NCBI RefSeq assembly: GCF_003797945.1
Contig: NZ_RKKU01000014.1
Coordinates: forward strand, 1-64,000
From: Pseudomonas neustonica
GTDB taxonomy: Bacteria > Pseudomonadota > Gammaproteobacteria > Pseudomonadales > Pseudomonadaceae
DNA: 64,000 nt
Direction of reading: 5' to 3'
Within the stretch, counting starts at the first letter, position 1. Every line of letters begins with the position of its first letter. The position numbers and the translations under genes were made by a program. The notes beneath the pieces are model-generated. The model was not told the DNA's origin, ran no database searches, and worked only from the letters and a program-made list of their open reading frames with translations. Shown one piece after another: positions 1-64,000 of this stretch.

Positions 1-125
1 GTGACCGGTGATTCCGGGATATCACCCAAAATCGGTCACGATAAAACGGAATGAGCGGTCACGTTAGCCCGGAACAGGCGGTCACGTTCAAACGGAATGG
101 GCGGTCACGATGGGCCGGAATATGC
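1..125. mobile_element. Terminal repeat array resembling the end of an IS21-family element
   Basis: The octamer CGGTCACG recurs at 33, 56, 79 and 102, an exact 23-bp period. The repeating unit is roughly an A/T-rich start, then CGGAAT, then GCGGTCACG. The array ends at about 125 with CCGGAATATGCA. Arrays of repeated transposase-binding sites at both ends are typical of IS21-family elements, and I recall this kind of GGTCACG/CCGGAAT unit from pseudomonad members. No transposase gene is in the window, so the body (istA/istB) would lie left of position 1 or be lost. Family assignment is inference; the periodic repeat is directly visible. Confidence 0.5.
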
Positions 126-301
126 AAAGGTAAGATCAACCATTTAATCCGCTTACCCATAACATCAAAGTCACCGTGGCCGCCACCAAGAACGGCCGCT
201 GTAAACTATTGGTGAATGCACCAAAAAACATCAAAGTACTACGTGAAGAAGTCGCAGCGCGCGATGCCATTGAAGCCAGGATCGATATCAGGCACGACTA
301 G
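126..301 (+). pseudogene. Truncated, frameshifted csrA/rsmA-like gene
   Basis: The frame 134-301 ends in a peptide containing NIKVTVAATKNGRCKLLV, then NAPKNIKVLREEV. This matches the second half of CsrA/RsmA (beta strands 3-5 with the NAPK/V..REE signature). A short stretch upstream in another frame (132-155) reads KINHLIR, like the KxxxSIxI part of CsrA, so a frameshift separates the halves. The initiator region (usually MLxLTR) is missing; its place is taken by the repeat array ending at about 125. The C-terminal tail after REEV is longer than usual. CsrA binds GGA motifs in mRNA leaders; this copy cannot make an intact protein. No start codon or ribosome binding site is seen. Confidence 0.6.
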
Positions 302-497
302 GTGGGGTCGCATCGGAGCGAATATGGACGAATCAGAACTTAATACATTCCGATTTGGTTGAAACCCTGCTCAAGCCTTAACGGTTGTTTAGTACCACTC
401 CAGGCGTACTATAAGGTGCGGTCGCAGGGTCTAGTCATCAGATAAATGCCTTTGAAATATGCTAAACGAACCCTTTCAGTATCAGATGAAGGTAGTA

Positions 498-626
498 CTA
501 ATCGCAGAAGGTGCACTTGTTCCAGGAACAGCCATTGGTTACCGGTAGAATTAGCGAATGCGCCTCACTGGGCGGCCGAAAGACGGGCTCGATATAGCTG
601 ACAGGAAAATCCTGTTCAGGGGGCAT
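498..626 (-). pseudogene. 5' fragment of a radical SAM protein gene
   Basis: Reading from ATG 626-624 gives 42 residues containing [20 protein letters not shown] and then [12 protein letters not shown]. This has the cysteine cluster C-x4-C-x2-C of a COG1032-like radical SAM family that binds a 4Fe-4S cluster at its N-terminus. The frame stops at 498-500 immediately after the cluster, and the following DNA in all frames does not continue the family (no barrel or C-terminal part). It is therefore a remnant of the first tenth of a gene. It lies with the csrA remnant in a decayed stretch next to the putative IS end, which suggests repeated rearrangement here. Confidence 0.65.
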
Positions 627-902
627 GGCGACACTCCACTGGTTACTAGCGGGCCTGGGCCCGACATTGAATGATTGCTAGGCAGGGGGGTTAAACCCAA
701 GACATCAGCTTGATCATAATCTCAATCAAACCGGAAAGCTTAAGCAAATAACATCAGAAAACCAATCCCCTGTACGGGTTTGGAATCTGTCGACCGCATC
801 ACATATAGTCCTCGCAGCGGCTGAACACATATGAATTATGTCTCACCACTTGGAAACAAGCTCAATAAAAATAACAGTCACTGCGCAACGGAAATAACAA
901 TA
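627..902. other. Non-coding stretch upstream of the esterase
   Basis: No convincing gene is visible between the radical SAM remnant and the esterase start; 303-497 is likewise empty apart from decayed sequence. One imperfect inverted repeat (arms 762-769 and 776-783, one mismatch, six-base loop) is present without a T-run. No clear -35/-10 pair for the esterase could be assigned. Confidence 0.4.
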
Positions 903-2558
903 ATGAAAAATATCACGCTCCCGCACAGACGCGGATTTCTGCTCAAACCCCTTGTCTCTGCCCTCCTCGCCATCAGCCTGGCGGGCTGCTTAAGTGGCGG
1001 TGGTGGCGGTAGCGATGACGCCCCGGCACAAGCCGCTGTCAGCGCTGTCAGCACCACTGAGGGTGACCTCAAAGGCATATCCATGAATGGTATGCGCGTA
1101 TTCCGTGGCATCCCCTACGCCCAACCACCGGTGGGTGAATTGCGCTTTGCGCCTCCAGAACCATTAGCGCAGCGCGATGAAACACTGCAGCTAAGCGCCG
1201 AGTTCGGTAGCAGCTGTGTGCAAGTAGACCTTGCTACCAGCAGCGTAGCGGGCAATGAGGACTGCCTTTACCTTAACGTCTACACACCTGAATCAGGCGA
1301 AGACTTGCCGGTGATGGTCTGGATTCATGGCGGCGCTTTTGTATTTGGTAACGGCGGCGGCGAGTACGATCCAACCAGGCTGGTAGCACAGGATGTGATA
1401 GTGGTAACCCTGAATTACCGTCTTGGCTTGCTGGGCTTTCTTGCGCACCCCAGCCTCGCATCGGACGGCGGCAACTTTGGTTTGATGGACCAGCAACAGG
1501 CACTACGCTGGATCAAAGCAAACATTGCTGCGTTTGGCGGCGATCCTGACAATGTTACGGTGTTTGGTGAGTCTGCCGGCGGCCACAGCGTAATGAGCCA
1601 TATCGTCTCCCCGCGCGCCAAAGCTGAAAATCTGTTCCAGCGTGCCATTGTGCAAAGCGGTTCCTATGCTCCCTTTCAATCCAGCAAAGCAGTCGCTCAA
1701 GCAGCCGGCCAGAACGTTGCAACCTCGCTGGGCTGCGGTAACAGTCAAACAGCGGAAAACTGTCTTCGCGACTTACCTGCCACCCAGTTCCTGACAGTCC
1801 AGGGCTCGCAGGTCATTCCGAATTCAGATGCGGCAACAGACTTGCTGCCCAGGACCATCCAGACAGCGCTGAACGATGGCGACTTCAATACTGATCTGGA
1901 CATCATGATTGGCAGCAATCAGGACGAAGGCACCCTGTTTGTCGCCCTGGATGAGCTGACCGAGGGAAGCTCGCTCGACGCCCTGGGAGAGGCTGAATAC
2001 CGTTCTCGCGTAGCCGACCTATTCGCTGGCTCAGGCCTGGATGCCGATCAAATAGCGACAGACTACCTAGGCTATACCCCAGTTGGTGCCAACCAGCTGT
2101 CTTTGGCACTATCAGCCATCTGGACTGACTCCAACTTTGCCTGCAACGCCTACGCACAAGCTGGCACCTTTTCTACCGCCAACATGAATACCTATCAGTA
2201 TTGGTTTCGTGATGAAGACGCGCCCTGGACACTGGTGCCTTCCGCCAGCTTTCCGTTGGGGGCTACGCATGCGAGTGAGATCCCTTATGTGCTCTACCCA
2301 GAGAGCCTGATGAGATCGCGTTACACCGGCACGGAAGTAGATGTGGACAGACTGGCTAGCCAGATGGTTGGCTATTGGAGCCAGTTTGCCAAAGACGGAG
2401 ACCCCAACAGTACCGACGGTGTTGACCCTAATTGGGCACAGGCATCAGGAGGGATAGTGAACACGCTGGATACTCCGACCACCGCTGACGGCTCGGTACT
2501 AAACTTCCTCGGCTATCATCGCTGCAGCTACTGGGCCAGCCCACCGCTGGATAACTAA
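903..2558 (+). CDS. Type-B carboxylesterase, lipoprotein
   Basis: The protein is an alpha/beta hydrolase of the carboxylesterase type B family (PF00135), which hydrolyses carboxylic esters. From the ATG at 903 it has 551 residues. A lipoprotein signal ends in the lipobox LAGC with Cys29, followed by a glycine-rich linker, so it should be lipid-anchored outside the inner membrane. The nucleophile elbow GESAGG places Ser224; Glu342 (SNQDEGT) and His456 (GATHASEIP) complete a standard Ser-Glu-His triad. The oxyanion-hole motif HGGAF is present. An in-frame ATG at 831 would add 24 residues before the signal and is less likely. No ribosome binding site is obvious for either start. Substrate is unknown. 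It sits alone on this strand, tail-to-tail with an exported amidohydrolase. Confidence 0.88.
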   Translation: MKNITLPHRRGFLLKPLVSALLAISLAGCLSGGGGGSDDAPAQAAVSAVSTTEGDLKGISMNGMRVFRGIPYAQPPVGELRFAPPEPLAQRDETLQLSAEFGSSCVQVDLATSSVAGNEDCLYLNVYTPESGEDLPVMVWIHGGAFVFGNGGGEYDPTRLVAQDVIVVTLNYRLGLLGFLAHPSLASDGGNFGLMDQQQALRWIKANIAAFGGDPDNVTVFGESAGGHSVMSHIVSPRAKAENLFQRAIVQSGSYAPFQSSKAVAQAAGQNVATSLGCGNSQTAENCLRDLPATQFLTVQGSQVIPNSDAATDLLPRTIQTALNDGDFNTDLDIMIGSNQDEGTLFVALDELTEGSSLDALGEAEYRSRVADLFAGSGLDADQIATDYLGYTPVGANQLSLALSAIWTDSNFACNAYAQAGTFSTANMNTYQYWFRDEDAPWTLVPSASFPLGATHASEIPYVLYPESLMRSRYTGTEVDVDRLASQMVGYWSQFAKDGDPNSTDGVDPNWAQASGGIVNTLDTPTTADGSVLNFLGYHRCSYWASPPLDN

Positions 2559-2589
2559 ACACGAAGTCTGATCACCTGCCACAGCTCGG

Positions 2590-3627
2590 CTACTCGACGG
2601 GCTGTGGCAGGTCTTCCTGCTCCTGCGGCAGCACCGCTAGAAAGTTATCCCGCGCTACCTTATGGGCAACATCCTCCGGCAAGGCATCAAGAAACACATC
2701 AAAGCCATGCATGTACTTGCTGACACTATCAAAGTGCCCTACTACGTCGGACCCCAACATAAAGCGATCGGGATAATCCTCGACCAACTGCACCCACTCC
2801 GGATTGGGATTACCCTCGCTATCAACCAGGTAGGGCTCGCGCACGGTCCAGGATAAATCGATATACAGGTTGGGATAAGCCTTGAGCATGCGCTGCAGCG
2901 TAGGCAGCAGGAACTCCAACTTGGTCTGGTGGCGATGGACTTCCATACTGGTCCCGGCATGCGCCCAAATAAAGCGCACTCGCGGGTGATTGCGCAGTGG
3001 TTCTTCTATTTCCTGCAGATAGAGCGGGTTGCGCTCACGCTGGGAGGTAATATTGCTGTGCACCATCACCGGCAGATCGTATTCCGCAGCCAGCGTATAG
3101 ACCCGATCCATAGCGTCGCTATTGGCCCGCGGTGGTTCGCCATGAATCAGTGCCGTCAGATCATCGTGTCGGGTGAAGACTTCACCAATGCCCTGCCAGA
3201 GCCCCGGATAAAGCGCCAACATACGCCGAATGTGGGCGTCGGAGTTTTTATCGTTTGGATTGAAACCTGACAGAAACGGATGGAACCGACTTTTTTGCTC
3301 GGTTGGCAAGTTTTGGTAGGCGTCGGCCACCAACAGGTCAGTGGCGCTAAACCAGTAGGCGCTGCCATCATCGCCAGCATAATAGCGCGGACGCTTGGGC
3401 TCGTTCTCACTCCACTTTTTAGCAACCGGAATACCAGAGAGCATCACGTGCTCCACGCCGCTTTCATCCATTTTGTCCAGCAACGCCTGCATACCTTCGG
3501 TTTCCTGGAAGAAATCGACGTAATGCAGGTGCGCGTCAGAGTAAACGTAATCGCGCGCGAGCAGCGGCATGGAAAGACAGCATGCCAGCAAACCGCAGGT
3601 AATACGTGAAGGGATCGATAAGATCAA
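2590..3627 (-). CDS. Exported amidohydrolase-family protein
   Basis: A TIM-barrel metal-dependent hydrolase of the amidohydrolase_2 type (PF04909), 345 residues. The N-terminus is a signal peptide (hydrophobic to about Ala24, likely cleaved before Arg25). An earlier LLAC sequence at 13-16 leaves a lipoprotein as a weak alternative. The first metal site is visible as DAHLHYVD (His33, His35), with later histidines in VMVHSN and FIWAHAG and an aspartate in LGSDVVGH. The start is TTG at 3627, chosen because AAAGGAG lies seven bases upstream and no ATG precedes the signal peptide. The reaction and substrate are not predictable; relatives hydrolyse lactones, esters or decarboxylate ring acids. The TetR gene lies 61 bp upstream on the same strand, and regulation by it is possible. 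Confidence 0.8.
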   Translation of the reverse strand: MILSIPSRITCGLLACCLSMPLLARDYVYSDAHLHYVDFFQETEGMQALLDKMDESGVEHVMLSGIPVAKKWSENEPKRPRYYAGDDGSAYWFSATDLLVADAYQNLPTEQKSRFHPFLSGFNPNDKNSDAHIRRMLALYPGLWQGIGEVFTRHDDLTALIHGEPPRANSDAMDRVYTLAAEYDLPVMVHSNITSQRERNPLYLQEIEEPLRNHPRVRFIWAHAGTSMEVHRHQTKLEFLLPTLQRMLKAYPNLYIDLSWTVREPYLVDSEGNPNPEWVQLVEDYPDRFMLGSDVVGHFDSVSKYMHGFDVFLDALPEDVAHKVARDNFLAVLPQEQEDLPQPVE

Positions 3628-3688
3628 AGGTCAGCTCCTTTATGGCCTGCCTCATAGACCACCCCACCTCTGCATGAGTTCAGTTAAC

Positions 3689-4351
3689 TCAAATTTCCGA
3701 TTGGGATGCTGAATCAGCGATCTCTGACTCCTTTTTGCGCTTGGAGCGATTACCCATGCGCACACCGATATCCATCAAGAACTGCATGTAGGCTTCCTGG
3801 TCCTTGATCACGTCTTTCCAGAAGGGTGAGTGATACATGGCCATGGCACCGTGTACCAGCGCCCACGCGGCGGAGTAATGAAAGTAGGCCGGCACATCTT
3901 CCAGCTTGCCATCGTCGATGCGGGTCTGAATAACACCCGTCAGGTGATTAAAGTTAGAACCACGAATGGCATGCAGCTCTTCGACCATGACAGGCAATTG
4001 ATTGGCCTTGACCACTTTCTCTTCGAGCCGGTCAAACAGGCGATAACGCTCCGGATCACTCATACGGAACGCAAAATATTCGCGCGACAAGGCTTCCTGA
4101 TTACGTTCGATATCCTTGGAATGCAGCAACTCTGCCAGATCACGCTCATAATCAAGCATCAGCCGCAGATAGATTTCCGCTTTGGATTTAAAGTGCTTGT
4201 AGATGGTCCCCTTACCGATCCCCACCTCGTCAGCGATCATCTCAACCGTGACACTGTCTTCCCCCTGCTCCAGAAACAGACGCAAGGCGCTATCCAGGAT
4301 TTCCTGCTCCCGACGACGAAACTCGCGGACTTTACGTGATTCTTTCTGCAT
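3689..4351 (-). CDS. TetR-family transcriptional regulator
   Basis: 220 residues with the N-terminal TetR helix-turn-helix at about residues 15-60 (recognition segment EVGIGKGTIYKHF), followed by an all-helical ligand domain. The C-terminus is a charged tail rich in Lys, Glu and Ser. It is a DNA-binding, probably ligand-released repressor in the cytoplasm. The gene is read away from the class-V PLP enzyme gene (256 bp between the starts) and towards the amidohydrolase gene, so either neighbour, or itself, could be its target. I could not find a clean palindromic operator in the 256 bp. The ligand is unknown. Confidence 0.85.
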   Translation of the reverse strand: MQKESRKVREFRRREQEILDSALRLFLEQGEDSVTVEMIADEVGIGKGTIYKHFKSKAEIYLRLMLDYERDLAELLHSKDIERNQEALSREYFAFRMSDPERYRLFDRLEEKVVKANQLPVMVEELHAIRGSNFNHLTGVIQTRIDDGKLEDVPAYFHYSAAWALVHGAMAMYHSPFWKDVIKDQEAYMQFLMDIGVRMGNRSKRKKESEIADSASQSEI

Positions 4352-4607
4352 TGAGGCACCTGACAGTAAAACTAAAAGTGTTGCCCATTATGCCAAGCCG
4401 ATGACCAGATGCCCATATTTGATTAAAAGCTGACTAATGGGTTCGCAGGCGTCGCAATTTGTCTGAAGATAGGCAGATATTGCATGCCTGCGTTGTACCG
4501 GTATCACTAGGGAAAATGTAGACGTCACTATTTTTTCCGCCAGATAGGCAAGTCACCGTGGCCTGCTTAAAACACAAGCACTATGCTGACTGCCAAAGGA
4601 GGACAGC

Positions 4608-5774
4608 ATGACAACACCCTATGACTGGCAACACGAATTCCCGCTTGATCCTGACATCTGCTACCTGAACCATGCCGCAGTCGCTCCCTGGCCAAAGCGC
4701 GCAGCCGACGCCGTCAGCCGCTTCGCTCAGGAAAACGCGCGTCAGGGCGCACGCGACTATCCGCGCTGGGCCAAACAGGAAACACACCTGCGCCAACAGC
4801 TAAAGCAGCTGGTCAATGCGCCCTCTGTGGATGACATAGCGCTGGTCAAGAACACCTCGGAGGCGCTTTCCTTCGTTGCGCAAGGCATTAACTGGCAAGC
4901 CGGCGACGAGATAATCACCAGTGATCAGGAGTTTCCTTCCAACCGCATTCCCTGGGAGGCTTTGAGTTCACGCGGCGTTAACGTGCGTCAGATATCACTG
5001 CAGGGTGACGATCCCGAGCAGGCGCTCATCGATGCTATGAATGAGAATACGCGACTGCTGACGATCAGCTCGGTGCAATACGCCAGCGGCTTGCGGATGG
5101 ACCTGAAGCGGCTGGGCGCCGCCTGCCGCACCCGAAAAATACTGTTTTGCGTGGATGCTATTCAAACCATCGGCGCCCTGCCCTTTGATGTGCAAAGCAT
5201 AGACTGTGACTTTGCCATGGCAGACGGCCACAAGTGGCTGCTGGGCCCTGAAGGCCTGGGCGTTTTTTATTGCCGAGAATCCGTTCGCGACCAGTTGCAG
5301 CTGACCCAGCACGGTTGGCATATGGTCGAGGCCATGGGTAACTACGATCTAAAGCAATGGCAGCCCGCCAGCTCGGCGCGGCGTTTTGAGGCGGGTAGTC
5401 CAAACACCCTCGCTCAGCACGCGCTGTCAGCAAGCCTTGAACTGCTGCTGGACACAGGAATGGACAGGGTCGGCGCACTGCTCCAGCAGCGCGTGGCCTA
5501 TCTGATAACGGCCCTTCAGCAGACTCCCGGCGTTCGCCTGCTCAGTCCAGAAGCACCCGAGCGGCGTGCAGGGATAGTGACCTTTGCCATTGAGGGTGTT
5601 GATCACCCGCGCTTGCACCGCGAACTGATGCAATCGGGGATCATTTGCGCCCAGCGTGGCGGCGGGATTCGCTGGTCACCCCACTTTTACACGACCGAAG
5701 ACACCCTGGATCAAGCCGTGAGCCAACTGCAATTGCTAATCAGCCAACAAGGGGATAACAGCGGTTCACGATAA
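4608..5774 (+). CDS. Class-V aminotransferase-fold PLP enzyme (cysteine-desulfurase-like)
   Basis: 388 residues of fold-type I, class V (PF00266). The PLP-binding lysine is Lys209 in the motif DGHKWLLGPEG. The upstream aspartate/glutamine motif FCVDAIQTIG and the N-terminal YLNHAAVAPWP are typical. Near the C-terminus, IICAQRGGGIRWSPHF resembles the segment that carries the catalytic cysteine in SufS/CsdA-type enzymes. Whether it is a true desulfurase, an isopenicillin-N epimerase-like enzyme or an aminotransferase cannot be decided from sequence. The start ATG has AGGAGG seven bases upstream. It stands alone, without Fe-S assembly genes nearby, which argues against a dedicated isc/suf role. 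The RgsA-like RNA and its terminator follow. Confidence 0.82.
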   Translation: MTTPYDWQHEFPLDPDICYLNHAAVAPWPKRAADAVSRFAQENARQGARDYPRWAKQETHLRQQLKQLVNAPSVDDIALVKNTSEALSFVAQGINWQAGDEIITSDQEFPSNRIPWEALSSRGVNVRQISLQGDDPEQALIDAMNENTRLLTISSVQYASGLRMDLKRLGAACRTRKILFCVDAIQTIGALPFDVQSIDCDFAMADGHKWLLGPEGLGVFYCRESVRDQLQLTQHGWHMVEAMGNYDLKQWQPASSARRFEAGSPNTLAQHALSASLELLLDTGMDRVGALLQQRVAYLITALQQTPGVRLLSPEAPERRAGIVTFAIEGVDHPRLHRELMQSGIICAQRGGGIRWSPHFYTTEDTLDQAVSQLQLLISQQGDNSGSR

Positions 5775-5844
5775 AGCGGGGCGTACGTATTCCAAATCAG
5801 TTTATAAAAAAACGAGGGGATACTGGAAAGCCGGGGGATTTAAA

Positions 5845-5854
5845 CAATACTCAA
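5845..5854 (+). promoter_or_regulatory. Possible sigma-S -10 element for the RgsA-like RNA
   Basis: CAATACTCAA matches the extended sigma-S -10 consensus CTATACTTAA at eight of ten positions and has no good -35, as is common for RpoS promoters. A start about 6-8 bases downstream would give an RNA of about 112-115 nt ending at the terminator, close to the about 120 nt I recall for RgsA of P. aeruginosa, which is RpoS dependent. Confidence 0.4.
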
Positions 5855-5857
5855 ACT

Positions 5858-5971
5858 ATCAGATACGGCATTCCCCCAAGTGCCTGTCTGAGCTGACAGG
5901 TTAGCTCCTGTCTCAGTATCACTCCTAATGGTCTTAACCCGAATTCTTCCCCCAGAATTCGGGTTTTTTTT
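5858..5971 (+). ncRNA. rgsA: RgsA (P16)-like small regulatory RNA
   Basis: The region between the PLP enzyme gene and convergent tatD holds no ORF but is strongly structured and ends in a textbook terminator. In P. aeruginosa the Hfq-binding, RpoS-controlled RNA RgsA (PA2958.1, also called P16) lies next to tatD (PA2959). The location, size and sigma-S-like promoter all fit. Two hairpins compete: CCTGTC (5883-5888) with GACAGG (5895-5900), or that GACAGG with the second CCTGTC (5907-5912). The unpaired stretch 5913-5937 contains TCACTCCTA, complementary to the acpP ribosome binding site in this window. An alternative longer transcript from the TATAAA at 5803 would fold GATACTG (5819-5825) onto CAGTATC (5914-5920). 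Identity rests on synteny from memory; no covariance search was possible. Confidence 0.62.
5938..5971 (+). terminator. Rho-independent terminator of the RgsA-like RNA
   Basis: A perfect 9-bp stem (CCCGAATTC, 5938-5946, with GAATTCGGG, 5955-5963), an eight-base loop and eight T residues. It works only in the plus direction, so it ends the small RNA and any read-through from the PLP enzyme gene, not tatD. Confidence 0.92.
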
Positions 5972-6008
5972 ATGCTTTGGAAGCAACAAGTCCCTGAGAG
6001 GAGTACTT

Positions 6009-6788
6009 TTAGACAGTAGTGAGCGGAAACAGACGATGAAAGTTATCGCCCGTTTGCTGCCACAGCGTATCGACAGACACCCCGCGCAGCTCAGCCAAAA
6101 AAGCAGCCACTTCACAAACGAACTGAGGCTCATTTGGCTTGCCACGATGCGGAATCGGCGCCAGATAAGGCGAGTCGGTTTCGACCAGCAGACGGTCGGC
6201 TGGCACCTGTCGAGCCACGTCGCGCAAGGCTTCCGCATTACGGAAGGTCACAATGCCCGACAACGAAATGTAGTAACCCATATCCAGGGCCGCACGGGCC
6301 ATGTCCCAATCTTCAGTAAAACAGTGCAATACGCCGGCATTCGGCAGATCGGCTTCACGCAAGAGGGTCAGCGTATCCGCACGGGCAGCGCGGGTATGAA
6401 TGACAACGGGCTTACCCGTAACCTTCGCCGCCTGCAGATGGACGGCAAACGACGCCTGCTGTTGCTCGGCCAACTCAGGCTCATAGTGGTAGTCCAACCC
6501 AGTCTCACCAATGGCCACGGTACGCGGATGGTCCAGCGCGGTCAGCAACCAGTCAAGATCGGTTTGGGTGCTGTCTTTTAGATCCAGCGGGTGCACACCC
6601 ACACTGCAGAACACATCCGCATGCTGATCTGCCAGCGCCTGGACTACAGGCGCGTTGGTTGCATCCACGCCAATGCACAGGAACTTGCGTACGCCACGCG
6701 TGCGGGCGGCGTCCAGCGCAGCTTCGAGCGAGCCGTTATAGGGTGTGAGATCGAGTCGGTCTAGATGGCAATGCGAGTCAATGAGCAT
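6009..6788 (-). CDS. tatD: TatD-family metal-dependent deoxyribonuclease/hydrolase
   Basis: 259 residues, the normal length for the family (PF01026). The TIM-barrel metal ligands begin with DSHCHLDRL at residues 4-12. GETGLDYHY, PVVIHTRAA, GVLHCFTED and VETDSPYLAP follow in the usual order. TatD-type proteins hydrolyse DNA 3' ends or D-aminoacyl-like substrates in the cytoplasm; the exact role of this paralogue (the YcfH type beside holB/tmk) is not settled. It starts 3 bp after the stop of pilZ and is the last gene of the holB-pilZ-tatD string. This order is conserved in pseudomonads. Confidence 0.93.
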   Translation of the reverse strand: MLIDSHCHLDRLDLTPYNGSLEAALDAARTRGVRKFLCIGVDATNAPVVQALADQHADVFCSVGVHPLDLKDSTQTDLDWLLTALDHPRTVAIGETGLDYHYEPELAEQQQASFAVHLQAAKVTGKPVVIHTRAARADTLTLLREADLPNAGVLHCFTEDWDMARAALDMGYYISLSGIVTFRNAEALRDVARQVPADRLLVETDSPYLAPIPHRGKPNEPQFVCEVAAFLAELRGVSVDTLWQQTGDNFHRLFPLTTV

Positions 6789-6791
6789 GGA

Positions 6792-7148
6792 TTACATAGT
6801 GTGGGTAGGTCGGTCGGATTTGAGTGCGCCGGCAAGATAGGTTTCGATCTTGCTGCGCGCGGTGTTGTCCTGGTCACTGAACTGCACGCCAATACCGGCA
6901 GCACGGTTGCCCTGCGCGCCCTTGGGGGTGACCCAGATAACCTTGCCGGCGACCGGAATCTTCTCCGGTTCTTCCATCAGGTTAAGCAGCATGAAGACCT
7001 CATCACCCAGGCGATAGTTCTTGTTGGTCGGAATGAACAGACCGCCATGCTTTACAAATGGCATGTAAGCCGCATACAGCACCGACTTGTCCTTGATGGT
7101 CAAAGACAATATGCCGTTGCGCGGGCCTGGTGCCTTGGGATTGTTCAT
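6792..7148 (-). CDS. pilZ: Type 4 fimbrial biogenesis protein PilZ
   Basis: 118 residues, a single PilZ domain. This is the founding PilZ, needed for type IV pilus assembly with PilF/FimX. Like other true PilZ proteins it lacks the N-terminal RxxxR motif for cyclic-di-GMP; where DxSxxG would be, it has VKHGGLFIPT. The position between holB and tatD is diagnostic for the pseudomonad gene. The ATG at 7148 has AAGGAA upstream. It acts through protein contacts in the cytoplasm. Confidence 0.93.
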   Translation of the reverse strand: MNNPKAPGPRNGILSLTIKDKSVLYAAYMPFVKHGGLFIPTNKNYRLGDEVFMLLNLMEEPEKIPVAGKVIWVTPKGAQGNRAAGIGVQFSDQDNTARSKIETYLAGALKSDRPTHTM

Positions 7149-7186
7149 CGCTCTTTCCTTGTTAAAAGCGTATTACCACTATCAGG

Positions 7187-9882
<2,696 letters not shown>

Positions 9883-9886
<4 letters not shown>

Positions 9887-10728
9887 AAATAAACCTGTTT
9901 TGCCAAGGATTGCATCTGGCGGGTGAACGGACCGACCGGCCAATGCCGATCGCCCAACTGAATCACCGGCCAGACTCCGAATAAACTGTTACAGCACATC
10001 ACTTCGTCGGCACTCAGCAACTCGTCATAACCGACTGTCCGGACCTGCACAAAGCCACCCTCTTGCTGCACCCGCTCGATAAGCAGATCACGCATCACGC
10101 CCTGCACACCACACTGGCTAAGATCAGGCGTCACCCAAGCGCCAGCAATACGCATAAACAGATTGCTCATGGTGCACTCTATCGGCTGCCCCGTCAGGTC
10201 GCACACCAGGCCTTCTGCGTAATCACTGGACTGCCACTCACTGCGCGCAAGCACCTGCTCCAGGCGGTTCAAGTGCTTCAAACCGGCCAATAAGGGCTGG
10301 TGCCCCAAGCGCGTTTCGCAGGCAAACAGCCGAACACCCTGTTCAGCATGCTCAGCCGGGTATACAGCAGCATTAGAGCCAAAGAGAATACGAGTCGTTT
10401 CAGCGTTTGCGGGTATCGCATAACCGCGCTTACCGCTGCCTCGGGTAAGAATCAGCTTGATCAGCCCTTCACCTAGACGCCGGGCCAGCCTCTCAACGTC
10501 GATAGCCAGTTGCTCAGCGGGCAAGGTCAGACGCAGAGTACGGCAGCCACGCTCCAGACGTTGCAGGTGGCGCGACCACAAAGGTGCGCTACCACCTACC
10601 ACCCGAATAGTCTCAAACAGACCATCGCCATAGGCCAGGCCACGATCACTCAGCGGCAAACAATCAGTCTCCTGACCGTTTAACAGAGTGAGCGTGACAG
10701 GCCCGGACATGGCGGCGTCTGTGCTCAT
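9883..10728 (-). CDS. pabC: Aminodeoxychorismate lyase
   Basis: 281 residues, fold-type IV PLP enzyme (branched-chain aminotransferase-like). It releases pyruvate from 4-amino-4-deoxychorismate to give p-aminobenzoate for folate. Recognisable are [17 protein letters not shown] near the N-terminus, the PLP lysine in [12 protein letters not shown], and the C-terminal [15 protein letters not shown]. The first ATG (10728) overlaps the fabF stop as ATGA. A second ATG seven codons in (10710) is a possible alternative start. Its place between fabF and mltG is the usual gammaproteobacterial arrangement. Confidence 0.93.
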
Positions 10729-11966
10729 TCGCAGCGGCGAAAGACCAGACTTCCGTTGGTACCACCAAAGCCAAACGAATTGGATAGCGTGACATTGAGA
10801 GGCCGCTGTTGCGCACTATGCGCAACGTAGTCGAGATCACAGCCCTCATCCGGGTTATCAAGGTTAATCGTCGGAGGAGCAACCTGATCACGCAACGCCA
10901 GCACGCTGAAAACCGCCTCAACCGCGCCGGCTGCGCCTAACAGGTGGCCCGTCATCGACTTGGTCGAACTGATAGCCAGCTTGTAGGCGTGTTCGCCAAA
11001 CACGCTTTTTACTGCACGTGTCTCAGCTAAGTCGCCCGCAGAGGTAGAGGTGCCATGCGCATTGATGTAGTCAACCTCATCGGGATTGATGCCGGCATCC
11101 TTCAACGCATTAGCCATGCACTTGGCGCCACCGCGACCGTCTTCTGGCGGTGCCGTCATATGGTACGCGTCGCCACTCATGCCAAACCCAACCAGCTCGG
11201 CATAGATATTGGCGCCACGCGCCTTCGCGTGCTCGTACTCTTCGAGCACCATGGCACCGGCACCATCAGACAGGACAAAGCCGTCACGCTCGCGATCCCA
11301 GGGGCGGCTGGCCGCTTGCGGATCATCATTACGGGTCGTCATGGCGCGCGCAGCACTAAAGCCGCCCAAGCCAAGTCCACTGGTGGCCATTTCCGAACCA
11401 CCCGCCACCATCATATCGGCCTCGCCATAGGCAATGTTACGCGCCGCCATGCCGATGCTGTGTGTGCCAGTGGTGCAGGCGGTCGTCATCGCATAGTTGG
11501 GCCCTTGCAGACCATATTGGATGGACAGATAGCCGGCAACCATATTGATGATCGACCCCGGCACAAAGAAAGGAGATATGCGGCGAGGACCACTATTGAG
11601 CAATTGCTCACAGTTCTTCTCGATATTGGTGAGACCACCGATACCAGAGCCCATGACCACACCAATACGATCCCGGTTCTCATCGGTAATCTCTATACCG
11701 GAGTCCTTGATCGATTGCGCACAGGCTGCCAAGCCGTACTGAATGAACAGGTCAAGCTTGCGCGCTTCTTTCGCCGCCATATAAAGCTCGACGTCAAAAT
11801 CACGTATGGATCCGCCAATGCGCGTATTAAAAGCACTGACATCCATATGCTCAATAGTGGCAATCCCACTCTTGCCTGCCAAGGCGGCCTGCCAGCTGCT
11901 TTCAACCGTATTGCCCAACGGCGACAACATACCCAGACCGGTTACCACGACGCGTCTGCGCGACAC
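10725..11966 (-). CDS. fabF: 3-oxoacyl-[acyl-carrier-protein] synthase II
   Basis: 413 residues from GTG 11966, equal to E. coli FabF. It condenses malonyl-ACP with medium and long acyl-ACP, including the palmitoleate-to-vaccenate step. The active-site cysteine is in [12 protein letters not shown] near residue 163; the two catalytic histidines lie in [11 protein letters not shown] and [14 protein letters not shown]. The GTG is preferred over upstream starts because AAGGAG lies six bases before it and the product then begins [11 protein letters not shown], as in the family. Downstream of acpP with a terminator-like hairpin between them, so it should be expressed at a fraction of acpP. Confidence 0.95.
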
Positions 11967-12104
11967 AGCGAACTCCTTATTCAACTCTCTATAGCAACGA
12001 GCAAGGGCAACCCCCTGCCGCGAACCTGCCATATTGTCGGTGCAAACGCGCCGAGCAGCAAGAAGCTAAGCTAAAGGCTGCGTATCACCATAATTCGGAC
12101 ATAC

Positions 12105-12143
12105 AAAAAAGCCGCAGATACTTGAGAGCACTGCGGCTTTTTT
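12105..12143 (-). terminator. Terminator/attenuator between acpP and fabF
   Basis: A 7-bp GC-rich stem (GCCGCAG 12111-12117 with CTGCGGC 12131-12137) flanked by six A and six T residues, so it is symmetric. On the minus strand it follows acpP and precedes fabF, where partial termination would explain why far more acpP than fabF mRNA is usually made. Confidence 0.85.
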
Positions 12144-12166
12144 CGACCTTTCGGCAGACTTCGTGA

Positions 12167-12403
12167 TTACTTCTGGTTCGAGTTCACGTAGTTGATTGCT
12201 TCCTGGACGGTGGTGATCTTCTCGGCTTCTTCATCCGGAATCTCAGTCTCGAATTCTTCTTCGAGAGCCATAACCAGCTCCACGGTGTCCAGGGAATCAG
12301 CGCCAAGATCTTCAACAAAAGAAGCGCTGTTGGTCACTTCTTCTTCTTTGACGCCGAGCTGTTCGGCTACGATTTTCTTGACGCGTTCTTCAATGGTACT
12401 CAT
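12167..12403 (-). CDS. acpP: Acyl carrier protein
   Basis: 78 residues, highly acidic and helical. The phosphopantetheine arm attaches to Ser37 in the motif [16 protein letters not shown]. It carries all intermediates of fatty acid synthesis and supplies acyl groups for lipid A and phospholipids in the cytoplasm. The ATG has GGAGTGAG upstream with a spacing on the long side. A separate promoter sits in the 178-bp gap after fabG. The leader segment UAGGAGUGA (minus strand of 12413-12421) is complementary to the RgsA-like RNA at 5919-5927. Confidence 0.98.
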
Positions 12404-12410
12404 ACCTTGT

Positions 12411-12421
12411 TCTCACTCCTA
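12411..12421 (-). promoter_or_regulatory. acpP ribosome binding site, predicted pairing site for the RgsA-like RNA
   Basis: The acpP mRNA reads UAGGAGUGA here, which includes the Shine-Dalgarno core. The RgsA-like RNA contains UCACUCCUA at 5919-5927, a perfect 9-bp complement, extendable by two pairs past one bulged base. I recall acpP as a reported RgsA target in P. aeruginosa. Five of the nine bases are simply anti-Shine-Dalgarno, so specificity rests on the flanks. Confidence 0.5.
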
Positions 12422-12453
12422 TGTGCAGTTCCGAGAAGCCGGACTGCGGGTAG

Positions 12454-12481
12454 TTTATAGAAACAAATCGCTTGGTTTCAA
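12454..12481 (-). promoter_or_regulatory. Predicted sigma70 promoter of acpP
   Basis: On the minus strand TTGAAA (12481-12476) and TATAAA (12459-12454) are separated by 16 bp. The start point would fall about 45 bases before the acpP ATG, leaving the ribosome binding site well inside a short leader. Confidence 0.55.
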
Positions 12482-12581
12482 GCGTCAATCGCTTCTATCG
12501 TAACGGGTGCCAAGCCTTTGGAGCCTGTACCCAGCAAAAAATCATGCAAAAACATCATTGTAGCTCAGGTAAAAAAACACC

Positions 12582-13325
12582 TCAGCTCATGTACATACCG
12601 CCATTGACCGGCAAAGTTGCCCCGGTAATGTAGCCAGCAGACTCACTGGCAAGAAACCCTACAGCAGCAGCAATTTCCTCGGCCTGACCCAAACGGCCTA
12701 GCGGAATCTGCTCCAGCATCACGTCACGCTGGGTGTCATTAAGCGCACGCGTCATGTCTGTGTCAATAAAACCCGGTGCTACCGCGTTCACAGTAATGGC
12801 ACGCGAGCCCACTTCTCGTGCCAGCGCACGGGTGAAACCTTCCATGCCAGCCTTGGCTGCAGCATAGTTGGATTGACCAGCATTACCCATACCACCCACC
12901 ACAGAACTGATGTTGATGATACGCCCCCAACGGCCCTTGGTCATGCCTCGCAGCACTGCCTTGGACAAACGGTAAACCGACCCGAGGTTGGTGTTGAGCA
13001 CATCATCCCATTCGTTCTCTTTCATGCGCATCAACAGATTATCGGCGGTGATGCCAGCATTATTGACCAGAATCGCCGGCGCACCGTAGGTCTCGGTAAT
13101 GGCTGAAAGCACAGCTGCTACTGAGTCGGCATCGCGCACATCAAGCTTCATACCGGTACCCTTGTAGCCCGCCTCGGCGAGCTTGTCGGCAATCGCCTGC
13201 GCGCCCTGATCACTGGTAGCAGTGCCAACGACAATCGCGCCCTGGGCGGCGAGAGCATGGGCGATCGCCTGACCAATACCACGACTTGCACCGGTAACCA
13301 GCGCAACTTTTCCTTCAAGACTCAT
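12582..13325 (-). CDS. fabG: 3-oxoacyl-[acyl-carrier-protein] reductase
   Basis: 247 residues, short-chain dehydrogenase. It reduces 3-oxoacyl-ACP with NADPH in each elongation cycle. The cofactor motif GASRGIGQAIA lies near residue 12, NNAGITADN in the middle, and the catalytic Ser-Tyr-Lys set in INISSVVG and YAAAKAGMEGF. The C-terminus ATLPVNGGMYMS is characteristic of FabG. ATG with AAGGAA upstream. Part of the fabD-fabG-acpP-fabF series. Confidence 0.97.
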   Translation of the reverse strand: MSLEGKVALVTGASRGIGQAIAHALAAQGAIVVGTATSDQGAQAIADKLAEAGYKGTGMKLDVRDADSVAAVLSAITETYGAPAILVNNAGITADNLLMRMKENEWDDVLNTNLGSVYRLSKAVLRGMTKGRWGRIINISSVVGGMGNAGQSNYAAAKAGMEGFTRALAREVGSRAITVNAVAPGFIDTDMTRALNDTQRDVMLEQIPLGRLGQAEEIAAAVGFLASESAGYITGATLPVNGGMYMS

Positions 13326-13335
13326 ATTGAATTCC

Positions 13336-14274
13336 TTATGCGAATTGTTCGCTAAACGCAGCGAAGCTCGCGACGCTATCCAAACTGTGATTATTGACCG
13401 CCTTGCTGCAGCGTTTGTTCAATCCACCAAGCACTTTACCCGGGCCGCACTCAACCAAGTCGGTGACACCCTGCTCGGCCATGTAAATTACGGACTCGAC
13501 CCAGCGCACTGGACTGTAAAGCTGCTCAACCAACAGCTGGCGCAAGTCCGCAACATCAGCAGCCGGACGCGCAGTCACATTCTGCACCAGGGTAATACCT
13601 GGCTTCTGCCACTGCAGCGCAGCAAAATCGACCGACAACTGTTCTGCAGCAGGCTGCATCAGGGCGCAATGCGAGGGAACACTGACCGGTAACGCGATAG
13701 CGCGCTTGGCACCAGCATCTTTACAGGCGTCAATTGCACGCGCCACGGCGTCAGTCTCACCGGCAATAACGACCTGACCAGGCGCGTTAAAATTAACCGC
13801 ACTCACCACCTGCCCCTGGGAAGCCGCAGCACAAAGCTCGATGATCTGCTCATCCCCAAGCCCCAAGATAGCAGCCATCGCGCCCTGACCTTCAGGCACA
13901 GCCTGCTGCATCAACTGACCACGACGCTCTACCAGACGAACCGCATCCGCGAAGGAAAGCACCTCTGCCGCAACCAGCGCCGAGTATTCACCCAGGCTGT
14001 GCCCGGCAACGAAGGCGGGACGTACAGAGCTGCTTTGACACCACAGACGCCATAGCGCCACCGAGGCAGTCAGGATGGCGGGCTGGGTACGATCAGTACG
14101 ATTCAAGTCAGCTTCCGGACCATTCTGACTTAGCGCCCAAAGATCATAACCAAGGGCATCAGACGCCTCAGCGAAGGTTTCCTTGATGACTGCGTGCTGC
14201 TCGGCTAGCTCGCCGAGCATGCCGACCGCTTGCGAACCCTGCCCGGGAAAGACAAAGCCAAGGGAGTTAGTCAT
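13336..14274 (-). CDS. fabD: Malonyl-CoA-acyl carrier protein transacylase
   Basis: 312 residues, the normal FabD length. It transfers malonyl from CoA to ACP. The N-terminal FVFPGQGSQAVGM, the nucleophile elbow GHSLGEYSALVAA with the active serine, the QxA/Arg segment LVERRGQLMQQAVPEG, and the catalytic histidine region VSVPSHCALM are all visible. It is ten bases upstream of fabG and likely cotranscribed with it. Confidence 0.97.
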   Translation of the reverse strand: MTNSLGFVFPGQGSQAVGMLGELAEQHAVIKETFAEASDALGYDLWALSQNGPEADLNRTDRTQPAILTASVALWRLWCQSSSVRPAFVAGHSLGEYSALVAAEVLSFADAVRLVERRGQLMQQAVPEGQGAMAAILGLGDEQIIELCAAASQGQVVSAVNFNAPGQVVIAGETDAVARAIDACKDAGAKRAIALPVSVPSHCALMQPAAEQLSVDFAALQWQKPGITLVQNVTARPAADVADLRQLLVEQLYSPVRWVESVIYMAEQGVTDLVECGPGKVLGGLNKRCSKAVNNHSLDSVASFAAFSEQFA

Positions 14275-14370
14275 ACCGTTTTCCTGTTATCCAATGAATG
14301 AGGAGAGTCTAGACACATGAGTGTGACAATGCAGTTTGGATGCACCAAGGGGCGACCAGGTCACAGGCAC

Positions 14371-15381
14371 TCAACGCGCCCCCTGCAGCCGCTGGGCGAT
14401 ACGCGCGGGCAAATCGGCCTCACAGGCTTTGACCGCCCTACCGATAGCGGCCAGCATGGCCTGCTCACCCGCACCACCATGACTTTTGATTACCACGCCA
14501 CGCAGACCCAGCAAACTGGCGCCGTTATGCCGACTAGGATCGTTGCGCTGACGCATAGCACTGAGCGACCGTCTCACCCACGGCGAAACCCAGCGCAACA
14601 ACCGGCTAGCCTCAATGGCATCGCGCATTTCCGCCTGCAGGTAGCCTGCTACGCCTTCGCTAGCCTTGAGCAAGACATTGCCCACAAACCCATCGCAAAC
14701 CACTACGTCCGCTTCACCACGAAACAAACCATCGCCTTCGACATGCCCAACATAATTGAGCTGCTCACTGGCTGCCAACAAGACTGCAACAGCGCGCACT
14801 TCACGCGCACCTTTGTTGACCTCCTGGCCGATATTCAATAACCCAACCCGCGGATTAGGATTGCCGGTCAACTCGGCCGCCGCCGCCGATCCCATCAATG
14901 CAAATTCAAACAACTGCTCTGCTGAGCAATCCACATTGGCCCCCAGGTCGAGCACATGGCAATCATGCCCTGCTACCGGCAAGGCAGCCATAATCGCCGG
15001 CCGCTGCACGCCTTCGAGCATACCGAGCACAGAGCGAGCCAACACCATCAGCGCACCGGTATTGCCGGCACTGAGACAACCATCAGCCTGCCCGTCACGC
15101 ACCAGCTCCAGCGCGACGCGCATTGAGGCATCAGGCTTGCCTCGCAATAACTGCGCAGGCAGATCATCCGCCAGCACCTGCTCAGAGGCCGGAACCACAG
15201 TAACTCGGTCAGCCGAATAGCGGGCAGCAGCAAGCAGCGGCGTAATAATATCCGCAGAACCGACAAGAATAAGATGCAGCGAGGGAAATAGCGCGAGACT
15301 ACGGATTGCAGCGGGGATAATGCAACGGGGACCGAAGTCCCCGCCCATCACATCAATCGCGAGACGGATTGACGTGGACAA
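14371..15381 (-). CDS. plsX: Phosphate acyltransferase PlsX
   Basis: 336 residues. It makes acyl-phosphate from acyl-ACP for the PlsY route of phosphatidate synthesis, as a peripheral cytoplasmic enzyme. IRLAIDVMGGDFGP at the N-terminus and VVCDGFVGNVLLK in the second half are family signatures. The start is TTG at 15381, three bases after the rpmF stop; no ATG precedes the DVMGGD motif and the ribosome binding site is weak, so coupling to rpmF is likely. Confidence 0.95.
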   Translation of the reverse strand: MSTSIRLAIDVMGGDFGPRCIIPAAIRSLALFPSLHLILVGSADIITPLLAAARYSADRVTVVPASEQVLADDLPAQLLRGKPDASMRVALELVRDGQADGCLSAGNTGALMVLARSVLGMLEGVQRPAIMAALPVAGHDCHVLDLGANVDCSAEQLFEFALMGSAAAAELTGNPNPRVGLLNIGQEVNKGAREVRAVAVLLAASEQLNYVGHVEGDGLFRGEADVVVCDGFVGNVLLKASEGVAGYLQAEMRDAIEASRLLRWVSPWVRRSLSAMRQRNDPSRHNGASLLGLRGVVIKSHGGAGEQAMLAAIGRAVKACEADLPARIAQRLQGAR

Positions 15382-15384
15382 AAC

Positions 15385-15567
15385 TTATTCGTCGTTGTCC
15401 TTGTTTACAACCTGACGACCACGGTAGAAACCGTCAGGAGAAACGTGGTGACGAAGATGGGTTTCGCCAGTGGTCTTGTCTACAGACAAGGCAGCGGAGG
15501 ACAACGCATCGTGTGAACGACGCATGCCGCGTGCGGAACGGGACTTTTTGTTCTGCTGAACAGCCAT
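15385..15567 (-). CDS. rpmF: 50S ribosomal protein L32
   Basis: 60 residues, basic, starting [20 protein letters not shown], with the conserved [15 protein letters not shown] segment. It is a small protein of the large ribosomal subunit. No zinc cysteine pairs are present, so it is the zinc-independent form. It follows yceD by about 20 bases and precedes plsX by three, as in most gammaproteobacteria. Confidence 0.98.
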
Positions 15568-15586
15568 GACTAATAAGCTCCTAAGC

Positions 15587-16108
15587 TCAGGTATCGCGTT
15601 TTAACTTGGCCAGCACGCTGAAAGGATTAGGCTTCTCAGACTTTTCCTCCGGCTCCGCCGTCTCAGGGCGATACCCTGGCGGATGCTGACATGTGTCCTG
15701 CGGGTGCATCGGAACTGCAGGCAAAGCCAGAAGCAGTTCGTCTTCGATCAAAGAAATCAGATCGAGCGGTTCTTCACCCACAATAACCGGTTCATAAAGA
15801 CGGGGCAGCTGTTTGGCAGCCTCATCCGTTTCGACAAAACCTACATCACACTCACTATCGAGCGGTATTACAACCTGCTCGAGACAACGCTGACAGATCA
15901 ACGGTGCATTGGTCTGGTAGTGACCATGCATGGTGCCGATCCCCTGCTCATCGCGTGCGAACTGCAGTTTAACCTGCACATCGTCTGCGGGAGCAGCCAG
16001 CAATGCCGCCAAACGCTGCATGCTGTCCGCTTTCACCACGCCTTCAAGGGTGATTTGGCGATCAGCAAGCCGTGCTGGCTCGACGTATGAGGGTATGGTT
16101 CCAGACAT
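15587..16108 (-). CDS. yceD: YceD/DUF177-family protein, 23S rRNA accumulation factor
   Basis: 173 residues (PF02620). The family is linked to accumulation of 23S rRNA and always lies beside rpmF. The central CQRCLEQV cysteine pair and the acidic [10 protein letters not shown] segment are typical. The C-terminal third contains [15 protein letters not shown] followed by a charged tail. Biochemical role is not firmly known. It is the first gene of the yceD-rpmF-plsX-fabDG run and is divergent from maf (133 bp between). Confidence 0.92.
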
Positions 16109-16241
16109 AAGCGCGCAATTCTAGGGACCAGAGCAGCATCTGTCAAAACTATTTACAGGCAAAGCATAACAGTTCGTCGGACTCGCCAGCCATATCCGAC
16201 CATAGGTAAGATGCGCCGAACGCAAAACCGGAGAATAACCC

Positions 16242-16820
16242 ATGCTGCCTTTGATCCTGGCCTCTAGCTCAATCTACCGCAAAGCGCTGCTGGAGCGGCT
16301 TAATCTGGCCTTCCAGAGCGCATCACCCGAGATAGATGAAAGCCCACTTTCAGGCGAGCAACCAGAGCAACTAACGCAACGCCTGGCACTAACAAAAGCC
16401 AAAGCCCTGCAAACGCGATTCCCGCAGCATCTGATAATCGGGTCCGACCAGGTTGTCTTGCTGGACGGAAAACCGGTAAGCAAACCCGGCAACCATGCCG
16501 AAGCGCAGCAACAACTCCAGCGCAGCAGCGGCAAAACCCTGACATTCTCGACCGCACTTTGCCTACTCAATAGCGCGAACGACCAACACCAGCTAACTGT
16601 AGAGCCCTACTCAGTCACCTTTCGCGAACTAACCGACGAACAGATTGAGCGCTACCTGCAAACCGAGAAACCATACGATTGCGCTGGCAGCTTCAAGTCA
16701 GAAGGGTATGGCATCAGCCTGATCGAGCGCATGCAAGGCGATGACCCTAACAGCCTTATCGGACTACCATTAATTCGTCTTTGCCAGATGCTAGCCCAGG
16801 AAGGCATTCACCTACCCTGA
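16242..16820 (+). CDS. Maf-like nucleoside triphosphate pyrophosphatase (YceF type)
   Basis: 192 residues of the Maf family (PF02545). These enzymes hydrolyse non-canonical nucleoside triphosphates; YceF-type members prefer 7-methyl-GTP. The N-terminal LILASSSIYRKALLERL, the SPEIDES segment, IIGSDQVVLLDG and the PYDCAGSFKSEGYGISL region appear in order. ATG with GGAG upstream. It is transcribed alone, ending 13 bp before the convergent sppA gene. Which nucleotide it prefers is inferred from location beside yceD/rpmF. Confidence 0.92.
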   Translation: MLPLILASSSIYRKALLERLNLAFQSASPEIDESPLSGEQPEQLTQRLALTKAKALQTRFPQHLIIGSDQVVLLDGKPVSKPGNHAEAQQQLQRSSGKTLTFSTALCLLNSANDQHQLTVEPYSVTFRELTDEQIERYLQTEKPYDCAGSFKSEGYGISLIERMQGDDPNSLIGLPLIRLCQMLAQEGIHLP

Positions 16821-16833
16821 GCCAACCTGACCA

Positions 16834-17832
16834 CTAGCGTAGAGCGGGACCAGAGAAACCCAGCTCGGTTGCAAACGCTGCACCCATACTGGCACCCAGT
16901 TGACGCGTAAACCGGGTAAAGGGCGATTCCTGGTGAGTAAAATCAACCAACTCCTCAACCCCAATCACATCGCGCGCCACTGCGGAGGTACTGGAAAGGC
17001 CGTCAATCAAGCCCAGATCGAGCGCCTGCTCGCCAGACCAGACCAAGCCACTGAACATATCCGGCGTCTCTTTCAAGCGATCGCCGCGCCCTGCTTTAAC
17101 CTGATCAATGAACTGCTGGTGAGTAGTATCCAGTACCGTCTGCCAGAATTGACGCTCCTCCGGCTTTTCCGGCTGAAAGGGATCAAGGAACGCCTTGTGC
17201 TCACCTGACGTGTAGGTGCGTCGCTCGACACCCAGCTTCTCCATAGTACCCACAAAGCCGAAGCTGGCTGCGGTCACACCAATAGAGCCAACCAGACTGG
17301 CCTTGTCGGCATAAATCTCATCTGCCGCCGCGGCAATATAATAGGCACCCGAAGCGCCCAAATCGGTAATCACCGCGTAGAGCTTGATATCCGGATGCAG
17401 CGCACGCAGGCGCTTGATTTCGTCGTAGACATAGCCCGACTGCACCGGACTACCGCCCGGACTGTTAATGCGCAACACAACACCCTTGGTATTGGCGTCT
17501 TCAAACGCGTCACGCAGCGCACTAATCAGATTGTCGGCACTGGCCTCCTCCTGATCAGCAATCACACCGCGTAATTCCACAACGGCAGTATGCGGACCAC
17601 CCACGCTGGATGACTCCATCTTGGCCAACGGCGAAAACAGCATGATAGCGCCGAACAGATAGGTGAATGTGAGCACTTTGAAGAAGATCCCCCAGCGGCG
17701 CGAACGACGCTGCTCCTGCAATGAGGCTTGCAGCGTTTTGTCCAGCAACTGCCAGGCTTTTTTGTCTTCGGCTGCCTGCGCCCGCGTTTCTTTGGAAACC
17801 ATATCACCCTCGGTCCATTGGTCATTGCTCAT
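16834..17832 (-). CDS. sppA: Signal peptide peptidase SppA-type S49 protease
   Basis: 332 residues, short form of the S49 family (PF01343). It degrades cleaved signal peptides at the inner membrane. A cytoplasmic N-terminus with coiled character precedes one membrane helix (about residues 47-66). The serine nucleophile is in DLGASGAYYIAA and the general-base lysine in SGEHKAFLDPF; RINSPGGSPVQS matches the substrate-binding loop. ATG 17832 overlaps the gph stop (ATGA); a TTG one codon earlier is not needed. Confidence 0.93.
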   Translation of the reverse strand: MSNDQWTEGDMVSKETRAQAAEDKKAWQLLDKTLQASLQEQRRSRRWGIFFKVLTFTYLFGAIMLFSPLAKMESSSVGGPHTAVVELRGVIADQEEASADNLISALRDAFEDANTKGVVLRINSPGGSPVQSGYVYDEIKRLRALHPDIKLYAVITDLGASGAYYIAAAADEIYADKASLVGSIGVTAASFGFVGTMEKLGVERRTYTSGEHKAFLDPFQPEKPEERQFWQTVLDTTHQQFIDQVKAGRGDRLKETPDMFSGLVWSGEQALDLGLIDGLSSTSAVARDVIGVEELVDFTHQESPFTRFTRQLGASMGAAFATELGFSGPALR

Positions 17833-18524
17833 CAAGCTTTCCCCATCGCGATTGTTCGGCCGTCGCGGCCAGGCTCACCCAACCAGCTAGCCAGCTCGGT
17901 AAATTCATCTATACAGTGCGCAGGAGCGCAGCACTGCAATTGCTCACGCGACTGCGCACCATAAGTTACCGCCACAGCGCGCATACCTGCGTTCGTCGCC
18001 ATATCAAGATCAAAAGAGCTATCACCCACCATAATGGCCGTTGCAGCAGAACCGCCAAGCTCCTGCAAAATCTGCTGCAACATCAAAGGATGAGGCTTGC
18101 TCGCCGTTTCATCAGCACAACGGGTAGCATCGAAGTAGCCGAGTAAATCATGCTGCTTTAGCATGCGATCCAAGCCGCTACGTCCCTTACCCGTCGCCAC
18201 AGCGAGGCGATAGCCATCAGCGCGCCAGCGATCAAGTGCAGCCAAAACACCAGGAAACAACTCTACCGGCAGCGCGTCCAGACTCCGATACTGCGTACGA
18301 TAACTATCAACCAAGGCATGCAGGCGCCGCACATCAGGCTCTTGCGGGTACAAGGCCGCTGCAGCCTCAGGCAACCCCAGACCAATAATATTGCGAACCG
18401 CAGCAACGTCAGGCACCGGCAACGCCACCTCTCTTGCCGCTGCGCGCATTGCCGCAACAATATGCCCAACGGAGTCGGAGAGCGTGCCATCCCAGTCAAA
18501 AATAAGGGTATCGATATCAGGCAT
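17832..18524 (-). CDS. gph: HAD-family hydrolase, phosphoglycolate-phosphatase-like
   Basis: 230 residues from ATG 18524. Motif I is [10 protein letters not shown] with the nucleophilic aspartate, motif II is [11 protein letters not shown], and [12 protein letters not shown] carries the motif IV aspartates. A helical cap lies between motifs I and II. HAD phosphatases remove phosphate from small metabolites; members between rluC and sppA in pseudomonads are usually annotated as phosphoglycolate phosphatase, but the substrate is unproven. An ATG eight codons upstream (18548) is possible, but it lengthens the overlap with rluC to 32 bases. Confidence 0.88.
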
Positions 18525-19479
18525 TACGCAAACGCCCCAACGCGTCATCCCACATCTTGCCAGGTAGCGCCTCCACGCTTAGCTCTTGCCCATCAGCCAT
18601 CACTACCTGCAGCGACCGCGCATGCAAAAACAATCGTTTGCCGCCGAGATCACGCAATTCACGGGAAAAGTCATCGTCGCCGTACTTGGGGTCGCCGGCA
18701 ATAGGATGCCCGGCATGCTTGGCATGGACCCGAATCTGGTGGGTACGCCCGGTGATAGGCTGAGCCTCCACCAGCGTCGCATAGTCACCAAAGCGCTCCA
18801 GTACACGAAACTCTGTCAGGCTCTCCTTGCCCTCGACATTGACCTCAACCATGCGCTCACCCGAACGCAGATTGCTCTTCTGCAATGGCGCATGCACCTT
18901 CCTGGTTGAAGCAGGCCAGCGCCCACGCACCAAGGCCTCGTAACGCTTGATCACACCCTTACCCTTTCCCTCACCGCGCAATTCTGCGTGCAAGTGGCGC
19001 AACACACTGCGCTTTTTGGCGATCATCAAGCAGCCCGAGGTATCACGATCCAACCGATGCACTAACTCGATTTGCGGACAATCAGGGCGCAACTGCCGCA
19101 TAGCCTCGATCACACCGAAATTAAGACCACTCCCGCCATGCACAGCCAAACCAGCGGGCTTGTTTACAATAATCAAACCCTTATCCTCAAACAAAACGCT
19201 CGCCTCCAGCGCATTAAGAATGCCCTGGCCAACCAACACTGGCTCGTTTGGTGCAGGCAAACGCACCGGAGGGATACGCAGGGTGTCGCCCGCCTGCAAG
19301 CGGTAGTCAGGCTTGATCCGGCCCTTGTTAACGCGCACCTCACCCTTACGCAAAATACGGTAGATCAGGGTTTTGGGCGCACCCTTGAGGCGCGTGATCA
19401 GATAGTTATCAATACGCTGCCCGGCTTGGTCAGCGCTAATCTGATCAAACTGGACCTGGACAGGAAGTTCGGAAGGCAT
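18517..19479 (-). CDS. rluC: 23S rRNA pseudouridine synthase RluC
   Basis: 320 residues. It makes pseudouridines at 955, 2504 and 2580 of 23S rRNA in E. coli. An S4 RNA-binding domain ([19 protein letters not shown] and later [12 protein letters not shown]) is followed by the RluA-type catalytic domain with the active aspartate in [13 protein letters not shown]. The ATG at 19479 is chosen because GGGGAT lies at good distance; ATG 19488 and an earlier in-frame start at 19524 are alternatives. It is divergent from rne, the classical arrangement. Confidence 0.94.
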
Positions 19480-19515
19480 GTTTTTCATCCCCGCATGATA
19501 CATTTTTTCATTCAA

Positions 19516-19544
19516 TTGAAGCACTTAAAAAATGCTGCTATAGT
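19516..19544 (+). promoter_or_regulatory. Predicted sigma70 promoter of rne
   Basis: TTGAAG (19516-19521) and TATAGT (19539-19544) are separated by exactly 17 bp. Transcription would start near 19551, about 640 bases before the rne ATG. The site lies just upstream of the divergent rluC start. Confidence 0.65.
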
Positions 19545-19550
19545 CCAGCG

Positions 19551-20188
19551 AGCTGCCGCGTTTGCAGCCGGGGAGTCCAGCCCATATCAAAGCTGCCGAG
19601 CCCCAGAAACAAAGCCATACGGTCTCCGCCAACCAACGAAAACGAATGATCGGCGCGACTTATGATTGCAACACTGCCTGCTAATTTAGGCATGCAGAAA
19701 ATTAACCCGCTCGCGGACAACACGCTGAGCGGCACCCGATTCAAATGGGTAAGTGTTTAGGTGGAGATGCACAGCATCAGGATAATGTAACGAGCGCTGA
19801 CACTTGCCATTCAATGTGTCCCCGTTACCAGTCCAGCTGATTCCTCCCTAAGGGCGCCTTGTAGCAACATCCGGTCAGTACGCGAAGCCGGCCATTGCGC
19901 TGATCCGCATAACCTGCGTTGACAGCCCACGGTCGCCATCCGGCAGCATAAAAAAGCCTGCCGCCGTAGCCAATCCCTTGTTGTCGCAAGCCTGCCCCAA
20001 AGCAGTTTCTCTGTGTAGAAGTAACAGATTGAACTGTCGTTGACGTTGCCAACCAGCAGCAATGCGATGTGAACTCTGCACCCGGGTAGATGTTACCCAG
20101 GCCAGAAACACACCTGACACCGAACGCATGGATCGTGGGTGCCGCACAACGTGATATCCGTATAGCCCTGGAATCACAACGGTACTTC
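19551..20188 (+). promoter_or_regulatory. Long 5' leader of rne, probable autoregulatory RNA element
   Basis: About 640 bases without a credible gene separate the promoter from the RNase E start. Long rne leaders are a hallmark of RNase E autoregulation, where the enzyme senses its own 5' UTR. Rfam describes rne5 in enterics and, as I recall, a separate rne-II motif upstream of rne in Pseudomonas. The second half (19800-20100) is GC-rich with several short inverted repeats, such as GCAGGTTATGCG-type complements around 19905-19920. I did not fold it computationally. No ribosome binding site better than CGGT precedes ATG 20189. Confidence 0.6.
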
Positions 20189-23100
20189 ATGAAAAGAATG
20201 CTAATTAACGCAACTCAACCCGAAGAGTTGCGTGTCGCCCTGGTAGACGGCCAGCGCCTGTATGACCTCGACATCGAATCGGGTGCACGAGAGCAGAAAA
20301 AAGCCAATATTTACAAAGGCCGCATCACCCGCGTTGAACCTAGCCTGGAAGCCGCTTTCGTCGACTTCGGCTCAGATCGCCACGGCTTCCTCCCCCTCAA
20401 AGAGATCTCCCGCGAATACTTCTCCAAGCAGGTTGAAGGTCGCGTCAACATCAAGGACGTTCTCAAAGAAGGCCAGGAAGTTATTGTCCAGGTCGATAAA
20501 GAAGAGCGTGGCAATAAAGGTGCAGCACTGACTACCTTTATCAGTCTGGCTGGTCGCTATCTGGTATTGATGCCAAACAACCCTCGTGCTGGCGGTATCT
20601 CACGTCGCATTGAAGGCGAAGAACGCAATGAACTGCGTGAAGCCCTCAATAGCCTGAACGTACCGGCCGACATGGGCATGATCGTACGTACCGCTGGCCT
20701 GGGCCGCAGCGCAGAAGAATTGCAGTGGGATCTGGACTATCTGCTGCAACTCTGGGAAGCCGTTAAAGGCGCCTCCTCAGAGCGCAGCGCCCCCTTCCTG
20801 ATCTATCAAGAAAGCAACGTCATCATCCGCGCCATTCGTGATTACCTGCGCCAGGATATCGGCGAAGTACTGATCGACAGCGAAAGCGTGAAGGAAGAGG
20901 CACTCAACTTCATCAGCCAGGTGATGCCGCAGTACGCGAGCAAGGTCAAACTCTACGAAGATACCGTACCGCTGTTCAATCGCTTTCAGATCGAGAGCCA
21001 GATTGAGACTGCATTTGAGCGTGAAGTTAAACTGCCGTCCGGCGGTTCAATTGTTATTGACCACACTGAAGCACTGGTTTCCGTCGACATCAACTCTGCC
21101 CGTGCAACCAAGGGCGGCGATATTGAAGAAACTGCACTGCAGACCAACCTTGAAGCTGCAGAAGAAGTTGCCCGTCAGTTGCGTCTGCGCGACATCGGCG
21201 GCCTGATCGTTATCGACTTCATCGACATGAGCCCTGCGAAAAACCAGCGCGCTGTCGAAGAGCGCGTACGCGAAAGTCTTGAAGCTGATCGCGCCCGCGT
21301 ACAGGTCGGTCGTATTTCCCGCTTCGGTCTGCTGGAAATGTCTCGTCAGCGCCTACGCCCCTCACTAGGCGAAACCAGCGGTATTGTCTGCCCGCGCTGT
21401 AATGGTCGCGGCACCATCCGTGACGTTGAGTCACTATCCCTCTCCGTGCTACGCCTGATCGAAGAAGAGGCACTGAAAGAACGTACCGCCGAAGTACGAG
21501 CGCATGTACCTGTCGCTGTCGCCACCTTCCTGCTGAATGAAAAGCGCGAAGCCCTGGCCAAGACTGAAGCACGCACCAAGATACGCATCCTGATTCTGCC
21601 CACTCCGCACATGGATACGCCGCACTTTGAAGTTCAGCGCCTGCGCGACGACCACGAGTCAGTGCTGAACCAGGAAAGCAGCTTCACCATGAGCAGTGAA
21701 GTGGAAGTTGAGGAGCCGACGCCTGTTAGCCAGACACGTGCCATCGTTCGTCAGGAAGCAGCTGTCAAAGCCCTCTCCCCCACCCGTCCGGCACCTACTC
21801 CTGCGGCAACACCAGCGCCAGTGGAAGCGGTACAGGCTGCACAACCCAACCTGTTCAAAGGTTTGATCAAATCACTGGTTGGCCTGTTCGCTAACGAAGA
21901 GAGCAACAGCGCACCAGTTAAAGAAACCGAACAGGAAGAGACGCCCAAACGCCCTAGCCGCGACAACAGCAAGCGCAATAGCGATGAGCGCCGCAACAGC
22001 CGCAATCGCCGTCAGCGTGGCGACCGCAATGAGCGTGGCAACCGTCCTGAGCGTGCCGAAGGCGAGCGTAAGCAGGCGCCACGAAATGAGCCAGTAACAG
22101 AAGCGCCAGTCGAAAAGCCCGCTGAAAAGCCCGCCGAGAGCCGCCCAGCACAAGCTTCTAGCGGTTCACGTCGCCGCCGTCGCCCAGCCGACGCTGAACA
22201 GCGTGCGCCACGTGATGACGAAAACCAGGCACGCCAGCAGACCCGCGAACGTCGTCCAGCACAACACCAGGACGATCAGCAGCAGGCCGAAGAGACTAGC
22301 CTGAACGCTACTGCAACAGAGAACGAAAATCAGGAGCAAGGTAGCGAGGGTAATGATTCCGAGCGTCCAAAGCGTCGTTCACGCAGCAGTCAGCGTCGTC
22401 GCAACAACCGCCGCCGCCCACAGCAGGACGCCACTGCTGACGACGCCAGCGAAAACGCTGCTAACGCAGACGCTTCTAATACTGATACTCAAGACGCAGA
22501 AAAGACCGCCGTGGCCGCATCGGTTAGCAGCACCGCGACTGCAGTCGTCACTGAAGCAGCGGCTGCACCCACCGCGCCTGCGATTGAAGCCGACACTGAA
22601 AGCGATGCGATTACTGACGTCAAAACGCCAGTAGAAGCAGGCTTGAGCGAAGCTGCAAGCAAGGTAGAAGCCTCTATGGAAACCGCGGTCGAAGCCTTTA
22701 GCCAGGCACAGCCGACCGAGAAAGCCAGCGATGACACCTCTGATGACAGCAACGCCGAAGCCAGCGAGCCAGCTCCAAGTCCTCGTCCACGCCGTCAGCG
22801 CCAGGAACGGAAAAAGCCGGCTAACACCGAAGCTCAAGCCGAAAACGTCGAGTCTGCAACGCAGCAAGACGAACCCGTCAGCGAGCCACCGGTAGAAGCC
22901 AAGGCAGAACCAAAGGTGGAAGTGGAAGAGACCGTCGCTGTTGCGATCGAAGCCGAGCCACAGGCCGTCGCTGTAGAAGAGCCCGCGCCCGTCGCCAAAC
23001 CAGTCGAAGCAGAACCGGTTGCCGTTGAAAGCACTCCCAAGGTGCAAGACAACATTCCTGCTCTGACCGAAAGCGGACGCGCTTATAACGATCCACGTGA

Positions 23101-23476
23101 GATTCGTCGCCGTCAACTGGAAGCCAAGCGTCTAGCTGAAGAAGCCGCTCAGCAACCACAAGCGCCGAGCGAGCCAGCACCTGCAGAGCAGGCCGAAGCC
23201 AAACCGGAAGCACCCGCTGTTGAAGCCAAGAGCGAAGAGGTAGCCACCCCAGCGGCAGCGCCAGAACCAAGCGCGCAATCCACTGAGGCCGAGCCAACGC
23301 CCGCAGCAGAGACCGAGAAAGCTGAAGCCGCAGCAAAACCGCAGCTGAAGCAGGCCGACATGCTTGAATCCTCACAGCCTGAAACCAAGACTGAAACTGA
23401 AACTGAAAGTGCCAGTGAAGTCGAAGCTGAAAGCGCAGTGAAAGCCGAGCAGGAAGACGACAGCCACAAGTCGTAA
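20189..23476 (+). CDS. rne: Ribonuclease E
   Basis: 1095 residues. The endonuclease initiates mRNA decay and processes rRNA and tRNA, and scaffolds the degradosome at the inner membrane. Residues 1-520 are the catalytic half: S1 domain (about 37-120), DNase I-like domain with the metal-binding aspartates in [15 protein letters not shown] and LIVIDFIDM, and the Zn-link cysteines Cys401 and Cys404 (CPRCNGRG). The remaining 570 residues are low in complexity: an Arg-rich RNA-binding stretch (about 585-640), acidic Ala/Glu/Pro blocks, and a conserved island [13 protein letters not shown] at 963-975. The start at 20189 gives MKRMLINAT, as in the family; an upstream ATG at 20090 lies in the leader. 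Confidence 0.97.
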
Positions 23477-23489
23477 ATCCGGCAGCAAT

Positions 23490-23520
23490 AAAAAAGGGAT
23501 GCTTCGGCATCCCTTTTTTT
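23490..23520 (+). terminator. rne terminator
   Basis: A 7-bp stem GGGATGC / GCATCCC closed by a stable TTCG tetraloop, with six A before and seven T after. It follows the rne stop by 13 bases. The symmetric A/T flanks let it also work for transcripts from the other side; murB ends at 23566. Confidence 0.95.
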
Positions 23521-23565
23521 ATCCAAATGGTGGGTTAATTTGACACTCGAAGCTAAAGACTAAAC

Positions 23566-24591
23566 CTACGGTTGGCCCAGTAACGGCGGCTCTTGCTCCA
23601 GGCTAACGCCAAACCGTTGCTGAACATCGCCAGCCACATCGGCCGCAAGCGCCAGAATGTCGGCCCCTCTCGCCATACCATAGTTGACCAAAACCAGTGC
23701 CTGCGCCGCATGCACGCCGACATCACCCTGCCGAAAACCCTTCCACCCCGCCTGCTCTATCAACCAGCCAGCCGCTAGCTTGCATAGCCCGTCAGCTTGC
23801 GGAAAGTGCGGCATGCCCGGAAAACGCAACAGCAGCGCATCAGCGGCCGCCTGCGGGACCAACGGGTTCTTGAAAAAACTACCCGCATTAGGCAGTACCT
23901 TGGGGTCCGGCAACTTGCTGCGCCGAATCGTACAAACCAACTCACTCACTACCCGCGGATCGGGAAAGCGTAACCCGGTTGCCTGCCAGGCGGCCGCCAG
24001 GGGCGCGTAGGCGATATTTATCTGCGGCCGGGAAAATAGACGGAAGCGTACTCGCAAGATGATGTAACGCCCGGGAGAGCGCTTAAAATGACTGTCACGA
24101 TAGGAGAACTCACTGTCTTCGAGCGAAAAGTATTTAACCTCTCCAGTCTGGCGATCAAGTGCATCGAGACTGTGAAAGACATCTTTTACCTCAACCCCAT
24201 AAGCGCCAATATTTTGCACCGGCGCCGCACCCACAGTGCCAGGGATCAAGGAGAGATTTTCCAAACCGCTTAACCCCAAATCGAGCGACCAGGATACAAA
24301 GTCATGCCAGTTTTCGCCAGCAGCAGCCTCTATCACCACCGCCTGCGAAGAACGCGACAGCACACGCCGTCCACGGCTGCGCATGAGTAGCACTAAGCCT
24401 GCGACCGGGCCCGCCAACACCAGGTTGCTGCCGCCACCCAGTAAGGTAACCGGCCAGTCGTGTTCGCCTGCCAGCGCCAAAGCCTCCTGCAACTGGCGAT
24501 CATCTTCGACTACGAGCAAGCGCTCTGCGCGTTCGCTCACAGCCAGCGTATTGTAGGCACGCAAGTCAACATTGGACTCAAGCGCAATCAA
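23566..24591 (-). CDS. murB: UDP-N-acetylenolpyruvoylglucosamine reductase
   Basis: 341 residues, type I MurB. It reduces enolpyruvyl-UDP-GlcNAc to UDP-MurNAc with FAD and NADPH, the second committed step of murein synthesis. The FAD-binding DLRAYNTLAV, LLGGGSNLVL, IPGTVGAAPVQNIGAYGVE and the active-site PNAGSFFKNP are visible. The start is TTG 24591, which overlaps the upstream stop as TTGA and gives the correct N-terminus; no ATG is available before the ESNVDLRAYNT segment. Confidence 0.95.
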   Translation of the reverse strand: MIALESNVDLRAYNTLAVSERAERLLVVEDDRQLQEALALAGEHDWPVTLLGGGSNLVLAGPVAGLVLLMRSRGRRVLSRSSQAVVIEAAAGENWHDFVSWSLDLGLSGLENLSLIPGTVGAAPVQNIGAYGVEVKDVFHSLDALDRQTGEVKYFSLEDSEFSYRDSHFKRSPGRYIILRVRFRLFSRPQINIAYAPLAAAWQATGLRFPDPRVVSELVCTIRRSKLPDPKVLPNAGSFFKNPLVPQAAADALLLRFPGMPHFPQADGLCKLAAGWLIEQAGWKGFRQGDVGVHAAQALVLVNYGMARGADILALAADVAGDVQQRFGVSLEQEPPLLGQP

Positions 24592-25064
24592 CGGCGTACC
24601 TGCTGATCCAACAGTGCGTCGGCTGCGGCTTCCAGCATATCCAGCACCTGCTCAAAACCATCATCACCACCAAAATAGGGATCAGGTACTTCCTGCGCCA
24701 ACTCCGGGGCATAACTCATGAACAAACGTATTTTGTCATGTGCCGTCACAGGAGCCCTAGCCAGCAAATTCTGCAGATTGCTGTTATCCATCGCCAGCAC
24801 GAGATCAAATTCGTTGAAATCGCTATCACGTACGGCCCGCGCGCGCTGACTGGAGAGATCATAGCCACGCTTTCGCGCAGCAGCGCTAGCCCGCCTGTCT
24901 GGCGGCTCGCCTTCGTGGTAGCCACCCGTACCCGCAGAATCCACTACAAACTGCTGCTGTAACCCACGCTCTTTCAGGCGAGCTTCAAATACGGCTTGCG
25001 CGCTGGGCGAGCGACAGATATTGCCCAGACAAACAAAGAGAACTCGAGTCATCTGGCTTTTCAT
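24588..25064 (-). CDS. Low-molecular-weight protein tyrosine phosphatase
   Basis: 158 residues. The P-loop CLGNICRSP (CX5R) lies near residue 11 and the general-acid aspartate in [12 protein letters not shown]. These phosphatases act on phosphotyrosine in bacterial tyrosine kinases or arginine phosphate. Here no kinase or capsule genes are near; the gene is locked between kdsB and murB, with ATGA overlap upstream and TTGA overlap downstream. An internal ATG four codons in is an alternative start. Confidence 0.92.
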
Positions 25065-25819
25065 GATTGCCCCAACAAGGCCCTAACCCGCTCCAGATCA
25101 GCCTGGGTATCCACCCCGGCCGGCAATGGCTCACAGGCATCGGCAACATGAATTCGAGTACCGAACCAAAGTGCACGAAGCTGCTCCAACGACTCCGCCT
25201 TTTCCAGCGGACTGGCAGGCCAGGTCACGTAATCATGCAGAAAGCCGACCTTGTAGGCATAAATACCGATATGGCGACGAAAGGGAATATCAGCGGGAAG
25301 CGACGCGGGCCCGTCAGCAAAGGCATCACGGCACCAGGGCATTGGGGCACGACTGAAGTACAGTGCAAATCCGCGTTGATCGCAGACAACCTTCACCGCA
25401 TTTGGATTGAATAACGACTCGCTGTCTTCGATCGGCTCGCACAGCGTCGCAATACCCGCCTCGGCTGAGGCAATCAGGTTAGCGGCAACCTGATCAATCA
25501 CCGCTGGGGGGATCATCGGCTCATCTCCCTGCACATTGACGACACAGGCGTCCGACGGCAATCCCAGCAGGCTGACTACCTCCTGCAAGCGATCTGTGCC
25601 CGAGGGATGATCTTCGCGCGTGAGCACGACCTCTGCGCCAAAGGCTTTGCAAGCCTCAACAATCCGCGGATCGTCGGTAGCAACGGTAACCGAGACGGCA
25701 GCACTTTTACGCGCCTGCTCCCATACATGTTGCACCATAGGTTTACCGGCGATCAGCTGCAGCGGCTTACCAGGCAACCGGGTCGAAGCGTATCGGGCAG
25801 GAATAATGACGTGGAACAT
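25061..25819 (-). CDS. kdsB: 3-deoxy-manno-octulosonate cytidylyltransferase
   Basis: 252 residues. It activates Kdo with CTP to CMP-Kdo for the lipopolysaccharide core in the cytoplasm. The nucleotide-binding [16 protein letters not shown] at the N-terminus, [13 protein letters not shown] and [11 protein letters not shown] are the family signatures. It follows ycaR by three bases and overlaps the phosphatase gene by four. Confidence 0.97.
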
Positions 25820-25822
25820 GTA

Positions 25823-26008
25823 TCAGCGATCCAGTTTTTCGTCGGCATCAAGCGCGCGCGCTTCTGTCTCCAGCATCACTGGAATCCCCTCACGGATCGG
25901 ATAAGCCAAACCATCGGCGCGGCACCATAGCTCCGTTTTTTCAGCATTAAGCACCAGCGGGCCTTTGCAAATAGGGCAAGCTAGTACATCTAATAGTTTG
26001 GGATCCAT
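25823..26008 (-). CDS. ycaR: Trm112/YcaR-like small protein
   Basis: 61 residues (PF03966). The segment [16 protein letters not shown] holds one zinc-type CxxC pair; [21 protein letters not shown] follows with the second cysteine. The family stabilises partner enzymes; the bacterial YcaR type always sits between lpxK and kdsB and its role there is unproven. ATG three bases downstream of the lpxK stop. Confidence 0.93.
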
Positions 26009-26011
26009 GAA

Positions 26012-27043
26012 TTACTCCTGAGGTGACGTGGGCGAAAGAGACACAGGGGGCAACAAGGCGATCAAGGCGTCTGCGAAAGCGTCGCTCATATCGGCATCGA
26101 CACTCAGATACCACCAGTTGCCTTGCGCCAGGTTGCGGCATTTAACTGCATCCTTCTCGGTCATTATGACCGTTTTACCGGGCGGTAGATCGCCCAGCAA
26201 CTCAACTGAATAGCTGGCGTGGTCAGCAAAGACGCGAGTCTCATAAGCAAACCCACAGTTATCCAGCGTACGAAAAAAACGTTGCGGGTTACCAATACCC
26301 GCCAAGGCAACTACCTCTCGATCACCCTGCCATAACTTCAGCGGTACAGCGTCACCACTGAGCAGGTTAACCAGGGTAGTGGGTCGCAGATGCATCGCGT
26401 ACCGGCCGCCCTGATCTGCGGGCGCGCCGTTACTCACAATCAGGTCCACGCTATCCAGGCGCTCTGGAGGCTCGCGTAAGGGGCCCTCCGGCAGGCAACG
26501 GCCATTCCCGAGTCCGCGCTCTGCGTCCAACATAACCAGCTCAACGCTTCGCCCCAGCGCATAATGCTGCAGGCCATCATCGCTGATGATCACATCTACA
26601 GGCTCGTGTGCGAGTAAAGCGCGGGCCGCAGCAGACCGGTCAGGATCGATAAACACGGGAACGTGAACACGCTGGGCAATCAAGAGTGGCTCGTCGCCAG
26701 AGTGAGCAGCCTCACCTGCCGGGTCGACTTGCCAAGGATAGTGCGGTGGTTGTCCGCCATAGCCGCGACTTACCACACCCACTCGATACCCACGGCTGAG
26801 TAAAAAGCTGACAATCCAGAGCACCATTGGCGTCTTGCCAGTACCACCCAGGGTAATATTGCCCACTACGATCAGCGGCACCGGAGGTGACCACTGACTG
26901 CGCTCGCCGTAAAGATAGCGCTCTCGACGACGACGGACCAAGTAGGTGTAGAGCGCGGAGAGCGGACGCAGCAAAACCAACCAAGATTGCTTGCCGTACC
27001 AGGCGCGCAAAAGGCCCTGTTCCAGACTTTGCTGCCAGCTCAT
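26012..27043 (-). CDS. lpxK: Tetraacyldisaccharide 4'-kinase
   Basis: 343 residues, normal length. It phosphorylates the lipid A precursor at the 4' position at the cytoplasmic face of the inner membrane. The P-loop is GNITLGGTGKTPMV at about 57-70. Other motifs are SRGYGG, the DDGLQH motif, and TEKDAVKC near the end. It heads the lpxK-ycaR-kdsB run. The 124 bases upstream, to exbD, contain no ORF. Confidence 0.96.
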   Translation of the reverse strand: MSWQQSLEQGLLRAWYGKQSWLVLLRPLSALYTYLVRRRRERYLYGERSQWSPPVPLIVVGNITLGGTGKTPMVLWIVSFLLSRGYRVGVVSRGYGGQPPHYPWQVDPAGEAAHSGDEPLLIAQRVHVPVFIDPDRSAAARALLAHEPVDVIISDDGLQHYALGRSVELVMLDAERGLGNGRCLPEGPLREPPERLDSVDLIVSNGAPADQGGRYAMHLRPTTLVNLLSGDAVPLKLWQGDREVVALAGIGNPQRFFRTLDNCGFAYETRVFADHASYSVELLGDLPPGKTVIMTEKDAVKCRNLAQGNWWYLSVDADMSDAFADALIALLPPVSLSPTSPQE

Positions 27044-27167
27044 TACCGCTGCGCCAATGACTGAAACCGCGAGAGCAGCAAGGTGGATCGCATCTCAACC
27101 GGTCCGCACTCGGCTAACAGCGCAATGCACCATGAAGCAGTAGCTGCAGCTGCGAAGAAGAAGCCAT

Positions 27168-27602
27168 TCACTGCTGCTCGCCCGCTCCGATTTCGCTGGT
27201 GGTCAGACGCAAGCGGCTGAAACCAAGCTGACCTGCTGCATCCATTGCGGTAATAACGTACTGGTGAGGTGTTTGTGCATCAGCAGTAATCACCACGGGC
27301 AACATATTGTCACCACCTGACTCCTTCTGCAGGGCCGCCTTCAGGTTGCTCAGGTTGGAATTAAGCAACGCCTTCTCATTCAGCGCCATTTCTCCGGTGG
27401 CAGAGATAGTGAGTTCGAGCTGCTGAATATTGCGATTTTCTACTCGCTCGCCGGATGCCGCCTGCGGCAGATCCAGCTTCAGCTGCGTTTCACGGGTGAA
27501 GGTAGTCGACACCATGAAGAAAATAAGCAGCAGAAAGACCACGTCAATCAACGGCGTCAGGTTAACACTGACCTCTTCCGTTCTCTGGCGGCGAAAGTTC
27601 AC
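27168..27602 (-). CDS. exbD: ExbD/TolR-type energy transducer
   Basis: 144 residues: a short cytoplasmic N-terminus, one membrane helix (about 15-37, with the ion-path aspartate in VNLTPLIDVVFLLLIFFMV) and a periplasmic domain. With ExbB it converts proton-motive force into motion. The start is GTG 27602, just after the exbB stop. In PAO1 this pair (PA2982/PA2983) is a second copy apart from the TonB and Tol sets; the partner protein is unknown. Confidence 0.92.
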   Translation of the reverse strand: MNFRRQRTEEVSVNLTPLIDVVFLLLIFFMVSTTFTRETQLKLDLPQAASGERVENRNIQQLELTISATGEMALNEKALLNSNLSNLKAALQKESGGDNMLPVVITADAQTPHQYVITAMDAAGQLGFSRLRLTTSEIGAGEQQ

Positions 27603-27604
27603 GA

Positions 27605-28288
27605 TCAGGCCCCCTTGCCAGCCGCGGCAGGCTTGGGCTTCGGCTTGGCAGAAGCGCTATCCTTGCCACCGTTGAACTCAACATCGCGATTACCCTGCAC
27701 CACCTCTACCAGCTTGGTCGCTTCCTGCTCCATGGCGATAACCAGCTCATCCACCCGGCGCACAAAAAAGCGATGGAAAAATACAGCGGGGATAGCGACA
27801 GTCAAACCCGCGGCAGTGGTGATCAGTGCCTTGGAAATACCGCCGGCTAGTACGCCGGTATTGCCGGTGCCTTGCACCATGATCGCACTGAACACGTCGA
27901 TCATGCCGATCACCGTACCCAAAAGCCCAAGGAGCGGCGTAATCGCAGCAATGGTGCCTAGGGTATTAAGATAGCGTTCCAGTTCGTGCACGACCTTGCC
28001 GGCCGCTTCCTGGATACACTCCTTCATGATTTCACGCCCATGCCGTGAGTTAGCCAGACCGGCAGCAAGTATTTCGCCCAAGGGTGAGTCAGCTCTCAGG
28101 GTTTTCAACTTGACCGCATCCAACTGACCATCCTTGACCCAGCGCCACACCTGCCCGAGCAGATTTACCGGAGCAACACGACTACTGCGCAGTGCCCACA
28201 GACGCTCAATAACAATAGCCACAGCAATTACCGAAGACAGAATGATCGGCAGCATCAGCCAGCCACCGGAACTGATCAATTCCCACAC
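27605..28288 (-). CDS. exbB: ExbB/TolQ-type proton channel
   Basis: 227 residues of the MotA/TolQ/ExbB family. Three membrane helices are visible: about 10-30, 115-140 (ITPLLGLLGTVIGMIDVFSAI), and 150-175 (GISKALITTAAGLTVAIPAV). The C-terminus is an unusual Lys/Pro/Ala-rich tail (KPKPKPAAAG). The start is GTG with GGGAGGG upstream. No tonB or receptor gene is adjacent; exbBD lies between comEC and lpxK, so a role linked to envelope supply is possible but only inferred. Confidence 0.92.
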   Translation of the reverse strand: MWELISSGGWLMLPIILSSVIAVAIVIERLWALRSSRVAPVNLLGQVWRWVKDGQLDAVKLKTLRADSPLGEILAAGLANSRHGREIMKECIQEAAGKVVHELERYLNTLGTIAAITPLLGLLGTVIGMIDVFSAIMVQGTGNTGVLAGGISKALITTAAGLTVAIPAVFFHRFFVRRVDELVIAMEQEATKLVEVVQGNRDVEFNGGKDSASAKPKPKPAAAGKGA

Positions 28289-28369
28289 AAGCGATCCCTC
28301 CCCTAAAATGGTTGTTTACTCTAGCACAGACAATCCGCTGAAACGCCCTGTTCCAGTGCTCTCTGCACC

Positions 28370-30619
28370 TTATTGTTCATGCCAGAAACGCCGTTCTTGC
28401 TGACGCCAGCGCCAGCTCAAACCAGGCTCGGCATTCGCCTTCAGCGTAAAACGAATGGCTCCGGAGGCGGCAGTATAAACCGGTTCGACTGACAGTTCCC
28501 GGTATCGTGCCACAACCTTTGCGTGCGGGTGACCATAACGGTTATTTGCACCTGCACTGAACACCACCCACTGCGGCGCTACCCGTCGAATAAAAGCATA
28601 GGAGGAGGAGCTGATACTACCGTGATGCGGAGCCAGAAGGAGGCTTGCAGGGGCCAGCTTTTCAAGCAGCGAATACTCTACCGACTGACCTATATCACCG
28701 GGCAACAAGGCGCCATTTGAGCCGGCCGCTAGCTGCAGAACACAGGATCGATCATTAGCCTGCGATCCATCAGCCCCCAGCGGCGTCAACGTGAAATCGA
28801 TACCATCCCACTGCCAATGCTGCACGGCGCAAAGCTCTGCATTGAGTTGATCCGGCAGACGTTCCGGCTCACCGCTCACCACACGATCAACCGGAATGCG
28901 GCGGGCGACGGCCAGCGCACCGCCAGCATGATCGTTGTCGGCATGGCTGAGCAGCAACATATCCAGGCGCTTTACACCACTGGCCTGAAGTGCAGGAGCC
29001 ACCACTGCCTCACCCAAGTCAAAGCCGCTGGACAGGCGCGCGCCGGCGTCGTAAAGCAAGTCGTGCTGCGCAGTTTGCACATGCACTGCAAGCCCCTGAC
29101 CAACATCCAGCACAGTAACCCAGACCTCGCCCCTGGGCGGCCGCTCAAACAACGGGCAGAGTAAAGGCAGAAAGCAGACTAAGGCGGGGAGCCAAAGCAA
29201 ACGTACCAGAGGACTCAGAAGTAGCAGCACGCCAAGCAGGGTAGTCACCCAGGCCAGCCAACCCGGATTGGCAAAATGCAGCAACGGGCTGTACCCGGAG
29301 ATCCACTGCAATACTGAAAACAGCCACCCCAGTGCAATCGCGGACCACTGCAATAACAGCGGCCAATGGAAAGCCACCTCAAACAATGCCCCCAACAATG
29401 CTGCTGGCAACACCAGCAGGCTGATACAGGGGATTGCGACCAGGTTGACGATAAAGGCAGAGGCGCTGCTGGGCATACCCCACAGCAGTAACCACGGCCA
29501 CAAGCCTAAATAGACCAACCACTGCGCGCGGCCCCAGCGAGCCCATATGCCACGCTGCGCCAACCTGCCACCCAGGCCGAATATCAGCAAGCCTACCGCA
29601 ACAAAGGACAACCAGAAGCCCGCACGCAAGGGGGCCGCCGGATTAAGCATAACCACCGTTACCAGCGCCGCGAGCCAAATCAGAACTGCGCTGGGTCGGC
29701 GCTGAGACAGTTGCGTCAGCGACACCAGGGCGCACATCAATAGCGCACGCTGAACCGGAACGGCAAAACCGGCAAGCCAAGCATAGACGCCAGCCGCCAT
29801 CAGGGCTAACGGTACCGACAGCCAAAGCTGGGGCCATGGCCAGTTAAAGTGCCCCCAACTCAGTAGCTGCCTTGTAAGCCAGAACACGGTCAAGGCCAGA
29901 ATGCCGACATGCAAGCCGGAGATGACCATCAGATGGCTGGTACCTGTCGCCTGCAACACCTCCCAGTCGGCCTTCGCCAGACTGCCTTTATCTCCCAGTA
30001 GCAACGCAAGCAGACGCTGACCTTGAGGGACAGGCTCCAGCGCCTGAGCAAAACGCGAGCGCAAGTGATCACGCCAAGGTGCGGTAGACGGCGCTGACAA
30101 TCGCTCACCGCCCCGCACACTGCCCAAGCCACCGGTGCCAGAGGCGTAAAGCCAGGCTTCGTAATCAAAGGTACCGGGGTTGCTCATCCCGCGAGGACGT
30201 CGCAGGCGAACTTCAAAGCGCCACAACTCTCCAGCGGCCAACGGCTGACCCGCCCACCAGTGCATACGTAGATCGGGCAAAGCGTCTGCAGTATCAATCG
30301 CCCTAACGCCTTCCAGCCGGAAGCGCCAGCCGGTTGCGGTTTGTTCCGGCAACGACGCAATACGCCCCTCCACAACCAGGGTCTCGCCGTCATACGAGGG
30401 TGCAAGCCGTTGCGCAAGCGCCTGATGGTGAAAGAGTAGAGCCCAGCAAAAACCTAAAAGAAGCAATGCGCAATAACGCCCAACCAGGCTGACGCGCCAT
30501 ACACAAAAGGCACAAAGGATTAGTAGTGGCGCCAACCACCAAGGCGGCAGCTGGGCAAAACCTAGCGGTAGTAACAAGCCGACAAACAAGCTTGCCAGCA
30601 GAAGGCGCAGATCAGTCAA
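28370..30619 (-). CDS. comEC: ComEC/Rec2-family DNA uptake channel protein
   Basis: 749 residues. An N-terminal DUF4131 region with helices is followed by the ComEC competence domain (about 200-470, many membrane segments) and a C-terminal metallo-beta-lactamase fold with SHADNDHAGGALAV and APHHGS. The family carries single-stranded DNA over the inner membrane. The TTG at 30619 is chosen for an AGGA seven bases ahead and because the earlier frame (to 30691) adds a cysteine-rich, unlikely segment; that extension remains possible. PAO1 has the same neighbour order. Confidence 0.9.
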   Translation of the reverse strand: MTDLRLLLASLFVGLLLPLGFAQLPPWWLAPLLILCAFCVWRVSLVGRYCALLLLGFCWALLFHHQALAQRLAPSYDGETLVVEGRIASLPEQTATGWRFRLEGVRAIDTADALPDLRMHWWAGQPLAAGELWRFEVRLRRPRGMSNPGTFDYEAWLYASGTGGLGSVRGGERLSAPSTAPWRDHLRSRFAQALEPVPQGQRLLALLLGDKGSLAKADWEVLQATGTSHLMVISGLHVGILALTVFWLTRQLLSWGHFNWPWPQLWLSVPLALMAAGVYAWLAGFAVPVQRALLMCALVSLTQLSQRRPSAVLIWLAALVTVVMLNPAAPLRAGFWLSFVAVGLLIFGLGGRLAQRGIWARWGRAQWLVYLGLWPWLLLWGMPSSASAFIVNLVAIPCISLLVLPAALLGALFEVAFHWPLLLQWSAIALGWLFSVLQWISGYSPLLHFANPGWLAWVTTLLGVLLLLSPLVRLLWLPALVCFLPLLCPLFERPPRGEVWVTVLDVGQGLAVHVQTAQHDLLYDAGARLSSGFDLGEAVVAPALQASGVKRLDMLLLSHADNDHAGGALAVARRIPVDRVVSGEPERLPDQLNAELCAVQHWQWDGIDFTLTPLGADGSQANDRSCVLQLAAGSNGALLPGDIGQSVEYSLLEKLAPASLLLAPHHGSISSSSYAFIRRVAPQWVVFSAGANNRYGHPHAKVVARYRELSVEPVYTAASGAIRFTLKANAEPGLSWRWRQQERRFWHEQ

Positions 30620-30714
30620 GCAAACATCCTGTAATCGACTATGCTGCCAGACAGTAGTCCCCGTCCGACATTCCATGCATAATTGGCGCACGCCACAGTA
30701 GCCGAAACCCTGAG

Positions 30715-31239
30715 ATGCCTCGCCGTCTATTCAAACGCCTGATGCCCCATCCAGATAGGATCAAGGGCAGCAAGTCCCTGCGATTCATGGGCAACCTGCT
30801 GCACGATCCGAATCTCTGGCACCTCAACCGCCATAGCGTCGCGCGGGCAATGGCAGTCGGCCTCTTTGTGGCGCTAATACCGATTCCACTGCAAATGCTC
30901 CTGGCGGCCGCTATAGCCGTTCTAGCGCGTTCCAACCTGCCCATCTCCATCAGCCTGGTTTGGCTGACTAACCCGGTCACCATGCCCCCCATTTTCTACG
31001 CGCAATACAAAGTCGGCACGCTGCTTCTGGGCGCACCGGAGCGCATCATGCCGATGGAGTTATCGGTCAACTGGTTAATGGCTGAGTTACACCATATCTG
31101 GCAGCCGCTACTGCTGGGATCATTGCTGGTGGCCAGCATCGTAGCCGCACTGGGCTATTGCCTGACCATGTTGTATTGGCGATGGTGGGTGTCACGCAAC
31201 TGGCAACGGCGCAAAATGCGACGCCGTCACCAGTCTTGA
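30715..31239 (+). CDS. DUF2062 membrane protein
   Basis: 174 residues (PF09835). Hydrophobic segments lie at about 45-70, 75-92 and 130-158; the N-terminus is strongly basic (PRRLFKRLMP). The block RNSVARAMAVGLFVALIP-type (here HRHSVARAMAVGLFVALI, shifted by local changes) and LVWLTNPVTMPPIFYAQYK are the recognisable family parts. Function unknown. It is divergent from comEC and its stop abuts the lolD stop with no space, so transcripts meet head on. Confidence 0.88.
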   Translation: MPRRLFKRLMPHPDRIKGSKSLRFMGNLLHDPNLWHLNRHSVARAMAVGLFVALIPIPLQMLLAAAIAVLARSNLPISISLVWLTNPVTMPPIFYAQYKVGTLLLGAPERIMPMELSVNWLMAELHHIWQPLLLGSLLVASIVAALGYCLTMLYWRWWVSRNWQRRKMRRRHQS

Positions 31240-31923
31240 TCAAGGCTGCTCGCAGAGCTGCCCTTTCTTCAGCGTAAAAATACGATCCATCTGACCTGCC
31301 AGGGCCAAATCGTGGGTAACCACCAGGAAGGCGGTGCGCAGTGTTTGACTGAGTTCCAGCATGAGCTGCTGAATACTTTCCGCGGTATGCTGATCCAGGT
31401 TACCGGTCGGCTCGTCCAACAGGACACAGGCGGGCTCGTTGATCAGAGCTCGCGCAATAGCGACCCGCTGACGCTCACCACCGGATAATTCCGCTGGCTT
31501 GTGCGTGACCCTTTCAGCCAAACCAACACGCTCCAGCATCGCCTGCGCCCGCTTGCGAGCTTGCGCAATGGGTGTCTTGCCAATCAGCAAGGGCATACAC
31601 ACGTTTTCCAGAGCGCTGAACTCGGCCAACAGATGATGGAATTGGTAAACAAAGCCAAGATCTGCATTTCGCAGTCGACCACGCTGGGTTTCCTGCATGG
31701 CAGACAGCTGCTGCCCAGCCAACCACACCTCGCCTTCGCTTGGCGTATCCAGACCACCCAACATATTTAGCAGGGTCGTTTTACCCGAGCCAGAACTGCC
31801 GACGATGGCAATACGCTCGCCACGATGCAAAGAAAAATGCACCTGATCCAGCACCCGCAGACGCTGCGGGCCAACGGCGTATTCCTTACTCAGGTTACGA
31901 CACTCAAGAACGACATCAGTCAT
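31240..31923 (-). CDS. lolD: Lipoprotein-releasing ABC transporter ATP-binding protein LolD
   Basis: 227 residues. The ATPase of LolCDE, which extracts lipoproteins from the inner membrane for delivery to LolA. Walker A is [11 protein letters not shown] near residue 42, the signature is [15 protein letters not shown], Walker B is [12 protein letters not shown], and VVTHDLALA gives the switch histidine. Its start overlaps the end of lolC by eight bases. Confidence 0.96.
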
Positions 31924-33160
31924 AACGCAGGGCCTCCGCTGGCTCGGTTCGCGATGCCCGCCAGGCGGGATAAAGGGTGGCCAGGAAGCTCAGGCTGAGT
32001 GCCGCACCACAGATAATCAAAACATCACTCCAGATTAGCTCCGAAGGCAGGTAACTGATGAAGTAAACATCGGAGCTGAGGAACTGAATGCCCAGGGTAT
32101 GCTCAAGCCAGGCAACGCCCTGCGATACATTCAAGGCAGCAAGTACCCCCAGTACACAACCACTCAGCGTGCCAACCACCCCGATTACCGAGCCCTGAAC
32201 CATGAAAATACCCATGATCGACAGGCGCGTAGCACCCAGGGTGCGCAGAATAGCGATATCTGCCTTCTTGTCGGTTACCACCATCACCAGGGTGGAGATA
32301 ATATTGAATGCCGCTACCGCAACAATCAGCATGAGTAACAGACCAATCATGGTCTTCTCCATCTTGATCGCTGCAAACAGGTTGCCGTGCGTACGAGTCC
32401 AGTCCTGCGCGTAATAGTCGCCCGGTAGCTGAGAGACCAGATCCCAGGCAACCCTGGGGGCCTCAAACAGGTTATCCAGTTTGATACGTACACCCTGTAC
32501 TTGTCCCGGCTGCCAACGATTCAGCTTGGCTGCATCATCCAGGTTGATCATCGCCAGCGAGCTATCCAGCTCGGCGCCGACCTTGAATACACCGGCCACG
32601 GTGAAGCGCTTCAAACGCGGGAAAACACCGGCTGGCGTGACCGAGGCTTCGGGAAGTACGAACGTCAGCTTATCCCCGACCTCGACATTGAATCGCTTGG
32701 CAATCAGCTCGCCGATCACGATGCCAAAATCCCCGGCAGTCAGGTTATCCAGTGAGCCGCTCTGCATATGGTTTTCGATAATGGAAACCGTTTTCTCCGC
32801 CTCCGGCTCGACCCCGGTGACCAGCACAGGGGCTACACTGCCATCGTGCGTCAGCATGCCCTGCAGCTGAATAAAGGGCGCGGTCGCGACTACCTTTGGG
32901 TTAGCAATCAACTTGTCCGACAACGACTGCCAATCACTGATCGGCTGGTAGCCGTTGATGGTTGCGTGCGGCACCATGCCGAGAATGCGCGTCCGCAGTT
33001 CTCGATCAAAGCCGTTCATCACCGACAGAACCAAAATCATGACCATTACGCCGAGGGTAAGACCCAGCATGGAAATCAGTGATATGAAGGAGATAAAGTG
33101 GTTACGGCGCTTGGCCCGCGTGTAGCGCAATCCAATAAAAAAGGGTAAGGGTCTGAACAT
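31916..33160 (-). CDS. lolC: Lipoprotein-releasing transporter permease LolC/LolE
   Basis: 414 residues with the MacB-like topology: helix at about 24-48, a large periplasmic domain (50-265), then three helices (270-300, 315-345, 375-400). The N-terminal [20 protein letters not shown] and the [19 protein letters not shown] coupling segment identify it. Only one permease gene is adjacent, where some genomes have two (lolC and lolE); it may act as a homodimer (LolF) or with a copy elsewhere. Confidence 0.94.
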
Positions 33161-33270
33161 GAAAAGCAGGTTACCTTATAAGCCGGGCTCAGCCGGTGAA
33201 TTTTGAGCGACATGTTACACTGAACTGCAGCCATTGGTCAGCGCTGGTGCGGCGCCAAACGAGATAAGCC

Positions 33271-33846
33271 ATGCAAACAGACAATGAAGATAAGCGTGAG
33301 TTCTTTCGCATCCAAGATCAGATGGTACTGGATTTCAAACCAATCGATGGGCCTGATGCGGACTTGGGCAGTCAACATGGCGTGCTCTTTGATCTACTCA
33401 CTGAGATGCACTTGCTCGACTACGAATCGCAACATCTGTTGCGGCAGATTTCTGAGCGTGACCGGGCACTGGCCCAGTATCTCAAGATCATCAACAAACG
33501 CATGGATCTACTTGGCAAAACCCTTGCTATAGAGCTCTCTGGCGACTTCGGTGAGCCAATGGACGTCACTATCAGCGAGGGAGGCCTGTCATTCGAGTCG
33601 AGCGAAGCATACCCCGTCGACTCCTGGCTTGCCTTGCGTATGATTCTGCTGCCCGCGCCTTTAGGGCTTGCCCTGCCGGTCCGCGTCTTGCGCTGTGACC
33701 GTAACGACAGGAACGAAGGTTGGACCCTGGCAGTCAACTTCGATGTACTCACCGACGCACAACGACAGTTGCTGGCAAGGCACATATTGCAAAAACAGGC
33801 GCAGGAAATACGCGCAGCCAAATCGACCGAAAGGAATTCAGAATGA
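33271..33846 (+). CDS. PilZ-domain protein
   Basis: 191 residues. A helical N-terminal half (about 35-80) separates the motif REFFR (RxxxR type, residues 9-13) from the beta-barrel with VTISEGGLSFES. The canonical D/NxSxxG motif is thus altered to TxSxxG, so cyclic-di-GMP binding is plausible but not sure. It would be a cytoplasmic c-di-GMP receptor. First gene of a plus-strand operon; its stop overlaps the next start as ATGA. Divergent from lolC. Confidence 0.82.
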   Translation: MQTDNEDKREFFRIQDQMVLDFKPIDGPDADLGSQHGVLFDLLTEMHLLDYESQHLLRQISERDRALAQYLKIINKRMDLLGKTLAIELSGDFGEPMDVTISEGGLSFESSEAYPVDSWLALRMILLPAPLGLALPVRVLRCDRNDRNEGWTLAVNFDVLTDAQRQLLARHILQKQAQEIRAAKSTERNSE

Positions 33847-34139
33847 AAAGCCTCGCTTATACCCTGCTATTGCTTAGCAGCACCCTGACCATCACAACGC
33901 TACACGCAGACACCCTGCGCATTCCGGTAGGCGAACAGAACAGCACTCAGGCCAGCCCCCTACCGCAGCGTGGAGCCACCTTTGACGCTGTCAGACGCGG
34001 CTGGGGTGAACCTGTAACCCGCCACGCAGCCGTCGGCCAGCCGCCAATTACCCGCTGGGACTACAACGGCTTTAGCGTCTATTTCGAATACAGCAAGGTT
34101 ATTGATAGCGTACGTCAGCATTCAGCAAAGGCGCCCTGA
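33843..34139 (+). CDS. Small exported protein of unknown function
   Basis: 98 residues. A signal peptide (MKSLAYTLLLLSSTLT...) ends at about Ala23 (LHADTLRIP). The mature part is 75 residues with GATFDAVRRGWGEP and PPITRWDYNGFSVYFEY; conserved-looking Trp, Tyr and Pro suggest a small beta fold, but I do not recognise a named family. The ATG at 33843 overlaps the PilZ stop; its stop is one base before the TTG of the phosphodiesterase. I recall a similarly placed hypothetical protein in PAO1. Confidence 0.82.
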   Translation: MKSLAYTLLLLSSTLTITTLHADTLRIPVGEQNSTQASPLPQRGATFDAVRRGWGEPVTRHAAVGQPPITRWDYNGFSVYFEYSKVIDSVRQHSAKAP

Positions 34140-34140
34140 T

Positions 34141-34872
34141 TTGAAACCACTGATATATGGGCATCGCGGTGCACGCGGCGAAGCTCCGGAAAATACCCTG
34201 CCCAGCTTTCAGAAAGCACTCGACACCGGCGTGACCCGCGTAGAGCTTGATCTGCACCTGTCCGCAGACCAGCAACTAATGGTGATTCATGACCCGACCC
34301 TGAAACGCACCACCGGCCGACGGGGCAAAGTAGCTCAGCACAATGCAGCAGACCTGATGCAGATGGATGCGCGACGGGCCATCCCCGGTTGGGCAGAAAG
34401 CTGCCCTATACCCAGTCTTGATCAGCTATTCAGTCGCTTTCCGCAGATGCAGCATTATCAACTGGAAGTTAAGAGCGGTTCCGTGCGGCAGTCACGTATT
34501 GTTCTGGCAGCGGTAAAGGAACTGGTCGAGCGCTATCAGTTGCAGGATAAGGTGGTCATCACCTCCAGCAGCCGAACACTATTGAAATACGCCAAAGCAT
34601 CGGGCTTTAACCTGCCTACCGGCCTGGTAGAAGAGTACGCATTACTCAATCCCGTAAAAGCCGCCAAGCGTTATGGCTGCAGCCACCTTATTCTGAACTG
34701 GAAATTATGCACAGCCGAACGCGTCGAGCGAGCACAGCAGGCTGGACTGCATGTGTCAGTGTGGACGGTAAATGAAGAAGCGAAAATGCTGAAACTCGCC
34801 GACATGGGAGTCGACAGCATTATTACCGACTACCCAGCCCGGGCGACCAGGTTGTTTGAACGTAGCGCCTGA
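34141..34872 (+). CDS. Glycerophosphodiester phosphodiesterase family protein
   Basis: 243 residues from TTG 34141 (PF03009). GHRGARGEAPENTLPSF holds the catalytic His and the metal-binding Arg/Glu; ELDLHLSAD, VIHDPTLKRTTG and LEVKSG follow in the GDPD order. It hydrolyses glycerophosphodiesters to sn-glycerol 3-phosphate. No signal peptide is seen, so it is cytoplasmic (UgpQ-like). An upstream in-frame start at 34102 would lie inside the preceding gene. Third gene of the PilZ operon. Confidence 0.92.
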   Translation: MKPLIYGHRGARGEAPENTLPSFQKALDTGVTRVELDLHLSADQQLMVIHDPTLKRTTGRRGKVAQHNAADLMQMDARRAIPGWAESCPIPSLDQLFSRFPQMQHYQLEVKSGSVRQSRIVLAAVKELVERYQLQDKVVITSSSRTLLKYAKASGFNLPTGLVEEYALLNPVKAAKRYGCSHLILNWKLCTAERVERAQQAGLHVSVWTVNEEAKMLKLADMGVDSIITDYPARATRLFERSA

Positions 34873-34884
34873 GGCCAGGCGCTA
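34863..34884. terminator. Hairpin between convergent genes
   Basis: A perfect 9-bp stem (TAGCGCCTG with CAGGCGCTA) around a four-base loop. It spans the stop of the phosphodiesterase gene and lies three bases from the sthA end. There is no T-run, so it may be a weak terminator or an end-protecting structure for both messages. Confidence 0.5.
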
Positions 34885-34886
34885 GA

Positions 34887-36284
34887 TCAGAACAGCCGAT
34901 TGAGGCCGTCCAAGGCAGCTACCCGATAGGCTTCAGCCATGGTCGGGTAGTTGAAGGTGGTATTAACAAAGTAGTTGATGCTGTTGGCTTCGCCCTTCTG
35001 GCTCATGATTGCCTGACCAATGTGCACAATCTCTGATGCCTGGTCGCCAAAACAGTGAATACCTAACACCTCCAGCGTGTCTCTATTGAAGAGAATCTTC
35101 AGCATACCTACTGGCTCACCACTGATCTGGGCGCGCGCCATACTCTTGAAAAAGGCCTGACCAATTTCGTAGGGTACTTTCTCCGCCGTTAACTCTTGTT
35201 CAGTTTTGCCCAAAGAGCTGATTTCCGGGATGGTATAAATCCCAGTAGGCACATCATCAACAAAACGCCATGCATCGTTGCTGACAATATTGCCGGCAGC
35301 AGAGCGACCCTGGTCAAAAGCCGCACTCGCCAAGCTGGGCCAGCCGATAACATCACCAACCGCGTAAATATTAGGTACTGCCGTACGGTAGTTCTCGTCA
35401 ACACTAAGCTGGCCACGACCATTTGGATGTAGACCGATATTCTCAAGACCCAGGCTGTCGGTGTTGCCGGTACGACCGTTACACCAGAGCAACGCATCAG
35501 CTTTGAGCTTTTTGCCAGACTTGAGGTGTAACACCACACCCCGGTTATCGGTGCCTTCTATTTTTTCGTATTCTTCGTTATGCCTAATCAGCACGCTGCT
35601 GTTACGCAGGTGATAACTCAATGCATCGGATATCTCGTCATCCAGAAAGCTAAGTAGCCGCTCACGGTTGTCGATCAAATCCACCTTTACACCCAAACCG
35701 CAAAAAATCGACGCGTATTCGCAGCCAATAACCCCTGCCCCATAGATGATCAGGGTACGAGGAGTGTGGTTCAAGCGCAGAATGGTATCGCTATCATAGA
35801 TACGTGGATGACCAAAGTTTACGTCGGCGGGACGATAAGGGCGTGAGCCAGTGGCGACAATAACCTCTTTGGCGATCAGCTTTTCTACTACACCGGTGTT
35901 GTTGACCAGTTCGATTGTATGCTCATCGGCAAAGCTACCCTTACCGAAGAATACGTCCACTCGGTTGCGCGCGTAATAGCTGGTGCGCGATGCAACCTGC
36001 TTGGCCATGACTTTTTCCGCACTTTTCAACACATCCGGAAAGGGGAACCAGCGGGGATCGCCAATCGCGCGAAACATGGGATTGGTGTTGAACTGAATGA
36101 TCTGCTTGACCGAATAACGCAACGCTTTTGACGGGATAGTGCCCAGGTGAGTGCAATTACCACCAACTTCCTTGCGCTCTTCCACAACGGCCACTTTACG
36201 ACCGTGCTTGGCTGCATTCATCGCAGCCCCTTCACCCGCAGGGCCTGAGCCCAGCACCACTACATCGTAGTTATATACAGCCAT
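34887..36284 (-). CDS. sthA: Soluble pyridine nucleotide transhydrogenase
   Basis: 465 residues, FAD enzyme of the disulfide-reductase family. It moves reducing power between NADPH and NAD. FAD motif [13 protein letters not shown] at the N-terminus, NAD motif [13 protein letters not shown] mid-protein. The redox motif reads [16 protein letters not shown]: one of the two cysteines is replaced by Thr, which is normal for SthA and separates it from lipoamide dehydrogenase. It lies next to the NADH-consuming Nqr set, a conserved pseudomonad order. Confidence 0.96.
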
Positions 36285-36339
36285 TCATTCAGTTCCTTGT
36301 ATCACGCGTAAAGAGGATGCCACAGACAGCAAACCGACC

Positions 36340-36582
36340 CTAGTCGACCTTGGTGGCATCTCGGGCAAGGTCAAACTCCTGGCTGCGCGGTTCTACACCG
36401 GCATTGACGGTCGACTCTTCGCACTTGGTGACATCACCACCACAAATACCACAGGACTTATCCAAGCCAGTAGCACCTATACCACCGCAGGAACCAGCGA
36501 TCGGCTTTCGACCCATCATCACGCCAACGGCCATACCGGCAACAATCAGCAGCATCAAGGGAAACACCAGAAGCCAAACCAT
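36340..36582 (-). CDS. nqrM: Na+-NQR maturation protein NqrM
   Basis: 80 residues (DUF539). One N-terminal membrane helix (3-24) is followed by a cysteine-rich part, SCGGIGATGLDKSCGICGGD and VTKC. NqrM is needed to assemble the Fe centre between NqrD and NqrE. The gene follows apbE by three bases at the end of the nqr operon, as in Vibrio. Confidence 0.95.
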   Translation of the reverse strand: MVWLLVFPLMLLIVAGMAVGVMMGRKPIAGSCGGIGATGLDKSCGICGGDVTKCEESTVNAGVEPRSQEFDLARDATKVD

Positions 36583-36585
36583 GGT

Positions 36586-37608
36586 TTACTCCTCGCTCTT
36601 TGCAAGAGCATTAAATTGAGGAGTGCCTTTGGACACAAAAGCCTCCCCTTTGCGAATGACGAAAAACGCCGGAATTTCATGCGCAACAGCATAATCCCAG
36701 CCAGTATCCTCGCCCATGATCATCAGTAGCGTCGACAGACCATCTGCCTCAGCCGCCGATTCATCAAGGACCGTGACCGCAGCGAGTTTATGCATAACCG
36801 GGTGCCCGGAACGGGCATCAAAAGTATGTGAAAACCGCTGACCATTCACTTCATAATAGTTGCGATAATCACCCGAGGTGGAAACGCCTTCGCCATCCAG
36901 CGCCAGAATCATCTGCGCGACACGCTCATCATCTCGCGGCTCTTCGATGGCAATGCGCCAAGGGCGATTACCAGGCTTATGGCCTGCGGCCTTTAGCTCA
37001 CCCGTTATTTCCACCATATAATTGGTGACATCGTAGGTCGCCAGACGTTCCACGACACGATCAACCATGTAACCGGCGCCGACGCTGCTAATGTCTAGCG
37101 TAAGCGCGACGTCCTTACAGAGTTGATTGTTTGCGTCTATGTGCAGGTGCTGCTGACCGACCTCCGCCATTACTTGCTGCAAATGCTCGGGATCAGGAAC
37201 CTGGTGTTGTTCGCCACCATGGAATCCCCAGAGCTTAAGCAATGGTGCCACCGTAATATCGAAGGAGCCCTCACTGTCGCTGTAGAGATGATCGGACAAG
37301 CGGACCATATCCAATACCGACTCTGGCATTGGCATGCAGGTATTAGCTGCAGCCGCATTGAACCGAGCCAGGTCCGAATCGTGGCGCCAGTTTGATGCCT
37401 CGCTATCAAAGCGAGCAAACATAGCTTCGATCTCTTCCTGAAGCACTTCGGGTTCGGGCGACTGTTCTGACGGAACCCACTTGATCGAATAGGTGCTACC
37501 CATGGTAGCGCCGTACATCTCGGAAACCGGGTCAACAGAATTGAAACAGCCCGTTAGGGCTGTTGCCAGAGCAACAGCTATAACGGGCCAGGTAACGCAA
37601 CGGGGCAT
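36586..37608 (-). CDS. apbE: FAD:protein FMN transferase ApbE
   Basis: 340 residues, lipoprotein (lipobox LTGC, Cys20 counting from ATG 37608). It attaches FMN to a threonine in periplasmic loops of NqrB and NqrC. MGSTYSIKW, the active-site segment FDARSGHPVMHKLAAVTV and the preceding SGDYRNYYE match the family. The ATG is one base from the nqrF stop; an in-frame start further up lies inside nqrF. Confidence 0.95.
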   Translation of the reverse strand: MPRCVTWPVIAVALATALTGCFNSVDPVSEMYGATMGSTYSIKWVPSEQSPEPEVLQEEIEAMFARFDSEASNWRHDSDLARFNAAAANTCMPMPESVLDMVRLSDHLYSDSEGSFDITVAPLLKLWGFHGGEQHQVPDPEHLQQVMAEVGQQHLHIDANNQLCKDVALTLDISSVGAGYMVDRVVERLATYDVTNYMVEITGELKAAGHKPGNRPWRIAIEEPRDDERVAQMILALDGEGVSTSGDYRNYYEVNGQRFSHTFDARSGHPVMHKLAAVTVLDESAAEADGLSTLLMIMGEDTGWDYAVAHEIPAFFVIRKGEAFVSKGTPQFNALAKSEE

Positions 37609-37609
37609 A

Positions 37610-38833
37610 TTAACCGCCAAAGTCATCAAGCAGAATATTCTCAGGTTCAACACCCAGATCCTGCAGCATTTTGACCACGGATGCGTTCATCATAGGCGGC
37701 CCACACATATAGAACTCGCAGTCTTCCGGAGCGGGGTGCTCCTTCAGATAGTTCTCAAGCAATACATTGTGAATGAAGCCCGTAGGACCGTCCCAGTTGT
37801 CTTCCGGCAAGGGATCAGACAGCGCCAAATGCCACTCGAAATTCGGGTTGGCTTCAGCCAGCTGGTCATACTCATCAACGTAGAAAGCCTCACGCAAGGA
37901 GCGCGCGCCGTACCAGAATGAGATCTTGCGGGTGGAATGCAGACGTTTGAGCTGATCAAAAATGTGCGAGCGCATAGGCGCCATACCCGCGCCACCACCG
38001 ATGAAGACCATCTCTGCATCGGTATCCTTGGCAAAAAACTCACCGAAGGGTCCATACACAGTGACCTTATCGCCAGGCTTAAGGCTAAAGACCCAGGAAG
38101 ACATCTGACCCGGTGGCAAATCGTCACGACCAGGGGGCGGTGACGCCACACGGATGTTGAATTTAACCAGACCGCGCTCTTCCGGATAGTTAGCCATCGA
38201 GTAGGCACGAATAACCGTTTCATCAACCTTTGAAACATAGCGCCAAAGATCAAACTTGTCCCAGTCACCGCGGAATTCCGGCTGAATATCGAAATCCTTG
38301 TAGTTCACGGTGTGCGGTGGGCACTCCAGCTGTACATAGCCACCGGCGCGGAAGTCGACGTTTTCACCCTCGGGCAGCTTCAGCGTTAGCTCTTTGATGA
38401 AAGTCGCGACGTTGGGATTTGACTCGACCGTACACTCCCATTTCTTAACGCCAAATACCTCTTCAGGCACTTCGATCTTCATATCCTGCTTGACCGGAGT
38501 CTGGCAGGACAGGCGCCACCCTTCCTTGGCTTCGCGCTTGGTAAAGTGCGACTCCTCAGTAGGCAACATCTCACCGCCGCCGCTTTCGACGATACATTTG
38601 CACTGGGCACATGTACCGCCGCCGCCACAGGCGGACGACAGGAAAATACCATTGGCAGACAGGGTGTTCAGCAGTTTCGAGCCAGCCGCCACAGTCACTG
38701 TACGCTCACCATTAACCTCAATGGTGACGTCGCCACTGCTTACCAGCTTGGAACGAGCAATCAGAATGACGGCAACCAGCGACAACACGATGGCTGTAAA
38801 CATCCCGACGCCCAGAAAAATTTCCATGTTCAT
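37610..38833 (-). CDS. nqrF: Na+-translocating NADH:quinone reductase subunit F
   Basis: 407 residues. NADH entry subunit: an N-terminal membrane helix (about 4-26), a ferredoxin domain whose 2Fe-2S ligands are in [15 protein letters not shown] and LSCQ, an FAD domain ([11 protein letters not shown]) and an NADH domain ([19 protein letters not shown] near the end). ATG with AGGAG upstream. Last core gene of nqrABCDEF, 16 bases after nqrE. Confidence 0.98.
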
Positions 38834-38849
38834 CAGTTACAGCTCCTCT

Positions 38850-39461
38850 TTACAGTTGCACGCCGGAAAAGGACATGAAACCCAGTGACATCAAGCCAAC
38901 AGTGATGAAGGTGATGCCCAGGCCACGAAGCCCATCAGGTACATCGCTGTACTTGAGCTTTTCCCGGATACCCGCCAAGGCGATGATGGCCAGCGCCCAG
39001 CCGATACCGGCACCAGCGCCATAGACCACACTCTCACCGAATGCGTAATCACGCTCTACCATGAACAGCGATGCCCCCATGATGGCGCAGTTTACGGTGA
39101 TCAGCGGCAAAAACACGCCCAGTGCGTTGTATAGCGCAGGTACGAATTTATCGAGCAGCATTTCAAGAATCTGCACGATCGCAGCGATCACACCAATGTA
39201 ACTAAGCAAGCCAAGGAAGCTCAGATCCACATTCGGCAGGCCTGCCCAGGCAAGCGCGCCATCTTTCAGCAGGTAGGTGTAAATCAGGTTGTTGGCCGGG
39301 GTAGTAATAGCCAGTACAACAACCACCGCTACACCCAGACCAATGGCCGTCTGCACCTTCTTTGAGATGGCGATGAAGGTACACATCCCCAGAAAGAAGG
39401 CCAACGCCATGTTTTCAACGAAGATCGCCCGAACCAGCAGGCTTATGTAATGTTCAATCAT
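38850..39461 (-). CDS. nqrE: Na+-translocating NADH:quinone reductase subunit E
   Basis: 203 residues, about six membrane helices. Shares an inverted-topology fold with NqrD; conserved cysteine-bearing segments ([20 protein letters not shown]) bind the Fe centre between NqrD and NqrE. Three bases after nqrD. Inner-membrane part of the Na+ path. Confidence 0.97.
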
Positions 39462-39464
39462 GGC

Positions 39465-40136
39465 TTACATAGCCTCCTTCATGGCACGAGTCTGCGGCGC
39501 CATTTTGAATTCCGGCGCTTCAACCTGATCGGTCTTCCAGGAACGCAGTCCCCAGATAATCAAACCGATGATAAAGAACGCCGAGGGTGGCAGCAGCAAC
39601 AAACCATTGGGCTGATACCAGCCGCCCGCGTTAACAACCGGCAGGATTTCGATACCAAACAGGCTACCCGCACCCAGCAATTCACGCACGGTTGCAACGC
39701 AGATCAGGATGAAGCTGTAACCCAGGCCATTACCAATACCGTCAAGGAAACTCATGTGCGGTGGATTCTGCATGGCGAAGGCTTCAGCGCGGCCCATCAC
39801 AATACAGTTGGTAATGATCAAGCCAACGAAAACCGACAGCTGCTTGCTGATGCTGTAGGCATAGGCCTTCAGCACCTGATCTACCACGATTACCAGTGAT
39901 GCAATAATCACCATCTGCACGATCATGCGAATCGAGCTGGGGATTTGGTTGCGGACCACAGAGATAAACAGGTTTGACAGCGCGGTTACCGAGGTCAAAG
40001 CGATACACATAACCAGGGTAACGTTAAGACTGGTGGTGACCGCCAGCGCAGAGCAGATACCCAGTATCTGCAGCGCAATCGGGTTATTACTGAAAATGGG
40101 ATCAAAGAGCACCTGTTTGGCGCTTGCCTTAGCCAT
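39465..40136 (-). CDS. nqrD: Na+-translocating NADH:quinone reductase subunit D
   Basis: 223 residues with about six membrane helices. The conserved cysteine segments [14 protein letters not shown] and [16 protein letters not shown] are present, the counterparts of those in NqrE. The C-terminus (about 200-223) is cytoplasmic. Two bases after nqrC. Confidence 0.97.
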
Positions 40137-40138
40137 GA

Positions 40139-40918
40139 TTATGCCTCCCCTGCGCGAAGATGATCGAGGAACTCGCCAAAGCCGTCTTGACCCAGCCAGA
40201 AGCGCACCAGGTTTTCTACGCCCCGACTGGTCAGGGTCGCACCGGCCAATGCATCAACCTGATGCTCGGCATTCGGACTATTGCTGTCTACGCCGCCCTT
40301 GATGACGCTGATATCAACGTCGCCAGACTCGTCATAAACCACTTTGCCAGTCCACTGTTTCTTCCAGTTCGGGTTGTCTACCTCACCGCCCAGACCGGGG
40401 GTCTCGGCGTGTTGGTAAAAGCCCAGACCAACGACGGTCTTCAGATCGCTTTCCAGCGCCATGAAACCGTACAGGGTAGACCAGAGACCATAACCGTGAA
40501 TCGGCAGGATCAGCGTTTCGATCTCGCCCTGCTCGTCTTCAACCACATATACCGTGGAATAGTACGACTGACGACGAATACTGGCGATATCAGCTTCAGG
40601 ATCCAGACGCTCAGAGGTCGCCGGGTCCTTGGATGCTTTCTGCTGATCGAAGGTCAGCGGATCCCTGGCATCGCTAAATTCGCCAGTACGCAGATCAACC
40701 AGACGCGGAGTGATCTGCTTGAACTGATCCTGAACACTGACACCTTCCTTATATAGGCCGGCGATCTGCAAAATGTTGCGCTGCTTATCCTGCAACTGGT
40801 TGGTTACCTGAACTGGCTTAAGTGCTACCGCAGCGGCAGACACCACGACAGAGCAAACCAGGCAGACCAGAAGCGCAACCGTAAGAGTGCGGAGAACGGA
40901 TTCTTTCTTACTGGACAT
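40139..40918 (-). CDS. nqrC: Na+-translocating NADH:quinone reductase subunit C
   Basis: 259 residues from ATG 40918. One N-terminal helix (about 12-34) anchors a periplasmic FMN domain. The FMN-linked threonine is in [15 protein letters not shown], the ApbE target motif. The start overlaps the end of nqrB by eleven bases; an earlier frame to 40990 reads nqrB out of frame. The variable C-terminus ends LDHLRAGEA. Confidence 0.97.
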
Positions 40919-42122
40919 TGCGTGCAAGCCTCCGTTTGATATTGGCCTGGACCACAAAGTGGTCGATGAGCGGAGCGAACAGGTTGGCAAACAGGATTGC
41001 CAGCATCATCCCTTCAGGGAAGGCCGGGTTGACCACCCGAATGAGGATAACCATCAAACCTATCAACGCGCCAAACATCCACTTGCCGGTATTGGTCATC
41101 GACGCAGACACCGGATCAGTCGCCATGAAAATCATACCGAAGGCAAAACCGCCCACCACAAGATGCCAATACCAGGGCACCGAGAACATCGGATTGGTAT
41201 CCGAACCGATAGCGTTGAACAGCAGGCTGGTAGCAACCATACCAATCATCACACCAGCAACGATCCGCCAGTTGGCGATTTTGGTCATCAGCAGCACTGC
41301 GCCGCCAATGAAAATGGCCAGCGTGGAGACCTCACCCATTGAACCCTGAATGTTGCCGTAGAAGGCATCCCACCAGGTAATGCCCTGCGCAACGACCTGA
41401 TCGATACCGCCTGACGCCGCCATGCTCAGCGCGGTCGCGCCAGCAAAACCATCGACTGACGTCCATACTGCGTCACCCGACATCTGCGCCGGGTAGGCGA
41501 AGAACAGGAACGCTCGGCCAGTCAGCGCCGGGTTAAGGAAGTTCTTACCCGTACCGCCGAAGACTTCCTTACCGATAACCACACCAAAACTGATGCCGAG
41601 CGCCACCTGCCACAGCGGAATGCTGGGCGGTACGATCAGGGCGAACAGGATGGAGGTAACGAAAAAGCCTTCATTGACTTCGTGCTTACGCACGGATGCA
41701 AAGACAACTTCCCAGAAGCCGCCGACCAGAAAGGTCACTGCATACACTGGCAGAAAGTAAGCCGCGCCGTGGATCAGGTTGTCCCACAGGCTGTCGGGGC
41801 TAAAGCCGGCAAACAGCGAGATCAGCGCAATACGCCAGTTATCCTGTGCCGCCAGCAAATCTGCATTGCCTGCATAGATGCTGTTGGCCTGATAACCAAT
41901 GTTGTACATACCGAAGAAAATGACCGGAAAGGTACAAAGCCATACGGTAATCATCATGCGCTTGAGGTCGAGACCATCTCGCACGTGAGCAGTCGTCTTG
42001 GTGACGCTGCCTGGACGATAGAAGAAGGTATCAACGGCTTCGTACAGGGCATACCACTTTTCGTGCTTGCCGCCCTTTTCGAAGTTGTGTTCTATTTTGT
42101 CGAGGAATGCACGTACACCCAT
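40908..42122 (-). CDS. nqrB: Na+-translocating NADH:quinone reductase subunit B
   Basis: 404 residues, ten or so membrane helices. The covalent FMN threonine lies in [13 protein letters not shown]; the riboflavin and quinone sites are also in this subunit. [19 protein letters not shown] near the N-terminus is characteristic. Three bases after nqrA. Confidence 0.98.
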
Positions 42123-42125
42123 GAC

Positions 42126-43472
<1,347 letters not shown>

Positions 43473-43756
43473 CTAATCACTAGTTTGGAATCTTTAAGGG
43501 CGGGCTGCCCGTGCGGAGCACAACAAGCTCTGGCGGAATGGCTCTTGGCAACAGACACTAAATCAGGGCGAGGTAGCAGCAAACCCCCATCAAAAATCCC
43601 GCTAAGTATAAAGTTCCTGCCCCACCATTGCTACTCGGCCCCTTGGTTTTTTCGGGTTTTTAATAGCCTGCATTGATGAAATCTATGACCAAGCACACCG
43701 CGACCACCCTACTCTGCTCTAGACTAGCGTATCCCAATACAAAATGGAGAAACCGC

Positions 43757-44317
43757 ATGCGACCACAAGCCCTGCTGCTTGCCGCCCTTCTGCTACCAGC
43801 CACAGCCTATGCTGACAGCGCCCCTAACAGCCAGAGCGAATTCACTGAGAGCGTGGCATTGGAAAACAGTAACCAGGTATTACCGTTGCGCAATCAACAT
43901 CTGCTTGAATACCTGTTTGTGGATGTATACAGCGCTGCGCTCTACGCGCCAGACGACGCCGAGCTCAACCGGCTATTGCCTGGCGATGCGCCACTGCGCC
44001 TGGAGCTCTCCTATTACCGGTCCATTAAACGCCAAGACGTGATAAAAGCCGCCTGGACAGCACTGAAAAGACAATACGATGAAAACGCGTTGGCACAACT
44101 AAAACCCAATATTGACGAGTTACATTCAACCTTAAGCGATATCAGCGACGGCGACCGTTACAGCTTGACCAGAACAACCACAGGCAAGCTGATACTTCGT
44201 CACAACGGAAAGGCAACGTTCGAGTCCGACGACCGACAACTGGCCGAAGCCTATCTGGGGATATGGCTAAACCCAAACGGCCTGTCTGATGAGCTTCGCA
44301 CCGCACTACTGAACTGA
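43757..44317 (+). CDS. Exported chalcone-isomerase-like protein
   Basis: 186 residues. A signal peptide ends in ATAYA-DSAP (about residue 19). The body matches the bacterial chalcone isomerase-like family (PF16036): VDVYSAALYAPDD, LRLELSYYRSIKRQDVIKAAW, and LAEAYLGIWLNP. It is a periplasmic protein of unknown function; bacterial members need not act on flavonoids. ATG 43757 has GGAGA upstream and begins the signal peptide; an earlier in-frame start at 43673 would bury it. It occupies the slot where PAO1 has a transporter gene, as I recall. Confidence 0.82.
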   Translation: MRPQALLLAALLLPATAYADSAPNSQSEFTESVALENSNQVLPLRNQHLLEYLFVDVYSAALYAPDDAELNRLLPGDAPLRLELSYYRSIKRQDVIKAAWTALKRQYDENALAQLKPNIDELHSTLSDISDGDRYSLTRTTTGKLILRHNGKATFESDDRQLAEAYLGIWLNPNGLSDELRTALLN

Positions 44318-44338
44318 AGTCAGCGAGCAGCAGGCAAC

Positions 44339-44364
44339 AAAAAAGGCGCCGCAGCGCCTTTTTT
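44339..44364. terminator. Bidirectional terminator
   Basis: Five-bp stem GGCGC / GCGCC with a four-base loop, six A before and six T after. It separates the convergent chalcone-isomerase-like gene and the GAPDH gene and can end both. Confidence 0.88.
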
Positions 44365-44379
44365 GCATTACCCAGTCAA

Positions 44380-45819
44380 TCAGGCCGGGAAAGCCGGCGG
44401 ATTAACGTGAGCCATATCTTCCAGAATGCGAACGACCTGACAGCTATAGCCAAACTCGTTGTCATACCACACGTAAAGAATGACGCGATTGTCATTACAG
44501 ATAGTGGCTTCAGCATCGACCACGCCAGCATGACGCGAACCAACAAAGTCGGATGACACCACCTCTACCGAGTTGGTGAAATCGATTTGCTTGTGCAAGT
44601 CAGAGTGCAGCGCCATATCGCGCAAGTATTCATTCACCTCGTCACGATTGGTCGACTTTTCCAGATTCAGGTTAAGAATGGCCATAGAGACGTTGGGGGT
44701 AGGCACGCGAATCGCGTTACCGCTCAATTTGCCTTCAAGCTCAGGCAGCGCCTTGGCAACGGCCTTGGCTGCACCGGTTTCAGTGATAACCATGTTCAAC
44801 GCAGCACTACGGCCACGACGGTTACCCTTGTGGAAGTTATCGATCAGGTTCTGGTCATTGGTGTAAGAGTGAACAGTCTCTACGTGGCCATTAACGATAC
44901 CGTACTTGTCATTGATTGCCTTGAGTACCGGCACAATGGCATTGGTTGTACAGGACGCAGCAGACACAATTTTATCTTCGGGCGTGATGGCCGCGTGATT
45001 GATACCGTGAACGATATTCTTCAGATCACCCTTACCTGGCGCCGTCAGCACAACCTGGCTCGCGCCCTTGCACTGAAGGTGCTGTGACAGACCAGCTTCA
45101 TCGCGCCACACACCGGTGTTATCAACGATGAGCGCATCTTCAATACCATAGCTGGTGTAGTCGATGCTGGCCGGGTCGCTAGCGTAAATAACCTGAATCT
45201 GATTGCCGTTGGCCGTCAGCGTATTATTCTCTTCGTCAATGGTGATAGTGCCCTGGAAAGAACCATGCACGGAGTCACGACGCAGCAGACTAGCACGCTT
45301 TGCAAGATCGTTTTCGGCACCCTTACGCACAACAATGGCGCGCAGCCGCAGACCATCACCTACACCCGCTTTTTCGATCAGAATACGCGCCAACAGACGA
45401 CCAATCCGGCCGAAACCGTAAAGCACGACATCACGACCCTGGCGACGCTCGCCGGTATGACCGATAACACTGCTCAACTCGGCACGCAGGAAGGCATCCA
45501 GATCCTCACCACCACTCTCGCGGAACTTGTTTACCAGGCGCGCCAGGTCAATTGAGGCAGGCCCCAGCTCGAGATCCAGCAACGCGCTAACCACCGGAAA
45601 GGTGTCGTGCACTGACAGCTCGGTGTCGTCGATCTGGCGAGCGAAGCGATGCGACTTCAGCAAACTGATAACCGAGCGATTAACCAGGCCACGACCATAG
45701 ATGGACGTCACCACGTTATGTTCACGGTACAGGCGACCGATCAGGGGAATCATGGCTTCAGCGGTCGCTTCGCGATCCGTCCAGCTTTCCAGACACTGCT
45801 CGAATTGGGCTTGAGTCAC
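44380..45819 (-). CDS. Glyceraldehyde-3-phosphate dehydrogenase, N-terminally extended
   Basis: 479 residues; the standard enzyme is about 335. Residues 1-130 are an extra helical region, then the NAD motif GFGRIGRLLAR (135-145) and the catalytic cysteine Cys290 in SAASCTTNAI; WYDNEFGYSCQ closes the fold. It oxidises glyceraldehyde 3-phosphate, probably in the gluconeogenic direction like GapB-type enzymes. Pseudomonads carry this long form beside mfd (PA3001). The start GTG 45819 has GGAAGG upstream; a TTG at 45834 would add five residues. Confidence 0.92.
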   Translation of the reverse strand: MTQAQFEQCLESWTDREATAEAMIPLIGRLYREHNVVTSIYGRGLVNRSVISLLKSHRFARQIDDTELSVHDTFPVVSALLDLELGPASIDLARLVNKFRESGGEDLDAFLRAELSSVIGHTGERRQGRDVVLYGFGRIGRLLARILIEKAGVGDGLRLRAIVVRKGAENDLAKRASLLRRDSVHGSFQGTITIDEENNTLTANGNQIQVIYASDPASIDYTSYGIEDALIVDNTGVWRDEAGLSQHLQCKGASQVVLTAPGKGDLKNIVHGINHAAITPEDKIVSAASCTTNAIVPVLKAINDKYGIVNGHVETVHSYTNDQNLIDNFHKGNRRGRSAALNMVITETGAAKAVAKALPELEGKLSGNAIRVPTPNVSMAILNLNLEKSTNRDEVNEYLRDMALHSDLHKQIDFTNSVEVVSSDFVGSRHAGVVDAEATICNDNRVILYVWYDNEFGYSCQVVRILEDMAHVNPPAFPA

Positions 45820-46016
45820 GGCTTTACCTTCCAAGTCTTGATAACTAAAGGGCGCATATTATGCTTTCCATGACGCCTTGAGGCAATCACCAGCCCAAAA
45901 ACAACCAGAGAATGAGCACAGCGTGCCTGACAGCGGTACACTTACCCACCTCTTAAACCGGTCTGTCTCGATGTATCGAAGCAGCACCTGCAACATGACC
46001 ACCATGAGCTTATTGC

Positions 46017-49000
46017 ATGCCTGTTGATACCACCCTACTGTCTCTTCCGCTCGCCAAAGGCCCCGGAGACAAGATGCACTGGGCCGGGTTGCACGGTGCC
46101 GCACGCGCGCTGGCAATCGCCGAGGCCGCCTTCCAACATCAGGGACTCAGCCTGGTCATCACCACCGACACCTCGGCCAGCGATAGTCTGGAGCAAGAAC
46201 TTCGCTTCTTTTCGCCGACCCTGCCGGTACTGAGCTTCCCCGACTGGGAAACCCTGCCGTACGATCGCTTTTCGCCGCACCAGGACATCATATCGCAGCG
46301 CTTGCGCACACTCTTCCAGCTGCCGCAGGTGACCCAGGGCATTCTGGTTGTGCCCATGACCACTTTGTTGCATCGCCTGCCGCCACGCAGCTTCCTTGGC
46401 GGCTCGGTATTGATGCTGGAACTTGGTCAGCGGCTGGATATCGAGCGCATGCGGCTGGATCTCGACGCAGCTGGCTATCGCTGCGTCGATACCGTCTACG
46501 AACACGGCGACTACGCGGTGCGGGGCGCGCTGCTTGATCTGTTCCCAATGGGCAGCAAGCTTCCCTACCGTATCGACCTGTTTGACGATGAAATTGAAAC
46601 CCTGCGCACCTTTGACCCTGAGAGCCAGCGCTCCATCGATAAAGTGGAGCGCATCCACCTCTTGCCGGCAAAGGAGTTCCCGCTCGACAAGTCGGCACTC
46701 ACAGGCTTTCGTGCGCGCTTCCGTGAGCGCTTCGAAGTAGATCACCGACGCTGCCCGCTTTACCAGGACCTTAGCGAAGGCCTGGTACCTCCTGGCATCG
46801 AATACTATCTGCCCTTGTTTTTTGAAGAGCTGAGCACCCTCTTTGACTACCTGCCGGACAGTACCCGCCTGTTTACCCTGCCCGGCATTGAAGGCAGCGC
46901 TGAGCACTTCTGGACCGATGTGCGTAACCGGCATGCCGAGCAGGGCGTTGATCCGACGCGCCCTCTGCTGCCGCCAGGCGAACTTTTCTTGCCCGTGGAA
47001 GAGTGTTTTGCGCGCATCAAGAGCTTCGCCCGGACAATCTGCCACCAGGAGCAACTGAGCGACAGCAGCCAGAGCAAGGACCTGGGATGCCTGCCAGTCC
47101 CCGAGCTGCCAATCGATAACAAGCTCGACAACCCGCTGCAGGCTCTGCAGCAGTTCTTGCAGGCGCATTCCGGGCGCACCCTGTTCGTTGCCGAAACAGC
47201 TGGCCGACGGGAAGCACTGATAGAACTCCTGGCACGTATTGACCAGCGCCCTCAGCAGGTTGATAGCTGGCTCGACTTCGTCACGTCTGACCATCCGCTC
47301 GCGCTGACCATAGCACCACTGGACCAGGGCCTTTTGACCCAGAGCCCGGCCGTCGCCCTGATTGCCGAAAGCCAGTTATTTGGCCAGCGCGTGATGCAGC
47401 GCAGGCGTCGCGGCAAAGCGACGGATATGGGCGACGCCATCATTCGCAATCTCACCGAACTGCGTGAGGGAGCGCCGGTAGTACACATAGACCACGGCGT
47501 GGGGCGTTATCTGGGTTTGACCAACCTGACCGTAGAAGATCAGGAAACCGAGTTTCTGGTGCTGGCCTACGCGGAAGAAGCCAAGCTCTACGTGCCGGTT
47601 GCCAACTTGCACCTGATCGCCCGCTACTCCGGCTCTGAAGATGAAAGCGCACCGCTGCATCGCCTTGGCTCTGAGCAATGGCAAAAGGCCAAACGCAAAG
47701 CCGCTGAAAAAGTACGCGATGTCGCCGCCGAACTGCTGGACGTTTACGCCCGCCGCGCGGCCCGAGCCGGATTCAGCTTCAGCGCACCCGAGCGCGACTA
47801 TCAGAGCTTTGCAGACGACTTTCCGTTTGAAGAAACAGCGGACCAGGAAGCCGCAATCGATGCCGTACTGCAAGACATGACCAATCCACAGCCTATGGAC
47901 CGCCTGATCTGTGGTGACGTGGGTTTCGGCAAGACCGAAGTAGCCATGCGTGCGGCTTTTTTGGCGGTGCACGGCGGCAAACAGGTCGCGGTCCTGGTGC
48001 CCACCACCCTGTTGGCACAGCAGCACTACAATAGCTTCAAGGATCGCTTTGCCAACTGGCCGGTAAAAGTCGAAGTAATGTCACGCTTCAAGTCCGCCAA
48101 GGAGGTCAAGGCGGCCGTCGGCGAGCTCGCCGACGGCAAGGTGGACATCATGATAGGCACCCACAAGCTGCTGCAGGAAGACGTCAAGTTTCAGGACCTC
48201 GGCCTGGTAATCATCGATGAAGAACACCGCTTTGGCGTGAGACAGAAAGAGCAGCTGAAAACTTTGCGCAGTGAAGTAGACGTGTTAACCCTGACCGCGA
48301 CGCCGATTCCCCGCACGCTCAACATGTCATTCTCCGGCATGCGCGACCTGTCGATCATCGCTACACCGCCAGCGCGCCGCCTGTCGGTCAAGACCTTCGT
48401 CATGACCCAACAGAAACCGGTGTTGAAAGAAGCCATACTGCGCGAGCTGCTGCGCGGCGGACAGGTCTACTTCCTGCACAATGAAGTGCAGACTATCGAG
48501 AAATGCGCCGCCGATCTGGCCGAGCTGATTCCTGAGGCGCGCATCGGCGTAAGTCATGGGCAAATGCCCGAGCGCGCACTCGAACAGGTGATGCGCGACT
48601 TCTATCACCGCCGCTTCAACATCCTGGTGACCACCACGATTATTGAAACCGGTATCGACGTCCCCAGTGCCAATACCATCATCATCGAACGCGCCGACAA
48701 GTTTGGCCTGGCGCAGCTGCACCAGCTGCGTGGACGCGTCGGGCGCAGCCACCACCAGGCCTACGCCTACCTGCTCACGCCAGATGGCAAAAAAGTCACC
48801 CGCGATGCAGAGAAGCGCCTGGAAGCCATTGCTGCCGCACAGGACCTGGGCGCAGGCTTTACCCTGGCCACTCACGACCTGGAGATTCGCGGCGCTGGGG
48901 AGCTACTGGGCGACGGGCAGAGCGGCCAGATCCAGGCCGTCGGCTTCACGCTCTACATGGAAATGCTTGAGCGCGCGGTGAAAGCCATCAAGCAGGGCAA

Positions 49001-49508
49001 GCAGCCCGAGCTTGATCAACCCCTGGGCGGCGGCACCGATATCAACCTGCGTCTGGCGGCCTTGATCCCTGATGACTATCTACCGGACGTGCACGCACGC
49101 CTGATTTTGTACAAGCGCATTGCCAATGCGAACGACGACGAATCGCTGCGGGATTTGCAAGTGGAAATGATCGACCGTTTCGGCCTCTTGCCGGAGCAGG
49201 TCAAGACGTTATTCCGCGTAACAGCCCTAAAATTGCGCTGTGAACCACTCGGCATTACCAAGGTAGACGTGGGCGCTGAGCATGGCCGTATTGAATTTGG
49301 TGCACAAACCGAGATAGACCCCATGGTACTTGTGCGCATGATTCAGGATAATCCGCAGCGCTATCGCCTCGAAGGCGCAACGATGTTTCGCTTTAATGCG
49401 CCCATGGCCGGCGTTGAACTGCGACTCAATACCGTAGAAGCATTAATCGACCGACTGGCGCAAGCGCCACAAGATACCCCTGCTAAGGGCAAAGGAAAGA
49501 GACCATGA
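46017..49508 (+). CDS. mfd: Transcription-repair coupling factor
   Basis: 1163 residues. It frees stalled RNA polymerase at lesions and recruits UvrA. The order is a UvrB-like region (1-340), the RNA polymerase interaction domain with VHIDHGVGRYLGL (about 490), the helicase with Walker A GDVGFGKTEVA and the DEEHRFG box, RGRVGRS motif VI, and the TRCF C-terminal domain. ATG 46017 gives MPVDTTLLSLP. It is divergent from GAPDH. Confidence 0.98.
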   Translation: MPVDTTLLSLPLAKGPGDKMHWAGLHGAARALAIAEAAFQHQGLSLVITTDTSASDSLEQELRFFSPTLPVLSFPDWETLPYDRFSPHQDIISQRLRTLFQLPQVTQGILVVPMTTLLHRLPPRSFLGGSVLMLELGQRLDIERMRLDLDAAGYRCVDTVYEHGDYAVRGALLDLFPMGSKLPYRIDLFDDEIETLRTFDPESQRSIDKVERIHLLPAKEFPLDKSALTGFRARFRERFEVDHRRCPLYQDLSEGLVPPGIEYYLPLFFEELSTLFDYLPDSTRLFTLPGIEGSAEHFWTDVRNRHAEQGVDPTRPLLPPGELFLPVEECFARIKSFARTICHQEQLSDSSQSKDLGCLPVPELPIDNKLDNPLQALQQFLQAHSGRTLFVAETAGRREALIELLARIDQRPQQVDSWLDFVTSDHPLALTIAPLDQGLLTQSPAVALIAESQLFGQRVMQRRRRGKATDMGDAIIRNLTELREGAPVVHIDHGVGRYLGLTNLTVEDQETEFLVLAYAEEAKLYVPVANLHLIARYSGSEDESAPLHRLGSEQWQKAKRKAAEKVRDVAAELLDVYARRAARAGFSFSAPERDYQSFADDFPFEETADQEAAIDAVLQDMTNPQPMDRLICGDVGFGKTEVAMRAAFLAVHGGKQVAVLVPTTLLAQQHYNSFKDRFANWPVKVEVMSRFKSAKEVKAAVGELADGKVDIMIGTHKLLQEDVKFQDLGLVIIDEEHRFGVRQKEQLKTLRSEVDVLTLTATPIPRTLNMSFSGMRDLSIIATPPARRLSVKTFVMTQQKPVLKEAILRELLRGGQVYFLHNEVQTIEKCAADLAELIPEARIGVSHGQMPERALEQVMRDFYHRRFNILVTTTIIETGIDVPSANTIIIERADKFGLAQLHQLRGRVGRSHHQAYAYLLTPDGKKVTRDAEKRLEAIAAAQDLGAGFTLATHDLEIRGAGELLGDGQSGQIQAVGFTLYMEMLERAVKAIKQGKQPELDQPLGGGTDINLRLAALIPDDYLPDVHARLILYKRIANANDDESLRDLQVEMIDRFGLLPEQVKTLFRVTALKLRCEPLGITKVDVGAEHGRIEFGAQTEIDPMVLVRMIQDNPQRYRLEGATMFRFNAPMAGVELRLNTVEALIDRLAQAPQDTPAKGKGKRP

Positions 49509-50071
49509 AGCATCTTTACAAAAAGCTGAGCCTGCTCGTGCTGGCCACACTCGTCAGCACCATGACGATGGCTCAATCAGCTGATGAGTATCTGGTAGAA
49601 GTGGTCTTTTTTGGCCAGCCCTCTGCATCGCTGGTGATGGGTACGCCACCTGATCTCGACTGGGCCGACAATGCCGTCAAACTGGATGAGACAGCCCGCA
49701 GCGACGTTCAGAGCATAGACCCAACACGCTTTCGGTTAAGCCAGGAAGCACGCAAACTAGAGCAAAACGGCTATCAGATTTATCTGCATCAGGCGTGGAC
49801 GCAACCACTGGACAACGATCTGGACGTTGCGCTGAGCAAGGGCGAGGCAGACAACGGGATCTATCCGATACAGGGACTGGTTAACCTGAGCAAGGATAAC
49901 CTGATGGAAATTGCCGTTTCATTCTGGCGCAACCGCAAAGCCAGTGACCTGCAGATGAGCGGCGCTTCAATTGTGTCGGAGAATCTGCACCAACGCCGCC
50001 CGCTGCGGCTGAACGAAACGCACTATCTTGATCATCAAAGCCTGGGCATGCTGGTGCGCGTCAGCCGCTGA
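49505..50071 (+). CDS. csiV: CsiV-family peptidoglycan-binding protein
   Basis: 188 residues with a signal peptide ending at MAQSADEY (about residue 23). The first strand reads YLVEVVFF, the hallmark of PF10972 (CsiV), which in Shewanella and Vibrio helps cells resist D-amino-acid murein changes. The C-terminal half carries SLGMLVRVS. Starts within the mfd stop (ATGA) and should be co-translated with mfd. Function in this organism is inferred from the family. Confidence 0.87.
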   Translation: MKHLYKKLSLLVLATLVSTMTMAQSADEYLVEVVFFGQPSASLVMGTPPDLDWADNAVKLDETARSDVQSIDPTRFRLSQEARKLEQNGYQIYLHQAWTQPLDNDLDVALSKGEADNGIYPIQGLVNLSKDNLMEIAVSFWRNRKASDLQMSGASIVSENLHQRRPLRLNETHYLDHQSLGMLVRVSR

Positions 50072-50084
50072 AGCGAAGCCTACT

Positions 50085-50112
50085 GCTGCCAGCCTGCCAA
50101 GCTGGCGGCAGC
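50085..50112. terminator. Imperfect hairpin between csiV and the phosphorylase gene
   Basis: GCTGCC-A-GCC pairs with GGCGGCAGC with a single bulged base and nine-base loop. It lies in the 42-bp convergent gap. No T-run, so it is only a possible terminator. Confidence 0.4.
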
Positions 50113-50113
50113 T

Positions 50114-52010
<1,897 letters not shown>

Positions 52011-52011
<1 letters not shown>

Positions 52012-53015
52012 CAAACCAGGCCCAATCCTCTCAGTAATGAATAATGCATGCCCCACTCAGGACTTGCCTTGTAATCGATAGGCACAGTGCGGCGAGCCAA
52101 CATGGCTGCAATATTAGCCGGTGCCTGCAGACCTAATCGCTGCGCATGCAAAAGCCCCTCTTCCGCTGCCGCTCTATCATTGCAAATCAGCAACATGTCA
52201 CAACCCGAGGCGACCGCAGCATCAATACGCTGCGGAATCCCGCCAACCGCGTGGGCACCGGCCATAGAGAGGTCGTCACTGAATATCACACCGGCGAAAC
52301 CAAGCTCCTCACGCAAAACGTTTTGCAGCCAGTAACGGGAAAATCCCGCCGGCAACGAATCCACCTGAGAGTACACAACATGGGCAGGCATAATACCGCC
52401 CAATTGGCTGGCCAGCAGAGCAAAAGGCTTGAGATCCAGCTCGCGGATCTGCGCTTCGCTTCGCTCATCTACAGGCAGCGCAAAATGCGAGTCGGCTTCA
52501 GCCCAGCCATGCCCGGGAAAGTGCTTACCGGTAGCCGCCATTCCAGCCTGCGCAAGGCCATCGATGTAGGCGCTGGCAAGAAAACTCACTTGTTCCGGAT
52601 TGCCGCCCAGAGAGCGACTGCCAATGACCTGACTGCGGCCGTGATCCAGATCCAGTACCGGGGCAAAGCTGATATCAATGCCGCACGCCAGCATCTCGGT
52701 TGCCATCAACCAGGCGGCACTGCGCGCCGCCGCTGCGGCTTGATCGCCGCCCTTGAACGCAATGTCTGCCAACGCAGGAAGACGCTGCACACCTCGACGC
52801 AGGCGCTGCACGCGCCCCCCCTCCTGGTCGATAGCAATCAACATGTCGGGGCGCACCGCGCGAATGGAAGCAACCAACTCGCGTACTTGAGCGGGCGACT
52901 CCGTGTTACGTGCAAATAGAATCATGCCGCCCACTTCTGGCTGGCGCAGCAATTGCCGATCCTCAGGCTCAAGCCATAGGCCTGGCAGATCCAGCATCAA
53001 AGAACCTTGTTTCAA
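52011..53015 (-). CDS. nagZ: Beta-N-acetylhexosaminidase NagZ
   Basis: 334 residues, glycoside hydrolase family 3. It removes GlcNAc from anhydromuropeptides in the cytoplasm and thereby feeds the AmpR inducer pathway. KHFPGHGWAEADSH and the nucleophile segment IFSDDLSMAGAH are the family signatures. The TTG start at 53015 has AGGAGGT seven bases ahead; an ATG six codons in (52997) is possible. The open frame extends far upstream (to 53474) but that part runs through the transpeptidase gene and is not coding in this frame. Confidence 0.94.
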
Positions 53016-53052
53016 GCAACCACCTCCTGACAAAGGGAAACGCAGCGCCTGC

Positions 53053-53541
53053 TCAGGCGGCGTCAATCTGAACAGTACAACCGACCGGTGTGCTGTCGAA
53101 CAGTTCCAGCATATCTTCGTTGCGCAGCCGAATGCAGCCATGCGAAAGCGGCTCACACATCGGCTGATCATCTCCGGTGCCATGCAGGTATATGTAGCGG
53201 CGCTGCGAATCGACCTGCCCGCCTCGGTTGAAACCAGGCCGATTGCCGCACAACCAGAGAATACGCGTGAGTATCCAGTCACGCTGGGGATTAGCAGCAG
53301 CCAGCTCCGGCGTCCATACCTCGCCGGTCGGACGACGGCCGATATAAACACTACCCAGTGGCTGACCAGCACCGATGCGGGCGCGAACGCGGTGCTCACC
53401 ACGCGGAGTGCATCCGGAGCCGGAGCGCTCGCCCAAGCCATTGAGCGCCGAAGAGACAGGATAGCAACAGACAACCTTACCGGCCTGAAAACCCGTGAGC
53501 TGCTGTGCTGCGATAGAGATATGAATATGGTCCAACTGCAT
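53053..53541 (-). CDS. L,D-transpeptidase (YkuD) family protein
   Basis: 162 residues. A YkuD domain covers most of the chain; the catalytic histidine and cysteine are in YLHGTGDD and SHGCIRLRN. No signal peptide is obvious, unlike most periplasmic members: after MQLDHIHISIAAQQL the chain is soluble. ATG 53541 has GGAG at good spacing. These enzymes make 3-3 cross-links or anchor lipoproteins; cytoplasmic-looking short forms have unclear roles. It separates nagZ from psrA, which I recall as adjacent in PAO1. Confidence 0.85.
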   Translation of the reverse strand: MQLDHIHISIAAQQLTGFQAGKVVCCYPVSSALNGLGERSGSGCTPRGEHRVRARIGAGQPLGSVYIGRRPTGEVWTPELAAANPQRDWILTRILWLCGNRPGFNRGGQVDSQRRYIYLHGTGDDQPMCEPLSHGCIRLRNEDMLELFDSTPVGCTVQIDAA

Positions 53542-53604
53542 GATCAACTCCGTTACCAGCGCACACGATAACGGATCAGCCACCTATAGGTAAGAGCGTA
53601 AAAG

Positions 53605-54279
53605 CTAAACCACCGCGCTTTCGATCGTCTCGCGCTTTGCAGGCAGCGTATCTGCGCGCATGCCAGCAGCGAGGAAAGGCACCATCAAACGCAGCACCTG
53701 ATCGACCGCACGATGCTCCGCGAACTCAGCCTCGGCTATAGCGCGGAGCGCCTTCATGCTGGACATGGTGAATGCGGCAGTTCCCAACATGAAATGCACG
53801 CGCCAGAAAAGCTCAGGCGCTGGAACATTCGGCACAGTGCCGCCAACCAGTGACATATAGCGCTGAAAGACCTTGCCATACACTTCGGCCAGATACTTAC
53901 GCAGATGCCCCTGGCTCTGACTGAACGCCAACCCCAAAAGACGCATAAAGGTAGAGAGATCATTGCCGCTACGCGGCTTGACCGTCAGCGCCTGGTCTAC
54001 CAGCATTTCCAGCAAGCCTTCCAGGCTAAGTTGCCGCAGATCACCACGCTGTTCGTGTTCATCCAGCTCGCGCTCGAGACTACTCACAAAGGGATCCAGG
54101 AAACGCACAAAAACAGCTTGGATGAGCGATTTTTTCGACCCGAAGTGATAATTGACTGCAGCGAGATTGACGCCTGCCTTGCTCGTAATCAGGCGCAAAG
54201 ACGTTTCAGCAAAGCCTTTCTCTGCGAACAGCTGCTCAGCTGCATCCAATATGCGCTTAACGGTATCAGACTGCGCCAT
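53605..54279 (-). CDS. psrA: TetR-family regulator PsrA
   Basis: 224 residues. HTH at about 6-50 reads LITSKAGVNLAAVNYHFGSKK, shortened here to its recognition part AVNYHFGS, as in PsrA of Pseudomonas. PsrA senses long-chain fatty acids, represses itself and fadBA, and activates rpoS. The start ATG 54279 has GGAG seven bases upstream; an in-frame ATG at 54312 would overlap its own operator. It is divergent from lexA. fadBA with a similar operator lies 9 kb away. Confidence 0.92.
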   Translation of the reverse strand: MAQSDTVKRILDAAEQLFAEKGFAETSLRLITSKAGVNLAAVNYHFGSKKSLIQAVFVRFLDPFVSSLERELDEHEQRGDLRQLSLEGLLEMLVDQALTVKPRSGNDLSTFMRLLGLAFSQSQGHLRKYLAEVYGKVFQRYMSLVGGTVPNVPAPELFWRVHFMLGTAAFTMSSMKALRAIAEAEFAEHRAVDQVLRLMVPFLAAGMRADTLPAKRETIESAVV

Positions 54280-54309
54280 CAGGGCTCTCCAAGGTGTTGA
54301 CATTTGATT

Positions 54310-54323
54310 CAAACATACGTTTA
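54310..54323. promoter_or_regulatory. PsrA operator upstream of psrA
   Basis: CAAAC-ATAC-GTTTA matches the PsrA consensus [G/C]AAAC-N2-4-GTTT[G/C] at all but the last base. It is 31 bases before the psrA ATG, where it would give autorepression. Confidence 0.72.
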
Positions 54324-54433
54324 AAACGATTTAATTGTCAACCCTGTTTGGGACCACTCGGCGCAACCTTAATCGGCACAGCAAAGAATACGAAGGCTGA
54401 ATATCCTAAACAGGGGTTGCCGAAGCAGAACAA

Positions 54434-54449
54434 CTGTATATAATCACAG
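54434..54449 (+). promoter_or_regulatory. LexA (SOS) box 1
   Basis: CTG-TATATAATCA-CAG, the canonical CTG-N10-CAG with the alternating T/A core, 30 bases before the lexA start codon (counting from its end). Autoregulation of lexA and control of sulA. Confidence 0.92.
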
Positions 54450-54452
54450 CTA

Positions 54453-54468
54453 CTGGATAAAAAAACAG
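54453..54468 (+). promoter_or_regulatory. LexA (SOS) box 2
   Basis: CTG-GATAAAAAAA-CAG, a second CTG-N10-CAG four bases after box 1 with a weaker, A-rich core. Tandem boxes before lexA are known in E. coli and give tighter autorepression. Confidence 0.75.
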
Positions 54469-54478
54469 GCTCTACCCA

Positions 54479-55087
54479 ATGCAGAAGCTAACCGCAAGAC
54501 AACAGCAGGTACTGGCCTTTATCAAGGAATATATGGATAGCAACGGCTATCCGCCCACTCGAGTAGATATTGCCAAGACATTGGGCTTCAAATCGCCCAA
54601 CGCTGCAGAGGATCACTTGCGCGCCCTGGCGCGTAAAGGCGCAATCGAGATGATTCCTGGCGCCTCACGAGGCATCCGACTGCCTGAAGGCGAGCCGGAA
54701 GCCAGTGAAGACCGCCTACCGGTTATCGGTCGAGTAGCTGCCGGGGCACCAGTACTGGCACTCGAGAACATCGAAGATCATTGTCGCATTGACCCTGGTT
54801 TCTTCCACCCACGCGCGGACTTTCTGTTGCGCGTACAAGGTGAAAGCATGAAGGACATTGGCATCATGGATGGTGACTTGCTGGCCGTTCATCGCACCAC
54901 AGAGGCGCGTAATGGCCAGATAGTCGTAGCGCGTATCGGTGATGAGGTCACGGTTAAGCGCTTTCAGAAGCAAGGACGCAAGGTGTCCTTGCATGCAGAG
55001 AACCCCGAATTCAAGCCGATTGTAGTCAATCTGGCAGAACAGGAACTTACCATTGAAGGTTTGAGCGTCGGTGTAATCCGTCGCTGA
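54479..55087 (+). CDS. lexA: SOS repressor LexA
   Basis: 202 residues. The N-terminal winged helix (1-70) starts [18 protein letters not shown]. Self-cleavage occurs between Ala88 and Gly89 (VAAGAP). The catalytic Ser123 (GESMKDIG) and Lys160 (VTVKRFQK) are present. With RecA filaments it is cleaved and frees the SOS genes. Two boxes precede it, and sulA follows by ten bases. Confidence 0.98.
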
Positions 55088-55097
55088 GGAGCTGAGA

Positions 55098-55598
55098 ATG
55101 CAGTACGCCCGCCCTGACCAACAGACATTGACCCAAGCTGATCTGTTTCATAACGCCTTGATGGCAACACGTATGGAGCACAACCAGTTTGCCCGTTTGC
55201 AGCAGCCCAAACCGCTGTCTTCAACAGAAGAACAGGAGTACGGCTACAGCGAAATCAGCTTGCAGGGTGCTGCCCGCCAGTGCCTGCAATGGCTTGCTCC
55301 CGTACTGCGTGATCTCAGCAACAATGCAGCCCCGTTGTGGCTTACCCTGATCGACCCACCCGCCAGCCTGAGTAATCAGTGGCTGCGCAATGCCGACCTA
55401 GACCCCGAGCGAATCATGATCGTTCGCTCCAAGCCAGGCATGGACGTCACCAAACTATGCTGCGACCTGCTCAAACTAGGTGGAAGCCATACTGTCGTCA
55501 GCTGGCTACTACCCGACAGCAGCACTGCCCCACGCCTCGGGCGTGCAGCGCAAGCCGGCCACTGCCGCAGCCTCAACATCCGACTTCAAGCCGCGTGA
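55098..55598 (+). CDS. sulA: SOS cell division inhibitor SulA
   Basis: 166 residues. It binds FtsZ and blocks division while DNA is damaged. The core YSEISLQGAARQCLQWLAP and WLTLIDPPASLSNQWLR fit the SulA/RecA-like fold (PF03846). The lexA-sulA order is typical of pseudomonads. RBS GAGG before ATG 55098. The C-terminal half is degenerate relative to E. coli, as expected for the family. Confidence 0.9.
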   Translation: MQYARPDQQTLTQADLFHNALMATRMEHNQFARLQQPKPLSSTEEQEYGYSEISLQGAARQCLQWLAPVLRDLSNNAAPLWLTLIDPPASLSNQWLRNADLDPERIMIVRSKPGMDVTKLCCDLLKLGGSHTVVSWLLPDSSTAPRLGRAAQAGHCRSLNIRLQAA

Positions 55599-55603
55599 CA
55601 AAC

Positions 55604-55636
55604 AAAAAGGCCAGAGACATTATCTCTGGCCTTTTT
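55604..55636. terminator. lexA-sulA terminator
   Basis: A 14-bp stem, AAAAAGGCCAGAGA with TCTCTGGCCTTTTT, around a five-base loop, just after the sulA stop. It also faces the convergent 79-aa gene. Confidence 0.92.
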
Positions 55637-55746
55637 ATTCAGCTGCGACTGGCAGAAACACGATTCAAGTCTCCAGCCAACACACTGCGGAGCGACCTAA
55701 CTAGCAACGCATTAGTTGCGCTAACTCCGTGCCAGCTGAAATCCGC

Positions 55747-55986
55747 TCAGTGGAGAACACGATCCTCAGGGATATGCTCGTCCTCTTCCTCATCCATAAT
55801 CTGCCCGGCTGCTTGCATACCAGCACTAATCATGGCCTTGGCTACTTCAATGTAGTTGCCCTGAAGGTAATCTTTGGCGTCAACCGAGAACTCGATCACC
55901 AGCAATGGCTCGCCCTCTTCGTCGGAGCGACGCAGAGCGACCTTGCCATTATCCAGCTCAACGATTTCAAGAAAGGGTGAAGGCAT
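55747..55986 (-). CDS. Small acidic conserved protein of unknown function
   Basis: 79 residues: MPSPFLEIVELDNGKVALRR at the start, then LVIEFSVDAKDYL, a helix, and a very acidic tail (MDEEEDEHIPED). No signal or membrane segment. I recall a short conserved gene in this place in P. aeruginosa (PA3009) but no function. ATG has AGGAG upstream. Regulation unknown. Confidence 0.85.
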   Translation of the reverse strand: MPSPFLEIVELDNGKVALRRSDEEGEPLLVIEFSVDAKDYLQGNYIEVAKAMISAGMQAAGQIMDEEEDEHIPEDRVLH

Positions 55987-56050
55987 CTAATCTGGTCTCC
56001 TGTAGTGCAGGCGCGCAGTATACCATAGCGCACCATCTACCGCAGCCCGA

Positions 56051-56554
56051 CTACCACTCAAGCATGCCTTCCCGGTAGCTGCGCACACGCTCGTTGAGAG
56101 CAATGCAAGCTTCGTTAGCATCCTCCAAAGACCACTCCGCTCGCTTTACCGCGGTGCTCGCAATCAGCGTCTCGGCAGGCGCAGAGGCCTCAGGAACAGG
56201 AGGCGCCTGAAGCTGCTGCCAGGCCGCAATAAGCTTGGCTAGCCAAGTATCGCGGCTATCAGCCATTTCAGTTAACTCGGCCAGCTCCGGCCCAGGGAAG
56301 CGCGCCACCACCGCTGGAGACAAGGCAGCCTCCACTTGACGCAGTTCAACCAACGGCCAGCGATAGCGGTCAGCCACCTCATGCACCACCGCTAACACAC
56401 CTCGATACAGGTGAAATATGGCGTGCTCACGGTGGTACTGAGTCTGGCTTGACGCATCGATGGCACCGGAGTTGGCCGCTTCAGCCCAAGCATCAATAGC
56501 CCTGCGTGCAAAGAACAGGGCCTGATTGGTACGGGTATAAACTTCATTAGCCAT
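56051..56554 (-). CDS. DUF6586-type protein
   Basis: 167 residues, mostly helical. The N-terminal YTRTNQALFFARRAIDAW and HREHAIFHLYRGVLAVVHEV segments resemble a pseudomonad-specific family (DUF6586, my recollection). No catalytic motif is visible. It lies 11 bases downstream of topA... in the minus direction it precedes topA by 12 bases, so the two could be one transcript, with topA second. Unknown function, cytoplasmic. Confidence 0.8.
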   Translation of the reverse strand: MANEVYTRTNQALFFARRAIDAWAEAANSGAIDASSQTQYHREHAIFHLYRGVLAVVHEVADRYRWPLVELRQVEAALSPAVVARFPGPELAELTEMADSRDTWLAKLIAAWQQLQAPPVPEASAPAETLIASTAVKRAEWSLEDANEACIALNERVRSYREGMLEW

Positions 56555-56565
56555 GAAGAGCCACC

Positions 56566-59187
56566 TCAGCGCTTGGGTTTCTTGCGGCCATCATCTATCG
56601 ACCATTTTTTACCGTCATGAAAAGCTCGCCAGCCACTTGGCTTGCCCTCAATTTCACTTTGCACATATTGCTCTTTGGTCTTGCGACTGTAACGCACAAC
56701 AGTAGGATTACCGTCCGGATCAGCGACTGGCGCGCCCATCAGGAAATGATACTTGGGGTCAATCTCGTCTTTGTGCGGCAGCAACTCTTTGACCAGGGGC
56801 GCGCGCGTTTCCCGATTTTTGGGGAACTGGCTGGCAGCGAGAAACAAACCAGAAGCACCATCGCGCAAGATATAGACGTCATCGACCTTCTCGCACTGCA
56901 GCTCAGGCATTTTGACCGGATCCATCTTGGGAGGAGCCGCTTCACCGCTCTTGAGCAGCTTGCGCGTATTCTTGCACTCGCTGTTAGTGCAACCAAAATA
57001 CTTACCGAAGCGTCCTGTCTTCAGCTGCATTTCGCTGCCGCACTTGTCACACTCCAGAACCGGACCGTCATAGCCCTTGATCTTGAACTGACCTTGTTCG
57101 ATTTCAAAGCCACTACAGTCGGGATTATTACCGCATACGTGTAGCTTACGCTTCTCATCAACCAGGTAACTGTCCATGGCCGTACTGCAGATAGGGCATC
57201 TACGCTTGGCGCGCAAAACCCGAGACTCGCCCTCATCATCATCGGCAGCGACTTCGTTACCAGGCACCAGATTAATGGTTTCCTTGCAACGCTCCTTGGG
57301 CGGCAGCGCATAGCCTGAGCAACCCAGGAATACACCGGTAGAAGCAGTGCGAATCATCATTGGCCGACCGCATGCCTGACAGGCGATATCGGTCTGAGTG
57401 GGCTGATTGGCCCGCATACCCCGCTCGTCATCCGTGGACGAGGCTACTTTCAGCTTGGCACTGAAGTCCGCATAAAAATCATCCAACACCTGCTTCCAGA
57501 CAACCTCACCCTGAGCGACGTCATCCAGCGACTCTTCCATGCGCGCAGTAAAGCCATAGTCCATCAGGTTCGGGAAACTCTCACCCAAACGCTCAGTGAC
57601 AATATCGCCCATTTTTTCGGCGTAAAAACGTCGATTATTCAGCGTTACATAACCGCGATCCTGAATAGTCGAGATGATTGATGCATAAGTAGATGGGCGA
57701 CCAATACCGCGCTTTTCCAGCTCTTTTACCAGACTGGCTTCAGCGTAGCGCGCTGGCGGCTTGGTAAAATGCTGCTTGGGCTCCAACGCCTGCAGAGCCA
57801 ATACGTCGTCAACCTTGATATCAGGCAGCACCTCATCCTCGCCACCCTTACCTTGCGGTGGCAGTACCTTGGTGTAACCGTCAAACTTGAGAATACGGCC
57901 CTTGGCGCGCAACTCAAAATCACCTGCACCAACCTGAATGCTGGTGGAAAGATATTTGGCAGGCGTCATCTGGCAGGCGACAAACTGGCGCCAGATCAGC
58001 TCATACAGACGCTCGGCATCACGTTCCATGCCCTTGAGGTCAGCCTGCTTCAGCTTTACGTCGGAGGGGCGGATAGCCTCGTGGGCTTCCTGCGCACCTT
58101 CCTTGCTGCTATAGGAATTCGGCTTCTCTGGCAGGTAATCCTTGCCGAAGGTCTTTTCAATATAGCCGCGCGCCATGGTGACCGCATCAGCTGAAAGATT
58201 GGTCGAATCGGTACGCATGTAGGTGATGTAACCCGCTTCATAGAGCCGCTGGGCCATCATCATGGTTTTCTTCACGCTGAAGCTCAGGCGGGTACTGGCA
58301 GCCTGTTGCAGCGTGGAGGTAATAAAAGGTGCGTTGGGGCGAGAGCTGGTTGGCTTATCCTCACGCTTGAGAACGCGGTAGTCGGCTTTTTCAAGCAAAG
58401 CCAAGGCAGCATCAGCCTGCGCCTTTGCAGTCGGCCTGAAGGCCTCTCCAGCCTGCTTAACCACCTCGAAACGCACTGCTTCAGCCTTGGGCGTGTGTAG
58501 CTGAGCGTGAATCTCCCAGAACTCTTCCGGAATGAAGGCGCGAATCTCACGCTCCCGATCCGAGATGAGCTTTACGGCAACCGACTGCACCCGGCCTGCT
58601 GACAAGCCGCGGGCAATCTTCTGCCATAGCAACGGCGAAACCATATAGCCGACCACGCGATCGAGAAAACGACGCGCCTGCTGGGCATTAACACGGTTCA
58701 GATCCAGCTGACCTGGCTTGGCAAATGCCTCCTGAATCGCTTTCTTGGTGATCTCATTAAACACTACTCGCTTATAGCGACTTTCATCACCACCGATACT
58801 TTCCCGCAGGTGCCAGGCAATCGCCTCCCCCTCGCGGTCCAAATCCGTTGCGAGATAAACCGTGTCGGCGTCTTTGGCCAACCGGCGCAATTCGTCGACG
58901 ACTTTTTCCTTGCCAGGCAAAATCTCGTAATGCGCCGCCCAACCATTGTCCGGGTCAACACCCATACGTTTGACTAGTTGCGCGCGCGCTTTGGCCTGTT
59001 TTTCCTGCTCGCTGGCGGGTGCGGCCTTACGGCCACCCTTGGGTTTGCTGTCGGTCTTGGCGCTGCCGCTAGTGGGCAGATCGCGAATATGACCGATGCT
59101 AGACTTCACAATGAAATCATTACCAAGATACTTGTTGATTGTCTTGGCTTTGGCCGGTGATTCCACAATGACCAGTGCTTTTCCCAT
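56566..59187 (-). CDS. topA: DNA topoisomerase I
   Basis: 873 residues. Type IA enzyme that removes negative supercoils. The Toprim domain starts [36 protein letters not shown] holds the metal aspartates; the catalytic tyrosine is in [17 protein letters not shown]. At the C-terminus three zinc modules follow ([23 protein letters not shown] with their partner cysteines), then a basic tail ending GRKKPKR. Transcribed before the DUF6586 gene. Confidence 0.98.
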
Positions 59188-59285
59188 AGGTAATCGTTTT
59201 CCTGACTCAAGCTGATTGAATGGCCCACTAAACTGCGCAGCACCATCAAAGAAAGGCTGTGGTAGCCACTCGGAGGGGCCAGAGC

Positions 59286-59498
59286 CTACACGTCTTCGCT
59301 GACAAAGGTAAAGCGCGGATATACTTTGCCGTCAACCTCTACCCTTTCTTCAAACATCGCCTGCGGCCGAACCCATAGGTCAAAATTGCCGTAAAGCGTG
59401 CGATATACAACCAACGACTCTTCGGTTTCAGAATGTGTCGCGAGACCAATAACCTCGTAATCCTTTCCTTTATAGTGCCGATAACGTCCGGGGCGCAT
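59286..59498 (-). CDS. DUF1653 protein
   Basis: 70 residues (PF07866): [17 protein letters not shown], then [18 protein letters not shown], and VDGKVYPRF near the end. A small beta-rich domain of unknown role, widespread in bacteria beside unrelated genes. ATG 59498 is preferred: GAGG lies eight bases ahead; a TTG two codons earlier is not supported. Confidence 0.9.
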
Positions 59499-59549
59499 AA
59501 ACAAGTCCTCAATTCAGTTTAGCGGGTGTCTACACAGCCGCTCAGCCAT

Positions 59550-59577
59550 AAAAAAGCCGAGGCACATGGCCTCGGCT
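59550..59577 (-). terminator. fadBA terminator
   Basis: An 8-bp stem GCCGAGGC / GCCTCGGC (minus strand) followed by six T. It lies about 20 bases after the fadA stop. Confidence 0.9.
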
Positions 59578-59597
59578 ATGGTCACACCCTGATCTTG

Positions 59598-62951
<3,354 letters not shown>

Positions 62952-63464
62952 CAACTGATCTCCACGCTATGAAAGCACATGAGAAACACCAGTCGCCTTC
63001 GCCAGCTTGGCGCCAGCGAACAACTGATGTCATGAACGATCCCGATAATCGGGGAAACGATGAATAAAAAATTCATACGGCCGTTTGATTCGGGTGCGCA
63101 CACCTTCTGTCAAAAGCCCGCTCTTGTCAATCTGCCTGCCAATAGGCCGTATCGCGAAAAAGCCGCGAAACCAGTAACCGAGGAGTATTTTATACCTATA
63201 AAACAATAAGTTAATTGACGACACCGGCAAGCAACCAAGAATCACCAAAAAGATCAAATCAGGTACCGCAAACCCCTACTGTAGCAGGCGCCATGCACAC
63301 CACAAACCACCAAGGCGCACTATAACGAATGAAAAAAAGACGGGACTTCGAAGCACTATGCCCAGCCCTGCAACAGCGCTATGCTCAGTCATGATGTTAA
63401 GCAAAACAGGCTGCACGCAAGGCGGCAACACTGCTAGTATCCGAAGAAAAAAGGAGAGATGCCG
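62952..63464. other. fadB upstream region
   Basis: 513 bases without a credible gene between divergent fadB and the stress protein gene. It contains one PsrA-like site. A 75-codon frame at 63030-63257 (minus) overlaps that site, lacks a ribosome binding site and looks like chance. Several TTGAC motifs on the minus strand (for example at about 63126-63131) have no -10 at the right distance; TATAAA at about 63195 may belong to another start. Confidence 0.5.
63074..63087. promoter_or_regulatory. PsrA-like operator upstream of fadBA
   Basis: Read on the minus strand, CAAAC-GGCC-GTATG matches the PsrA consensus with one changed base (A for T in the right half). PsrA is known to repress fadBA in P. 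aeruginosa. Confidence 0.6.
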
Positions 63465-63902
63465 ATGCTGTACTCACACGTGCTGGTGGCCGTGGATCTG
63501 ATAGAAGAATGTCGCGAAGTGGCCGATCACGCAATGAAGCTTGCGAAGGCACTGGATGCCAAGCTGTCTCTGCTGCACGTGGTAGAACCACTGGCAATGG
63601 CCTATGGCGGAGACGTGCCGATGGACCTGTCCATGCTCCAGCAACAGCAATTTGAGCAAGCCAAGGAACGGATGCAGATGTTCGCTGCCGATTATGGATT
63701 ACCAGATGATCGCCTACAGATAGCCTTCGGCCATCCGCGCCAAGAGATCCATCGCGTGACGGAAGAGCAGTCCTGCGACCTGATAGTAGTGGGTAGTCAC
63801 GGACGCCACGGCCTGGCCCTGTTACTGGGCTCGACAGCCAACGATGTATTGCACGGCGCACCCTGCGATGTCATAGCCGTACGCCTGGGCAAAAAAAGCT
63901 AA
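63465..63902 (+). CDS. Universal stress protein A-family protein
   Basis: 145 residues. The Usp fold starts SHVLVAVDLIEE; the ATP-type motif G-2x-G-9x-G(S/T) appears as GSHGRHGLALLLGST near the C-terminus with IVVGSH before it. Cytoplasmic, often induced in stasis. The ATG at 63465 is preferred over 63459 because AGGAG lies eight bases before it; two are only two codons apart. Downstream lie repeats and a hairpin. Confidence 0.9.
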   Translation: MLYSHVLVAVDLIEECREVADHAMKLAKALDAKLSLLHVVEPLAMAYGGDVPMDLSMLQQQQFEQAKERMQMFAADYGLPDDRLQIAFGHPRQEIHRVTEEQSCDLIVVGSHGRHGLALLLGSTANDVLHGAPCDVIAVRLGKKS

Positions 63903-63916
63903 AGCACGAGCCAGAA

Positions 63917-63937
63917 GCTTCAAGCTTCAAGCTTCAA
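63917..63937. repeat. Three tandem copies of GCTTCAA
   Basis: The heptamer GCTTCAA is repeated exactly three times with an AAGCTT at each junction. Similar AAGCTTGAAGCTTGAAG runs occur after genes in pseudomonad genomes (recollection). No function is assigned. Confidence 0.85.
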
Positions 63938-63957
63938 GCCACAGCCTAAGTCAGCCT

Positions 63958-63987
63958 GCGCGACACTTACACCTGAAAGTGTCGCGC
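63958..63987. terminator. Strong hairpin downstream of the stress protein gene
   Basis: A perfect 11-bp stem (GCGCGACACTT with AAGTGTCGCGC) and an eight-base loop, followed by AACCAGCCAATTT. The T-run is short and distant, so termination is likely but not typical. Confidence 0.55.
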
Positions 63988-64000
63988 AACCAGCCAATTT

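Follow-up and report, generated by a model that had tools for sequence, protein, structure and literature searches.

The 64,000-nucleotide stretch of Pseudomonas neustonica DNA analyzed here, hereafter the window, carries an ordinary yet real and well-preserved gene for the small RNA RgsA, and a published target of that RNA, acpP, is reachable within the same window. It is very probable that an RNA of about 114 nucleotides would be transcribed from an RpoS-type promoter and would fold into two hairpins followed by a linker, mostly single-stranded, and then a terminator; together with Hfq, the linker (5918-5935) would pair with the acpP ribosome-binding region, lowering acpP translation in stationary phase. 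Because repression of acpP by RgsA has already been published for P. aeruginosa, the RNA, its target and its mechanism are known. What is new is the range of RgsA across the order, the distinction drawn between leader conservation and regulation, and a natural form of the RNA that has no core.

Identity and layout of the RNA gene

Features of the locus, in window coordinates:
5787..5804, plus strand: conserved upstream regulating sequence (URS), GTATTCCAAATCAGTTTA, inside the Rfam match
5822..5827, plus strand: ACTGGA, probable -35 (a tentative assignment), 17 nt before the -10
5845..5851, plus strand: CAATACT, RpoS-type -10, read from the sequence
5858..5971, plus strand: RgsA small RNA, from the RF00628 match, fold z-score and covariation in 25 genus sequences; start placed from the -10
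5859..5891, plus strand: 5' hairpin with C-rich loop, in MFE and centroid folds; 8 of 13 pairs changed on both sides
5892..5917, plus strand: second hairpin, in MFE and centroid folds; 7 of 9 pairs changed on both sides
5918..5935, plus strand: linker, mostly single-stranded, with the core ACTCCTAATGGTC (5921-5933)
5936..5971, plus strand: intrinsic terminator with loop TTCCCCCA, from the fold, a terminator scan and covariation
6009..6788, minus strand: tatD homologue from the ORF list, converging on the RNA gene
12167..12403, minus strand: acyl carrier protein gene (78 aa), from the ORF list and orthologues in relatives, which we take to be acpP from its own sequence and its position between fabF and fabG
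12413..12421, minus strand: acpP leader site TAGGAGTGA, exact complement of 5919-5927

A covariance-model search matched positions 5773-5962 to Rfam family RF00628 (RgsA) at 117.4 bits (E 1e-26), against a gathering score of 88.4. The alignment spans model positions 1-194 of 194, and RF00628 is the sole Rfam family above threshold within the 64-kb window. An earlier sequence-only reading had proposed RgsA for 5858-5971, and the search bears this out. The model begins upstream of the transcript; PMC3709562 speaks of 87 extra nucleotides carrying the promoter. The predicted length of 114 nt is taken from the -10 and the terminator, RgsA being an RNA of about 120 nt. Two mechanically called open reading frames overlap the RNA (5840-6238, minus strand; 5928-6581, plus strand) and traverse tatD in other frames.

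RgsA was described in 2008 with RpoS control, indirect GacA control, a URS and tatD as its conserved downstream neighbor (PMC2375449). The window's RNA resembles this RgsA, or P16, in sequence, URS, RpoS-type -10 and terminator, and in its place before tatD, where the sequence-only reading had also put it. It departs from the RF00628 consensus in being about 5 nt shorter from start to core, as counted from alignment gaps, and several consensus-hairpin pairs are non-standard in it, the genus having covarying hairpins of its own.

The -10 that had been called sigma-S-like reads CAATACT, and at least 90% of the sequences in an alignment of 49 share its ATACT; CTGGA recurs at the place of the probable -35 in many homologues. 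The URS has a single genome match at up to two mismatches (backward control, 1), and its presence upstream of the RNA together with an RpoS-type -10 is the arrangement that marks RgsA. In some homologues outside the family, for example L179 and L186, a diverged form of the URS is visible by eye. The rgsA promoter is RpoS-dependent according to PMC2375449 and PMC3709562, the latter dealing with RpoS control in P. syringae and also treating the interaction with Hfq.

The predicted fold is unusually stable, at a minimum free energy of -42.8 kcal/mol (z -6.68; none of 200 shuffles equally stable). Competing hairpins had been proposed, but MFE and centroid agree on a single fold—two hairpins, linker and terminator—that covaries in the genus. 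Across 25 of the 27 genus sequences (L115 and L118 omitted), 85.9% of cells pair, compared with at most 50.4% for slid structures, and 72 cells have changed on both sides versus 27.7 in shuffles. The terminator is as earlier described, a 12-bp stem followed by a T-run (one found, against a shuffle mean of 0.5). So is the unpaired segment TCACTCCTA (5919-5927), which is mostly single-stranded in the predicted fold: the window's own linker has merely a two-pair stem, and the unpaired probability of the linker core averages 0.70 in the 25 genus sequences and 0.58 in 34 from across the order, where it goes as low as 0.12. In the alignment of those 34, which like the 49-sequence alignment excludes five degenerate cases (L121-L125), the core and terminator are best conserved, with core columns invariant or nearly so, and both hairpins have diverged; the order-wide consensus structure has only 9 pairs because the hairpins are too diverged for alignment.

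Both flanking hairpins (5859-5891 and 5936-5965 in the window) have C-rich loops. CCCC stands in the first loop and CCC in the last loop in 25 of 25 genus folds, and in 30 and 28 of the 34 order-wide folds, respectively. These loops are a possible second pairing site or protein site.

Complementarity to the acpP leader

Read directly, TCACTCCTA in the linker complements TAGGAGTGA in the acpP leader without a mismatch, which confirms the RNA and the complementarity that the sequence-only reading had observed. The extension it described past a bulge can be followed by eye as ATG:CAT beyond a bulged A. It took the site to include the Shine-Dalgarno core, but the AGGAG of the leader lies 12 nt before the ATG, which is long for such a core. 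In the 4.33-Mb genome, TAGGAGTGA followed by ATG after 3 to 11 bases occurs once, at acpP (backward control, 0), and AGGAGTGA lies 2-12 bases before an ATG 11 times (control, 2).

How highly acpP ranks among candidate targets depends on the scoring. When site and opening cost were optimized jointly, acpP took rank 3 of 386 own-genome leaders, where 20 shuffled linkers gave ranks of 40-369, and to this extent it is among the best-ranked targets, as had been predicted. Under other scorings it came out at rank 8 (the 19-nt linker alone, opening cost ignored; 1 of 100 shuffled linkers ranked it better), rank 38 (opening cost added to a fixed duplex; 6 of 100 shuffles equal), rank 68 (a longer segment) and rank 193 (the RNA in full). 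The leaders ranked in all cases were sampled from the window plus 20 stretches of the genome, each of 20 kb, which together make up about 11% of it; their starts were set by rule, and some are probably wrong. Two leaders outscore acpP slightly in the joint scoring, those of a CreA-like lipoprotein gene (leader AGGGAGTGATAATG) and a HerA-like gene, at 2759-3226 and 11578-13059 on the minus strand of L351. Over 73 loci, which include the window and exclude L121-L125, the latter being without CTCCTAA, acpP paired best among the 6 to 9 leaders of its tatD-fabG block in 62, came second in 8 and third in 3, with a mean pairing energy of -16.7 kcal/mol versus -7.3 to -10.9 for other leaders.

The interpretation of this RNA as RgsA with acpP as a target is supported. 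Three papers (PMC8395346, PMC9308961, PMC5686131) report repression of acpP by RgsA in P. aeruginosa, and attribute to Lu 2016 that RgsA represses acpP and fis with Hfq by base pairing; fis repression also appears in PMC5395579. Both repressions require RgsA nt 71-77, according to PMC9308961. Through the gaps of the Rfam consensus alignment, those nucleotides would correspond to about 5923-5929, inside the core. The same paper gives a second required site, 141-175 in its own numbering, and we count it against the preferred explanation. RgsA is also among the sRNAs studied by comparative target prediction in PMC7154689, and PMC6215814 states that no evidence was obtained for RgsA-rpoS pairing. 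By analogy with P. aeruginosa, P. fluorescens and P. syringae, RpoS control, a role of Hfq, and repression of acpP and fis would be expected here as well, and the link from stationary phase to fatty-acid synthesis, which likewise comes from the literature, may be expected with them.

As in P. aeruginosa, the acpP leader here is complementary to the conserved linker region. The fis leader assigned in the window's genome, by contrast, has no AGGAGT (by eye, unscored). Nor was AGGAGTGA seen in the fis leaders of 30 genomes, again by eye and unscored, with a simple start rule that sets some starts clearly wrong. The fis leaders of G128 (L334, GGAGAGGGGGTGG) and G030 (L336, GGAGAAGGGGTGG) are G-rich, to a greater degree than the leader assigned to fis in the genome of the window, and for them the C-rich loops could be the pairing partner in place of the core.

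Leader conservation and regulation

The 9-mer pattern was matched in 53 of 59 family genomes, with the acpP leader, recognized by its text, among the matches in 45. At least nine of those 45 genomes have no RgsA match. In four genomes with no RgsA match (G012, G029, G013 and G019) the acpP leader nevertheless keeps TAGGAGTGAAAAC / TAGGAGTGAAAACAAGG, and the absence of RgsA was repeated in a second search for G012, G013 and G019. At up to two substitutions, the core was absent beside tatD in all 11 stretches from no-match genomes; of the two near-matches in those stretches, one (L366) was an acpP leader read in complement and the other (L368) a site across tatD. Covariation between RNA and leader was likewise absent over the 73 loci, where own pairs averaged -16.65 and swapped pairs -16.61 kcal/mol, and with own and swapped energies equal, covariation of the pairing was rejected. 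Relatives without RgsA keep the same leader and the pairing does not covary; leader conservation is therefore not evidence of regulation, and we rejected it as such.

RgsA across the order

RgsA matches at E ≤ 0.001 came from 221 of the 248 genomes of the family, representing 14 of its 19 genera, and from 30 of the 115 order genomes. Twenty-six of these 30 lie outside the family, 2 of the 26 above the Rfam cut-off. The best 16 of the 26, which span 10 families and include several close relatives of one another, carry the core ACTCCTAATGGTC, 13 exactly and 3 with one change. In a named collection, 91 stretches contain an exact 21-mer that surrounds the core; the query includes the core, and these stretches are therefore uninformative on core invariance. 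Among the 80 of the 91 listed are many from Halieaceae and Endozoicomonas, as well as Zooshikella, Cellvibrionales, Atopomonas and others. Of the 80, 73 have ATACT upstream, 79 a downstream T-run and 9 a site that resembles the URS at up to 4 mismatches.

A class-wide search with our own model, R1, whose E-values are rough, matched 4 of 369 genomes: two of the family, G281 from the order and G527 from outside it. The G281 and G527 matches proved to have no core when read. The search thus found no RNA with the core outside the order in the 369 genomes, under strict filters that may lose weak matches. Our survey of the literature covered RF00628 and RgsA in Marinobacter and in marine groups, and showed no report of an order-wide range among the papers listed. 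With RNAs that share its linker occurring outside Pseudomonas, RgsA probably predates the range that has been described.

Competing explanations

That the stretch might not be a functional RNA, its resemblance and complementarity having arisen by chance, is extremely improbable in view of the 117.4-bit match to RF00628, the covariation in the genus and the retained promoter and terminator. A less extreme proposal concerns the spacing of RNA and acpP, which is 6.5 kb as claimed by the sequence-only reading: the closeness could be functional, either because pairing takes place locally, close to where transcription occurs, or because regulator and target are inherited together. It draws on acpP being found about 6.1-8.1 kb away from the RNA gene in 76 of the 80 stretches from the family, hand-picked from RgsA-positive genomes so as to be spread over genera and hence non-random (L036, L118 and L141 have neither acpP nor tatD, and L123 has no acpP), and on acpP sharing a contig with RgsA, at a distance of less than 14 kb, in 10 of the 23 genomes from beyond the family (RNA and core read in 7; G343, G293 and G322 by coordinates only). 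However, RgsA keeps its core where acpP lies elsewhere, in G153, G074 and G026 within the family, and where the two genes are 55-270 kb apart, in G280, G264, G292 and G248 outside it. Among the 80 listed stretches with the 21-mer (up to 8 kb each), just 17 contain acpP and 1 contains tatD, and tatD and acpP are neighbors even without RgsA, in 11 of 11 no-match stretches. The 6.5-kb spacing looks like conserved gene order; a functional meaning was rejected, as the RgsA core persists where that order is lost, and we regard it as improbable.

More serious is the suggestion that the RNA is a true RgsA and that its linker acts as an anti-Shine-Dalgarno seed of general use, acpP being one ordinary target whose fit stems partly from the conservation of its leader for translation. 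The best 16 homologues outside the family retain the core, while of 21 acpP leaders in distant match genomes all have AGGAG and only 13 have AGGAGT; in no-match genomes the counts are 5 of 9 and 3 of 9. Pairing of core and acpP leader, computed with one consensus core for all genomes, came to -13.6 kcal/mol in the 21 match genomes versus -12.6 in the 9 no-match genomes (p = 0.06, uncorrected for kinship), and the 16S tail, as a control, gave no difference between the two sets. For these comparisons acpP was sought in 23 of the 26 outside-family match genomes, giving 21 leaders, and in 11 no-match genomes, giving 9. The retention of the acpP leader without RgsA and the higher scores of the HerA-like and CreA-like leaders point the same way. 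Against a general seed stand the sole 9-mer site in the genome, at acpP, the standing of acpP as the one gene with the site in most sampled family genomes (45 of 59), and its published status as a target. We consider a general seed a real possibility, though clearly short of probable, and one compatible with the preferred explanation of an RgsA that pairs with acpP.

What holds the core constant

Distant acpP leaders pair barely better with the core than those of no-match genomes, and acpP alone therefore can hardly be the reason for 13 nearly fixed bases across the order; targets of the core other than acpP are likely. Forms of RgsA without the core also occur. In two g5 genomes, G059 (L121) and G005 (L122), the URS and -10 are kept and the core ACTCCTAATGG is absent from the first 560 bases, while the acpP leader still has TAGGAGTGA; the other g5 stretches L105, L106 and L110 keep the core. 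By eye, L121 and L122 also retain the C-loop hairpin. In genus g15, L124 and L125 (G124 and G201) hold a degenerate RgsA in which CATTCCTGATGG replaces the core, and their acpP leader, TAGGAGTTAAAAC, is still pairable by eye with one G-U pair.

A tentative account, which we rate as not quite probable, would make RgsA an ancient order-wide sRNA, present in Halieaceae, Endozoicomonas, Zooshikella, Cellvibrionales and others, with its near-invariant 13-nt core held by one or a few ancestral targets other than acpP. The match to acpP would have been gained or sharpened in the window's family, and part of g5 would have lost the core and kept promoter and URS.

Implications

The analysis places a stress sRNA in a new genome with a published target in reach, and identifies the part of it that is evolutionarily fixed. 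The near-invariant seed, set against a changing acpP leader, yields a testable question, namely which mRNA holds the seed unchanged. The core-less RgsA of the two g5 genomes offers a ready comparison and, were the tentative account of an ancestral target true, g5 would represent a natural separation of control region and seed.
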